In this document: positions 1 to 64,000 of the stretch, in pieces | Position numbering within the stretch: position 1 is the stretch's first letter | How the letters are laid out: every line of letters starts with the position of its first letter | Assembly: GCA_002946415.1 (NCBI GenBank) | Contig: NJPS01000041.1 | Span: 682,001-746,000, forward strand | DNA from: Rutstroemia sp. NJR-2017a BVV2 | Lineage: Eukaryota > Ascomycota > Leotiomycetes > Helotiales > Rutstroemiaceae | DNA: 64,000 nt | Direction: 5' to 3' | Notes under the pieces: generated by a model | Told to the model about the DNA's origin: nothing | Seen by the model: only the letters and a program-made list of their open reading frames with translations | The model's database searches: none | Translations under genes and position numbers: made by a program

Positions 1-1137
1 GGTAATTAGATGTTTGTGTTCGTACACATTTGGGTTTAGCCTCATTGCTCCGTTCACCCACTCCACGAGCTTTGACTCAAGCATCTTTGGGACGGCTAAG
101 TCATGTTTGAATTGCTGGCTCAGTTCTCGAGAATTCAAGTTGGCGAGATATTCCTCATCCGAATCCAGGTCGAAGTCCATTTCGATATATCGTGAATCCT
201 GTTCAACATTTCTCGAATCCTCTTCGATATTGTCCAAGTCCACTTCGCTATCTAACGAATCTTCAGCGCTGGAAGAGAAAATGCCATGCAAAACCGGTGT
301 AGGCTCAGAACTGAATGGAGTTCGAGTCGGAGTTTCTGTGATCGCCGCTTCGCTGGTATCGATTGACAAAGTTTCCCGTTCGAATATGATTGGTGGTGAC
401 TGGGCAACCTGCACTGCCGGTAATATCTCAGTAGGCCTCTCGGTATATGGTGGCGGTATTGTATCTTGTTGATTCCGATACATAAATCTACTCCATTCCA
501 CTAGCATAGCCCCTTGTTGAACGTACATTTCCTTCATATTTGTGTTGTGCGTGCCTGTAGCAGTACTGCTCAAGCGCTTGCAGAGTTCTTTCAGGCTCTG
601 TCGCGCGTAATCGTTGGGCCTTATATATACGCTGAAGACTGTCGTGTTAGACAGTGATTCAAGGCTACGAATCAACTTGTCTGAGGTACTATTGCTGAGC
701 CTGATAGTCGGAGAAGCCTTTTTCTTCGTGACAACGAATCCCTTCTCAAGTAACTCGAATCGTACGAGGATGATATGTTCTGATTCGCTTATACCGGCTT
801 CATGAAGGGCAGAAGCGTCCAGGAAAGATATATCGTCGAGGTTCGATATCGGAAGAGGTGTAGAGGCGCTTGCGAAGTCGGCATCTGGAGGAACGACCAA
901 CAACATCTCCATTCGTTGATCCTTGCCAGCAAGCTTCACAGATACCGAAAGCGAAAAGTGAACATGAATACATCCTTCCATATCACAGCGCGCAGTCATG
1001 ACAAACTTGGGATTCTGCTTGTTATCATACAAGCAAGAACCTAGCGTGAAAGGTGTGCCTGATTGATCCACCCATTTTACAAACACTCTCTCGCAAAGGA
1101 GAGTTTGAAGCTGAAGTTTCTCAATCGGAACAGACAT
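1..1137 (-). CDS. Unknown protein, N-terminal 379 codons, gene runs off the left edge
   Basis: On the minus strand an ATG at 1137 opens a frame with no stop for 379 codons, up to the window edge, so the gene is incomplete at its 3' end. No intron is needed. The start is the first ATG of the open frame. The N-terminal ~120 residues look like a compact folded region with alternating hydrophobic residues (MSVPIEKLQLQTLL at the start). A proline/threonine-rich middle follows (about residues 215-275), then an acidic Asp/Glu/Ser-rich stretch with repeated EEDSR/EQDSR-like pieces (about 280-320). I recognise no family. The long open frame, the only one on either strand that spans the interval, is the main support for it being coding. 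Confidence 0.72.
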   Translation of the reverse strand, partial: MSVPIEKLQLQTLLCERVFVKWVDQSGTPFTLGSCLYDNKQNPKFVMTARCDMEGCIHVHFSLSVSVKLAGKDQRMEMLLVVPPDADFASASTPLPISNLDDISFLDASALHEAGISESEHIILVRFELLEKGFVVTKKKASPTIRLSNSTSDKLIRSLESLSNTTVFSVYIRPNDYARQSLKELCKRLSSTATGTHNTNMKEMYVQQGAMLVEWSRFMYRNQQDTIPPPYTERPTEILPAVQVAQSPPIIFERETLSIDTSEAAITETPTRTPFSSEPTPVLHGIFSSSAEDSLDSEVDLDNIEEDSRNVEQDSRYIEMDFDLDSDEEYLANLNSRELSQQFKHDLAVPKMLESKLVEWVNGAMRLNPNVYEHKHLIT

Positions 1138-1316
1138 ATTTTGGCCCTACATCTACAATTAGCGATAAACGTGGTTAGAAAACGACTGTGTTAAAAGCAA
1201 TGCTAGCCCTCACACTTGACGTGTGATTCCCAACCCACCCAGGCTATATAGAGCAGCCTTGACTCTTGGGACAAATTGAAGCGTAGGAGCGATCAACAAA
1301 AGCTGCGATACGAATT

Positions 1317-1470
1317 GTGTTAGAGTTGTTCAAAACAGTATATGCCGAAGGACGTAACCACCGCCACTATGCAGACCGTGTCAGGGTTGTTCTAAACAGC
1401 AGGTGCTGAAGAACCTAACCACCACCACTGTGCGGATAGTGTCAGGGTTGTTCTAAACGACAAATGCTGC
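1317..1470. repeat. Tandem 61 bp repeat, about 2.5 copies
   Basis: Units begin at 1317, 1378 and 1439 with gtgt(t/c)ag(a/g)gttgtt. The first two units are exactly 61 bp apart and share most positions, including the block aaccaccrccact. The third is truncated after about 30 bp. Copies differ by scattered substitutions, so the array is not recent. Confidence 0.8.
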
Positions 1471-1521
1471 AAGTCACAACTCTTTTGCACAACACATTAT
1501 GCGAGCGACTTTGTGATGTTC

Positions 1522-1655
1522 ATGGAAAGACCGCGACCGTATTGTGGTAAGAGATGTTGGCGATAGCGATGGAAAGACCGCGCGCGTATATCGTAACAGA
1601 TGCAGGGCGATGGCGACAAATTTAAATCAAGATGGCGATGAGAAGGCCGCGCGTA
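1522..1655. repeat. Degenerate direct repeats (47 and 69 bp spacing)
   Basis: The block atggaaagaccgcg starts at 1522 and 1569. A weaker copy (atgagaaggccgcgcg) starts at 1638. Each is followed by a gtat-a run and a ggcgat motif. This is an old, diverged minisatellite lying just beyond the 61 bp array. Confidence 0.6.
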
Positions 1656-1999
1656 TATTACGGTAATATATATTGGGCAATAGAAATGGAAGCAAGTCGA
1701 GATGCCGATAGATGATGTGCGATGGAGACGGAGGAAAACAGAGTTGGCGATGGAGAGATGAAATGCTAACCTTACTTACGTAAGCGTACCAGCAAGCGAG
1801 ACTCGCCCGTACGTCACTCGCAGGTCTTCCGTAAGGATATCAATCTGCCTTGAATCAGTTGAATCAAGACTCTTAACAACAATATCCTTTACTTTCACAA
1901 TCAGACGGAGCATCGTTCCATGGTCGAAATGGTATATATACCATAGTCGTCGACGCTATATAAAGCACAAGACAAATAGCTCGAATCTGGCACGGTCGA

Positions 2000-2473
2000 C
2001 TTACACATTGGAAAATGTGTAAGGCATACGAAAGTATGTGGGTTCACAAAGGTAGTCTTTGGGGTAGGGCCTCTGACTCGACAAATTGTTCATCGGCGAA
2101 TTTAATGAAGCGGAGGAACTTCGTGTAAAATCTCCCGACGATTCCATTGAGGCTTTTGAAGTGCTCCTTGGATCTATATACATCGACGTGCTTCCGTCTC
2201 TGGAGATGATCGATATACTTGTGGAAGAAATGATACGGGATTTCTGGTGCTCAGCAAACGTCTATGTGACCTGATGGAGAATGACAGGGACAACTACGTC
2301 GTGCAATCTTCAATTGTCTATTCCTTTTGGAAAATCTCCTAAGCGGGACTTCGTCCTGATATTGGTGCTTCTAACTAATTCACTCGTTGGAAAGTATGCC
2401 AGCACTCACTGTTGCAACGGCGCTGAAATGAGGTCACTCGCTGCTAGTGATGTTGAACTGTTTTCCCAGTAAT
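2000..2473 (+). pseudogene. Degraded BTB/POZ-domain gene
   Basis: Three plus-strand pieces in different frames look like one broken BTB protein. From 2036 the frame reads a VHKGSL block, typical of BTB strand B2. A shift near 2075-2085 moves to another frame, which reads GEFNEAEE then DSIEAFEVLLGSIY, the usual 'F.EA.E' and 'AFE.LL..IY' signatures. Downstream, near 2250-2360, a third frame reads LCDLMENDRDNYVV and YSFWKIS, then a stop, then GLRPDIGASN. This resembles the BACK-like region after many fungal BTB domains. Stops and frame changes prevent an intact product. Another BTB gene at 37.7 kb is intact, but similarity to it is only general. The family call rests on motif spacing alone. Confidence 0.45.
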
Positions 2474-2851
2474 TTCGTCAATTTTGAAGTTGGGCACACT
2501 ATACGGAGTGTACGAGCAAAAGCTCTTGCACCAGGTCAGAGAAACACAGCATAGCGTCGAAACTTTGGATAGCACTTCTTTCGTTATTTCATGATATCTA
2601 TATACCGCTACCAGGTATGTATCTAACAAAGACAATCGTGAGATCTCTCTATTCTTCCACGTAATCAATGCGTTTCTCGCCTCATAAGTATATAAGAATG
2701 AAACCTTCCTCCAAAAATCGCCCCAGAACAATCTATATCTAACAACTTTTAATCCCCTCATATGTAAGAAATACACCAAATTTGCACAACCAACCAGTAG
2801 CCCCAAAAATATTTACGTTGAACCTCTTCCCATCGCACACACAACCACCCC
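2474..2851. other. Intergenic stretch, nothing recognised
   Basis: AT-rich sequence between the BTB relic and the spherulin-like gene. It probably includes the 3' untranslated region of the latter. A 120-codon minus frame here has no recognisable motif and I do not call it. Confidence 0.4.
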
Positions 2852-3644
2852 CTACGCACTCCCATTCACCTCATCCACCACCTCCACGAACTCATTCCAA
2901 ACACTTCCCTCCGCCTCATACCCCCCACTCGTAATGAACACCCCCGCAACGCCGGCCTGCACCCAACTCTGCACCAAGCTCTTCATCTGAGCCTCCGTAC
3001 CCGAGAAATCATTCAGCATGACCGAGCTCTTGCTCATCTCCGCGCCAATCGCACTAACCTTCCCTCCCTTCCCAGCCGTAAAATCCTCATAGTCGTTTTC
3101 CAGCGCGAGGATATTGTCCGCGAGAGCGTAGAACTGGCTTGGGACCGTAGTTCCGGGGTTGAGGGTGACGGTTAGGTTGAGGGAGTGGGCGAGGGTGGCG
3201 ATGGTGGTGTGGTAGTTGGAGGAGGTGGTGGTCCAGGTGTCGATTATGTCGTCGAAGAAGATGCCGTCGAGGTGGATGTCCTTTTCGGTGTAGGTGGACC
3301 AGTATTTGTCTGGTGGTGATGTTAGTCATAGGGTAGGGGATCGAAAGTTGAGGGTAATGCTTACAAGTCTCGACTTCAGTGGATACTTTGTCAGTGCTTT
3401 TGCTCATATAGACTGTATCAACATAGCCGAGGAGGTTGACATTGGGATACACGTTCAAGGAGGCGATGGCGTCGATGAAGTCAGATGCCGGATAGTCGTT
3501 GGTAACACCTGGGCCAGAGTTTGGATTGACAATGATATTGAAAGGAACATCAGGGTACTTGGCAACGGCCGTAGTAACGAAATCCCAAGCACCTTGAAGA
3601 GGATAGATGTAAAGCGGCAGAAGAATCGCTGCTGCGGAAACCAT
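2852..3644 (-). CDS. Spherulin-4-like (spherulation-specific family 4) protein
   Basis: Two exons on the minus strand, 3644-3365 and 3309-2852, joined over a 55 bp intron (donor GTAAGC, acceptor CAG, phase 1), give 245 aa. Family hallmarks are visible: LLPLYIYP at the N-terminus, then FNIIVNPNSGPG (about residues 35-46), NLLGYVDT (about 69-76), and DGIFFDDI near the middle. These match the TIM-barrel-like spherulin-4 family of fungi and slime moulds, related to putative glycoside hydrolases. The Asp pair after GIFF would be the candidate acidic active-site residues. No clear signal peptide is seen from the chosen ATG; the segment before PLYIYP is short. Function in fungi is not settled. It may act on cell-wall galactosaminogalactan-type polymers, by analogy only. 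Confidence 0.88.
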
Positions 3645-5608
3645 TGTGGAATTTTTGGATTGGGGTTTGAAGTATGTACTTAAAAGTCAAAGATGGATTC
3701 TACCTTTCCAAATCGCTGCGAATAACACTCTAAGAAGATGGAGGTGCAGTGGATGTACGGAAGTAATATATATGCATCCTCTGCAGTATTCCGACAGACA
3801 TGCTATAGGACGATGTTATTCACCGCGCCCGCGCATCTAGATTTTGATGTCATACAGACACACGGATACAAGCATGATAGCCAAATTTAAGGGGGATGTG
3901 ATTTACAATCATCCAATCATCCTCCACCATCCATGAGTGCGGTCTTCGGAAAGCCTAATCATTCGCTTGTTTCAAGCAGATTGGTGAAGGATCTTGATTA
4001 AAAAGGACTTTCGCAAACGTCGAATGCTTTGAAACAAAAAAGAAATCAAAAACAAATATCGGAAATTAGCGGCACGCACCCCGCCAGATCTGAAAGTGGG
4101 GTTGTCGATCCTTCGATATTAAACGAAACCGGAAGACTTGAAAGGCGTACACGACAGCCCCATTCTTGATTCTTGGGATGATCTGCGGCGGGTAGCTCGA
4201 GTATGGGATTGGAAATTCGTGGTGTGAATTAACCTTAAACTTTGCTGTACCCCCAGATCGGATTAACACATGGAGAAACTGTAACAGCCAGCCGCCCTCG
4301 ATTCGAGTGAGTTGCGGCGAAGTTGATAGTAGGATGCGGATAGTCCTTTCAGCACTTGCTCTAAGAACTATGAAGCGTTTAACGGGCAAAATGTGCATAT
4401 GCCCATTATCGTTGTCGCTTGCTTGCCCGAGGAATTTCTAGGCAACAGAGCTTGGCCATCGCGAAGGTGATGCTCGTCATCTGCGTCGCGTGATATTCCC
4501 ATGTTCAATTGCTCCAAGTTTCCAAGAGAGCTCTGTTTAAAGAAGGCATCATTTCGCGTCCGCAATGAAAGTTTGGAAGAGCTTGATTTGTAGTTAACTG
4601 GACCTAGCCGACGACCAAGACTGATAATTGAGTCTAAGAGAACGACCACCGGTCAAAATTCATACAGGCGCCTTGCATAATATAGTTGAACAAACAGCTT
4701 TGAATGCGTTTGAGAGAATTATTCACTCCATGTGCTCGGGAGGTATTGTAGAAACAGTTCCAGAGAATATTGTCTACGGCGTTATGATAAGATTGAGTTG
4801 CACGGTCATTGAAAATCATCAGCTTACATATTCTAAGCTTGTCTGTTCTACCTTGTTTGTTCTACCCTGAGGCTTAGCCCATCATCCATGGAAGCTGTAA
4901 GTATTACATGAAGCAACAGTTGTATAACTGAAGCCTCCAGCCTCACAAATCTACAACCACGTACATGCAATCTCGGTACTACAATATTCTGAGGTTCTAG
5001 CTAATACCAGTAATTGAAGCAAATAATCAGTGCAAGTGACACGAATCACTCTGAAGCCACTTTTCTCTTCTAACCAATTATTAACTCAAATATTGGATGA
5101 TGACCAAATGTTGGATGACAACCAAAAGTTGGATGACCAAAGATTGGATGATAACCATTTTCCAGTCAAAAAATCTGGAGCTTTCAATAGATGGAGCTGT
5201 TGGTTAGAGAAGTTGCTTGACACCATGACCAAAATTCGAATAACTGCAGCTCAACACCAACAACGGTGCCAACATCAACAGCAAGAGCGGGGCTTAAATC
5301 GTTGGAATAAGCAAGTGCTGACTTCAGCTACATAGAAAGCAAAACCTATACTGGATGTAGTCGCAAGCCCTACCAGAAAAGACAGTGGCGGGGTCAATGC
5401 TGTGAGTACCTCGTAACAGCTACCTATGGGGGCAACGATGGCGGTGATGATGAGACTGCAGCATATTCCGAATGTATAAATCCGAACTTCCCTCCAGAAG
5501 CTTGAGACAGAACTGATCCATCGGCAAAGGACCATATTGAAAGAAGGGTGTCTCGCTGGAAGCAACATAAGATCATCACGTAAAACCCAGGACACTTTCG
5601 AAGAAATC
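3645..5608. other. Two-kilobase stretch without a convincing gene
   Basis: Minus frames of 60-137 codons occur here (for example within 4066-4819 and 5275-5688). None shows a known motif, a good start context or coherent exon joins. One piece near 5290-5480 on the minus strand is hydrophobic enough to encode membrane helices and could be a relic of a membrane protein, but I cannot support that. The only clear structure is the 18 bp repeat at 5093-5161. Confidence 0.4.
5093..5161 (+). repeat. Minisatellite with 18/15 bp units
   Basis: Four units start at 5093, 5111, 5129 and 5144, each beginning ttggatga and continuing as y-a-a-c-c-a-a-like. Lengths are 18, 18, 15 and 18 bp, so every unit is a multiple of three. 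In one plus frame they read LDDDQM, LDDNQK, LDDQR and LDDNHF. The surrounding frame is short (about 100 codons) and not recognised as a gene. Confidence 0.8.
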
Positions 5609-6409
5609 ATGTCACAAAAGTATACACTTATCGAAGGAACCAAGGATGACATTCCGGCCTTGATACACGTGGCGCAAGAAGCATTCAAAAAAGATGCAAT
5701 TTGGAGGGTCGTTATCGGAGATGTATCACCAGAGGAGGAGCACGCTTGGCTAATGGCCTTCTATGGGAAGCGTTACTCCATGGACGACATGACCTTATAT
5801 ATCGTGAAGAATGAGGATGGGTATGTCAATTTCCCCAAGACTCAAGTAACAATGTATGAGCGCGGTATTGACAGAGAAACAGAAAGATCGTAGGCTACAC
5901 TGCTCTTGAATGGCCATGGGATATAAAGCCCGTCTCCAAGGAACTGAAAGACATGTGTAATTCCCCCGATCCGGAGCACATCCCACCACCAAGGGGAGTC
6001 AGAATAGATGCTTGGAAAGAAATGTTCCACCTATCTGTCATGACAAGAGAATATGGCTACGACTCAGAGAAAGACTTCCGTATGTGTTGATCGTGAGATT
6101 GCGCTTTTTGATATGATACCACAGCTAACCCAAGCTCCAGATCGTAGAAGCACGATGATTCTACCCGAAGCTCAAAAGCAAGGGCTTGGCAGTCTTCTGA
6201 CGCGTCGTTGTAATCAAGTCGCAGACGAAGCTGGTCGTAAGACGTGGGCTGGTGTTCGACCATCGTCTATCGGGATGTTTCGTTCGTTGGGATTCGAGGA
6301 AGTCAAAATGATTCACACGCCTGTGGAACGATGGGGAGGGAGTGAAGAGATGGGTAAAAGCTGGTTGTTGTGTCGAGAGCCACAAAGCCAAGGGGGCGTA
6401 ATGATGTGA
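5609..6409 (+). CDS. GNAT-family N-acetyltransferase
   Basis: Exons 5609-5820, 5883-6079 and 6141-6409 join over introns of 62 and 61 bp (donors GTATGT, GTATGT; acceptors CAG, CAG) to give 225 aa. The ATG at 5609 (MSQKYTLIEGT) was chosen because the GNAT fold starts there with a 'tR.at..D...l' type strand. After splicing, NEDGKIVGYTALEWPWD forms the central strands. Motif A, the acetyl-CoA loop, is QKQGLGSLL in exon 3, followed by WAGVRPSSIGMFRSLGFEEV, the usual C-terminal strand-helix. It is likely a cytosolic acetyltransferase acting on a small molecule or amine. The substrate cannot be told from sequence. Length and motif order match fungal stand-alone GNAT proteins. Confidence 0.88.
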
Positions 6410-6914
6410 TGCTGAAGTCTGGAGGAGGATTGGATTAACGATTTGATTATTTGAAGAGTTATGCCCGTGTGATTTCGATAGTTCGTCGCGGCGCGCCGTG
6501 TAGATTCTGATTCTGATTCTAATTCTCACATTAGAGTCAAGTCGGATGATTGCCATATAAATAAATATCTGCTCAGCGTCTATACCTATACACTGAGGAT
6601 TGCTTCATAGATATTGTGAACACGAGTGTTTGTGTGTGAATCGCGCATCGTCGAGGATGGTGTTGGTATCTGTTAATACTTCTGGGTTAGTGTTGAGCGG
6701 TGAAATACTTTTAACCTTACTGTCGCGAGTTGCGCGGGTTGCAATGCATCACATAAAGATGATTTCGGGTGATGTTCCTCCAGTTCTCTCCCTGTGGTCT
6801 GTGTCTTTCGTTCTCAGAAACCCCCACTATGAAGCAATATTATTCATTACCAATATATTTTCTAGTAATGGCTTCTCGTCAACCACTTCCAATAGATAAC
6901 TACTGGAATGCAAT
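6410..6914. other. Intergenic stretch before the tRNA gene
   Basis: It holds the 3' region of the acetyltransferase gene and a short gattct repeat (four copies near 6503-6526). A plus frame of 99 codons at 6600-6899 has no recognisable motif. Confidence 0.4.
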
Positions 6915-7050
6915 GCCCTGATGGCGCAGTGGTAACGCGTGTCACTTGTATCTAATACGAAATGACAAGATCCCTAGGTTAGTTCATCTCCGATGCTCAG
7001 TCCTCACTCCATTTACTAACATCTCTATAGTTCAATTCTGGGTCAGGGCA
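6915..7050 (+). tRNA. tRNA-Thr(UGU) with two introns, one in the T arm
   Basis: The cloverleaf can be laid out base by base: acceptor 6915-6921 with 7043-7049 (seven pairs), discriminator A7050, D arm 6924-6938, and anticodon stem 6940-6944 with 6963-6967. Loop CUUGUA gives anticodon UGU at 6947-6949. An 11 nt intron (6951-6961) sits right after position 37, the canonical site. The T stem CCTAG (6973-6977) pairs with CTGGG (7038-7042), and the T loop is TTCAATT (7031-7037). Between stem and loop lies a 53 bp insertion, 6978-7030. It starts GTTAGT, carries TACTAAC at 7014-7020 and ends CTATAG, which is the form of a spliceosomal intron. The A box (TGGCGCAGTGG, 6922-6932) is perfect. The B box GTTCAATTC (7030-7038) is also perfect because the insertion's last G serves as its first base. 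The one weak point is a C-A opposition at the inner end of the D stem. Confidence 0.85.
6978..7030 (+). other. GT-AG intron-like insertion at tRNA position 53/54
   Basis: This 53 bp segment has donor GTTAGT, a consensus branch site TACTAAC (branch A at 7019, 11 nt from the end) and acceptor TAG. Its length equals the protein-gene introns nearby. Removing exactly this GT-AG segment restores a standard 5 bp T stem and 7 nt T loop. The heptamer TAGTTCA occurs at 6980-6986 and 7028-7034, so a duplication origin is also possible, but cutting between those copies would leave a 12 nt loop. Confidence 0.75.
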
Positions 7051-7058
7051 GATTTATC

Positions 7059-7078
7059 TTTTTGAGTTCTTTTTTTTT
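7059..7078 (+). terminator. RNA polymerase III terminator
   Basis: A run of five T (7059-7063) begins nine bases after the tRNA 3' end, backed up by nine T at 7070-7078. This fits Pol III termination and shows that the transcription unit is complete on its 3' side. Confidence 0.75.
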
Positions 7079-7659
7079 GGTCCTTGGGCGCCCACCTCAT
7101 CAATCCATTCATTAGTATATCTCCACCTCGACCGCTAAGGACAACTTCAGGGCATCAAAATCAGTTGCGACTTATATATTGATTGATTACATTCTCAGCT
7201 TTTGCACTCCTGTCAATATAAGTTCCAGAGCATTTCACAATTCATTCAAGGAAGCGTACAGCAAGGTAATAATACAACCTTATATGAATTATAATGCTAT
7301 TCCTAATCTGATTCCATTATCTTAGATCCTCTCTCTCTATGAGTCCCCTTTTTTATCATATGAATGATATGATGATGATATGGATATAATATCGCAGATT
7401 CCCCCGCGCCATGCTAAAAATAATCGGTGTCCGTCCACCAACCTTTCCATCCATCCATCCATTCATTCGTCTTTCCTTTTCCCGTAGATCCCCGATCTTC
7501 CTGCATTAGACCAGAACACCGCGCTAATATAAATACCAAGTAACAATAATGAACAAAGAAAAGGCAAAAAGCAAGGCCCAGATTATCCCGCCATCCCGCT
7601 CGCTCCCAAGTACAAATATAAAAAAGACAAGAACCAAAAAAGGAAATAGACAAATGAAA
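7079..7659. other. Intergenic stretch, nothing recognised
   Basis: AT-rich sequence with a gatgat-type run near 7365-7382 and atccatcc repeats near 7447-7466. It is probably the 3' untranslated region of the minus-strand gene that ends at 7660. Confidence 0.4.
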
Positions 7660-9893
7660 TCACAACCCCTCACCCCCTCGCACAACCTCCACCAAGCTCC
7701 TCACCATCCACCCCTCCAACTTCTCCTTCTCTTTCTCCCCTTTCTTGCCCTTCTTCTCCGCTGCAGCTCCGCCGTTCTTCACTCCCTCCATGCCCTCTAG
7801 CAACTTCCCGATGCATCTCAAGACGGCCGCTTCCAGATCTTCTTTCCTTGTGGTCTTCGCAGTTTTGCCTTTGCTTCCCATGCCGGCGCTCTTGCCGTTC
7901 CGTAGACCCTCGATGTTGATTCCGAGAGTGGAGGCGGCTTTGGCTGGGATGCCGAAGGAGGAGCGTGTGAAGGAGGGCGTGCGGTGGAGGCGGGAGTTGG
8001 AGGCGTAGGTGGGAGGGTGCGAGGGAGTCGATGAGGAAGAGGGGATGGAGTTTGATGGGAGAGTGGTAAGGTAGGTATAGCTCATGATGTAAGCATATAG
8101 AGAAGAGAGGAGGAAGTCGGAAGAATGAGGGAAGATAGATCGAAGAGGATTGAGATTTGGTTTGGTAGTTGTAGCTTGGAATGTAGAGGAGAAATTTGGA
8201 GGAGAGAAAGGTGGGGTGAGCGGGGTGTCGATGTCGAGAGGTGAATAGATGCTTGTTCCTGCGGAGATGGGAGAGTAGCAGATGGTTTGAGGACGAGGAT
8301 GGGTGTGGGTTCTGAGAAGACGGTCGAGGGAACTGGTTGAGGATGAGAAGGAGGTCGATGGGATATGGAGTTTGAGAGACTTTGGTTTAGACTGAAGTTT
8401 TGATGCTTGAGGAGAGACTTTTGCAGAGGAAAGATGAGAACGAATGGTTGATACACAGGGGGTATCCGCTAAAAGCATTTTTGAAGGAAAGTTGGTAGTG
8501 GAATCTTCGATGGTCGAGATTATGTCTGAAAATGAGCGAGGAGCCGATGCAATAGGAGATGATGTTGGAGCAGAAAATTGTGGGACACGTTTGTGTTCGG
8601 TCTGAGAACTTGTGGTGGGTTGACGAGTGGATTTAGTTACAGTAGATGCAACAGATGGTTCAGGAGACGCCGGTGGGCTCGTCATAGCCAGATCTACTTT
8701 CGTGGTAGAAACTGACTGGCGGATAGATTTTGTAGATGGTTGCTTCAATGATATGCATTCTTCTTGTTCTTTGGTATACGATTTGGAATGACGGACAGTG
8801 GAGTCATCCGAGAGATTCAATCGACTTGGGACTGAGGATGACCGAGTTGGAATGGTAATAGACAATGGGGGTGATTGCTTGACGTTGACATGGACTACGT
8901 GTGCTTTAGCTGGAGCAAGGGCAGTTGCGCAGGCCTAGATGATGTTAGAGAAGTTTCTCAGGAAAAGGTAATTGCGTAATGACTTACGAAGAAATCATCG
9001 TTCTCCTCGGTATCGCTCCCGCACATGCTCGTACTATCACTTAGCCATTCTTCAATGTCCACGCTCGAGCGATGCTCTGATAACCTGTCCACTATCGGAC
9101 GTAAACTTCCCGAGAATGGATTCTTCCTCTGTCTAACTGGGCTTCCAAACCACGATGAGGTTTCGCTGTAAGCCTCTCCCATGCACTTGAAGGAAAAGCT
9201 AGAATTCCTTCGTCGTCTGGAAATAGGTGTGGATGCTTCGCTTTCCTCATCATGCATCTTCGAGTAGTCAGAGTCATACTTGCTTCCCGAACTCGAATCA
9301 CTGAATCCTTCATAGTCATCGATGATGCAAGAAGTGGTGCAGGCCGCGCCCTCGAAACATCGTGTGCAGTTCTTGGCGTCGACACTATATGGATTGTCGA
9401 GCAAAGGCGTTCCTGTTTTAGAATACACTGGAGTATCACGATATCCAGCTGGTCGAATAGCTAGAGGAGGACCTGCAATCTTCCTCCTTGATGCTATACT
9501 CTTGGGATCTGAAAACCCTCCCAACTCTGCGTTGTGACCGAAAGTCGTCCTGCGACACGAGGCCGGTGAGTATGAGGATGTAGAGGTGGGTGTTTGAGGC
9601 GTGGATAATCTGAGAGGTAAGAGCTGCTTCATGCCAGACACTGATCTACGGGATGGATTCGCAGATGCAGGTCTTGCTGGAGTGCAGAAAGAAGTTTCTG
9701 AATACATTTCGAGTTGTAAGCACGGTAACGACGTTATTCTTCGAGGGATTGTGTGAACAATGTCGTTGTCAAAAGAAGAGATAGGTGCATGATATGTCCT
9801 GTGCGGCGTATGTACGTTGGGTGAGTCTGATGTGGAGATATGACGAGGATATGACTGTCTTTGAATGGCTTCGAAATTGGAAGAGGCATCCAT
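7660..9893 (-). CDS. Conserved-type low-complexity protein, function unknown
   Basis: Two exons, 9893-8988 and 8934-7660, joined in phase 0 over a 53 bp intron (donor GTAAGT, acceptor TAG), give 726 aa. The protein is rich in Ser, Thr and Pro throughout. Before the intron comes a short Cys-bearing motif (NCTRCFEGAACTTSC, about residues 178-192), then a basic patch RRRRNSSFSF (about 229-238) and acidic residues just before the splice site. The C-terminal ~70 residues are Lys/Glu-rich and end in a helix-like segment (WMVRSLVEVVRGGEGL). The pattern suggests a mostly disordered regulatory or scaffold protein. I recognise no catalytic domain. The start is the first ATG, and a ~4 kb gene-free region lies upstream. 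Confidence 0.8.
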
Positions 9894-10630
9894 GTTGTGG
9901 TGTCGATGTATGTCTTAGAGATTAAGTTTGCAAAAGAAACAACTTGTCTAAGAGTGGAAGTGAAGAATATGATATGAGGAAAAGAATATCATATTATAAC
10001 AGCGAACCACTCAGGCTGAAGATGAGGGTATCTATAGAAAATAATGTGATCTTCCGTCCCCTTGTACGGAAAACAAAGCAAGGCATTGTGTTTTTGGACA
10101 GGGCCCTCATGACCATCCATTCGTCTCTCCACCCATCCACCGCTTCGGGAGATCCTACAAGGGAGGGGAAAAGAAAAAGGTGGTGTGTACGGGGGGATAT
10201 TGCCCCTGCAGGAGATTTACAATGTTGTGCGTTGTGCACCCACCTGGAGCCCGAGGATAAGGTAAAAGCATGGGAAAAGGAAAGACAGGTGGTGTTATGG
10301 GTGTTATGCGCAAGTATCGGTAAGAAGGCCAAGTGCCAGCCACAGGAACCACAGCATCCGAATACAGGTCTGTGTAATTTTGATCGTCTGGGGGGAGGGT
10401 GAGATAAATGTGGAATGCGTGAGTTTAAGTGGGTTGGCTGGGGACACGACCCGACAATTGAAATCGAGGCGTCATATTTCTTCGGGCTCTACTGGGAGTG
10501 TTGTCTGGGAGGGGAGAACTTTGAGGAAACTTTGACGAGGGGAAGTCTGAGATGGACAGATTCCGACCAGGGGAACACATGGACCCAGCTCTCGGCAGGG
10601 GCCGTATGCTGCAGGGGCAGGATATTGTAT

Positions 10631-10668
10631 GGGCAATGGGCAGATGGGCAGATGGGCAGATGGGCAGG
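10631..10668. repeat. 8 bp tandem repeat gggcagat
   Basis: Units start at 10631 (a variant, gggcaat), 10638, 10646, 10654 and 10662 (truncated). The middle three are identical. Confidence 0.85.
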
Positions 10669-10865
10669 ATAAACTATGTGGTGCAAGTGTTTACAGTATG
10701 ATGCTTGCGATAATCTCGACGTTCTTTGGGTCAGAGGAACATAAAAATAGAAGATGCACCTGGGTCATTACTAGGGAAGCATTTCAGGCAGAACCATTCG
10801 CACAATGAGAGGATTTTGAGTTTGCAGCAAGAAACTCGAAAGGATTGATCGATGCATCCGAAAGG

Positions 10866-10912
10866 ACTCCATACTCCATACTCATACTCCATACTCAATA
10901 CTCCCGTACTCC
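10866..10912. repeat. Microsatellite-like atactcc repeat
   Basis: Five imperfect copies of actccat/actcaat-type words follow each other between 10866 and 10912. Confidence 0.7.
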
Positions 10913-12133
10913 GCCAACAGAGTCAAGGACATGGGAAGAAAACCTTCTTTGATTCACAACAAAGCAGGTGAAGCAACGACAAAAGATTGGACGACGATGA
11001 GAAGATGGGGGAAATTGAAGGGGTGGGTGAGCTGCGAAACTGTTTTGCTGTACCGTATGCTCAACCGTCTATGCAGAGCGTGAGACGGAATACAGCTGTC
11101 CGCCCGTATGATTGGTGAAGGGGGCGGATTATGGTTTGGGTGTTTGCACGAGTTACCCAACCAGTTGTGCATCTTGTTATTGCCCAGCTCGTTTATGAGC
11201 GCCTCTCAGCCCTCCAGCCTCATGTATGTACTGGGTTAGAGCCTTGCAATCTTCAAGAGTCCGCTCTATAATAGAACCAAACCCTGTAAAGCCCGAACGA
11301 TCGCATCGAAGCCTAACCAAATAATAGAATCCCGATCGAAGCCAGGGCGTGGCAGCGGCAGCGAATAAGATGGGGCGACGGAGGGGACATGGAGGGGACA
11401 TAGGGTACATGGAGATTGGGAATGATCGCACATGGTGATTGCGATGGTGAATTCTGATCACGATGAGGAGTTATATTTGATCAGTAACACAGACCAGAAG
11501 AGAAAGTCAAGTGGAGCAAATACTTGTAGAAAAGGTTACTGGAAAGGAGTAGGTGACGTGAGGCCGACGATCTTTTGTTTCTAGGCACAGACTTAGAGGG
11601 GAAAGGAGGGAGAAAACTGCCAACTAACTGCAGCTAAACGACTAGGTGCTACAGTTTGAATGTTGTAGAGCGTGTAAAGGACAGTTACTGGTCAGGCTTG
11701 CACCTGTCAACGGACTTAACCGTATCCTAGTCTGGTTCAGAGCTGGCAGTCTAGACAGTAATCTTCCAATCTTAAATACTGGAGATTTGGAGAGTGTCTC
11801 ATAAGACACAATATACATCATCACCGAGTGCACGATCCAGGCGACGGTCGAAGTACTAGTACAGCTTTGGTGGGCGTACAATTCAGGTACGAGCGTATCG
11901 GAGGGGAGAGAGCGAGAATTGGCAGTACAAGCTAAGTAGACAAGCAAGTACTATTGGCAGTTTGTACGAACGGACTCGAAGCTTGCCGTACGAAGTCGCT
12001 TTTCGTTCTACGAATTACGCACAGTACGAAGTACTGCGCTAGTAGTAGCTAGGTACTTTACATCAGATGTTTGGCTGAAGAGCTACCCAGGCACCCAAGT
12101 AGAAGTACTTTCGTACATACTTTAGTAGGATGT

Positions 12134-12162
12134 TATGCTGAAGCTATGCTGAAGCTATGCTG
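12134..12162. repeat. 11 bp tandem repeat tatgctgaagc
   Basis: Perfect units at 12134-12144 and 12145-12155, plus seven bases of a third. Confidence 0.85.
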
Positions 12163-12447
12163 TTTGTGGAGATATTTGGCGTGAAGCTGCCCTGAGCTTC
12201 TCAGTCTAAGCTCTCTAAAGGCAGGCCGACAGGTACGAAGTACAAACATCAGGTACACAACTCCGGTAGCCAGGGGGGCTTGTCGTGCTGTGTAGCTCGT
12301 ACTTGGTGAAAGTATTCGGACCTGGCGAAAGCTCGTCGTACCTGGGCGAATAACCTGGTGACGCGCTTCATCCTGGCTAGGTGGATCTTTACGGTCCCAA
12401 GCACTTGGGAAATGCATATGGGTCCTTCCACTTCGTCTGATCTGACC

Positions 12448-12524
12448 TCATCCCATCTCGTCCCATCTCATCCCATCTTAATGCTTAAGAATCCAAAGCC
12501 CCAAAGCCCCAAAGCCCCAAAGCC
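12448..12524. repeat. Two adjacent short tandem repeats (10 bp and 8 bp)
   Basis: tc(a/g)tcccatc occurs three times at 12448-12477. Fifteen bases later ccaaagcc occurs four times without a mismatch at 12493-12524. Confidence 0.85.
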
Positions 12525-12874
12525 GCAAGGCGAGCGGTGATGGATGGGTGGAGCAGCTGCGAGACGCTCGTGGGTATCGTACGTATAGAGTAGCTGCCAG
12601 GTGGGCATGCTGCTGTGCGAGGGAAGGCGATGTTGCTGTCCTCCGTAGACACGAATGTGCATGGATGTGTCTTGGTAGTGTCTGGGTATTCTATTCTGAT
12701 ACACCCTCCCTCGTGCTGTACTACCGTCTCTTTGCAGTTCCCAAGTTTCTAACCTGCATACTTCCAAACTCCCAAGCTTCCCAACTTCCAAGCTTCCAAA
12801 CTTCCATACATCGTGCTGGCAGACACTCTTGACATTCTAGCTGGGCTGTGTGCGCACGACCTTGAAGCAGATCA

Positions 12875-12900
12875 ATATTCCATATTCCATATTCCATATT
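12875..12900. repeat. 7 bp tandem repeat atattcc
   Basis: Three perfect units at 12875, 12882 and 12889, then a partial one. Confidence 0.85.
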
Positions 12901-13274
12901 ACCTAGAATTGCGGTAGATCCAGCGCGACGGGCTCCTTCGGATCCCGCAGATAAACGAGTCCCAGCAACAAAATACAAAATAGATGGCGATCATCCTTAT
13001 TCATCCTTTTCCATCCTTTTCTCGCTGCCTTTTTCTTCTTTGGGACATTTATCAATGCTTTCGCAAATAGTAGCCAATCGCAATTCACGAAAAGCTATCG
13101 GAGCACTGAATGAAGGCATTCGGGATTTCCTTTGCCCCATACAAAGTTCAAACCCATACTTGGTACGGCAACCCTACAGCCTCCACACTTTACAGTTTAC
13201 AGTTTTTCGTAGAATTGAAGTTGGTTGAAATCCCAAGAATTCGTATTCCGGACGTTGGTCAGAACTCCAGCTAC

Positions 13275-13298
13275 ACGGTTCGACGGTTCGACGGTTGA
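13275..13298. repeat. 8 bp tandem repeat acggttcg
   Basis: Two perfect units and a third ending in -ga, at 13275, 13283 and 13291. Confidence 0.8.
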
Positions 13299-13644
13299 TG
13301 CCTTAGACATACGTCAATGCTGCCCGTTGCTAGGATGGATATTCTAAGGCACTCAGATACGAACGCCCACCTCAGCCCAAGGGAAAATTCATAAAATTTT
13401 CATAAAATTCTCAAATTCTCCAAATCTCAATCCAAATCTTCGTTTTTCTATTTTCAGACGTTTTAGAAATTGTTTGGCAGGTTCAGCTATTCACAAATCC
13501 CGTTGATTTCCTTTTGGGGAAACATCAAATCAAACTCTCATGCACGTTGACTGAGCATTTACACAAATTTGCGACACGACACCATCTTTCCCTTCCTCTT
13601 GCTCTTCTCCGTCTTCTGGAGTTCTGCCTCTTCTCTCCTCCCCG

Positions 13645-13786
13645 CCCTCGTCCTCGCCCTCGCCCTCGCCCTGTCCCCGGTCAATTGCCAACGGCCCTCC
13701 CTTGCTGTTATTGTTTTCTGCTGATCGACCGCCGACCACACAATTTGCATCTGCTTCTGCGCCTGCATCTGCATCTGCATCTGCAA
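13645..13786. repeat. Hexanucleotide repeats upstream of IPI3
   Basis: ccctcg-type hexamers run through 13645-13673, and gcatct/gcttct hexamers through 13747-13786. They lie in the presumed leader of the IPI3 gene and cause long artificial frames on both strands. Confidence 0.75.
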
Positions 13787-14116
13787 GCAGCAGGACGGGA
13801 TCTGGAAAGCCGCACGGCGCCGGACCTGCAGCTCGACCTGCGAGAAAAGATAATTGGAAGCAGACGAAATCGATCGGCGAGCAAAACACTCTAAAGAAGA
13901 ACTTGATACATGATACATCACTTCCAATACACTTTCAATATATCTCGAGCCGAAGTCAACCGGTAACCACCAAAAACGTCAGTCAGAAACATCCGTCTAC
14001 TGATTACTCTTACTCTTCGGAAAACGCGCAAGCAGATAATCCCAATTGGCCAACCAATTCCAATTCATTCTCCAATTCCCATTCAGACATTCAGACATTC
14101 AGACTTCGTGTCGATC

Positions 14117-15536
14117 ATGTTGTCCGAAGAATTCATTACCGCAATCAAAGCGCAGCCAAGATCTGCAAACACGGCCATTGCCAAAGATGTGGGAATTTAC
14201 CACCATACATTGCACCCAACTCCGTCGATTAAATCCAGCTACAAGAAAAGCTCCTCGCCGGTAAACGGTTTGGCTGCCAATTCCACTCATATCTTCGCAG
14301 CACAAGCAGACAAGGCCGTGGTCCATGTTTACTCCAGGGAACGCGGGAACCAGGAAGCGTTAATTTCCTTTCCCGAAAGATTGCATGCATTGATGTTGGT
14401 CGGCGATGGCGTCTTGGTGCTCGGTACAACGGAGGGTCGCGTCATATTGTGGGAGGTATGTTCTGCAGCTTACTGCTCTCCTTCCCGAAAACGTGAAAGA
14501 CTCGTGTATTAATTACGAATGACAGGTTTGTACCGGCAGACAGGTCTCAACATCAGCGGCACATCTGCAAGCAGTTTCATGTCTTGCCGCTACCTCTACT
14601 CATCTCATTACGGGCTCCGATGACTCGAATATCCACGTCTGGTCAATTCCGCAGCTTCTATCTTTGCACACGAACACAAACGAACCGCATGAACCTGTCC
14701 GAACCTTGTCGAACCATAGAGCCGCCATCACTTCCCTGGCGATGGGTCACAGCACGAGTACAACAAACATTTGCATATCGGCGAGTAAGGATAACTCAGT
14801 TATCGTTTGGAATTACCACACGGGTGATCTGCTGCGTACCTTTCTACTCCCAGGCACACCTCTATGTATGGCGTTGGATCCGTGCGACAGAGCTGTTTAT
14901 GTCGGGTTCGAGGATGGGTCGCTGCAAATGATCGACCTTGTCCAGTCCAACTCCGCAATACACCCTCTTCATGATCCGCGACTTCAAAATACCCCCGTAC
15001 AAATCACCGTACCTGCGTGGACGGCTCCATCGGAAATTGGCGCTGCACACTGTCTAGGGCTGAGTTACGATGGAACAAGCTTATTTTCGGGACATGCTTC
15101 TGGAAAGATTGCGCAGTGGGATACTGGTCGACGCGCTTTCTTGCTGGAACTCGCAGATCTAAATGCGCCCGTAACCAATATTGCCATGCAATCCCCCTTT
15201 CCCAAAACCCCTAGAACTAAGCCGCATAGTGTTATCAAACCTAGACTCGGCGAGGGCAATTATACCTTCACAGCTCAATTGAATGAGACCAAAGACTCAT
15301 CACTTTTTAATCAAGCCCTAGTGTTTGAAGGATTCCCAGACGGGATGCTTGAGAGTGCAATTTCAGTACTCGCCGGATCAACGGCTACCACTAATATCTC
15401 TTCATCTTCATCCTCCAGCGAGGAAGAAAGGTTGCGCAAAGAGAACGAAGAATTGTGGAAGGTTATCAATGAGCAACGTGCTCTGCAGAAGAAGACCTTT
15501 GAGAAGTACTCCAAACTCAAGAACGGTAGCGTATGA
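14117..15536 (+). CDS. IPI3: Pre-rRNA-processing WD40 protein Ipi3
   Basis: Exons 14117-14455 and 14526-15536 join in phase 0 over a 70 bp intron (donor GTATGT, acceptor CAG) to give 449 aa. The N-terminus MLSEEFITAI is the characteristic start of fungal Ipi3 proteins. WD-type strands are visible at RVILWE, NIHVWSI, SVIVWNY and GKIAQWD, giving a beta-propeller of about seven blades. The C-terminus is a Ser-rich linker followed by a coiled segment of Glu/Lys/Arg (from about residue 405 to the end). Ipi3 works with Rix1 (Ipi2) and Ipi1 in the Rix1 complex, which matures ITS2 and helps the 60S pre-ribosome leave the nucleolus. An ATG context next to the conserved MLSEEF decides the start. The gene is expected to be essential and constitutively expressed. 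Confidence 0.92.
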
Positions 15537-16265
15537 AACTAAAAGTCTTGTTTGCCTTGGTTGGTTTCAACACTTGTTACATGGGATAGTCGTTGTGTCG
15601 TGTTTGACTCAATCCAAAACAAACCCAGCCAGGACAAATTGGCATCCAAATGCCGCACCAACATTCGGTAAGAGCCGCAAACTGCTAGGCGCCTCTCATG
15701 TTGATTCGTCTCGAGTCATACTGTGAGTACGCAAGCTTTTCCATGCCATCCATGGCGCACGGATCTCGTGCTGGAAGGAGCAATGTTTGCGCTTTATCAC
15801 TCAAGAGTCAGGATAGAGCCGCTCAAGGACTGGGCATGAATTCTCCCTTATTAGAAACCTCACGCGTATGGAACTTGTTTGTATCCTAGGCTCTTGGACC
15901 AGGCGGCCACTATTTCTGGACCGAGAAGATAACGATAGCTTCCGTGCATCTCAATCTGCGCTTATGTGTTTCCAAGGTTAGACAGTAGTAATTGTTAAGC
16001 GGTAGGCTATGTCTATATCTCCGCTGTCAAATCTCAATGGGGCATGGAATGTCCCAAGAATCTAATTTACAAATCTAAAATGGAGACAGCTTTATTCTGA
16101 AATCCCATCCAAAAGTTCGTGATCGTCCATAGTTTCAGTTGAGGCCAATGCTCAAACTTGCCCATGCAAATTGCAGACCATGAATGTGACATACTTATGA
16201 TTGATCCCCTCCTGTATAGTTGCTTTTTGAAATTCAGATGCTCCAGTTAAGCACCGGGAGGGAAA
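15537..16265. other. Intergenic stretch, nothing recognised
   Basis: This is the 3' region of IPI3 and the promoter region of the sedolisin gene. No open frame with a known motif and no clear repeat are seen. Confidence 0.4.
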
Positions 16266-18361
16266 ATGAGAACCAACGCTGTCGTGTATGTCATAGCTGC
16301 CCTGGTGGTAGCGGTATGTGCATCGCCAATTTCACAAACGACGAATACTCATGCGAATACTCACGTCGTTCACGAACGGCGGTCCGTAACACCGCAAAGG
16401 TGGTCAAGAAGTGCCCGACTCCACCCCGCTGCGACATTTCCAGTGAGCATAGGTCTAACGCAGCAAAATTTACATCGCACGGAGGAATTCATCAACGAAG
16501 TCTCTCACCCAGAATCCAAACTGTATGGTCAACATTGGACCCCTGAAAAGGTCGCAGCAACTTTCTCGCCATCTCAGGAGACGATGGACGTGGTTAGAGC
16601 TTGGTTATCGGAGTCTGGAATTGACCCGCTACGAGTTAAGATGTCCAAAGGAAATACTTGGATGACATTCAATGCAACAGTCGCCGAAGCAGAAAATCTC
16701 CTCAAAACAGAGTATCATGTATATCAGCACGATCTCGGCCACAAACATATTGCATGTCATGAGTACAGCATTCCATCCCACCTCACCGAACACATCGATT
16801 TCGTTACACCCACGATACACTTCGATAAGAGACTCGGGACGGAGCGCAAACAGCAACATCATGACTTACCGGGCCCATTGGAGGCGTTAAATAAGCGTGG
16901 TGTCAAACCTCATGGAATTCTTGGTATGCCGGATGATGCGTCTAATCCCAAGCAAGGCGCGCAGGTCACAAATGCTCTTATGTCGCTGAAAAACTGCGAT
17001 ACGATGATCACCACGCAATGTCTCCAGGCGTTGTATAACTTTCCCCCCGGATCGAAGGCCGCATCCAACAATACCTTAGGAGTTGTCGAATATACACCGC
17101 AAGCATTCCTCCAGACTGATCTTAACATGTGGTTCAAACAATTCCAACCTAATCAGCAGAACATGGCCCCGATTGTGAATTTGATAGACGGCGCTGTGGT
17201 GCAGCAGACAAATCAAAGTTTTCAGTTTAACGGTGAATCAGCCCTCGATCTGGAGTTCGCCATGGCATTGGTAAACCCTCAACAAGTTACCGTCTATCAA
17301 GTGGGTGACTTGGTTGAGGGTGGTTCCTTCAACAACTTCCTCGATGCAATTGATGCATCCTACTGCACCGCCGACGGAGGAGACTCCAAAGATCCCAACG
17401 TCGACGGACAATATCCCGATCCCAAACCTGGCGGTTTCACCGGCCAACTCCAATGTGGAGCCTTCCAATCCACCAAAGTAATCTCCACATCCTACTCCGC
17501 CAACGAAGCCGACCTCTCCGCAAAGTACGAGCGACGCCAATGCAACGAATACATGAAGCTCGGCCTCCAAGGCGTATCAATCCTCTACTCCTCGGGTGAT
17601 TTCGGCGTCGCCGGCAACGGAGGCCAATGTATTGACTCCGTAACCGGTGCATACAACAACGGCTCCTCCGGCATCTTCAACCCCTCATTCCCAGGAACCT
17701 GCCCGTACGTCACCAGCGTCGGCGCCACCCAAGTACTCAACGGCTCCACCGTGCACTCTCCCGAATCCGCCTCCCAGCGCATCATCTTCTCCGGCGGCGG
17801 CTTCTCCAACGTCTTCGCCATGCCCGAGTACCAGAAATCCGCCATGGCAGCCTATTTCGCGCAGTCCAATCCGCCGTATTCCGCAGCCCAGTTCAATAAT
17901 TCCCAAAAGGTGCGCGGCTACCCGGATATTGCGGTCAATGGCGTGAATTATGTGACGGCAGTGAATGGGAAGTTTAGTCTGGCGTTCGGCACAAGTGCAA
18001 GCTGTCCGGCGTTGGCGAGTATGATCAATCTTATTAATGAGGAGAGGATTGCGGCGGGGAAGAGTAGTGTGGGGTTTGTTAATCCGGCGTTGTATGCGAA
18101 TCCAGGGGTTATGAATGATATTACGACGGGGACGAATCCGGGCTGTGGAACGAAGGGGTTTGAAGCCGTGCCGGGGGTGAGTTTTCCTATTTTTCTTGAA
18201 TATCTGATTTGTATCTTGGTCGCTTCCCCTCGTTCAGGTTTTCTCGTTCGGAAAGCAATCGTTAGAATCGTTCACTGACTTCTGAGTAGTGGGATCCCTT
18301 GACGGGAATGGGAACGCCGAATTATCCTGCTATGTTGGATATGTTTATGAAGTTACCATAG
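16266..18361 (+). CDS. Secreted tripeptidyl-peptidase, sedolisin family (S53)
   Basis: Exons 16266-18176 and 18290-18361 join in phase 0 over a 113 bp intron to give 660 aa. The second exon supplies the conserved WDPLTGMGTPNY ending. A signal peptide (MRTNAVVYVIAALVVAVCAS) leads into a pro-domain of about 200 residues, as in fungal sedolisins. Catalytic residues are visible: E324 and D328 in GESALD, an oxyanion-hole Asp in SSGDFGV, and Ser577 in GTSASCP. The enzyme should be secreted as a zymogen, mature at acid pH and remove tripeptides from N-termini of extracellular proteins. The family often serves nitrogen acquisition. Ca-binding Asp residues are expected near the C-terminus (NDITTG). 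It resembles the SED/TPP group by length and motifs. The exact paralogue cannot be assigned. Confidence 0.93.
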
Positions 18362-18907
18362 CATGATAGCAATGTTCATATAGAAGAGACATGGGGCATG
18401 ATAGAATATTATAATAATGCATAGAGACTGCAGGCAAGTCGCTGGGCCAGGTGTTCTGGTGTACTGCATAAATGGGTTTAGCATGCCATGAGACAGCATG
18501 ATTGATGCACAGAGTCTTTTGCTCTATGAGACTTAGCTCATTAGATAATATATCTTGAGTAATGAATTATTGGACGATTTCAACTATCTTGTTTTACGAG
18601 TCTAAGGAGAGTGTAAGTGCTTAGAATGAATATAGCACAAACAAGTAACTTGGACTGACTGGGTTCTGATTCCTGGGCTTCCTGTTTCTTGACTGTTAAC
18701 TATCTGTTTTCACTTCTGGACACTCATTGCGTTTTGTGAGGTTTCACAACCTCGAGCAAGAAAGCACTTGGTGCAGCAATTGTATGATAGATTTTCCATG
18801 TTCATCGTGGCTGCGCATATTCAATTCAAAAGAACCAAAATATATACCTAAAAGATAGTCCAAATACGCCGAGCACACCATGCAGCACACCCACCTACTC
18901 CAACCCC
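18362..18907. other. Intergenic stretch between convergent genes
   Basis: 3' regions of the sedolisin and GH125 genes. No coding signal or repeat is seen. Confidence 0.45.
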
Positions 18908-20860
18908 TCAACCTGCCAACCCCTCAACCTGCCAACTCCTTCCCAAAAACCCCGCACCTCCCTTCCCGCTCTTCTCGTCCTCCTTCATCATTCTCAGCAC
19001 CAACTCCCCAAACAGTCCATTCGCCCACCCGAACCATGCCCTGGTCCAATTCGACTCTGCCCATGCATTCACACTCTCATGAATAACACCCGTCCCATCC
19101 GTCGAATCCAGAATCGACATAACCTGCCCCACAACCTCCTCTTCTATCTCTTTCCGCGACTTCCCCAATGTCTCACCCTTCTCAAACGCAGTGATTGCTC
19201 GCACAATCGCAGCCATGGGCCACGGTTTGCCTGGTCCGAGATGTGGACCGCCGACAGCGGAGAGGACCGGTCCAGTCATGAAATAGGGGTTGCTGGGGCT
19301 GAGGACAAAGTTGCGGGTATTGTTGTAGATTTTGGTGTGGTCTATTGGGGGTTCGGACTTGGGGAGTGGGAAGGACGAATTGTCATAGTCGAATAGAGGC
19401 ATGGAGAGAAGGGACGGTACGTTTGCGTCGTCCATGAGATTCGCACCTCCGTATCCATCAATTTCATATGCCCAGATATCGCCAAATTCACGATGATGTA
19501 CAACTGCGTCTCGGTCGATGGCTTTTCGGATACCGAGAGCGAAGTCGAGCATTTCCGACGTTAAGTTCTTGGCTTTCTCTCCTTCTAGCTTGCCCATGAT
19601 CAAGGAAGCTTCTTCGAGATACTTCGCCCACATCATATTTGCAGGGACTAGAAGTTGGTAGATACATGCGTCGTCCGATGGTCGAAATGCACTTCTCACC
19701 ATTCCGTTTTCCTTCGTGGGATTTCCCAATCCGTCATTGGATAAGGTCTCCGTACCACGATTCGTCCAGCCGGTGAAGGTCCACGCAGAATGCTCGACCT
19801 TACCCTCCTTACTATACGTTCCTAATCTCATCGCGCCGGCTGCTTCAACAGCTGCTTTCACTGCGTCAATCCATTGATACTTCTGGAAAAACGCGAGGTC
19901 TTTCGTCCTCTCATAATAAGCAGTGGAGATTTGCAGGAATGACGCCAATGAGTCCAATTCCCACTTGCAGTCAAAAACTTTCTCTGGGTTGTAAGGAGGC
20001 ATGGGATGGTTCTGGCTGTAGGCCCCATTTCTCGGACGCTCCAATCCAGACTCTGGAGGTGGTTGGAAACTATGACAATATGGCGAAATAAGGATATATC
20101 GGGCATGCAGATTTATAACACCTCTCCATAAACTCGCGAGTGAGTCGCGATTATCCGACGCCTCGAGAAGAGGCAAGTAAGAGTAAATCTGTGAAGCAGA
20201 ATCACGTAACCACATCGCATCAATATCACCAGTAATCACAAACGCCAATTCCTGGTCCGTAACTGTCTGATTTTTCGTAATAGGATCGATCTCTGTAGCG
20301 TATCCTCGCCATTTGATGGTTGTGTCGAGAGTATTCGGATAGCTGTTTTCGAACAATCGGAACAAATCAGGATCTCTGATTATGCCCTTCATCTGCTCGA
20401 TGAGCTTTTCTAGCGATGGAAGATTAAAAGTACGACATTCTGGAGCAGGACGCGAATAGGGGAATTTCCGTTGCCCACCCGACAGTGGTCCTTGCTTCAT
20501 GTGTTGAAGTTTTTCGTAGCTTGGACAAGTGATGGGTGGTGGCGAAGATGTGGGTATTGATTTTGGAGGAGGTGCTTCGCCGGTTGGCGTGGTCTGGATC
20601 GGTTTGGCATCTTCGACGAGAAGCGTCTCACTGGTCTCATCGCTCTTTGGTTTGGATTCTGCAGGTGGTGATTCGGGAGTTGTCGGTGAAAGAGCAGGCT
20701 TGTTCAAACTATCCTGATTGTGTGAAGATGCTGTCGCTGGATTATTGGTTTCAGGGTATTTCCACGTGACGTACTCGCTCTTGCTGTAAAAGGTATATAC
20801 AAGGACGGAACTCAAAAGAAATGCAATGATCGCAATGCGACGGAACTGTATCCGCATCAT
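18908..20860 (-). CDS. GH125 exo-alpha-1,6-mannosidase, Mug157-like
   Basis: One uninterrupted frame of 650 aa. The open frame extends upstream, but the first ATG codons in it are at 20860 and 20857 (MMRIQFRRIA), so I start there. A type II signal anchor follows at once (about residues 9-24, IIAFLLSSVLVYTF), so the protein is lumenal in the secretory pathway. A Pro/Ser/Thr-rich stem of about 80 residues precedes the catalytic domain. GH125 signatures are clear: DIDAMWLRDSASQIYSYLPLL, ISPYCHSFQPP and CKWELDSLASFLQIS. Known GH125 enzymes trim alpha-1,6-mannose from N-glycans. The S. pombe homologue mug157 is up-regulated in meiosis. The likely role is Golgi glycan or cell-wall mannan processing. 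Confidence 0.92.
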   Translation of the reverse strand: MMRIQFRRIAIIAFLLSSVLVYTFYSKSEYVTWKYPETNNPATASSHNQDSLNKPALSPTTPESPPAESKPKSDETSETLLVEDAKPIQTTPTGEAPPPKSIPTSSPPPITCPSYEKLQHMKQGPLSGGQRKFPYSRPAPECRTFNLPSLEKLIEQMKGIIRDPDLFRLFENSYPNTLDTTIKWRGYATEIDPITKNQTVTDQELAFVITGDIDAMWLRDSASQIYSYLPLLEASDNRDSLASLWRGVINLHARYILISPYCHSFQPPPESGLERPRNGAYSQNHPMPPYNPEKVFDCKWELDSLASFLQISTAYYERTKDLAFFQKYQWIDAVKAAVEAAGAMRLGTYSKEGKVEHSAWTFTGWTNRGTETLSNDGLGNPTKENGMVRSAFRPSDDACIYQLLVPANMMWAKYLEEASLIMGKLEGEKAKNLTSEMLDFALGIRKAIDRDAVVHHREFGDIWAYEIDGYGGANLMDDANVPSLLSMPLFDYDNSSFPLPKSEPPIDHTKIYNNTRNFVLSPSNPYFMTGPVLSAVGGPHLGPGKPWPMAAIVRAITAFEKGETLGKSRKEIEEEVVGQVMSILDSTDGTGVIHESVNAWAESNWTRAWFGWANGLFGELVLRMMKEDEKSGKGGAGFLGRSWQVEGLAG

Positions 20861-21227
20861 GATGTAGAGATATTGAATGGCGATATCGACTTCGATACCA
20901 ATCCCATTGTCTTCATCCGTGTAGTTGATCGCGTAGTTGGTTTTGTTGTTGCTGTTGGTTTCATGAAAGAAAAGGCCAGACAATCATCATGCAAGGAAAG
21001 TAGTGCGCAGAAGACTTAGCTGCTTCTTCCTTTCACTACTTACGGAGTACAGAGTCAGAGTACAGACTAAAACAGCCCCCTCTTGGACCTCTTGGACCCT
21101 GACTAATGGAAACCCAGCGTGCCAGCTATCATATTTCGTACTCCGTACAACACGGTTTCCACTGTGGTTGTCGACTTGTCGGCTTGGCAGCGGTAGAACA
21201 CTTTAGCCGCACCACTGCTCTCTCCAT
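20861..21227. other. Promoter region of the GH125 gene
   Basis: It contains the motif TACGGAGTAC at 21041-21050 and its inverted form GTACTCCGTAC at 21138-21148, about 100 bp apart. No gene is seen. Confidence 0.45.
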
Positions 21228-22508
21228 TCATCCATTCGCGTTCCTCGCGTTCCTCGCGATTAACTTCACCTCACCAGCCCATTCCCTATCATCACGACTC
21301 TCAATCCTCTCGAACCTCTGCGCCAGCTTCGCCAGCACAAATGAAGCTTCAGTCGAAGCTTTGTGCTGCCCCGCGCAACCTCGCGGACCTCCACCGAATC
21401 CCATGAAATCCCAGCGTCCGGGAACGATACAGTTCCCACGATCCGGCTCGAATTCTTCTACATTATCACCATATACCTCCGGATTACGATGAAGGGAATA
21501 GACACTGGTCGTGACGGTCGAGCCGGCGAATACATAGATTGGAGAAGAGCCGTCCGAGCCACCACCTGTAGGCAGAATCGTGTCTGTCATCGCGGTACGC
21601 GCCAAATTCGCGAATGGAGGTTGCAGTCTCAACGCTACACAACAGGTCAGTTGAGCAAACATATATCGGATACGGAAATTGCATTTGCACGGTAGCTTCC
21701 GGAAGTCTTACTTTCCTTGAGTATGTTCTGCAGTAACGTAAGCTTCCTCAAATTAGCTGGGGTAAGTGGCTGCTCCAGAGCCAGAACTTCTTCTCTCAAA
21801 CTTTCCCAAATGGACGAATTCCGAGATAGATTGAATATGGCATTGCTCAGAAGTATTGCTGTCGTATCCTGAGTAACTAAGTTAGCTTACAAGATTTGAG
21901 ACCGAATCTCATATCGATTGCTCGTTTCATTGACAAGGATATCGACAAGATTCATTTGCTTAGTAGGCCTTTTCACCGTTTCTTCAGAGAGCTTTCTCAT
22001 TGCTATGTCAATCTGATGATCCACAAAATCATGCACGATCTGGATGTCAGCCTTCCATTTCATATTTGGTATACTACGAGCAACTACTCCGAAAGCCATG
22101 CGTGCACCCATCCATGGCAGACAAGAACACAGTGCAGTGTTGAATTCATGGTGATTCATTTGCCTGCTCGTGCATTCTTTCTCTAGCTCCGAATCGGAGT
22201 TTGATCCTAGGATCCATTGCAGTGTGGTGTCTAGAAACTGCAGATGGTGCAAGTAAGTACAATTGAACGGAGTGGCTAAAAGGGAGGGCAAGACTCACAA
22301 GTTCATCCAATATTGAACTAAAATCTACCGTTGGGCCAGTTTTAGGCAATCTCCTCAATGTCCCTATCCCTAGAACAAGGTCTTTGTGTGGGTAGAGTGG
22401 TGGGGGTTGACATGATACCGGAACCTTCTGAAAGACCCTGCAACGACGGAAGCTGTGGTAGAAACAGAATGCAAGGGCGATTAGGGCGACTCTCAGAGCA
22501 TTAAACAT
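21228..22508 (-). pseudogene. CYP52-like cytochrome P450 pseudogene
   Basis: The start at 22508 (MFNALRVALIALAFCFY) is a membrane anchor. CQPPPLYPHKDLVLGI follows, typical of CYP52/alkane-hydroxylase-type P450s. From there the frame jumps straight to a short VDFSSIL piece and, after an intron, to LDTTLQWILGSNSDSE. About 80-100 residues (helix B-C region) are missing. In the I-helix region the frame reads RSQIL, then TAA at 21889-21887, then ANLVTQDTTAILLSNAI. The stop stands where the family has Asn, with no length change. Downstream, a further intron joins LKE-TLRLQPP (the ExxR motif), and the haem loop FGGGPRGCAGQ is intact. Deletion plus nonsense codon make a working enzyme unlikely. The ancestor probably hydroxylated fatty acids or alkanes in the endoplasmic reticulum. 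Confidence 0.82.
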
Positions 22509-23748
22509 CTTGAATTCTTCTTGCAAACACACAAAGCGTTCGTCCATTCAGCGCAGAATATTTCCGTCATTTTTGTACCTTCTGGAGAAGGCGAATTTGC
22601 GTTCTTCCAACACGATGAGGCATAGCATAGCCAATCGATGTAGAGAGATAACAAGTTTTGACTTAACCAACCTATCTACCAACCTACTTGATGTGGTTCT
22701 TTATTGCCATGTTGACGAACTCGCCCTGCCTACCTAGCAGTGTCTGGTGCGGCTCGCGTACTATCGCTTTTCGCACCGGCAATATCACCCATATGTGCAC
22801 GACGTCTGTGCAATGTTGCTAACATCTTTTGCAATTACACGTACTTCCGTATTTAAGGGTGCCTTGAGCCGCCATTGCCACTTAACTGGACGGGGCTTTA
22901 CTGCGTTCAAAATGTCGTGAATTAATGGTAATTTATATAAAGCTAGAAGTCTAGGGATACGTTGAGAATTGGGTATATGTCTGTGTGCATGTGAGTTTGC
23001 ATATGGGACCGACGATGTGAATTTGGTTTATTCTTCAACTGCTACAAAACTGTGCATTGATGGATAATCCTACCAAGTCACCACAACCCAAAAAGAATAA
23101 CATCGTCTCCAAGAACGCGTGTATAGTATAGTTCATTCATGAACAGTGCCAAAGCCTGTTCCTCTATGTAGGATCACATTGACAATCTTCACTGTGGTAT
23201 CCGCATGAAACATCAACATTTGTGTGAGACGCAATGTCGTATATGAATCAGCTGCAAATGATCGGGAAGTTCGTCAATAATCCTTATGTCGCCCTAAACT
23301 GCGGCATCATAGAAAGCCAGGACGCATGTCGAAATTTCATCCTATGATTTGTTAAGCTGCGAAAATCCTGTGGGCGAATGACAGACATACCAAGCTGTGC
23401 GATTGATGAAATATAGCAAATGATACCTCTGCTCCCCGACTAGCCGCAATAGTAAAATTCCAAAGGAATTGACGTTGGAACACTCTTGCTAAATGCCAGA
23501 CAGTAAGAGGAGGCGCAGAAGAACGAAAATTATCTCGTAATGGTAGACATTTCGGCTTGTTTTCTCCGCAATCATTTCGGATTGGTACCGCGCCGTCGGG
23601 ACTCTCAGTTCATCGTCAAGGCCGACCATCTCCCAAAAATAGCCCAAATGGGATTGATTGATGGTCGTCATCTAGATCAAGAAATCGTCCGGTAAGAAGC
23701 TTGCGAGCTGTTTAGGATGACAAACTTAAGTCGGTCAGTAATCCCCCT
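22509..23748. other. Gene-free 1.2 kb
   Basis: Only short frames occur, with no recognisable product. It contains the promoter side of the P450 relic and the 3' side of the bZIP gene. Confidence 0.4.
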
Positions 23749-25683
23749 TTAGGAAGGAGTCTGAATCCCATATTGGACAGCCCATGATACAAATTCCCGA
23801 TACCGATTCAGGACAGACTCAGTCACTGGTATTGGAAGTGTCATAGAATGACGATGTAGTGGTCGAATAGGAATGCCATTGGCTACTAGATTTGGATTGT
23901 TGTCGTATAGTTCCGGATGTCGCTCGAAGAATGAAGGATCGATCTTGTAGTTGGCAACTGCCCCACCCAGTTTCAGGCAATGGAAAACGCTGAAGGCCGT
24001 GTCCTCTGAACTGAATAGAGCTTCAACATTTGGAGCTGGAAGAGATGCCGAAGAGAAGTCTTTTCTACCATCATGTAGCAAAGGTGCTCCTCTCATACCC
24101 TTGTCTATTTCCACGCTTGTTTTGTAGATCTCGTTCCAGATACGGTCATTCGTACTGAACTCACCACGCGGGTCTTCAGTACTATCTGGAGTCATTGATC
24201 TCACAATGTCCCAGACACTTAGATAATACTGACCAGAAGCGAGTCCAACGACGAGCTTTGATGCATCTGCTTCGACCACGTAACTATTGCCAAGGTCGCG
24301 AATGATTTCGTCGAGGCAGGGGTTCGCCGAGTGACAAAGAATAAGCTTGTCCCGAACTCCTGGGAAGGGAACCCAGTCTATTATTGCTGGATGTGGAATG
24401 GATGATTGTAGTTTTGTTGGTACCCACGCTGCAGTGGTATTAGTAAGCTCTGTGTATGCGGTAGTTGTTGGATCAATATGCCATGCCATGAGCTTAGTAA
24501 GAGGAATATGAGCTCTTGTATAAGCATGCCATGATTTCATTTTTGGCCAGGAGAGGTATAGGAATGTTGCTAGCATGAGATATGTGGAGTGCTTCATCCT
24601 GCGAATAGTTAGCTTTGGTTCGATTTGCCTACAGATTGATAACGGACATCACTGGAACTGCAGCATACCTTGTATAGTTGCCATTCATTGCATCTCCTGC
24701 CTTAGAGTATTTTAGCCTTAGAAGATTCTCGCAGATCGTTATATGGTCTGAAAAGCTGGAATTCGTTCTCTGGAAATTGAACTCCAGATTTTGTACCGCA
24801 AGGGATTCGTTCCCCAAGAATCCGTTGTAGTGCATAGGTCCCATCATTTGCTCATAGGAAGTCGACATGATGCTCATGGGGTTGAAGGACTTTCTAGTCA
24901 TCAACTGAGCCATGTTATTGTCGATATCCACATTGGTCGCCACGCTAAAATCCGATTCGGGTACGAGTGGCTTGGATTGATGCAGTTGAAGTTCTGTTGA
25001 GACGGGCATCTCGGCGTAGCTGAAGTATGTAGGTCTCAATGATGCATCGTTTTCATGATTCCATTCTGTTGACGCGGTGGCTTGAGGAGGGGGCGTTTCG
25101 GCATCGTCACTGTCATCATTGTTTTGAGATGGAGGGGATTCGGAATGGTCTGGGTTCTTCTAATGCAAGGCTGATATCAGTCTAATGTCGTCGCATACCG
25201 AGATTGACGAAGAGGCAGAGGTATAGGAACGGATACCACAAGTGATTCGGGAGATGCCACGTACCTCGATCCCCAAAGTATACGCGACTGAATCTGCGAG
25301 GGCTTTCAGGGTGACTTGAAAACTTTCCAATTTTTTGTGGCAGTCCAGAAGTTGGTTGCGCAGCGTCTGGTTCGTCTCCTCAAGCTTGGCATTTTGATCG
25401 GATTCAGGCTTTGAGGCCCACTCCAGCCGCTTCTCAAGGTCCTTAATATAAAGAGATTGTCGGGCGCGGAACGCTTTTTGTGAGAGACGGTTGCGGAGCT
25501 TCCTACATGTCAGGTAAGGTGAGTGGATGAGATCTGACGGAGGTGAGGTTCACACTTGATTCCATGATAGGGCTGGAAAGCGTGGGACGGATATGAAACC
25601 GGGGTTGCCTACCTATTCTCCGACGCTGTGGTTGAAGAATCTGGTCGCGTTTTCTTTTTCGGGTTTGTAGAATGTTCAACCAT
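23749..25683 (-). CDS. bZIP transcription factor with C-terminal DUF3425
   Basis: Four exons, 25683-25613, 25502-25265, 25159-24669 and 24598-23749, join in frame over introns of 110, 105 and 70 bp to give 549 aa. The first intron splits the basic region: exon 1 ends in ASENR, and exon 2 continues RKLRNRLSQKAFRARQ, giving the N-x7-R/Q fungal basic signature. A leucine-zipper-like heptad follows (LYIKDLEKRLEW and on through a helix to about residue 100). The middle is disordered. The last ~260 residues carry DUF3425 features, including IDWVPFPGVRDKLI and a terminal FVSWAVQYGI helix. Members of this fungal class are nuclear regulators, often of stress or secondary metabolism. Targets cannot be inferred. 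Neighbours are the dead P450 and a secreted amidohydrolase on the same strand. Confidence 0.9.
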
Positions 25684-26159
25684 GATGTACAAGTATATAT
25701 AATGACGGCCTCCCAAGCTTCACGACGCGCAAAAGAGCTATCTGCGAATCTTAAGAGCAACGACGGGCGGCGAAGGTTTCTAGAAGGAAAATGACATCCC
25801 AAGAGCAGGGAAAAGTTCGGGGGCAGCGCGGTGCATGAAGCTGCTAGTAGGGGTGATGGTGTAGGGGTATTGTGCCTATCGCACTACCGATTAGTGAGCC
25901 GAAAAAAGAATTAATGGGGCCGTCATGGCCTGTCAAGCACGAGTGTGGGGACTGCCACGGCCTGGAAGGGACCCGTAGCAAATTGCGACTGGTGATAAAT
26001 CGCCGGCAAGACTAAAGATGTGCTCGTGCGAAGTTACTACAGTAGTACAGTACGGGAATATGCTGCCCTCAATGCTAATTGCGATTCAAAGACACCACCC
26101 CATGGTGTGAGTGAGGATTCTACATTCTCAAACATGGCTTCACGCTCACTGGGAGCTTC
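25684..26159. other. Promoter region of the bZIP gene
   Basis: It holds a TATA-like stretch (gtatatataa) near 25692-25701, about 10 bp upstream of the start codon. Nothing else is recognised. Confidence 0.4.
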
Positions 26160-27750
26160 TTAGTTACGAATCTGGTAGATCTCCCTTGCGTTGCTCGAAA
26201 GTATACCTGCGATGTCCGACGGTTCCAAGAACGAGGTGCGTAAAATACTTTGGAGAGTTGCGTTGTAATTATAGCCGTATGGATAATCCTAACAGAAGAC
26301 ATGTTAGAATGGCTTGTGCGGACTCGTAACATTCTGTCGCAAGAGAGTACCAAGAACTTACAGTCCCGAAAATGAGCTGACTCTTGGAGATGTCATACGC
26401 CAGCAGGCCCTGTACTTGGTGGGGATACGTAGGACCCGCACTGCATAAGGTTATGTTAGCATTGCACGGATTGCCCTCGATGTCAAGTCATACCTATCCC
26501 ACCAGAAGCGGGTTTGCAATATCTTGTATACAGCTGCTGTGTCTGCTGAACTTGTTGACAGAAATCGATCTATTATAGATGGAAATGAATCGCCAGTATG
26601 CGGAACCTGATACATAATGCTGCTGTAATTCTGTACCGTCCCAGTAACAATCAGGTCCATAAGTGTTCGAGCGGTGTCAAAGTAGAGTTCGACCAGTCCG
26701 GAGCCATACAATGCTGTGATAACGTCAGCCCGATGTGTTACATTAAGATGAATGCATGGCTTACTTGGATTGGCATCTATCAATGTGCCATTAACGTGAA
26801 GATATGGAGAGTTGGGATGAATGAAGACAGTGATGTTTCCCTTGGACATATCATTCAACGCCTTGAAGAAAGGTCGGAAATTCGAGTTCCCTAGATAGTA
26901 ACCCTCATGATTTGAGAGTAGACCAATACCTGCCGCGTCAAGCTTGCGTAAGGCATAAGTTGCTTCGGTGATCCTATAATAGGGTTAATATTGTCTTGCA
27001 CTGGCCACGGAACTGACGTACGCTTCCTGGGTATATGGCAATGGGATAACGGCCACGAACGAGAACCTAGTCGGATACTTTCGCACAAGCTATATCATGG
27101 TCAATAACCGGGTTGGCAAAACAGATTACCTGAACGTACTGCTGCGTGCCACTCGTTTAGAAGCCTTGCCAATGCTGCAGATGCGGCGCCATTGCCAGCG
27201 AAAACAGTCGAGCCCGGCGCCGATATAGATAGAACACTATGAGATATGTCTTGAGGCACGTTAGAACACGACCCCTACCCAAGATAGACGGAGGCTTACT
27301 CAAACTATTCATAAATTCTACCTGCGCCTCGAGCGTCCAGTTCGGGGTGAGTCGGTCTGCAGTGATTGGAACGAAGTCATGGTACCAACTTGGGACCGAA
27401 TGGGCTATATCCAGCAACCCGTCAGATTTAAAATCTTCCATAAGAGGTGAAAGCGGTACCATGGGTGTCTATCTTATTCCCAACGGGAGTCGAAGAACTG
27501 TAGTTCACTGGGGTATTGGTTCCCGCAATTATGGAATCGATAGATGCAAGTGCTGGCAGTGTGAAATTGAAGTCCAGGAGATTGATTCCATCTTGAATTC
27601 TCAGTACTACTAAAAGAAAGACTGGATGGAATTCTGACCTTGCTTTGCAGCTTCAAGAATTTGTTGCGAGGATGTTGAGAAGTTGCGAGTGGATGATGAT
27701 ACTTGGAAACAGAAAAAGTAGAGTAGAAAGGATATGAGTGGTTTGGACAT
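26160..27750 (-). CDS. Secreted amidohydrolase-2 family metalloenzyme (decarboxylase-like)
   Basis: Nine exons joined in frame give 387 aa: 27750-27639, 27591-27460, 27404-27300, 27249-27140, 27089-27022, 26973-26765, 26713-26494, 26440-26362, 26288-26160. The eight introns are 47-73 bp. The metal-binding HxH appears only after splicing (DTHAH, residues 79-83). SILSISAPG-like SHSVLSISAPG, ALARLLNEW, GIGLLSNHEGYYLG, VFIHPNSP, YFDTART and FGTDYPY follow in the family order. This matches the ACMSD/6-methylsalicylate-decarboxylase group, which uses Zn to decarboxylate aromatic acids. Unusually, the N-terminus is a good signal peptide (MSKPLISFLLYFFCFQVSSS), so secretion is inferred. The substrate is unknown. 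The first intron (47 bp) is the least certain join. Confidence 0.88.
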
Positions 27751-28642
27751 CGTGATTAGCGAGCTTTAAGATTCTATATGCAATGAAGGACGGTGAAGGA
27801 CAGTTACCGGTGGAAGTGAGCCTCAAAGCGATGTGCCTGGGACCCAATATATATGGCCAAAGATCGGGGAAGCTCTTTGGCCACGGCGTGTAGCTTAACG
27901 TCATGTCCTCGCCCCATTCGTCAAGCAATATAAAAGCAATAAGTTACAAGCGACAGCTTGGTGATAATGTACAACGCTTACTAACGCAGCCACAAGCCCA
28001 AATGGGAACGGCAAAAGCTGTGTATTGGGTTGGGCTTCGTTCGTGCGCGGAGGAGGACGACGTGCCGGGAGAACTAGCGGAAGTTTTCTCCATAACAACA
28101 TCACGCCTTCTATTTGTACCATCTGCTTTCTGCTCTCTGCTCCTTGCTCCTTGCGCCCTGCTCCCTGCTCCTTGCGCCCTGCTCCCTGCTCCCTGCTCCC
28201 TGCTTCATGCTCCCTGCTATCTGCTCTCTCGTCCTATTATGCGTTGAGGTTAATAGCAGAAGGGCGGCCGAGGCACGGACTAATGTAATGCCGACCTCCG
28301 ACCCCTCCCCCAGAGGAAGAACTGTACTCGAGTAAGTTACCCCCGTTCGTGCCATTCTAATTGCGTGGACACGCGCCAAAGCAACTGAAGGATCTGCCCT
28401 TCTCAGCTCGGTGACTACTACCCTACTACCCTCCTACCCTCCTACTACACTACCAGTACGAAATATGGAGAATCCTTGATATGGAGTGCGTCCACGTTCC
28501 CATCTCTCAGCTTGCCAGCGCAATTTGTCTGTGCTCCCTTGCATCGATTTCACTCCCATTATCGACATCGCTACGAAGTACCTCGTAGATACTCCATCAC
28601 CAGCCTCTCCCCAAAACACACCTCTACGTCGTCCGCGTTAAG
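27751..28642. other. Intergenic stretch between divergent genes
   Basis: This region is shared by the minus-strand amidohydrolase and the plus-strand SDR. It contains the polypyrimidine repeat listed separately and a small ctaccctcct repeat near 28419-28450. Confidence 0.45.
28122..28231 (+). repeat. Polypyrimidine minisatellite, ctgctccc-type units
   Basis: About a dozen imperfect 7-8 bp units (ctgctcc, cttgctcc, ttgcgcc, ctgctccc) run through this stretch with a strong pyrimidine bias on the plus strand. The 14 bp block ccttgcgccctgct also recurs. Confidence 0.8.
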
Positions 28643-29728
28643 ATGGCCTCAACCGCTGCTAGGAATCACCTCGTCGACGTCGCGAGGCAGTCCCCTCCAG
28701 TCGACACCAAGGAACTTTACGATGCGGGATGGGTGGCGGGCAAAACAATCATAATAACAGGAGGAGCTTCTGGGTTCGGGGAGGGATTTTTTAGGAAATG
28801 GGCTGAGAATGGGGCAAATGTGATAATTGGAGATGTCAACGACGACAGAGGCAAGGCATTGGTTGAAGAAGTTCGCAAACAGACCGGAAATGCGCAGCTT
28901 CATTACATACACTGCGATGTTACGAATTGGCAGTCGCAGGTCGACTTTTTTCGTACTGCTAAAGAACTAAGTCCTACCAAAGGCATTGATGCTGTAGTCG
29001 CAAATGCAGGTATTACAGATACCTCCGGTTTCGAAAACCCCGAGAACCTGGATGCCGAAGAACCTTCCAAGCCAAATTTAAAATGCTTCGACGTAAATCT
29101 TCTTGGTGTGCTCTACACTACCCATTTGGCTATGTGGTATCTTCCGCGCAACCCCTCTTCAGGGAAAGCCACCCCATCTGCTACCCCGGGGCCGAACACG
29201 CGCGACAGACATCTACTCTTGATCGGATCTGTCGCTTCATTACTTCCCATCCCTGGCCAACCTTTATATGCTGTGGCGAAGCATGGAGTCCTTGGGCTAT
29301 TCAGAGCTTTGAGATCTACCAGTTTTACCAATGGGGTCCGAGTCAACATGCTCTGTCCTTATTTCATTGATACGCCATTGATACCTGCTTCAGGAAGGCT
29401 GATTCTTGCTGGAGGAGCAATGGGAAAACCGGAAGCAGTCGTAGATGCTGGAACACGATTTATGGCAGATACAAGGATTGTTGGTCGAGCCTTAGTTATT
29501 GGTCCTAAAGTTCGAACAAATGAGGAATGGGAGTTGCTGTCGAAGGATTCTGAGGAGGGAAACGAAACTGATGTGTGGGAAGCATATGCGGACGATCTTA
29601 ATGAAGTTGACGTCTTTACTTCACGGTTCGTTAGGATGGTAAATGCAGTGGAAGTTGCAAGGGGTTGGGCAGGATGGGCGTATGATGTCGTTCTGGCTTT
29701 GACGTATCCCTTACGCTCAATGTTTTGA
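28643..29728 (+). CDS. Short-chain dehydrogenase/reductase (SDR)
   Basis: One exon of 361 aa with an A-rich start context. The Rossmann cofactor motif is GGASGFG (residues 40-46), followed by IIGDVND, where the acidic residue after the second strand suggests an NAD-type preference. VVANAG (118-123) stabilises the core. The catalytic residues are S196, Y209 and K213 (SVAS, then YAVAKHG). Residues 165-190 hold a Pro/Ser/Thr insertion before the catalytic Ser, and the C-terminal ~90 residues exceed the classical ~260 aa core. A hydrophobic tail (VVLALTYPLRSMF) could touch a membrane. It resembles fungal 15-hydroxyprostaglandin-dehydrogenase-like SDRs. The substrate is unknown. Confidence 0.9.
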   Translation: MASTAARNHLVDVARQSPPVDTKELYDAGWVAGKTIIITGGASGFGEGFFRKWAENGANVIIGDVNDDRGKALVEEVRKQTGNAQLHYIHCDVTNWQSQVDFFRTAKELSPTKGIDAVVANAGITDTSGFENPENLDAEEPSKPNLKCFDVNLLGVLYTTHLAMWYLPRNPSSGKATPSATPGPNTRDRHLLLIGSVASLLPIPGQPLYAVAKHGVLGLFRALRSTSFTNGVRVNMLCPYFIDTPLIPASGRLILAGGAMGKPEAVVDAGTRFMADTRIVGRALVIGPKVRTNEEWELLSKDSEEGNETDVWEAYADDLNEVDVFTSRFVRMVNAVEVARGWAGWAYDVVLALTYPLRSMF

Positions 29729-30191
29729 GTTGGACAGATTGTTGAAATCAAAGTAAAAAACAAAGTATGAAAGATCAGTATCGTTTTTAGTTTGGAGCTG
29801 GGGATCTGCAATTATCTTGAACTGGCGAGAAATTTCAAATCTCTTTACGGAGTATGACATCTTGAACACAATGAGATAAATTACTACGGCATGCTTTGCA
29901 GCTACACTGAAGCGATTGAAAAGACCTTGGGCATGCACGGATTCTGTTCAAAACAGGAAGCGATGAATATAGTGAAGAAATCCTCGCCGCTGTACAAGAA
30001 TGATGTGGAAGGAATAGCCACTCAAAAGGCAAGTGTGCCTTCTCTTTTAGGAGTTGAGTGAAAAAAGCCAGCTTTTCAAACGTCATCTTTTCTTCAATAA
30101 ATCAATCATCTCGAATTCCGCTTCCCAGATTTATTTTGTGTTGCTTGACTCAAAGTTGGTTGTCTACTCATCACTGGACTCAGAATTCGAA
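29729..30191. other. Intergenic stretch
   Basis: It contains one TACGGAGTA motif (29846-29854). No gene or repeat is seen. Confidence 0.4.
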
Positions 30192-31550
30192 ATGTGGCCA
30201 AAGGAGGACCCATTCACAACTCCAAGCCCTCTCCAGAACAATGTCCAATTTAGATGGACCCGGTCCAATCGTTCTCTCAGGCTGTCCGGTCTGCGTGTCA
30301 CCCCTTCTCGGATTGTAATATTGCTACTTTTATGCGGTTGTTTGATAATGTCTCGCCGCTGGTTGCCCAAAGTTGTAGTCGTCACGGTATATCCTCTCTT
30401 CCAGTTCACAATTTAAGCTAAGTTGGAGCAGTATATTGAACCCGAACCTGGGATATACAACGCCACCTCTGTTCCTCAAGCTGCGTTCCAGCCCCCTGAG
30501 TCAATACCATATCGAATGCCCGACTCTATTGATAGCTTCGCCAATTACAAATATCGCAACACCTGCAACGTTTCATCGCTCGACTTACACGCTCCGTTTA
30601 GCCCTCTGTGTTCCGATCGACCGAGTATGCTCGCTGCTATGTCAGGTGGAGGTCGTATTGGCTTCGATTCTCCGTATATGCCCCGGGGCTGTGACATGAG
30701 ATGGTACACATCAGAGGAGATCTGCGATATATTTTCAAAATTTGAAAAGGTCATTTTGATCGGAGATAGTATGCTCAGGCATATGATGGGAAGCTTTAAT
30801 ATATTTGTGCGTAAGGATATCGGTTATGGAGCTGTGACGGACTGGAATTTTAGCCCGCAGGAGAGGTAAGTGTGGGGGTTGAGGCTGCACATATATGCCT
30901 ATTATTAACGAGTGGCCAGAAAGGAATGCTTTTGCAACGAACAATTCGACGTCAAAGCCTGTTCGGTACAAGGGATCTACAAAACTGCCGACGTGGTGGA
31001 TCACGATCCAGGCAGTGTTTCTTGTGGTGCTCCGGTGAATGTCATGAGTAAGTGCTTCTGACTACGGATTTCCCGATATGCACACATTAACTCGGTGCTA
31101 GTGGAGCAAATTGTACGGTTTCCTTCACCAGATGATGAGCTCTTTCGCCTTCGCGAGGATCTTTTAAGTCATCCCACTTCGAAGCCAATTGCTGTAGTAT
31201 TTGGGCATGGTCTCTGGAGCGATCTTGACTTGCAGAGAACGCTCAATTGGCTCGATGCCCTTATCGCTCAGATTGATAGCACCGTTGGCCGAAGTAAATG
31301 GCAAGGTATTTTTGTCACACCGAATGCAGCAGGGAAGGAGAAACCGGACGAATGGATTGTGTCTCAAGGCAATAAAGCGTTGATGTTGTATGAAGAGTCC
31401 GTGGGGATTGAGGTGGGGAAGAGGGAGCTAGAGCATCTGGGGACTTGGAATATGAGCATTCAAAGTAGAAAGTATGACGGTGTTCATTTAGATATGAAGG
31501 GTAATTTGGTGAAGGCTATGATGGTCATGAATTGGCTGGCGATGTTATGA
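30192..31550 (+). CDS. Membrane-anchored SGNH/GDSL-type esterase-like protein
   Basis: Exons 30192-30386, 30423-30865, 30920-31047 and 31102-31550 give 404 aa. The first intron is drawn at 36 bp. A donor slightly upstream (GTAGTC at 30376) would make it 47 bp and remain in frame, so the first junction is uncertain. The cytosolic N-tail is about 35 residues, followed by one membrane helix (VTPSRIVILLLLCGCLIM), so it is type II. The lumenal part has block I of SGNH hydrolases, LIGDSMLRHM (Ser about 181), and ends with the Asp-x2-His pair, DGVHLD. A Cys-containing segment between them (KECFCNEQFDVKACS) likely forms disulphides. This resembles PC-esterase/acetylesterase-like enzymes that edit glycan acetyl groups in the Golgi. 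The activity is inferred. Confidence 0.8.
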
Positions 31551-32898
31551 GATGGGCAAGAACAAGAAAGAGGAGTTGGTGGGTCTACGACAGGACATGC
31601 TTAAGTGGGTCAGCTTTGTTGAGTTTTGTAATATATTAATATGATCCGAGCATTATAGAATCAATTGAGTCTGTTTCACTGCCAGATCCGCAAGTACTTC
31701 AACAGCTTTTCCAACCTCAGCATCCAGAGCTCACCAGGGTCGGGGACACTGCGAAAGTTAGTTCGATGGTTTGGAACAAGTGATCGTCAAGAGATTGACT
31801 GCAGCTGGGGGTGAAATGAGACAGGATAGTCAGGAGATATCCAAGCCTTGCGAGTCACTTCCTATCTGTTGGCCGCCAGCTCAGGCTAGTTGGATCATTC
31901 CAAATATTTACCTCGGAGCATATACCTCCATAAGGACTAAGTCCAGCATTACAATGAGAAAGAAAACAGCTAGCTATTCAGCTCCAGTGATTTGACATGG
32001 CTGTTCGGAATCATGGATGGAGTCTAGTGACTGACTTGGCAGCAAGAGCTTTTCTGATAACCGATTCAACGAGAGCCTCGCCGTCTACAAGGCCTCTCAA
32101 TTCCTTGATTGACAGCTAATAATAGAGGAAATAAGGAACTTCGCTTAGCTTTAAGACCGCACAGGAAGCGGGGAAATAATAGAATAATATAACAGATTGT
32201 GGGAATGCGGGGAAAAAACAATATAAATCATTGCTACCTCTATGTATTCAACCTGCATGCTAGACCAGCCGCATGCAAACCTACCAGTGAGTAATCTCGA
32301 ACTCTCTGGAAGAGGTAAGGAAAAGACAGTTCATTTCCATATTGGGCACAACTGGTCTGTTTTCTGGATGCACTGTCCCAATTCAGGCTGTAGAATTTGG
32401 CCACTGTAACCTTGGTTCTTTATTTGACAGGTGCTTGGCATGAGCCTAGATCTGTGTTCCATTCGCCATGTGGGTGCTCAGAGGTGTGACGTGAATATGA
32501 ACTCCGTTATAAATCGACAGAGTCCGGATTAGGTCATTCCGTGTAGCTGATGTAGTAACATCGAATGAGAGCGCTTGTTGAATTTTTCGATACTTGCACC
32601 TGCCTGCTAAACTTGGTGACAGCTTCCAATGCTGCCGCCTATTCTATATCAAAAATGTTACTATATGCTATACGCTGTCACAGAACGGATACTTCAAGCA
32701 GAACTTAGACAATATGCTATCGACTGATAGGTTATATTAATTTGTTCGATAAGTTGCCAACTCACGCCATTTACCCAGCTACATCTCGAGAATTTCGGTC
32801 GACAGCCAGCAGCTTGCGGCAGTGTTCTTATAGTGACCAGATTTCCACCAAAAACTCACAAACACTATCTGCACTTCCTTTGATAAAACAAACTCAAG
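31551..32898. other. Gene-free 1.3 kb
   Basis: A plus frame of 74 codons at 31771-31995 has no recognisable product. Several stretches near 32140-32240 are AT-rich. I see no repeat or RNA gene. It serves as the promoter region of the DUF1996 gene. Confidence 0.4.
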
Positions 32899-34537
32899 AT
32901 GAAGTTCTTCCCACTTCTCATAGTTGTGCTATTTACTCACCATGCTTATGCAATTCTACGATTTTCTTGCTCGCAGCTGGTCACTGAGCGCCTTGATCCG
33001 TAAGTTAGCTGTACTGGAACCTTCTTGTTCTTGCACCAAGTTCTAATTTGGTCTGTCCAGCTTGGTGTTTCCAGGCGCAAACCCGTCGCCACACGTCCAT
33101 CAGGTATGTACCAATATGTTAAATCTGTCACAAACGTGCATCTGATTCCTGAATAGGTCGTCGGAGGGGTACGCAACAGACTCTTTGCTACTTGCAAGAT
33201 CACAAATAAAATATTGACCACTACCGTAGAACGCTTTCAACACGACCATGGCTGTAGGTAACGACTTGCCTACTATGTCGAGCTGTACGACGTGCACATT
33301 TAGCGAAGACTTCTCGAATTATTGGACGGCCATACTATACTTCCGCGCCCGCAATGGAACTTTCAAGCGCGTGCCACAGAAGGGAAATATAAATTTCGAA
33401 TCAGCCAAAGGTGGAATGACCGTGTACTATAGTGACCCGTTTGATGGAAGCAAGGTTACTGCTTTCAAGCCAGTGAGTTCATAGACGTGTTCACAGACGT
33501 CCCTTGCAAGTATGACCATTAACATGATCTATAGGGGTTCCGTATGATTGTGGGTAATCCGACGTACCGTACTAGCCAGCAAGCTTCGAAGTTCCGTCAA
33601 CTCACGTTCACCTGCTTGCAAGACGCCTCCACCAGAACAGGAGAGACAGGAAACATGCCCACCTCACCTTGCCCGGCAGGAATTATGTCGAACATTCGTT
33701 TCCCAACGTAAGAGCATCCCGCCTGCATTCCTCGTCAACATTCATTGTCCATGACTGCTGACAATCACCGGTAGATGTTGGGATGGTGTGAATCTCGACA
33801 GTGCAGACCATTCAAGCCATGTCGCATATCCCAGCAGTGGAACTTTCGAGAGCAATGGGCCTTGTCCAGCCACCCATCCCGTGAAGCTTCCACAATTATT
33901 CTTCGAAGTAGTCTGGGATACTTCAAAATTCAATGACAAATCACTCTGGCCAACAGATGGCTCACAACCATTTGTCTGGAGTTATGGCGATCCGTAAGTA
34001 GTTCTCATGTGTGTGAGGTTTCTTTCGACTTACATATAATTCGACAGAACCGGCTATGGAACCCATGGCGATTATGTCTTCGGGTGGAAAGGCAATACTT
34101 TGCAAACAGCCATGGACGCCAGATGCAATGTAGCATGTCCCCAGTTGAAGTCCCAATCCCTCGATGCTGCAAACCAATGTGCTCAAGCTAGTCGAGTGTC
34201 GGAGGCAATTGACGGATGTAAGTGTTGAGCTGTTACTCAATTTCCATTCACGAATCACGTTCTTGGTTGCAATGTGCTGATCAATACTTCACTATCAGGG
34301 CTCGATGCGCTCCCTGGAACTAACCCCGTTACAGGAGTCTCGCCAGGCTCTGGAACCGGTAACGGTGGTGGGAGCGGAACACCAACGGGTGGCGGCGGTG
34401 GAAGTACTGGCGTTCCAAGCGGTGGGCAGGCAGCACACTACGATCAGTGTGGTGGTCAAGGCTACACTGGTCCAACAACTTGCGCAAGCCCGTATACATG
34501 CAAGTATTCGAATGCATACTATTCGCAGTGTCTTTGA
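32899..34537 (+). CDS. Secreted DUF1996 protein with C-terminal CBM1
   Basis: Eight exons join in frame to give 399 aa: 32899-32999, 33061-33103, 33157-33168, 33230-33472, 33535-33707, 33775-33993, 34048-34217, 34299-34537. A signal peptide ([18 protein letters not shown]) is followed at once by the DUF1996 start, ERLDPLVFPG, and SPHVHQVVGGNAF, where VVGG comes from a 12 nt exon. CPAG and GDYVFGW-type blocks further mark the domain, which ends near residue 320. A Gly/Ser/Thr linker of about 45 residues leads to a fungal cellulose-binding module ([15 protein letters not shown], then four-cysteine spacing, ending in YSQCL). DUF1996 proteins are secreted, and some act on or near cell-wall polysaccharides. 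The CBM1 points to plant-wall binding. The enzymatic role is unproven. Confidence 0.9.
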
Positions 34538-35734
34538 GGAGTGGGCTTGATGTTAACTTAGAAGCTGTACGAGTGGTGTCGGACGGTTATTTGTGGACGT
34601 ATGGAAGCCATGTTGTCCAAAGATCTGGGAGAAACGGGTCTAATTCTTTCTGCGTCGTGTTTTTGAGTCTAGGCAGCGATATTTTGATGATAAGAGCGAT
34701 TGACTTCCCTTCTTTCCGATTTATGTATCTAGCTTTAGCTGCTAGCTTCTCGCGTTCTATACACTCATTTCTGACACGCATAACTTTACACATGCCTTGC
34801 ACATGCAGTTGAGGACAATCGGTGGAGTTTGGTCGCACCAAGCAAATCTCACAAAAATTACTATGAAGTCGATCAAGTGCAGATTAAATGTTTTACAGCT
34901 AGATACTAATACAAATCTGGTTACACAGAAATAGATTTTGACATCTGTAGATTATCTGACAACCTACCAACTACCAAAATCTCAATTTGTGAATTTAATC
35001 AAATCAAATGTATCACAAGAACGACTTTTGGTGTGGTCTAACTATACGAAAAGGGCATGCCGGGTGAGGTTATAGTAAGGTTGCACCTAACAGCACCGGG
35101 ATTAACCGTAAGCACTGACTTCCAAATTCTGAATTGCATTGCTGCCATTGCTGCCATTGCTGCCATTGCCCACTCTCCAATACCTCTGAAATATGTGCCC
35201 GAGCGTGGATTACATCGAGAGCCACTTACATCATTAAATCATTCTACTTTTCAATCGGTCGAACTTCGACGCTCTTTGAAATGCTTGCCAGAGCTACTTG
35301 AGGGCGGCCCCTTTAGATCGACCCATTGCCAATATGGAACGAAAGCGCGGTATAAGAAAGCCTTACGGAGAAGCCAACTCCACTCTCTATACCTCAAGGA
35401 CCAGTACCTAAGCTCGAATTTGCGATTCTGCTGGCCTATGCTGCTCAACTCGTTTTGATTTGCAGTCGATGGACGACGAGGCGCAATACCCAAGAAATGC
35501 TGATGCTGGTGGAGGTTGATCCTTAAAGCACAGCCTCACTGTAATTGAGGCAAAGAGGTATTCGCCCTACAGACATGTGGTGCATCATTTGACTCTGCGT
35601 CATCTACGAGATGAGCCTGATGACATAAAAGGCTTGGGTATTTCTTCCCATCATTTGCTCAGATTGACCCCTCATCTACAACTTCTTTACCATTAGCAAA
35701 GAATCCAGTACCCGCAACGGCAACACATACTAGC
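34538..35734. other. Gene-free 1.2 kb
   Basis: Frames of 84-133 codons occur on both strands without known motifs. It contains a clean 9 bp repeat, listed separately. Confidence 0.4.
35141..35167. repeat. 9 bp tandem repeat gctgccatt
   Basis: Three perfect units at 35141, 35150 and 35159. They read as an Ala-Ala-Ile repeat in one frame. Confidence 0.85.
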
Positions 35735-37000
35735 ATGGCAACACAGCAAATTCTCGCAGCAGCTGACCATAATAACCATCTTCTAGATGTGCTCTCTCGA
35801 ACCGACTATGCAGCCCCCGAACTCTCGCAGACCATCGAATACGCCTCCGGGCTCAAAGCGATCCTCGCCAAGGAAGAGAAAAAGGTGCAAAAACTTGTCG
35901 CCGCAACTGCCAAAGAACACCATGAACATGAAAGCTACCGGGATTCCACCCTGAGACGTCTAGCGTACAAATTAAGTGGCCAGAAAGGAAAGTTCAACGA
36001 AAAGGCGGAGAAAGAAGAGAGGGAGTGGTTGGAGGCCATCCAGAATGAATTGCAAGCGAAACGGGCCGTGGAACATTTGAAGGCTAATCTTATGGACGCG
36101 GAAGCAACAGCATCACGACTGAAGACCGTTGTGGATGAGCACCAAGCTGCACAGAGCGAGCTAGATGCGCTTTACAACTCAATATTCTCTGGGCCTTCCC
36201 TAGAGTTTCCCAACGAGGATTTCAAAGAGGGCATGGTGAAGGCTGCCAAAACGACTTTCGAAGAGGTCCAGCAGCGATTGAGTATGGAGGCACAGGTTCG
36301 GGAGGTGTTGGGGGATGCAGAGCTGTTCATGGGTCGATGCATCCGGAATATTGAAGACGCTTTGCATGCCTCCACAATGGATGCTTGGGGTATTGGTGGC
36401 TCATTCGCCGACATGAACGAAAGATCAGCTCTGGCTCAGGCTCAATCACACGCATCGCAAGTTGAAATGCTGGTCAGCCAGGCACGTAGAATGCAACCAA
36501 TAATCCAAGCACTTGGACCCTTGAACATTGCGCAGGGTAACCTGATGAGCGATATTATCTTCGATAACGTATTTTCGGATATGGCTTTTCACGATAAGAT
36601 CAACGATTCGAAGGCCCAGGTTCTAGGAGCAGCAGCAAGATTGAGACACGAAGTCCAGCATAGTGAGGGACGTTTGGGAAGACTGAAGGCGGAAGTTAAA
36701 GAGAAAAAGCTAGCGCTGGAAGAGAAGAGACGCGAATTGCAGGACGAAAGGAGAAGTGTCTTTGAACGGATATCTAGCGACTTGCCAAGTTATTCTGCGG
36801 AGGTTACGAGCAATGATGGTGTTTGGCCACCGCGCTCGAGCGCTCAACATGACGTTCATTCCGCTCTATATGGCGCGGTTCCACAACAAGCTTCAACCCA
36901 GCCAGGAGGGTACAATACGGAGGCTTATCCACCTACATATGACAGCTATTCGAGGTCAGACTACACAGCTCCTCCACCTCCCCCGCAGTATTTGTCATAG
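35735..37000 (+). CDS. Coiled-coil protein of unknown function
   Basis: One exon of 421 aa. Long Lys/Glu/Ala/Leu-rich helices occupy about residues 40-160 and 280-345 and should form coiled coils. Between them lies a conserved-looking globular part (residues 165-275) with WGIGGSFADMNERS. The last ~70 residues are Pro/Tyr/Gln-rich (AYPPTYDSYS, then PPPPPQYLS), like low-complexity tails that bind WW or SH3 domains. No signal peptide or membrane segment is seen. I recognise this as a type of protein common in fungi but know no function. A structural or adaptor role in the cytosol is inference. Confidence 0.85.
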   Translation: MATQQILAAADHNNHLLDVLSRTDYAAPELSQTIEYASGLKAILAKEEKKVQKLVAATAKEHHEHESYRDSTLRRLAYKLSGQKGKFNEKAEKEEREWLEAIQNELQAKRAVEHLKANLMDAEATASRLKTVVDEHQAAQSELDALYNSIFSGPSLEFPNEDFKEGMVKAAKTTFEEVQQRLSMEAQVREVLGDAELFMGRCIRNIEDALHASTMDAWGIGGSFADMNERSALAQAQSHASQVEMLVSQARRMQPIIQALGPLNIAQGNLMSDIIFDNVFSDMAFHDKINDSKAQVLGAAARLRHEVQHSEGRLGRLKAEVKEKKLALEEKRRELQDERRSVFERISSDLPSYSAEVTSNDGVWPPRSSAQHDVHSALYGAVPQQASTQPGGYNTEAYPPTYDSYSRSDYTAPPPPPQYLS

Positions 37001-37696
37001 TTGTAAGACAGGAACGTTTGGGAGAGGAGTATACAGGTTCGCATTTACAAGGTTGCTTGTTAAACATATGGATGAGTAAGGGTCAAGGAGGCGTTCTTGG
37101 TGGTTCTATTTTGCCTATCATACCCCATCAGTTCGTGTTATCTCTATTTAGTTAAATATTGAATTTTCCACATATATCTGAATGATCCGAGACCTGTTCA
37201 GGATTGATGTAGTCGCAGACTTTGGACCTGGTGATGCGTTCCAGTGATTCAGCAACAGCGAGGCCAGACACATTGCTCCGAGAGATCTGATATGGGTCTG
37301 GAAGGACGTCTTCGTGCAAGTTCGGTTCAAAGTAAACTGAAGCAGTAGTTGACAGAGACCGATCCATCCTACCAGGTATGGTATCTTACGTGGTCTACAC
37401 GACTGTAATGACACGCTACTTTGATCTTATCACTTTCGGAGGAGACATTCAATCTATACCTTGTTGAGCAAGCCAATCTCACTTCCGCTTTTTGTCAAAC
37501 TTTCTCCAAGTGAATTGAATATCAAATTATGATAAAGAGCAAAAATAAAAAAAATAAAAAAATAAAAGATTAATTTATAACGCGTCGCGTTACAAAAATA
37601 TACGCGAAAGAAAGAAGATACCTACGAAGTCTTCTTTTCACCACATTTCGACTTACCTCTGAATACCGACAAGGAATGCCTTGTTGTGCTTTCGAG
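37001..37696. other. Intergenic stretch
   Basis: It holds an A-rich run (aaaaataaaaaaaataaaa type, 37542-37567) and the 5' region of the BTB gene. No further gene is seen. Confidence 0.4.
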
Positions 37697-39621
37697 ATGG
37701 CGAGATCCAGCAGTGGACCAGTTGACAATTGGCCTCTTGATGAAGAGTGAGTTCCCCCCACGCCTTTTGGTTGCTTGGTTCATTCATTGCGGGCACACAT
37801 TTTGATAATCCATGTGTGGCATCTCCATGGGAGGCTTCATATTGGTAAGAAGTCGTATGAGAGGGACATCGCCAACCTGAGCGTTAATTGGATGAGGCTG
37901 CGGTCCTCAAGCACCTCTTCAGAGCCGGCGTTTCTTTTGTGACGAATTCTGACACATCCCTCAGTACATTAGGTACCGAATTCGTCACTGTCCTTGTTGG
38001 ACATAAGAAAAAAGAAACCTCATTCCATAAAAAGCTTCTCTCTAGTCGTTCCACTGCATTCGACAACCACATGAAAGCTTTGAAGGATAAGGGCAGATAT
38101 CAATATCACTGCGAATCACGATTCGAGAATGCCTTCACAATTCTTGTCACCTATTTATATAAAGGCTACGTTCCATCTGGTCCTCTCGAAGACGGTCCTG
38201 TAGTGAGCACATATTGCCGCCAGATGAGAGAACTTTATTACCTTGCGGAAAGATTTGAGATCAGCGATCTTATGGACAAAACCCTGGATGCAATTCAATC
38301 CCACAGTCATCGACACTCCCGCGACATGTGCAAATACATTGGGGAGATCTATATGAACACTGCCAGAGATAGCAAGCTGCGGCTGTATGCTGCGGTTAGC
38401 GTCGCATGGAATTTGGGCAGGTTGAGTCCTACCAGCGAAGGAAAGCTCAATTTGATTGACACGTTTCGGGACCGTGCCGAGATCTTGTCAGATATTCTCA
38501 AAGCTCTAGTGATGTTTCAAACATCCATTGCCGACCCTTCCATCGATTACCGAAATTCCTCAGCTGTGGACGGTCTTGGACCTTGTCAATTTCATTCACA
38601 TGGACAAGACGTTACATGTCATCAGGAGCAGGAGAATTTACCTGAGGCTGCCAAGAAGGATACCCAACACGCCGTGAAGGCGGAAAGAGCGGGCACAGGA
38701 GCTGTGAGGGGCGAAAGCATTGGCATTTCTCACCTGGACGACGACAATGATCTGGTGATTTTAACGAGAGAGGAAGTTGAAGAAATGGCGAGAAAAAAAG
38801 TAAGGGAGGGGAAGCGTCCGGCGAAGGATGAATTGCCAGGCGGTGCAACGGTTGATCACATCCCAGGAATCCAGGAAGAATTCATGTCCAAAAGTCAGGA
38901 ACCTAGCGCCATATCTGAATCAGCTGCTGCGTCGAGAGCGGACCTACCAGTCAAAATGAATGGTCAGCCTAATGCGAAAGGATTCCCCAAGCGAAACGCA
39001 GAGGAAGATTTGAACTGCAGTTCGAAGAGACCGCGACCATCCGTAATTATTGGAGGACCGCCAGAATTCAGGGGAAGCATTGGAAGCATTGGAAGCATTG
39101 GAAACATTGGAAACATTGGAAAAGGACCTGCGACAGCAAGACCCCCGCCCCAACAAGAATCTAAGAAGTTACCAGAAGGTGCCGACAACTATTTTCAAAC
39201 ACCACAGTCGCAAACTGGTCTCACCGTCACCAATTTGTCTGAAACTAGCGCTCGACTTCCTTCTCATAAATCCGCAACCGATAAACCGCCGATTGTGAGC
39301 ACGGGTTTCGTCAGCATCAACAAACCTCATGGCAACACGACGCAGGCTTCTGTCGGCATAGGGAGATCTCCTGCAACCGAAGTAAATTCAATACCTGTGG
39401 TACCTCGTCCGACATCTGGTAGAACCCGTCGTGGCCAGCCCCAAAGAGTACGTTCTTTCGTTTCTCCGCGCGCGAGACGTGCTTTTGAGCACAAAACGAC
39501 CAGGCTATCTAACATTTGTCGCAGTTTCAATGGTGAATATGGATGTAGGGATCGTAGCTGCAATGACTTGCATGCTTGTAGTATTTGTTGGGGGACTAGT
39601 CATAATGCTTACCACCATTAG
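37697..39621 (+). CDS. BTB/POZ protein with C-terminal CCCH-like zinc-finger cluster
   Basis: The main exon, 37923-39621, is open but has no ATG before the BTB fold. Joining it to 37697-37746 over a 176 bp intron (donor GTGAGT, acceptor CAG, phase 2) supplies an ATG and gives 582 aa, starting MARSSSGPVDNW. That first exon is inference. The BTB domain spans about residues 25-125 (FVTVLVGHKKK, FHKKLLSSRS, ILVTYLYKGYVP). A helical stretch follows, then a long disordered middle with a basic EEVEEMARKKVREGKR patch and an SIG/NIG repeat. The C-terminus has C-x8-C-x4-C-x3-H (CRSFNGEYGC, then CNDLH), continued by CSICWG and HNAYHH. The metal-binding motif suggests RNA or protein contact. BTB with this finger is an uncommon pairing. 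Confidence 0.75.
39076..39120 (+). repeat. In-frame 9 bp coding repeat (a-r-c-attgga)
   Basis: Five units, three agcattgga and two aacattgga, encode (S/N)-I-G steps inside the disordered part of the BTB protein. The unit is a multiple of three, so copy-number change would leave the frame intact. Confidence 0.85.
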
Positions 39622-40160
39622 ATTAGAATCAGTGGAATCGAAAGTTTAAGATCGTCGAGAAGCCGTTCCACGTTAGTATTGTGATATATGTAGCTAGCGA
39701 AATCTCTCCTCGGTGAAGGTTTGGATGTGAATGCAAGATTGGTCCTCCGAGAACGTTTAATCCGATGTGTCGGAATGAACCTTCGATATGTGGATGGCTA
39801 CAATGTTCCCCTATAGATCGACGTTGTGACTCAGTTGTAGCGACCACATCCTGCTGCACAAGCTCTTCGGCTTGAAAAAAACAGGTCGATTTGTGGCATA
39901 GGCTCTCCGGTGCAAAGATGACAAAGTTAGGCCGACAATGATACCCAAAAGATAATCAGAGAGTGAGAATATTATTATATCTCATAGCTTTTAGGATAAT
40001 CGTTCGACAAATGTAATCAGCCACAACTTGTCGTCCCAATTCAGCCTGCTTTCTAAGCGGATGAGATATTGTTGCAAAATTTACTGTGTGCGAAGTGCAC
40101 GGAAAGACGACAGCAACATCAGCTGCCGTGGAGCAGCCAGTCATGACTGGCAAAACATAC
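39622..40160. other. Intergenic stretch before the tRNA-Ala gene
   Basis: No coding signal. The bases 40151-40156 supply a TTTT Pol III terminator on the minus strand, just beyond the tRNA. Confidence 0.45.
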
Positions 40161-40254
40161 TGGAGCGGCAGGGAGTCGAACCCTGGACTTCATCGACGCG
40201 TTTTCTCCTAGGAGAATATGCAAACGAGGCACTCTACCACTGAGTTACAGCCCC
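40161..40254 (-). tRNA. tRNA-Ala(UGC) with a 22 nt palindromic intron
   Basis: On the minus strand, G1 is at 40254 and the discriminator A at 40161. The acceptor stem has the G3-U70 wobble that marks tRNA-Ala, with one mismatch at pair 6-67. D stem ACTC/GAGT and T arm CAGGG-TTCGACT-CCCTG are perfect. The anticodon loop TTTGCA gives UGC (40222-40220). An intron follows position 37 (40218-40197), and its core TTCTCCTAGGAGAA is a perfect palindrome. One of five anticodon-stem pairs is mismatched (C-T). Both promoter boxes look good, and a TTTT terminator follows within about ten bases. The two mismatches mean that a decaying copy cannot be excluded. Confidence 0.85.
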
Positions 40255-41814
40255 ATTCGTCAACAACGCAACTGGTTGTTGTATCACGTGCCTTGCTATA
40301 GACATTTATATTTACTAACTTAATTGATGCTGGCTCGCCGGTTCCCTGATCCTCAGGCAACACATAGTTCAGGCATCAAATTGAACTGTTCGAAATCAAT
40401 TGCGACAGCACCAATTTTTCAAGTCAAGCACCATTATATTTCCCCAACAACTCATCATGCCGTTGTTTCGCGCGAAGAAGCTCGACTTGGGATGCTTCAT
40501 CAATATCAAGGTCATTCGAGACCACAACAAGCGACAGGTCTTTTCTGAGCATGAAACAGAACGGTAAGGTTTTTGGCATTTCCTATCACTTTCCTTTACT
40601 ATCAATCCTGCGCCCAAAGTAGCCCATGCTGACTGCCAATAAATAGACAGGCTCTTCGATATATCGTCCGCAATCTCTCCCTTCCTGCCCGTACGCGATT
40701 CCAAGCACAATTAGAATTGACGCGGATGCACTGCTACACGAGGCCAACACAAATACGGAATCGTTGCATAGAGGGTGGTAAAGGGAGGGGTATTTTGAGG
40801 GACTTCAAAATGTCAAGGGTACGTCCGGGTGCATCGAAGTTGTTGGACGAGATTGGGGGCAGTGGTGTCAGAAAGCTCAATTGTGCTAACAAGTTTACTG
40901 TACCAGTACAATTTCCGTATGAATGCGCTGGCCGGCAACCTACCAGGTGTGAAGAAGGCGAGTTGGTAAGGACGAAAGGAGGCGAGTAACGTCCGGGGCG
41001 GGGCGGAGCGGGGCGAAGACGGATCGAGCCTGGAGCTTCGACACACAGCGCACTTTCGAAGTGACCACGATTACGGCTGGACGATCAGGTTATTCCTCAA
41101 ATTGTACATATACCGGGGGACTTCTACTGTAAAATATACATGGGCCGCGGGAATAGATGCCTTGTTGCTGTAGAGGGAGTTCTGTGCTGTAGAACGGGTT
41201 GCGAGATTCTGCCGAGGAAAGTCGTGGGGTTGATTCCCCAGAAGCATTGAGGTTTGGTCTTCTGCATGTCTTCACCCCGAATCGTGAGCACATTGCGCGT
41301 GAGATCTGTTGGTACAACTTCTGGTCTGAAGCTCTTTCTTTGATACCTACGAGGGCGCCACCCAAATCATTCGAGACATTCCAAGAGACTGCGCAGTTAC
41401 TCGTCGAGCAGCTCAACTTGTCTTATTTATCTAGGTTGCTATTGGAGCGGTAGGTTGTGATGATTCTTGGGTAACTATCAGCGACCAGCGATTCTTGCAA
41501 CTTCCCACCGCGAAGACAACCCCTCTTCAGCCTTGCAAGAAATACCCACACAAATTTTCACTCTCGCACAACTTCACAAGCAAACACCTTCACAAGCAAA
41601 CAACTCCACAAGCAACCATCTGAACGATCGACAAGACTTCTGAGCAGGGCAGCTGTAATGCACTGCTTTACCATCTACATTCACTACTACTCCCGTACCT
41701 CTTGCACTTTCAACCTATCTACTTGACTTCCACTTCTTCATTTCAACCAATCTACAACCACTGCATTGCACACAGCTAGCCTCTCTTCATCAACTTATTC
41801 ACAATTAAGACAAT
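40255..41814. other. Gene-free 1.5 kb upstream of the Arb2-domain gene
   Basis: Short frames only. It holds a GC-rich ggggcgg/ggagcgg run at 40996-41019 and a cacaagcaa repeat (three imperfect copies, 41571-41617). A CT-rich leader runs into the start codon at 41815. Confidence 0.4.
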
Positions 41815-43098
41815 ATGTTCCGCAGACTGCGTTCTGGTCTTCCTAAGGATCCCACCTATCCGCCAACTCTCGATGGTCTTGGGTACTTTGTAAATGAGAA
41901 TGACGAGATCAGAAGCATCGAAAATCCAAAGGCTTACTTCAAATTTTTCTTGACCAAGAATGAACGCTATAACCTTGTTCAGCGTGAAGCTATGAATAGT
42001 TGGTACTTCTTCTTCCCTTGTGGGTCGTTACTAACCTTTCATCCAGAAGCAATTCGTGACATTGTCGAGGAAAGACTCCTGGCAATCGGCCTCCAGAAGA
42101 CTGTTATTCCTCTCAACGCACCAGTCACAACCCCACACCTGCACATTTTCACTTCCTCAAATCTTCCTGTCGCCCGACGCATCATTGTCGTATTTTATGA
42201 ACCGAAGGATGACATTGGAGTCTTCGCGCATCGGATGATCGGTGGTGAGGGTGGAATCAACGTCGGATCAGCAGTAAATCTGTGCAGATACATTCAAGGA
42301 CAACACACATCACCAAATGATTTCTCACCACCGGCTATCATACTCGCCAACATGGGTCAGCTTCGTTGGTGGCGCAAAGGCCAAAAAGCCGTCACACAAA
42401 TGACATGGTTCGCACTTCCACAAGCTAGTGCCGTCGACAAGCCATACCGGTTTGACAAAATCAAAAACACCATTGAAGGAAATCGCAATACAGATGAACA
42501 TATAGATTACATCTTCAACCATGTGATCTCGGAGCTTGGACATCCTGAGGCCAAGGTTGATGTTATTGGGGTATCCGAAGGTGCCATGGGAGTCTCTCGT
42601 TTCCTGGAGCAGCCTGCCAACTGGGAGAAATGGGAATCTCGAGTACAAGCATTCGCTGCTATTGCAACATGGTATCAGTCAACCGATTGCAAAAATCCGA
42701 AGTTCTTGGCATGGATGCTTGCTCGAAGTCGTGCCTACACACTTTCTGATGAGCCAGCGGGAACTTTTCTTATGGGACCCGAGGGCAATAAGAGATCTTT
42801 CGGGCATGGCAGTCCGGTATTCAGCTTGGGCGAGCCGTTTTACAGCGAGCGCATGTTACCGAAAGGCTACAAGACAGTACTGAATTGGTTTCAGGAGGTT
42901 GCCGAAGTCGACGATACTAAGGACGGCGGTAACGGTGTCGGTTATCGTAACCCGGTGTTTTTCAGACAGGACGATGATGACGATGATTATACTGATCTTG
43001 GATTTGGTGATGAGGGGTTCGGAGACGAGGAGAGAGGCGATGGTATCGAGTTGAAGATAGAGGATGGTTCTGCTGTGCGAGAGGATGAAGACAAATGA
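41815..43098 (+). CDS. Arb2-domain protein (alpha/beta-hydrolase-like)
   Basis: One exon of 427 aa. The N-terminal third has the Arb2-type opening (LDGLGYFVNENDEIRSIENPKAYF) and NERYNLVQREAM. Then come IFTSSNLPVARRIIVVFYEP and a stretch matching the serine-hydrolase-like core. GVSEGAMG carries a Ser (residue 254) in a nucleophile-elbow-like G-x-S-x-G setting. The C-terminal ~55 residues are very acidic (QDDDDDDYTD and later Glu/Asp runs). Arb2 of S. pombe works in an Argonaute chaperone complex that handles small-RNA duplexes. Filamentous fungi have several Arb2-domain proteins, so a role in RNA silencing here is possible but not shown. No signal peptide is seen. Confidence 0.8.
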   Translation: MFRRLRSGLPKDPTYPPTLDGLGYFVNENDEIRSIENPKAYFKFFLTKNERYNLVQREAMNSWYFFFPCGSLLTFHPEAIRDIVEERLLAIGLQKTVIPLNAPVTTPHLHIFTSSNLPVARRIIVVFYEPKDDIGVFAHRMIGGEGGINVGSAVNLCRYIQGQHTSPNDFSPPAIILANMGQLRWWRKGQKAVTQMTWFALPQASAVDKPYRFDKIKNTIEGNRNTDEHIDYIFNHVISELGHPEAKVDVIGVSEGAMGVSRFLEQPANWEKWESRVQAFAAIATWYQSTDCKNPKFLAWMLARSRAYTLSDEPAGTFLMGPEGNKRSFGHGSPVFSLGEPFYSERMLPKGYKTVLNWFQEVAEVDDTKDGGNGVGYRNPVFFRQDDDDDDYTDLGFGDEGFGDEERGDGIELKIEDGSAVREDEDK

Positions 43099-43370
43099 TC
43101 CCTTGACTTAGAATCGTAGCGACGTTTTTGTGGGAGGAGACCACTAATATCGATCGTGATATTGAGAGTCTCTTTGCTGGTACCTGCTGGGCATGGCGAG
43201 TAGTGGGTTTCAATTCAAATATGAGATTTAGAAATGAACGATACATCATCAACCAAAAGATACATTCTCAAATATCAAGGCATGCCTGTATCACACTTCG
43301 AAACAGGCACAAAACCCCAAATCCGTAGAAGCCTGAATATGCTGACCATGCCACCCACTCACCCACTCAA

Positions 43371-45050
43371 TCATGCAGTGATCATCCCTCCCGCCGCCGG
43401 AGACCGCGCTGGTGGCTCCTTAACAACGTCAATCCTCCCAGGCAATACTTCCCTTGCCCTCCTCATCCTCTCGTGTACAACATTCGCCTCCGCTTCCCAG
43501 CGTCCTGTTACTGCTGTGTTGCCACGCCCTAACCATCCAGTTGTATTGGTGCCCTGTTTCTTCTCCTTCTCCTCTCTCACCAGTTTCTTTACCATAGTCT
43601 CCCAGTTGTCGAGACCGATTTCTAAACACCCCTTGCAAACCTTCCGGCCGTTTTTATCCAATCCTCTCCCTTTTCGCAACTCCTCCTCGGCTATATCTAC
43701 AGCTTCTCTGGTCCATGCTAACCCATCTTCCTTACTCTTCATACCTGCGCTTGATGCGTAAAGGATTTCACCAATGTGTGCCATGAGAACAGCCTCTTCG
43801 CAAAGTTCTTTAGGCTCTCGTGATGGTGAGGATGTTCCGTCTGGGGGTGGAGGTGGATATGCGGGTGGTGAGAGGGTATCTTTGATCAATGTCATTATTG
43901 TCCGAAATAGTGTAAGTCCTTCTTTAGGAGTGTCGAGAGTAGATAGCATGGTAGGTTCAGCAGCTGGAAGACTTTTTCGTGCACGGAGGACTGAGAGGAA
44001 GATCGGAAGTGATTTCGAAATGTTGGAAGTAGTCGCATAATGAATACCGAGCGCCGTGGTTGCGTCAAGTAAGTTTTGTGAAGGCAAGCCTGCATTGGTG
44101 TTCAGAGTATATGTCGTTGGATCGATGAGAGAGGGATTCGAAGAGGTCGCAATGTCGATTGCCCATTTGTGCATCTCGTATGCAGCCTCCGGAGTTTTCT
44201 TGAAATCCAACCAAGATGCGTATGCCAGTGCCGCATCCAGTCTTTGTTTTTCCGTGAATCCTTTTGTAGTAAGAATACGCATGTAAAAGGTTTCCGGTGG
44301 ATCGTATGCTACTTCACAGTCTTCTTCTCGAGGCGCTGGTGGCGATCCGACGGAAACTGGCCTTGGCTTTGGGTTCGAAGGACCAATTACCTGATTGCCA
44401 GCAAACATCCTGTCTCTTTTCTTATCTCTAACCCAACCATCCAAGTGCTCTGCTGATTTTGCTGCACCCATCAAAACCCCGTAGTAGCCTCTCCTCCAGT
44501 TCTCCGATCGCTTCGTGATATCATATCCAGCCTTGCCAACACCTGGAACCAAGATGCCGCCCTCATCCTGTTCTTCTAACCCCGCACCATCAATTTGAGG
44601 ATCCTCAAGTCGTTTCAGAACTTCTCTGTAGCCCACTCCTAGGGCAGGCCAATTGACAGGTTGTATGCTGTCGCCCTCAGTGTCTTCAAAGTCCATTGTC
44701 ATGCGATAAAACATCCTTGTTTTCCAACTCCATTCATCAGGACTTGGAAATTGATGATTTAGCCATTCTTGTTGTGCGCCCCATGCGATTATCATTACTA
44801 GGTACGTCGCAGCGTACGCGAACGTGAGGTACTTTCCGGTCTTGATGAATTCTCCTTTGAGCCATTGTTTCGTTTCGGTTGAAATGTATCGCGCAGAGGG
44901 TGGTTTTCGAAGAGAGGAAGTAAGGAATGGTAGTTGTGGACGGAGGGTCGTTCGAAGGGAGTTTTGGGTGAAGAGACGAGGAGAGACGGTATTAGGTGGG
45001 CGGAAAGGTCGAAGAAAAGGTATTCTACGAATCCGCAGCCAGGGGCGCAT
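43371..45050 (-). CDS. Mitochondrial inner-membrane TPR-type protein, Mgr3-like
   Basis: One exon of 559 aa. The first ~55 residues are rich in Arg, Ser, Pro and Leu and lack acidic residues, typical of a mitochondrial presequence (MRPWLRIRRIPFLRPF). One membrane helix follows at about 73-91 (YLTFAYAATYLVMIIAWGA). The rest should face the intermembrane space and is helical with TPR-like pairs, for example FTEKQRLDAALAYASWLDF and AAYEMHKWAIDIA. In yeast, Mgr3 partners Mgr1 as an adaptor of the i-AAA protease, and this protein matches in topology and length. Similar fungal proteins are sometimes labelled as maltose permease, which the single membrane helix contradicts. The Mgr3 link is family-level inference. 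It is convergent with the Arb2-domain gene, 272 bp apart. Confidence 0.78.
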   Translation of the reverse strand: MRPWLRIRRIPFLRPFRPPNTVSPRLFTQNSLRTTLRPQLPFLTSSLRKPPSARYISTETKQWLKGEFIKTGKYLTFAYAATYLVMIIAWGAQQEWLNHQFPSPDEWSWKTRMFYRMTMDFEDTEGDSIQPVNWPALGVGYREVLKRLEDPQIDGAGLEEQDEGGILVPGVGKAGYDITKRSENWRRGYYGVLMGAAKSAEHLDGWVRDKKRDRMFAGNQVIGPSNPKPRPVSVGSPPAPREEDCEVAYDPPETFYMRILTTKGFTEKQRLDAALAYASWLDFKKTPEAAYEMHKWAIDIATSSNPSLIDPTTYTLNTNAGLPSQNLLDATTALGIHYATTSNISKSLPIFLSVLRARKSLPAAEPTMLSTLDTPKEGLTLFRTIMTLIKDTLSPPAYPPPPPDGTSSPSREPKELCEEAVLMAHIGEILYASSAGMKSKEDGLAWTREAVDIAEEELRKGRGLDKNGRKVCKGCLEIGLDNWETMVKKLVREEKEKKQGTNTTGWLGRGNTAVTGRWEAEANVVHERMRRAREVLPGRIDVVKEPPARSPAAGGMITA

Positions 45051-46012
45051 ACTGTTATGGTTGATTGAAGATGTCGATGTTCATAATTTCATATTTCGGA
45101 GCTCTCCAAGTTCACTTTCAGCGGGATGTCCCGAATGCGGATAAGTTTCGGTCGAAAGTTTCTCCAGCCCGGCATACTTCGTCGCTCGCTGAATATTAAT
45201 ACGAAATACTTCCGTACCTGCGCTGCCCTTGTTTCTTGTCCCATAATTTTGAATGCAACCTCAGAAGCCGAGCTTGCGCCAGCTACGCCAGTCCGTCTCC
45301 AGTGTTATTATCGTTGCTATGACGCGTAAGATTGCGGACGCAGGTTGACCGGAGCCCGCGAAACATATCACACGATTCATGAATTGTGGTCCCCGGGATT
45401 TGAAATTCAAAACCACACTGTTCATGTTATACTGCATCTAAGCACCAATGGCACATACTATCTTACACCTTGGTCGGGTGTTGTCGGATGCGATGTTATA
45501 ATTCGGGCAATTCGGTAGAAAGGTCTTCATTCTCTGTCGCAGGTAGCGCACAAAGTCCTCTGCATGGACAGGTATTACCACATTCATTATATGTGCCACA
45601 CGCATTACATGAAGTCTCGTGAGGAATTTAGGCCATTCTGCGACCTCTTCCTGCCAGCTTCTTGATGGAGAAGGGCATTTTTATTCTGAGAAGTCGTCGA
45701 TGACGTTTCCGAACCCCCGATTAACAACCTGGGATTAACCCAAACACCTGTTGGATATCCAAATCAAATTCCGAGCATATTCCTGCCGCTCGATCACATT
45801 TGAGGCGGGATTTGAATTGCATCGTATGATCCTATGGCAATGCTTTAGGAACATGCATTTTCACATTGCAGCTCCCAAGGAGGAGGATGTGTATAAAGAT
45901 ACCTCTCAGTCCATCTGGAATTATCTATCTTTCAATATATCATAGTCTCATCTTCTTCCCGTCGCATTTTCACCCCGTACTCAATTATTCACCAAACTCT
46001 CTCTTCAGCATC
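45051..46012. other. Promoter region between divergent genes
   Basis: No coding frame of note. It serves both the Mgr3-like gene (minus) and the nitrilase gene (plus). I see no repeat. Confidence 0.4.
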
Positions 46013-47279
46013 ATGCCTGCTCCAATCAAGAAATACAAAGCTGCAGCTGTTCAAGCCGAACCTGGTTGGCTGAACCTTGAGGAGTCTGTGAAAAAGACAA
46101 TTCACTGGATCAATGAAGCTGGGAAAGCGGGGTGTAAGCTCGTCGCATTCCCTGAAGTTTGTGAGGCACCCCATTTGGTAGTGTATATGGACGTCAACGC
46201 AAACTAATCGTCTTCGCCAGGGATTCCTGGCTACCCGTACTTCATGTGGAAGATCAACTATCAGCAATCTCTCCCCCTTCTCAAAGCCTACCGTGAGAAC
46301 AGTTTAGCATCTGATTCTGACGAAATGCGTCGCATTCGCGAAGCTGCTCGTGAGAATGGAATATATGTTTCTTTGGGATATAGCGAACTCGATCTTGCTT
46401 CCCTCTACATATCGCAAGTACTTATCTCTCCAAATGGAAACGTCATCAATCACCGTCGTAAAATTAAGCCAACCCATGTTGAGAAGCTGGTGTATGGTGA
46501 TGGAGCAGGCGACACCTTCAAGAGTGTTACGCAGACCGATATTGGACGAATTGGACAGTTGAATTGTTGGGAAAATATGAATCCGTTCCTCAAGTCTATG
46601 AATGTCTCAGAGGGGGAGCAGGTGCGTATGGGTCTATCAGCTCCTCGACAATACTAACGAATAACCAGGTCCACATTGCTGGCTGGCCAATTTATCCACA
46701 TGAGGAGACACGTACACCATTGGATCCTTGGACCAATGTCAGCAATCCTAATTCCGATATCGTCTCTCCAGCATATGCCATCGAAACAGGGACGTATGTT
46801 CTTGCCCCGTTCCAACGCATCTCGAAGGAGGGCGTCGATAAGAATACCCCACCCGGAGTCGAGCGGGAGGACCCAAACATATACAATGGCAACAGTAGGA
46901 TCTTTGGCCCAGATGGCCAGCTATTGAGCAAGGCCGATCCAGATTTCGAAGGGCTAATGTTTGTTGAGGTGAGAAACATTAGAAAACCATAGGTGATCAT
47001 TGTTGACTAAGATAGATCGACTTGGATCAAACCCACCTTCCAAAGGTTCTGGCTGATTTTGGCGGTCACTACATGCGACCCGATCTTATCCGTCTTCTCG
47101 TCGATACACGCCGCAAGGAGTTGATCACAGAAGTGGATCAAAATGGAGGAATTGCCACCTACAGTACCCAAGACCGTGTCGGTCTGTCCAAGCCACTTGC
47201 CGCGAAGAATACCGAGGTGTTGAACAATGTGAGCAAGGAAAAGGATCTGCCTTCCAACAGGGCATCACACAACGCTTAA
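46013..47279 (+). CDS. Cyanide hydratase / aliphatic nitrilase family enzyme
   Basis: Exons 46013-46160, 46221-46621, 46669-46968 and 47016-47279 join in frame over introns of 60, 47 and 47 bp to give 370 aa, the usual length. The catalytic triad of the nitrilase superfamily is plain: E48 (VAFPE), K130 (HRRKIKPTH) and C165 (LNCWEN). [11 protein letters not shown] and [12 protein letters not shown] are hallmarks of fungal cyanide hydratases and close nitrilases. These enzymes form helical filaments in the cytosol and convert HCN to formamide, or nitriles to acids, and they help fungi cope with cyanogenic plants. Sequence alone does not separate the two activities. The next genes downstream are secreted plant-wall enzymes. 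Confidence 0.92.
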
Positions 47280-47539
47280 GCAGCTCTGAAAACGACTAGT
47301 CTGCAAGGATATAAAATTCATTTACATGGCTTGTCCCGAAAAATAAGACTGGTGAGAAGTAATTCATCAAAGTTCTCGATCCTATTTGATCGCGAAAGAT
47401 GGTAGTAGTAGCTGTACTGGTTTATTCTCCACTCAGGCCTTTCAGAATTAAGTAACTGTTAACACCTCGATCTGCGCGTTTGATTTTGATCTTGATTTTC
47501 AGATTCTGTTTCTTCAATCTTGCCAGCGTGAGTTCAGAG

Positions 47540-50303
47540 CTACATCAAGGCTGGAAGCGTTTCAACTATCACCGGCTCTCCAACAAGGGAGAAATTGAAT
47601 ACCAGAATTTCATCCACATCTAGTGCAAGCTTGTAGTCGCCTGGGAATATTACAAGATTTCCGGTCTCATCTGCTCTAGCCAAAGAACCAAGAGTGAGGG
47701 GAAGCCGGAGTTCCTGGGATCTACCAATGGGAATGTCGTGAAGACGCGAATATGACACAAGAGACTTATTTGGACGTGGGGCGGGGCCCGCATTGGCGCT
47801 GGAAATGAAAAGCAAGCCAACGAAGTCGCTTACGAAGTGGCCCGTATTTTCAACAGCAACTGAGACGTCTGCGAACGGAGTGCGGTCATTTATCGGACCA
47901 TGTGATCGAGATTGGTCAACCAAAGCTTTTATGTTGTATTCTTGCTTTAATTTGGACGTCCAGCGAAGGTCGAACGTCGTGTAATGAAGGCCATAGCCAA
48001 ATGGAAGGACCGGCTTGCCAGTATACCATTTGTATGTCCGCCCAGGAAAGGTGTTGTTCGGGGATAGATTAATATCAAATATGCTGACTTGATCAGCATA
48101 GCTGGCCGGGTACTGCGTGACGGGAAGCCTGCCAGCGATAGACTTCTTGCCTACTAGCACGTCCAAAAGAGCTTGGCCACCCGCCTGACTAGGATATCCG
48201 GCCCAGATCACAGAGTTTACATGTGCGTTTGCCAACAAAACACTGTCGTCTAGCTGTCCACCGCCAAACTGTATTACGACAAGAGGCTTCGACAACTGAG
48301 AAAGTTTGGCAATGAGATCGAGCTGATTGCCTGGCCAAACCAGAGAAGTGCGATCAAGTTCTTCCGCCTCTATAGAGTTATCGATGCCACCAAGATAAAT
48401 GATCAAATCGGAATTTCTAGCCGCAGTAAGGGCAGCTCCGAAGCCAGTTACGTTTTGGCCATTGATTGTTGTGCCCATAGCATAGGTAACATCCCACCCA
48501 GTATAATTTTCGAATGCTTGGAGCGGGCTCTGCAAATACGGCGCAGTGCCAGAATAGTCCCCTTGCATTTGTGTTGTGGCGTTAGCAAATGGCCCAATGA
48601 TAGTGACCTTTCGACGCTTCTGGGATTGAGATAACGGAAGCGTCCTATCATTTTTCAGCAGGGTCATGCCTTCCACGGCTGCATTGTAAGCTAGAGCTTG
48701 TGCTGCGGGAGTGCTGACATCGGAGAAATCTAGGGCGTGATACTTGCTCCTATCAAAAAAGCCCACGGTGAACAAAGCTGCATAAAGTCGCGTCAATGCA
48801 CCATCTATTCTGGCGACATTGGTTTGGTTCATGGCAAGTGACTCGTTGAGCTTGACATACGACGATCCACATTCGAGATCCGTCCCAGCATTAAGGGCTA
48901 ACGAAGCCGCAGCTTCTTCTGAATCCGTGAATTTATGATTCTGCCAGATGTCTGTCACAGCACCGCAGTCCGACACGATGTATTGGTACTCTGCCGTAAA
49001 ATTCCAATGCCCCCGCAATACATCCTGGAGAAGATATTCATTTGCGCAAGCTGGAACCCCATCAACTGCATTATACGAACACATGATGCTTCCGACGTTC
49101 ACATCTCTGACGCATGTCTTGAAAGGCGCGAGGTAGTAATCTGCGAGATCTTTCTGCGTTGGGTTATAGTTATTTTCGTGCCTACCAGTCTCAAGATCGT
49201 AGGCCGCGTAGTGTTTGCAAGTAGCGATGGTCTGCTTTTGCAGGGGATCATCGCCCTGCAGACCCGGAACGAAACTTCTAATATAGCTTTGAATGTGGAA
49301 AATATCTTCACCCGGTGTTTCTTGCCCTCTTCCCCAACGAGGATCCCGGAATGCATTTATATTCGGTGCCCAAAAGTCGAAGCCGGAGAAGCCGTAGTTG
49401 CCAAATGCCCGGCCTTCCTTACCAACTACGTTCCCTATCGCCTGGATAAGAGCATCATCGAACGAAGCTGCGGATAAGATTGGGGCTGGGAAGCTTGTGG
49501 CATAGCTAAAGTTTGTGGGCTTTCTCGGAAATTGTACGCCAGGCGCGGAGCCTACACCATGCGTAGCCTCGCTCCACCACTCGTAGGATGGAAGCCCAAG
49601 ACGCCTGGATCCAGCCGCTGCATCGACAAGATTCAAAATCTTCTCTTCAAGAGTCATTGAATCCACGAGTGACGCTATACGTTTTGAAGTGCTCAATGAA
49701 GTGTCGCAAACTTTCTGAGAGCAAAGTGGACTTGTCTGGCATGCTGGCGTGAAAGCTGTGGTCGATGATCCTTCGCTCGCATTTCCATGGGGATTTTTGA
49801 TCTGGTACAGAGACATGCTACACGATGAAGTCAGCTAACCTGACGAGTGTCTGATTGTCTGTCTGACTTACACATAACCTCCACCGCATGCACTTGAAGG
49901 CTCAGTGACGCATTTCGAACTGCAAGAGGTATCGTTTGTCTTGGTTGCCTGGCTGAAATCGGGCTTAACGTCACAAAAGCATTGTCTATCGCGAGTATAA
50001 GTTCTGATCTTGCAACATGCACTTCTGAGAGAAGACATACGTGCCAAATTCGATTCCTCCATATGTATATCCACGCTCCCCGCACCAGTCGACGCAAAAT
50101 TGCGGTGTCATGGCGATAGTGCTGAGCTTTGCGGCAGATAAAATGCTCACACTCCGGTCAAGGTAACATCCCAGGTATGTTGCTGAAGCATTATATGTCG
50201 ATGTTGTGTTAGCTACACAAGAATAAATAGAAGAACTTGTAGCCGGAGCACATAACAAACACAGCAGCGCCACAGGTAGTAAGACTTTTGAAAGAGCCAT
50301 CAT
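47540..50303 (-). CDS. Secreted WSC-GH3 beta-xylosidase fusion
   Basis: Exons 50303-50041, 49985-49872 and 49817-47540 join in frame over introns of 55 and 54 bp to give 884 aa. A signal peptide (MMALSKVLLPVALLCLLCAPATSS) precedes a WSC domain (about residues 40-126) with the expected cysteines: YLGCYLD, FCVDWCGERGYTYGGIEFG, CFCD, then SSKC and ACGGGY. The second and third exons connect it to a GH3 beta-xylosidase whose own start would be MSLYQ (residue 127). GH3 hallmarks are GLPSYEWWSEATHGV, RDPRWGRGQETPGED, KHYAAYDLE and the nucleophile D409 in IVSDCGAV. The C-terminal domain ends in a fibronectin-III-like fold. It should release xylose from xylo-oligosaccharides outside the cell, with the WSC part as a likely carbohydrate anchor. 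Confidence 0.9.
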
Positions 50304-50360
50304 TAAAAGTTCGTACTACTTCCAGACCTTCAGAACGAAAAAATAACTCTACTGAACCAT

Positions 50361-50369
50361 TATATAAAC
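50361..50369 (-). promoter_or_regulatory. TATA-like element of the GH3 gene
   Basis: On the minus strand the sequence reads gtttatataatgg, about 60 bp upstream of the start codon at 50303. Position and form fit a core promoter. Confidence 0.4.
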
Positions 50370-50475
50370 AGATAAAGAGCTTGCTGCCGGCTCCAAATCA
50401 TGTGCCTGAGCATCGGGTTTGGCAAGATATCATGATGAGGTAATAAGAACCGCCTACACGAGGGGAAACTTAGAC

Positions 50476-50481
50476 CTAGCC
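50476..50481 (-). promoter_or_regulatory. XlnR-type GGCTAR words in the divergent promoter
   Basis: GGCTAG lies on the minus strand about 175 bp upstream of the GH3 start. A second word, GGCTAAA, lies at 51097-51102 on the same strand. XlnR/Xyr1, the xylanase regulator, binds GGCTAR. Six-base words like this occur by chance about once per kilobase, so this is only suggestive. Confidence 0.25.
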
Positions 50482-51569
50482 CGAAGATGGCGGATGCTGT
50501 CCCTGCATATTACTATTTAGGCAGAAGACCAACAGGCCGGTAATATTACTATGCTCTTTCATATCTCAATCTGGTTGGCGCGGCAATACGAGATCAACAT
50601 CCAGCATTTCTGAGTACCTGGACCGTAATTCAGCTAGGTTAGCGTGGACATCACATCTTTGAGCATACCGCACATATATATATTCGACAGACTCAGCCCC
50701 ATGTACGCGATATTCACACCACCTGTCACTTTATTAAATGACTTCGAGTCGGGGTCAGAGGTAACATTCTAAACGAGCCTTGAACTCCCAGTGCAGAAAC
50801 AACAGGTCGATGAAACTGTGCAAAAGTCAGCCGATCAATTAACGACAGCAGTGCACCAACTCCTGTACTTCGTATATTGTCTAAATGAACTTATGCTTTG
50901 CGTGCAGACAGCCCCGCGTTAGATTTAGGTGAGAGAAGTCAGTACTAGACACAAGTGCTTTGATAGCCTAAACTGAAGAGCATGCTGTGTATCTACCCCA
51001 CTACCCCACTACCGCACTCCACCATAGCCGCCCCACTCAGGTTTAGCTATTCGGAGATATATATACTGACGTAGGCGGGGATAGTTCTTCATGGTTTTAG
51101 CCTGAATTTACCCAGAGAGCTAAAGTTCAGCTAATATACAACTGAGAAAGTGCTGACATTGCTTGCAGTAAACAAAGCCACGATCGAACAATCCATATCA
51201 TGTTGTGAAAAGCTACAACATACAAACCGCAGTTTTTTGAGGGGGGACTTGCGCGCTGAATGACGACGGGGCGCAATCGGCAGTTGTCATAGCTGTGAAA
51301 AACGCCGCAATCAAACCATTTATCCATCGTATCCACTGTATGCCGAGCGGGGTGTTCAATGTGGATGAAATGGCATTCACGAATCAATGTGATGCGGGAT
51401 GAATCGTGGAGGGGGAGAAGATCAGTGACGGGCACTGACGGCTTGGTGGCATGTTCTAAGTAGACGCCAAAAGATTCTGCTATGTTAGGAAATATAAAAT
51501 AAACGTCGCGCACCGCTGGCCGATCTGTATTGCGAGCATTACTCATAGAGTTTTGAGACTTCCTACAAT

Positions 51570-52841
51570 ATGTTTTCCACGGTCTTTGCTCTTGCTGCCC
51601 TTGTGTCATCAATCTCGTGCTGGCCTCAGCCACCGTCTAGTCCGACCTTTCAGAATGTCACTATATTCGAACCACCAACTACTTGGCCTAGTCGCTCCGG
51701 TAGCTACGCTCGTAGTGTTTTGCTGAACCAAAACTGCGAGCAAGGGACGCCAACCATGCTGGCTACTGCGGCGTACAACCCACCAGATGGCCAATACCTC
51801 CAGATTTTTCAGAGCAAAGATCTGGGTGCTACTTGGGTTCAAATTTCCAAGGCATACTTCAACGGTAATACGAGTTTGACTGGCGGAATTATCCTTCAAC
51901 CTTTCCTTTATGAGCTCTCACAGCCCTTTGGGAAATACCCGCCTGGCACTATCATGCTGTCCGGCAATAGGATACCGGGTTCCTTCTCGAGCACCAACAT
52001 TCAGTTATACGCTAGTACCGACAAAGGGTATGTTTAAGAGCTTTGACTTGATCTCGAGACCGACTAACATTGCTGTAGTCACTCTTGGGAATATGTTTCT
52101 ACAATTGTTGCAAGTGGTCCGCCGAACACTAATAACGGAGCTCCATGCGTTTGGGAGCCGTTTATCCTCTCACATCAAGATCAATTTGCAGTTTATTACT
52201 CTGACCAGAGCGACCCAAAACATGGCCAAAAACTAGCACATCGTACTAGCACGGACTTGCGACGCTGGAGCAATACCATTGATGACGTTGCCAATGCCAA
52301 TTACACTCTTCGCCCAGGTATGATCACTATATCACAGATTGGAAACGGGAAATGGATGTGCTCCTACGAGGTTGCACTTTGGACAACAGCAGATGGCAAC
52401 AATGACGTAGCACCATATGCAACGCACTACAAGATCGCTGATAGCCCATTCGAGTTTGGCTCAGTCGACGAGTATCTGTTGCAGACGACCACAGGCGGAA
52501 TTTCCTCGGCCGGTCCGTACACCGTCTGGACACCGGCTGGAGGGCCGAATGGAACAATCGTTGTCAGCGATAGCACATATGACAATCTTTTCCTTAACAC
52601 CCAGAACGGCCTTCCAGGCTATTGGTTGAATGCAACAAGTGGGCATGGCGTAGGCTATACCCGCGAATTGCGCGTCATGCCAGGTAATGGCGGGAAGACT
52701 GTCTTGGTTCTGAACGGCGGTATGTACGCCCAGAGTGTAACGAGAATGACTGCTGGCGATTATATTGTCCCTGGCCCGCCGGGCTCAGGTCCTGGTGCTG
52801 CTGGCTTCCCCGCTTGCAACTCGAGAAAATTTAGCACTTAG
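51570..52841 (+). CDS. Secreted BNR/sialidase-fold hydrolase, GH93-like
   Basis: Exons 51570-52027 and 52079-52841 join over a 51 bp intron (donor GTATGT, branch GACTAAC, acceptor TAG) to give 406 aa. A signal peptide (MFSTVFALAALVSSISCW) begins the protein. BNR/Asp-box-type pieces are visible: QIFQSKDLGATWVQIS and LYASTDKGHSWEYVS, the second rebuilt by the splice. FAVYYSDQSDPKHGQKLAHRTS and PGMITISQIGNGKWMCSYE follow. This order suits a six-bladed propeller as in GH93 exo-arabinanases and fungal sialidase-like proteins. The likely substrate is arabinan side chains of pectin. The catalytic acids cannot be assigned by eye. It is divergent from the GH3 xylosidase, which supports a joint role in plant-wall breakdown. 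Confidence 0.82.
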
Positions 52842-53102
52842 CTGGTCAGCTTTCTATAGTTAGAGAATTATGCGAGAATCACTGAAACTTCAAAGTGTAA
52901 TGGGTTGAGTTGAATTAGAAACGTCTCAGGATTCACCGTAAGCACTCGATACCGGTCCTGCTGCCCGTGCTCTTCGGACCGAAAACGTAGTGTCAGTAAC
53001 TTGAAGACCAGGCAGGGAGCTAAAATGTATGTAGTGATATTTGCAGAGCATAACTTCTCCTATTTTCATTTGTTTTCGATGTAGACAGACAGCCATCTCA
53101 TA

Positions 53103-54230
53103 CTATAGTTTCTCTTTCATATTCCCATGCCGATAATCGTAATGCCAATCGTCTCGCGCGAGGTCGGCTCTGACTTGGTAGTTTTCTTCCGCATGCTCTA
53201 GGATACCGAGATCTAGGTCAACTATAGCCATACCTTCGAGGCAGCTTCCAAGCCGTGCAAGCGGACCGATATAAGGAACTGTTACTTGCGAAAGTCCAGC
53301 GTAACCCTTACCAGGTGGGCCTCCCGCGTTCGCGAAGATGACAGCTTTATTTATGAGCCTCTCGGACAAGTGAAGTTACAAAAGAAGAAGAAGCTCACCG
53401 CATGTATTTTCAAAAGTTCGTGCTGTCAGCACACTATCAAGGAATGTTGCTTCCGCTGTGGGATTCAGTTTGAGGCCCTCCGGTGAGCAATCATTAAGAG
53501 TCCCTGAAGCAGAATGTAAGCATTGATGAATGGACATGTTTGCGGAAGCCAAATGACTGACAAAACGTCGGAATTATGATGACCTTAGCGCCTTGATATA
53601 TAAGTTCCCTGAATGCCTCTGGAAATGCCAAGTCCCAGCATATCAGCATGCCAACTCGTCCAATGGGCGTATCGAAGACCTCATGTGTATCGCGGCCGGA
53701 AGAGGTAAGATGCTTTCTCTCTGGCCCCCTTTAGAGTATTAACTCTTCTTCTCCTCCTTAATCTCTTCACCAGATAATGGGGCATACCACAAGTTCTTCT
53801 TGATGTATTTTCCAACAATCTCTCCGGTGTTGTCAATGAAATACGCTACGTTGAGTAGCTTATGTCCCTTGTCTTCAGGATCCTCTTCACTCTTTTCCAC
53901 AACATGCCTTTCGACAATGGTTCCCGGAACAATAGAAATATTGCATTGCTTTGCTAATGCCTGATATTTCTTCACGTACGTCTCCCATTCGTCACATAGT
54001 GGCAGGAATTTTGGGTCATTTGGCAGCCAATTCGTCAGGTGGTATTCAGGAAGGACAGCAAGATCCGCACCTTGTAGCGCAGCAGAACGAATGAAGGATG
54101 ACGCCTTCTCAAAGTTTCTTTCGGGTTGAAGTGGCTGCGAGGTAACTTGAGCATGTGGTTCCATGAAGTGATGAAGAGGTCAGACCTTAGGGTGGAGCTG
54201 GATCACAGCAACTTTATATGTTGGTGCCAT
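53103..54230 (-). CDS. Carbon-nitrogen hydrolase (nitrilase superfamily amidase)
   Basis: Five exons join in frame over introns of 51-59 bp to give 301 aa: 54230-54186, 54134-53788, 53728-53562, 53503-53399, 53344-53103. The start at 54230 (MAPTYKVAVIQLHPK) supplies the conserved first strand. The triad is visible: E45 (AVLPEYH), the Lys of YIKKNLW (about 127-128) and C161 (MLICWD). WGPERKHLTSSGRDTHEVF and the C-terminal TFENTCAVIFANAGG are typical of the omega-amidase/N-carbamoyl-type and putative nitrilase branches. It likely hydrolyses a small amide in the cytosol. It is a different branch from the cyanide-hydratase-like gene at 46 kb, so the two are not recent duplicates. Confidence 0.88.
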
Positions 54231-54751
54231 GTTAAAGAAAGGGGTCAGTACAGAGGATGTGGCGATGTATGTACATAGAATGATATTAATCTTAATCTTA
54301 CACCGTTAATGGTTCAGAATACCTAGGACCTTTTGAGGTGGTGCACGTTATTTGTTGCTTACTGCACTGGCAGAAAGCGGGGTTGCATCGTTTTTCTCGG
54401 GCCGACTATATTGGTTTCCGATTGGCTTCTATTGCGTCCGCTAAAGCCAACGAGGGCGCTTTAGAGAGAGGTCTCGCGCCAAAACTGGTGCAGCAAAACC
54501 ATCCCTATCGTGTCGCAACCGACCAGATTCCAAATCTATTGATTGGGTTTCGATTGAACAGCTCTCTGCTTAAAGTCTCCTATGCAATGCGATCAATGCG
54601 ATCAATGCGATCACTGAGTCGCTGTACGCGAGCAAATCCAATCCCCCAACTGAACCATCACGCCAATGCACCTCTCTGAAATTTGGGCCATCAGCCTACC
54701 GACCCCTCAACTATCAATACCGCACTTTACATTCTGTTACCTACATGCCCA
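54231..54751. other. Intergenic stretch with a 9 bp repeat
   Basis: aatgcgatc occurs three times without mismatch at 54586-54612. A plus frame covering 54338-54679 has no recognisable motif. Confidence 0.5.
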
Positions 54752-55756
54752 ATGAATCCACCATCTACACGGATTGGTAAACGTCGACCTCCTCAGCGAT
54801 CGCTGCCAGGTCCATGTCAACCCCTCTTAGGTGTGTTTGATTCTTCTTTGTATTATGAGTACGAAGTAACTGATGTTTGGATAGTATCACGGAGACGAAG
54901 CTCCCGAATAGAATCAAGGCAGCGTTCTGTGTCAATTCCTCAAATCCTAGGATCCTACTACCAATCTCAAAGCCTTCCTAAGGAACAATCAGCAGACAGT
55001 CGGAATTCACAGGCGACTGGAGCGACCTCTTGTATGCGTGTACCAGCTTTAGGTCCTATCGAGGCATCACCACCGATACCCTCAAAGGCACAGCTTCAAG
55101 GCCAGATGTAGTCATTGTTCTTGACGAGTAGTGTGCTAATACATATATGACATACTAGAATATCTAGGCCCACCGCAAGCCAACAACCACCAGACTCGGA
55201 AACGGAGACCCGACAGATCTATCGAGACCGGTGCCGAAAGACCCCCAAAACTTTCCCCTCTGACGGAGAAAAACATTAAAGCGTTTGAAAAAAATGGGAG
55301 GACGGCAAAGGAAATCTGCGGGAAAGAAGTCTACTGGACAGTCTTCTTCTATAACCACAACCACCGCCAGCAACCGTCGAACGATTCTTTGGTTTCCACG
55401 TCTTCAGATGCACGGATACACCGAATGACTACAACTACGATGCCAATGACGACGAAGTGGACCCAACTGACCAACTACTCAAAGAGTCCTGGACCGATAA
55501 TGAACACGCTTCTCCTGATACTCAAATATACAACCCAATAACGCCACCGCAATCGTCGAAGGATATTTCGGTTCCAGTCGAATTACAGGAGCTATCGGTA
55601 CCAACTATTACAGAGCCTGGGGAAAATGTTGAGCTGAATGCGCGTGGTAAGTCCTGGGCCCGAACACGCCTCGCTGATACTATCGATGAATTAAGGGAGG
55701 GTGAGCAAAAATCTAAGCGGCGGAAGGCTCGTACGAAACATTATATACCTTGATGA
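54752..55756 (+). pseudogene. Fragmentary low-complexity gene, probably degraded
   Basis: An ATG at 54752 (MNPPSTRIGKRRPP) can be joined by plausible short introns to a Ser/Arg-rich piece (VSRRRSSRIESRQRS). Further pieces lie near 55170-55330 (PPKLSPLTEKNIKAFEKNGRT, then a frame change to KKSTGQSSSITTTTAS) and at 55457-55753. No single set of splice sites keeps one frame throughout. The composition is reminiscent of large families of Arg/Ser/Lys-rich hypothetical proteins in filamentous ascomycetes, but I cannot name one. It is either a broken gene or a gene whose exons I cannot reconstruct. Confidence 0.25.
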
Positions 55757-55940
55757 GGTTAATAGAGCGATATTAATTTTCGGTCTTCATTTAATTCTAC
55801 CTCTAATAAGGGGGCTAATATTTAGTATACGGCAGTTGGGACTATATTATCTAACTATAATGACGGGGCGTTTTCTTAGAGCTTGTTTACGTCGGCGCTG
55901 GGCTTTGCGACCCTAAGTCACAGTTCACAGGTGAAACCAT

Positions 55941-56061
55941 ATTCATATCCAGTGGATGCTGGTTCAAATAGATACCAAAGACCGGCTGTGTAACATCATA
56001 TTTTCTAGGGAAGGCTGTATTTATATCCAGTGGATGCTGGTTCATGTAGTTACCAAAGACC
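55941..56061. repeat. Direct repeat pair, about 43 bp, 78 bp apart
   Basis: Copies at 55941-55983 and 56019-56061 share tatccagtggatgctggttca and end in accaaagacc, with a few substitutions. The DNA between them differs. No gene overlaps it. Confidence 0.75.
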
Positions 56062-56287
56062 TATTCTGCGTATTTATCAGACTGGGCAGGAAAGACTGGG
56101 TAATCCTCTAGCGGTTGCTTAGGCTTAATCAGATCTCTTGTTGACTTGCTCTCGTGGGCTAACTGGAGCTGGTATTAAACACTAGACAATAATTGATTAG
56201 ATTGATCGCGACTTGCTCTCAATGCTAACAAAGATAGAAGTTTGTGGAAAAGCAATTGAGCTAGAGAGTTAACTTAGTAGAGCAATA

Positions 56288-58123
56288 TCATCGAGAATTT
56301 CCCGACTTACCGAGACTCAGAGTAAACCCTAATATAACAGGCGCCCATATTAGAAGGGCAAGAACCTGTCCAAAGCCGACTTGGTTCTCCGACCATGTAT
56401 CGCCAGCAGCTACGCCCATAGCATGACGTACTCGGATAATGAATGCAATGTTGAACCACATCAGAGGTATTGATAGAAAAGACAACGCCCACACACCATA
56501 AGAAGCCCATTTGAACCACGAATCCAACAAAGTGGGCATGCGTTCGTACAGACGTCGTCCATGATCAGCCCAATTCCATCGATTTCGGCCTAAGGACACT
56601 ATGTAGAGGTAAGAGAAATAGATCGTCATTAGGTTTGCGTAAGATATGAGACCAGCAATAAATAAGGGAGATGCGATCATGAGACTAATTGCTTCAGTGT
56701 CAGATAGAGTAGTCTGAATCCAAAGTTTGGCTGTTCCCCGCTTTTCGGCTGGGTTCTGCTCGGCGACTTTTTTCTCGTCCCTCACCTTAAACCATTTCCT
56801 CAGGGCTTTGAAGGTAAATGAGATCACCAACAGTATCCTGGGTAGCCCTCCGAATATAAGAAACAGTATTGAGTACGTCAAGGGGCTGTTGACAGGTGAG
56901 CCTCCAAGCTGGGCCCGAAGACACGGCATATCACCGAAACCGAAGTACCAAGATGTATTGATAGCATCTATAATAACCGCCGCGATGCTCAAACTTTGAA
57001 TCCAGCTGAAGACATAATATAGAGCCATCCATGTTGTCGCAAATTCCGATCCTTGGAAGGAAGATAGTGGAAAATAGGATCCCAGGATCATAAGCATATA
57101 GAAGGAAATATAAGTTACGTTCTCGGCCATGATCTGTTCGTAGGATGAAGATACCTCCCGTCGGGCTAAGAGGACTAAGAGCGCGACGCTCATAGACAAA
57201 GATAATGCAATCGTACCTCCAGCCAGCGCCCCTAGTGTACTTGATGCAGATATGCGCAATAGGCCCTTGGCGTTGGTTTGGCTAGTACTAGAGCGCGAAT
57301 CTGATATCTTGCATAGAACCCAGAACATGAAACTCAATGTCAGCAAACTGGCGCCTATCAGATAGGACGCAAAGGCCTACAGTGATTTAGTTGTCAATCA
57401 TTTGTGGAAGTAAATGCATTCCAAGCTTACCCCTATGCCAGCTATATCTGGATTCCCTGTGAAAGCAGCAGCGGTACAGAACTCTGAAATGCAAGCTTCA
57501 CAGACGCGAGCAGCCTGTGAGTCGTTCGTAAAATTATTGGCTCTTGTGTTTGCAAGCGTAGACCAAGCTGCGAGTTCGACATCGGAGATGTTCCCATACC
57601 TGGAAGGCAAGGCTTCTCGAAGCATGATCAATCCAGATGTCCCATTGATTGGGGCAGACGGTGGACCGCTTGACATCCACCTGGAGCCCTCGTAGTTGTC
57701 AACTATCCATCCATGCTGATCCTTCCCATTTCCACGTCGAGGACCATTGATGGCGCAGAGAACATTGCTGTAGTATGCCGCGGTGGCAGAGCAATTTTTA
57801 GTAAGATCCAACTGCTTGAAAGATAAAGAGCTAGCAAGTCGAGGTGCGAGACAGGCTCTTTGGATGTTCTCTACGGTAGGAGAATACCAAATACTAGGTT
57901 GGGCAGCAGCAAGCTGACCATAGAAGTCAAAGAGGGACTGGTTCGAGAAGGACAAAAAGACCGGAGGAAGTACAGTTCGAAGAAAAGCGACATTGATGGA
58001 GTTGTCGGGATCTGTTGGTGATGCTAAGCCTTGCGCATCGAGCCAGCTTATAGAGATGGAGCAATTCGCTGTGACGTTCATAGAATTCAGCGCAGCAATA
58101 GTACTGGAAGCGTTCAAAGACAT
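56288..58123 (-). CDS. Polytopic membrane protein with Cys-rich extracellular N-domain
   Basis: Exons 58123-57431 and 57376-56288 join in phase 0 over a 54 bp intron to give 593 aa. The N-terminal ~225 residues are predicted lumenal or extracellular, with several N-glycosylation sites and paired cysteines ending in the motif CEACISEFCTAAAFTGNPDIAGIG. That motif recurs just before the first membrane helix in a family of fungal integral membrane proteins. About seven to eight hydrophobic helices follow, for example LIGASLLTLSFMFWVL, GTIALSLSMSVALLVLL, TYSILFLIFGGLPRILLVI and VLALLIWAPVILGFTLSL. A charged cytosolic loop (KWFKVRDEKKVAEQ) lies in the middle. The layout is receptor-like, but the function is unknown. 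It is intact, unlike its right-hand neighbours. Confidence 0.85.
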
Positions 58124-58447
58124 TTTTACGCTCCCAGCCCATTTGGAGGTAATTGTAAGCTTGCTGCATCTTTGAAATAGATATAAGATTGGCGCATTAG
58201 ATCAATACAAGTAAGGTTAATGAAATGCTGGACACAGCCCCACGTAGCGCGCCATGTTTTATATAAGAGTTATCTTATTGGATATTCAGCTGGGCGGGAG
58301 TAGAGTTGGGGTTCAGCTGGGCGGGACTTAGAATTCAGCTACAGTCCAGGTAACCACCTTTATCGGATCAGTTGCCCCCGATGACCCCACTTCCTGAAGT
58401 AGAAGGCATCATAGCAGACTACTTCCTAATACCCATTTCCACAACTC
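58124..58447. other. Intergenic stretch
   Basis: A short direct repeat, cagctgggcggga, occurs at 58287-58299 and again at 58317-58329. Nothing else is seen. Confidence 0.5.
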
Positions 58448-59420
58448 TTAACCCTGCAAAATGCCTGCTAACACATCGTCCAAATTCTCCTTGGGCAAAG
58501 ACAGCAGCTCGTTCTGCGTCTTCTCATAATCTGAATAATTCCCACCATGACCATGTACAGAATTGATGTACCGGATCAAACTCATCGCACCGCTAAAGTC
58601 TCCCTGTGACATCTTCTCCAATCCTTGCTACTTCTTCTGCTCCTCAGCATCCAAGTAGGTGACTTCCCATTTTCTCGCCGTGATCTTTTCAAGGGAGGCT
58701 AAGATCTGGGCTTGGGAGACAGTGAAGGAGTCGATGAAAATGTATTTGTTGGCAGTTTCAGCTGGGAGAAGCATAGCATTTTTGACGGCTAGACCAATTG
58801 AGGAGAGAGTTGTAGTAGACCATGTACCTGTACCTTTGTTGAAGAGAACTGCTTTGTGGCCTTGGAGGTCAAATCCCATGAAGCCTTGTACGGCTCTGTA
58901 ACTAGTATGAGCATATGATCGCTAGAGGAGATATCCTGCAGTTTTCGAGGTCTTGAGAAACTTACAATTCAAAAAAGCATCCCGTTACAAAAGCAGTCCA
59001 AGTGAGGCCCGTACTCTCTTTGGACTTCAGATACTCGACCGTATCGGCCTTACCCTTAAAGTATTGCGGGAGAATAGCCATGGCCTTGTCATTACGTGTG
59101 TCGCTGCCAAACTCTGAAGGCACGAAGCGCTTCACCCCGGCTTTGATCGCGGCATCAATGATGGCATGTTGCCGGCCAGCACTAGCCGTTGCAATAGTAG
59201 AGACAATGACATCTTGGCCTTTGAAAGCTTTGAGGAGTTCGGCTTCAGGGTAGTCGTCGCTCATGCGGTGAACAGTAATATGAGCAGGGAACTTTTGGGT
59301 GGAGGAGTTGCGGGACAGGATAGACACAGTAAAGTTAGGATCGTTGTCGAAGGCGGCGAGGATAGAGGGGCCGAGATGGCCACCAGCTCCAATAATCACA
59401 ACGTTCTTGATTGAGGACAT
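58448..59420 (-). pseudogene. NmrA-like NAD(P)-binding protein with an internal stop codon
   Basis: Exons 59420-58966 and 58901 onward join over a 64 bp intron. The N-terminus has the NmrA/isoflavone-reductase pattern: VVIIGAGGHLGPSIL, VSILSRNSS, VIVSTIAT and GVKRFVPSEFGSD. The frame meets TAG at 58630-58628, giving 242 aa. The same frame then continues without any shift for 60 codons (QGLEKMSQGDFSGAMSLIRY, later ELLSLPKENLDDVL) to TAA at 58450-58448. That tail is the normal C-terminal part of the family, and the full length of ~302 aa is typical. So one nonsense codon separates an otherwise complete gene. It may be a truncated but folded protein, a recent null allele, or a readthrough case. 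Such proteins sense redox state or act as reductases. Confidence 0.8.
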
Positions 59421-59946
59421 TTTCTGAAGGTTTAGATGAAAATTCAAAGTGCTCAAAGACTTAAGGCTGTCATTTTGGTGATAAATTCACAGGACAGATG
59501 CTTCCTAAAATAGCTATTATGAGAGCAGCGTGGAAGGGGGCTTCGGTCTTCGCCTTGCGGTGAAATGCCGAGCAGGCAGCGCTGATATGTAATACTTTAC
59601 CTGAAAAGATTTCGGTCATCGGATATATGATCTAGGTGATTTGAAATCAAACATCATATAATGCTGGGGTTGTGTCCTCCTGCATATACCAACAGTTGGG
59701 TGCACTAACATATTCGACAACCGAACGCTATACTAGTATGGAGGTAATTATACATGTAATTTACCGTACCAGAATAAAGTCTTTATCTCCGTCCGAGCTC
59801 AATTTGCCAGACTCCTCTTTAATAGTACTAATTCCATTTCTTCTTCTTTACATCTCCACAATACCATATTCCGCCCAACTCCTCTGTAGTTTTCGGATCA
59901 CGCATACCCATGCTCCTGTCTATCTATGTAGTCAGCAGCCACTAGC
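59421..59946. other. Intergenic stretch
   Basis: Nothing recognised. It lies between the divergent NmrA-like and MFS relics. Confidence 0.4.
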
Positions 59947-62009
59947 ATGAAAGAGAAAAATTTCTTTACAAGCAAAACTCCCAAAAGGATCATCTCCTCG
60001 GATTAGATTACCAGCCGAAGCCGCAGATGAAAACACCGTCAAGTCAGAGATGATACCAAGCAGCGGCGAAGATAGCGAAGATGCTGCAACGGCTGATGAG
60101 ACAGTCTATCCAGGAGAGCTGAAGCTACAACTCCTCGCGTGAGTCACCTGCCCCCCTGCAATACATGCCTCAAACATTTTCATGTACATCAATCTATAGG
60201 CTAGTTAGCTAACAGCTCCTCTAGGGTTGCTCTGTGCCTCTCCATCTTTCTGGTTGCGTTGGACACAACCATTATTGCAACTGCTATTCCTGAGATCACA
60301 GATCAGCCCAACAGTCTCAACGATGTTGGATGGTATGGAGTGATAGGTGCGTGAGTCCCTCCGTTTGAAAGAAGTGCTGCAGCTTGTCCTCCTTTCCCAG
60401 CTGCACTTAAGTGAACATGTGCTGACACCTTCCTCCCTCGGAATAGCATACTATGAGAGATAAGAAGTGATGAATATTCTCAACTAACTAGAAGGCCTTA
60501 AAGACCTTTTATAGACCATTTATCGGTTCGTTTAGAAGGTACAGTACATACAATTTGAGCCCTTCTGTACATTCATAAATAAGTCGGACTAGTGGAAATA
60601 AGGGCATTCCCAAGTGAATGTCTTCCGTACGGTCGTCTCACACATACCTTCTTACCACGGCCGCCGTCCTGTTGATTTTCGGCAAGCTGTACACCTTGTT
60701 CCCGATCAAACTCGTATTTTCGGTACTATTGCCCTCTTCGAATTAGGATCGTTGATCTGCGGCCTCGCTCCAAATAGCGTCGCCTTCATCACAGGCCGCG
60801 CTATTGCGGGTATAGGTTCCGTTGGCGTCTTTTCCGGCGCATGTCCCCTTAGCTCAGCGCCCGAATTTTGCAGGACTCATTAGTGCCGTGTAGGTACTCA
60901 TCCGTCGTAGGACCACTACTGGACGGCGCCTTCACGGATAAGGTCACATGGCGATGGTGCTTCTACATCAATCTCCCTATTGGTGGTGTAGCGATGGCTG
61001 TAATTATATTATTTTTCAAACCAGTGCCTCAAGTCGGTGCAATGGATACCAAGTCGTTGACCTGGCGAGAAAAGCTAGAGCAGTTCAATATCCCAGGTGC
61101 TATTTTCTTCCTACCCGGGGTTATCAGCCTTCTAATCACCCTGAAATGGGCGGGTCAAAGTATCCTTGGTCGGACGGACGCATCATTGCTCTATTCGTCG
61201 GTTTTGGAATTTGTATTCTCATCTTCGCTGTTATTCAGCTCTAGCGTCCAAAACAGGCAACTGTCAGCCCGCTCATGTTTAAGAAGCGTAACGTGTGGGC
61301 CGCCGCATGCTTTGACTTCTTTATGGGATCAGCCTTCTTCACATTAGTATACTATATCCCGATTTGGTTTTAGGTCGTCAAGGGTGTCAGCGCCTACGAG
61401 TCCGGTATTCGCAACATCCCTATTCTTCTTGCCGTCGTGGTCGGAACTGGTCGGAACTATCTTCTCCGGTGCAGGGACTACCAACCTTGGTTACTACACA
61501 TCTTTCATGATTGCTAGTACAATCCTGACCTCTATCGGCGCTGGTCTCCTCACTACCTGGAATCTAGATACAGGCTCGAGGAAGTGGATCGGTTATTAGG
61601 TCCTCACTGTAATCGGCATCGGCTTAGGCCTGCAAGTCCCTATCATCGCTGTACAGGCTGTCCTTGATATGTCCGAAATTATCATCGCCACGGCTCTTAT
61701 CATCTTCATGCAGCTCTTCGGTGCATCACTCTTCGTCTCAGTCGGCCACAGCGTGTTAACAGAGTCGTTAACTATACCAACCAAAATATTCCTGGTGTTG
61801 ATGCAGTGACAGCGGCTAACGCCGGAGCTACAAACATTAGGAATATCACTCCAGGCTCCAGCAGAGAATCTGCATGGGATATTACTGGTTTACAATGACG
61901 CGATAACTCAGATCTTTGAAATCGCTTTAGTGATGGTATATTTCACGACTATTGGAAGTGCTGCTATGGAGTGAAGGAGAGTAAAGGGAAAAAAGTTGGA
62001 TATGTTTAA
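59947..62009 (+). pseudogene. MFS drug-efflux-type transporter pseudogene (14-helix class)
   Basis: Conserved pieces appear in order: YPGELKLQLLA, then after an intron [18 protein letters not shown] and SLNDVGWYG, then [72 protein letters not shown] and a tail EIALVMVYFTTIG. They lie in different frames. There are frameshifts near 60715, 60870-60910, 61160 and 61440. Nonsense codons stand where the family has Gln or Trp: after FAVIQL (TAG), after IPIWF (TAG), after KWIGY (TAG) and after AAMEW-type (TGA). A 196 bp insertion lies at 60452-60647. Relatives export toxins or drugs across the plasma membrane. The start is uncertain. Confidence 0.85.
60452..60647. mobile_element. 196 bp insertion in the MFS relic, flanked by CATAC
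   Basis: CATAC occurs at 60447-60451 and again at 60643-60647. Removing one copy plus the DNA between them rejoins an intron acceptor (AATAG) to codons for AYLLTTAAV, as the family requires. The ends tatgagag and ctctcaca-like are only weakly inverted. A small non-autonomous transposon is likely, but its class is unclear. Confidence 0.4.
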
Positions 62010-62093
62010 TTCAAGGTAATTATATTATTAGAATTTCTGTAGAATAATATAATTTTGGGGTTTAAAATAAAGAAAATTTGAAAAGGAAAGTAA

Positions 62094-64000
62094 TTAAATC
62101 TTGATATCGGTTATATATATAAAGATAGAAAATTTATTACTAAAGACGAAATCCTTTCGCCAATATTTGAGATATACTTTAGCAGCTATACTCTCTATAA
62201 CTTTCTTGTGACCCTCAAAGTATCGGGCTTCCTCATCCTTGTTGTATCCACAGAATGGCCAAGCAATCCGCTCATGATGGCTCATGGCTTCCCAAATCTG
62301 AGTTAATTTTGTATCTTCGAACTTAAACGCGGTTCCACAGAGGCCGTACACTCTGCCTAATGGGCATATTCTGTCCGTATTCCAATCTTCAGCATACCAT
62401 ACCATTTACGGACAGCTCAGCCACGATGGCCGGAGCTCACTGACCCAGTCCCACGTTTTCATGACAGATTAGCCTTGGCCACCTTTGGGCACAGCATGCA
62501 CGCAGCCTTGCATTTCATACGCTGTATGAGCGACCAGTCGATTGACGGCAATGTCGATGGGTATCTCCAGGTAAGTAGACTTGGTTGGATCTTTCAGGAA
62601 TGAGGAGAAGGCCAATTTAACAGGGGGCATGGCGAGGGCCATGGCGTAAAAGGTTGTAACGGGACAAGAGCCAGGAAGCTCAAAGAATGGAAACGGATGT
62701 TCTTGCGCGGGTCCAACGGAGCAGGGACGGAAAATGAGAAGCTTGTCTTTCGTGCCATTCTGCTCAAACTTCCTTAGAAGCAACCGCTCCGTCAAATTTT
62801 TGGCATAACTGTACGAATTGTAGAATTGGACCTTTTTGCACTCAGTTGTTGTGCCAGAAGTCTCCAGCTCCCCCAGAAGCTCATCCAAGGAACATGAAGT
62901 GTTTGGAATCTGGTGTATGTCTTCAGACACGACTGCATCTGCGCCAACAAGAAACCCATCGGCATTTTTTTGCAAGAATATGCCCGAATAAGAGGTAGAT
63001 ATGTATACAAACTTGACCAGCTTTGGACAGGTCAAGGCTAGGTTTGCGACTATCAACGAGCCGTGGACGATTGATGGCGCTACTTTTGATTAGGCTGCGC
63101 AAACGGAGCTCCGTGGTACTACCACTTAGGTTCAAGGGGATCCGCGGATTAATCCAGACTGGAGCGGATTTTGGCGATTTCTAAGTAGTACTACTACGGA
63201 TAATCCGCAGATATCCGTAGTAGCTCCTGAAATCCAGCGGGTATCTGTGAATCCGCCGGTTTTCCAGGATTTCCAAGTAAAAGTGGGGATTTGACAGCCT
63301 AAAAAAAAGTATATCCTTAAAAAGTTTAAGGTTTGAGCCTTAAGCTTAAGGTTTTATACTAACCCTTATACTAATCATAAAAGTTATACAGCTATTTATA
63401 CATTTTTATATATTTTATGTACGGATTTCCAGGATTTCTAATAATCCACGGATTTCCGGATAGTGGCTGGATAATCCGCGGATAATCCGTTTTAGGCCGG
63501 AGCGGATTCTCTCTCAAACGGATATCCAACAGAGCGAAAAACTAAGGGGCGCCCCTCCGCGGAGCGGAGCAGATCAGGATATCCGGACGGAGCGGATTAT
63601 TTGTGCGCAGCCTACTTTTGATAGCGGCCAAGTGAGGTTGATTGTTGATGCAGCGTGTACAAAAATAATGGCTTTATTACGCACGGTTTAAAGATCCTCG
63701 CTTTTCAGCCCACAATTCGGAATCGTAATGTCTCCGTCAAAGACGACGATCTTGCCAGAGTTGCACAGGTCTTGAACGACCGACGCGGGCAAAATGGATT
63801 TCCAAACGTTCCACAGACGTCTGCTTTCATTGTTAGAAAAGGCCAACGTACAACGACTACTGTGACGTACTCTTCACCACCTCGCGCGAGGGCATAGACG
63901 CGGAAGACGGTAGTTGACCGTATGAGCCGGCTAATATAGGCCGTACCAAACATGCCCGTTGCGCCGGTGACAAACACGCGTTGGCCATCGTAGAAACGGA
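62094..64000 (-). pseudogene. Fatty-acyl-reductase-like (NAD-binding 4) pseudogene, runs off the right edge
   Basis: Starting at the window edge, the minus strand reads FVTGATGMFGTAYISRL (dinucleotide-binding motif). After an intron it continues VVFDGDITIPNCGL, FVHAASTINLTWPLSK, VANLALTCPKLVKFVYIST, YNSYSYAKNLTERLLL (Y-x3-K), FRPCSVGPA and a C-terminal block with RVYGLCGTAFKFEDTKL. In-frame TAA codons interrupt it at 63690-63688, 62471-62469 and 62408-62406. The first two stand where relatives have Gln or similar, so C-to-T change would explain them. A 524 bp MITE splits the gene between SK and VAPSIV. The ancestor belonged to the family of acyl-CoA reductases and NRPS-type terminal reductases. 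Its 5' end lies outside the window. Confidence 0.85.
63091..63614. mobile_element. hAT-type MITE, 524 bp, inside the reductase relic
   Basis: The element has 11 bp perfect terminal inverted repeats, TAGGCTGCGCA. It is flanked by an exact 8 bp target duplication, CTTTTGAT (63083-63090 and 63615-63622), the size made by hAT transposases. It has no coding capacity. The outer parts carry many short GGATAATCCG, GCGGATT and GGATTTCC words in both orientations, and the core (63300-63420) is AT-rich. Removing the element and one target copy restores the reductase frame. Confidence 0.88.

Follow-up and report, generated by a model that had tools for sequence, protein, structure and literature searches.

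The tRNA-Thr(UGU) gene described here is interrupted between tRNA positions 53 and 54 by 53 nt that very probably represent a spliceosomal intron of the U2 type within a functional gene, one of a genomic set that includes eight interrupted tRNA genes. The gene lies in a stretch of 64 000 nt from Rutstroemia sp. NJR-2017a BVV2 (C36:682001-746000, hereafter the window), part of an assembly of 43.4 Mb in 79 contigs. Because it also carries a canonical 11-nt tRNA intron, the best reading of its structure is that the precursor would need both splicing machines.

The unspliced gene of 136 bp is matched by the RF00005 model in a cmscan search of the window (29.9 bits with a gathering score of 29; E 0.035), while ARAGORN calls no tRNA in it. 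With 6978-7030 removed ARAGORN does call a tRNA, its anticodon misread as Ser tga because the program shifts the 11-nt intron, and with both insertions removed it gives tRNA-Thr(tgt) of 72 bases. These calls bear out an earlier note on this DNA, which had proposed a tRNA-Thr(UGU) fold with a small intron after position 37 and had suggested running a tRNA model with and without the larger insertion. The acceptor strands occupy 6915-6921 and 7043-7049, followed by discriminator A7050. The larger insertion separates T stem from T loop precisely at their junction, as had been claimed, and its excision restores the T arm: CCTAG (6973-6977) pairs with CTGGG (7038-7042), including one G-U pair, around the 7-nt loop TTCAATT (7031-7037). 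All 20 scored stem pairs of the spliced molecule are standard, and it has a complete cloverleaf with the invariant bases.

The insertion ends in TAG and is also preceded by TAG, so its border is movable by 3 nt; one of the possible registers yields GT..AG. The TAGTTCA direct repeat (Table 1) may be a scar of intron gain by duplication. An A box, a B box and a T-run terminator are all present, the two boxes being identified by what we take to be their consensus, and a T9 run (7070-7078) lies beyond the T5 run. The B box stays whole because the final AG of the intron substitutes for positions 52-53. None of the 76 ORFs of at least 120 aa in the window overlaps the gene.

Table 1. Location of features in the window (positions without contig prefix) and elsewhere in the genome
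Feature	Location	Strand	Basis or remark
tRNA-Thr(UGU) gene, unspliced extent	6915..7050	+	cmscan RF00005, 29.9 bits; ARAGORN once insertions are removed
5' exon for the 53-nt intron, including the 11-nt anticodon intron	6915..6977	+	sequence, structure
A box (TGGCGCAGTGG)	6922..6932	+	sequence; presumed box consensus
Anticodon TGT	6947..6949	+	ARAGORN, doubly spliced form
Canonical 11-nt tRNA intron after position 37	6951..6961	+	4-bp anticodon-intron pairing TTGT/ACGA; ARAGORN
53-nt spliceosomal-type intron between tRNA positions 53 and 54	6978..7030	+	sequence, ARAGORN, matrix, scans
5' splice site GTTAGT	6978..6983	+	sequence; matrix score
Branch-site motif TACTAAC	7014..7020	+	sequence; matrix score
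3' splice site TAG	7028..7030	+	sequence
B box (AGTTCAATTCT), spanning intron end and 3' exon	7029..7039	+	sequence; presumed box consensus
3' exon: T loop, 3' T stem, 3' acceptor strand, discriminator A	7031..7050	+	sequence, ARAGORN
T5 run, likely Pol III terminator	7059..7063	+	sequence
TATA-like element, ~60 nt upstream of tRNA-Thr	6853..6858	+	upstream-element scan
TAGTTCA direct repeat (7 nt), 5' copy	6980..6986	+	sequence
TAGTTCA direct repeat, 3' copy, straddling intron-exon border	7028..7034	+	sequence
Spherulin-4	3090..3686	-	Pfam
Pro-kumamolisin protease	16251..18275		Pfam
GH125	18911..20983	-	Pfam
Arb2	41809..43095		Pfam
GH3	47543..49834	-	Pfam
tRNA-Arg(UCU) L063	C36:274449-274568		intron at 53/54
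tRNA-Arg(UCU) L064	C43 from 1643007		intron at 53/54
tRNA-Ser(AGA) L030	C43:1254735	+	variable-arm intron
tRNA-Ser(AGA) L031	C43:1256270	-	variable-arm intron
U6 snRNA gene L067	C23:42069-42174 and upstream		Rfam match begins inside intron

Splice signals were scored with a matrix made from 16 mRNA introns of the same genome, taken from four genes (three tubulin genes and Ipi3); two of these introns have an alternative end, and one end was chosen for each. They measure 51-136 nt (median 66.5), a range that includes the 53 nt of the insertion, whose length had rightly been likened to that of mRNA introns. The three signals listed in the note, GTTAGT, TACTAAC and TATAG, are present; the distance it gave from TACTAAC to the end, 11 nt, is 10 nt by direct count; by the matrix measure it is 11, compared with 5-24 in the mRNA introns. 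GTTAGT is weaker than most 5' splice sites, yet the total score of 18.8 still falls inside the mRNA range (15.4-23.5), as do the scores of all eight tRNA introns (18.5-22.8). Counting 100 nt on either side, there are 54 GT..AG candidates 40-140 nt long, of which the insertion ranks first. The intron defined by structure is locally first in five of six tRNA genes and second in the Ser(AGA) gene L030, and second also in the U6 gene described below. For each of seven introns, from six tRNA genes and U6, 0 of 20000 shuffles reached the score; this set draws on the Thr, Arg(UCU) and Ser(AGA) genes and U6, and two of its tRNA genes share intron sequence. In its GT-AG ends, the distance of its CTRAY branch motif, its length and the exact restoring of the junction, the window insertion has the properties of a U2-type intron.

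Seven tRNA genes beyond the window are interrupted too, and in all of them removing a GT-AG intron regains the cloverleaf. The intron stands at 53/54 in two Arg(UCU) genes (L063, L064), in the variable arm in three Ser(AGA) genes (L030, L031, L041), at 4/5 in Arg(CCU) (L062) and at 6/7 in Trp(CCA) (L052). The spliceosomal interpretation put forward in the note is thereby supported by seven further genes, by four positions overall and by an intron in U6 snRNA. In the Arg(CCU) gene, removing GTAAGT...TATTAAC...CCTAG restores the 5' acceptor strand GGCC+TGT, which makes 7/7 pairs with GCAGGTC, two of them G-U. The Trp gene reads GGACTG/GTAAGA...TTCTAAC...CAACAG/C, the slashes marking the borders; the border was predicted in writing before the upstream sequence was known, and the sequence then agreed. 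Its spliced form equals an intron-less Trp gene (L029) at 72/72 nt, and the flanks of the two genes are unrelated, with the alignment ending after a few nt. Exons of the Ser(AGA) paralogues are identical at 79/82 positions and introns at 40/55, with the splice signals kept. Two of these Ser genes (L030, L031) form an inverted pair ~1.4 kb apart with identical introns; a third, diverged copy is on contig C33.

An identical copy of the interrupted Trp gene (L053) is found at the same coordinate on contig C74. Contigs C25 and C74 carry tRNAs at identical coordinates (983632, 1047262, 1085899) and look like duplicate copies of one stretch, and gene counts in the assembly may therefore be inflated. 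C8 and C37 likewise share tRNA pairs.

Matrix-predicted introns were removed from 58 tRNA loci, a set from which identical stretches had been dropped beforehand, as had L010 (the same gene as L033). The cloverleaf improves in eight loci, which are the interrupted genes; 48 are not improved (35 without a candidate intron, 6 unchanged, 7 worse), and two initiator-Met loci are unparseable by the cloverleaf scorer, spliced or not. Gains are 5.5 for Arg(CCU), 3.5 for Thr, 2.2 and 2.2 for Ser, 2.0 for Trp and 0.7 for Ser L041. This last gain is the smallest, since the scorer is able to treat the Ser L041 insertion as if it were an anticodon intron. The Arg(UCU) pair is unparseable before splicing and parsed after it. 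A pair of neighbouring tRNA-like genes (L051; C34:1185243-1185388 and 1185557-1185693) with long anticodon-loop insertions, 65 nt in one, was rejected as a case of spliceosomal introns after splicing gave no improvement. Their anticodons read CAT and CGA in otherwise similar bodies, a possible anticodon switch.

A stricter scan covered both strands of the window and of loci of more than 2.5 kb around earlier matches (604,556 strand-bases including overlaps; the Trp gene L052 lay outside this set). It tried 916 introns and matched only at the loci of seven interrupted genes, with the same borders, thus recovering all those present in the scanned set; its reversed-sequence control yielded 0 matches from 1032 introns. 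The scorer and its cut-offs were devised after the interrupted genes were known, and recovery is therefore no independent test, whereas the absence of other matches is one. A simple genome-wide pattern (CTAAC, acceptor, T loop) occurs at 26 places compared with 50 in the reversed control, so that the pattern alone is unenriched. Splicing turns three of the 26 places into tRNAs, namely Thr of the window and both Arg(UCU) genes, and fails to do so at the other 23.

A single other Thr(UGU) gene was found (C34:798374-798460; L010/L033), intact and with an uninterrupted T stem CCTAG/CTGGG. The note had held that several intact UGU copies together with a drifting window copy would speak against its reading; one intact paralogue was found, and the window copy bears no signs of drift. 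As we read the alignment, differences between the stems of this paralogue and the window gene come as paired changes. Of the 160 pair cells in an alignment of eight spliced tRNAs, 98.8% are standard, and both-sided changes occur at 17/20 pairs, above controls. Its rows are mixed isoacceptors (three from interrupted genes, a Trp row identical to spliced L052, and others), and it therefore displays intact tRNA structure, not orthologous covariation.

Isoacceptor searches found two Arg(UCU) genes, three Ser(AGA) genes and one Arg(CCU) gene, every one interrupted. No intact gene for these isoacceptors was found in these DNA searches, whose queries carried introns, so that an intact copy would match by exon pieces only. 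The census is incomplete: the tRNA family search scored 63 of 1404 candidates, neither window tRNA among them, and a paralogue recovered with one query had escaped another DNA search. That all genes found are interrupted therefore does not mean that all genes are.

Most of the tRNA genes compared have a TATA-like element 30-65 nt upstream (39/55 rows, 37/51 distinct); four more distant intervals of the same width contain one in 17, 6, 1 and 4 of 55 rows. In the two genes with acceptor-stem introns the element stands at -53 (Trp) and -46 (Arg(CCU)) from exon 1; measured from exon 2, Trp lacks one within 75 nt and Arg(CCU) has only one, at -15. Transcription of these two would have to start far upstream of the A box, which is unusual for Pol III and counts against the spliceosomal reading. 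A run of at least four T within 40 nt downstream is present in 8/8 interrupted genes and in 46/55 tRNA rows, three Ser genes included. At 53/54 the intron AG completes the B box (AGTTCRA, by the presumed consensus), and this would explain why an intron is tolerated at this site.

The U6 snRNA gene of the same genome contains a 57-nt insertion of spliceosomal type (GTAAGT...TGCTAAC...ACCAG) between the GCCTTCGGGC hairpin and GTCAATTTGAAACGATACAGAG; the sequence just past the 5' hairpin and insertion is GTCAATTTGAAACG. We take the upstream hairpin to be the true 5' end of U6. The Rfam U6 model, in contrast, builds the 5' hairpin from intron sequence, and non-pairs result there. SRP RNA has no intron (281 nt compared with a 293-position model). 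Reference titles in PMC5832005 record that U6 introns are known in fungi.

Besides the tRNA-Thr gene, the window contains a tRNA-Ala(TGC) gene (40161-40254, minus strand; 46.8 bits) with an anticodon intron of ~22 nt; it is missing from the genome-wide family list, where similar copies are present. An Ipi3-like WD40 gene (14117-15533, plus strand) has one 70-nt intron, and the best named match of its protein is from Rutstroemia sp. NJR-2017a WRK4 (95%). For the GH125 protein it is from Clarireedia jacksonii (92%). A U54 snoRNA-like match (59450-59527, plus strand) reaches 28.1 bits and so falls short of its gathering score (40).

Introns outside 37/38, the T arm included, exist in archaea and Cyanidioschyzon merolae, as PMC9602550 and PMC4033280 describe, and the insertions might be cut like these by the tRNA-splicing endonuclease. 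Three of the seven introns outside 37/38 do reach a 4/4 exon-intron match, but so do 22-70% of shuffles, and at none of the seven is the match better than in shuffles (fraction at least as good 0.22-1.0); endonuclease removal is unlikely for this reason. For the 53-nt intron, no more than 3 of 4 pairs form at any of 16 offsets, a match equalled by 46% of shuffles; it stands outside 37/38 and has no exon-intron helix or bulge-helix-bulge above chance at its cut sites. The same gene's 11-nt intron is at 37/38 and shows the expected 4/4 pairing (by pair count; the shuffles covered the seven other introns). The insertions bear GT-AG ends and branch motifs instead, and the yeast enzyme, according to a passage of PMC4033280, is strictly limited to cleaving at 37/38. 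We reject this explanation, which we consider highly improbable. Chance resemblance or an assembly artefact is rejected as well and has a negligible probability. Loose GT..CTRAY..AG motifs are indeed no rarer than chance in the window (36, compared with a mean of 26.9 and a range of 13-40 in 20 simulated sequences, no clear excess), a count superseded by the matrix from real introns; two independent signals nevertheless coincide exactly in eight genes, the reversed control is empty and the Trp case was predicted in advance.

The interrupted copies could be dead pseudogenes with insertions, with translation served by intact copies, such as exist for Thr(UGU) and Trp and might exist for others given the incomplete census. 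However, stems and invariant bases are preserved in Thr and Arg(UCU) after splicing, spliced Trp agrees fully with its intact counterpart, the Ser exons are far better conserved than the introns, that same census yielded only interrupted genes for Arg(UCU), Ser(AGA) and Arg(CCU), and the downstream T run is never missing. The plain pseudogene reading is improbable on these grounds and is rejected. A further possibility is that Pol II makes mRNA-like host transcripts with ordinary introns, from which the embedded tRNAs are released after splicing: spliceosomal introns normally reside in Pol II RNAs, and the acceptor-stem introns sit upstream of the A box. Against such host transcripts stand the lack of an overlapping ORF of at least 120 aa at the window gene, whole A and B boxes, TATA-like elements and T runs resembling those of other tRNA genes here, and the same kind of intron in U6; we hold them to be very unlikely.

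If the 53-nt insertion is a spliceosomal intron, the window gene would be transcribed by Pol III from an intact A box and a B box preserved by the intron AG before TTCRA, with termination at the T5 run. The spliceosome would then excise 6978-7030 in the nucleus and restore the T arm, RNase P and RNase Z would trim the ends, and finally the tRNA-splicing endonuclease and ligase would take out 6951-6961. We infer that the spliceosome comes first because only its action would create the stacked acceptor and T arm on which RNase P, RNase Z and the tRNA endonuclease depend. In a wider view, to which we give good but lesser credence, the spliceosome would be an obligatory tRNA-maturation machine in this lineage of fungi: Arg-UCU, Ser-AGA and Arg-CCU would be supplied only by interrupted genes, Thr(UGU) would pass two machines in order, and spliceosome activity would limit the decoding of particular codons.

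Should the introns be spliced, a tRNA becomes a spliceosome substrate, given codons need the spliceosome for their translation, and a gene with an internal promoter offers a case in which to study intron gain. Presence and absence of the intron between identical Trp paralogues make gain and loss testable. ARAGORN is blind to the window gene and the tRNAscan-SE 2.0 search for non-canonical introns is, as PMC8450103 describes it, for archaeal tRNAs, so more cases may hide in sequenced fungi. Among the titles and abstract openings searched, mostly from outside subscription journals, we recognised no description of tRNA genes that carry spliceosomal introns.

The 11-nt intron of the window gene is of the same kind as canonical nuclear tRNA introns, which lie at 37/38 and are removed by endonuclease and ligase. 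The 53-nt intron differs from these in its position, in its spliceosomal signals and in having no anticodon-intron helix. Bulge-helix-bulge introns of archaea and C. merolae are similar in that the T arm and other arms are interrupted (PMC9602550), but those introns are defined by structure and cut by the endonuclease, whereas the introns here have GT-AG and branch signals and a helix at chance level. A further likeness is to the introns of fungal U6 snRNA and U3 snoRNA, in which an mRNA-type intron is likewise placed in a small structured non-coding RNA. U6 is moreover a Pol III product, and that of the same genome is also interrupted. The host in the present case is a tRNA, which sets it apart from the U6 and U3 cases as they appear in PMC5832005.
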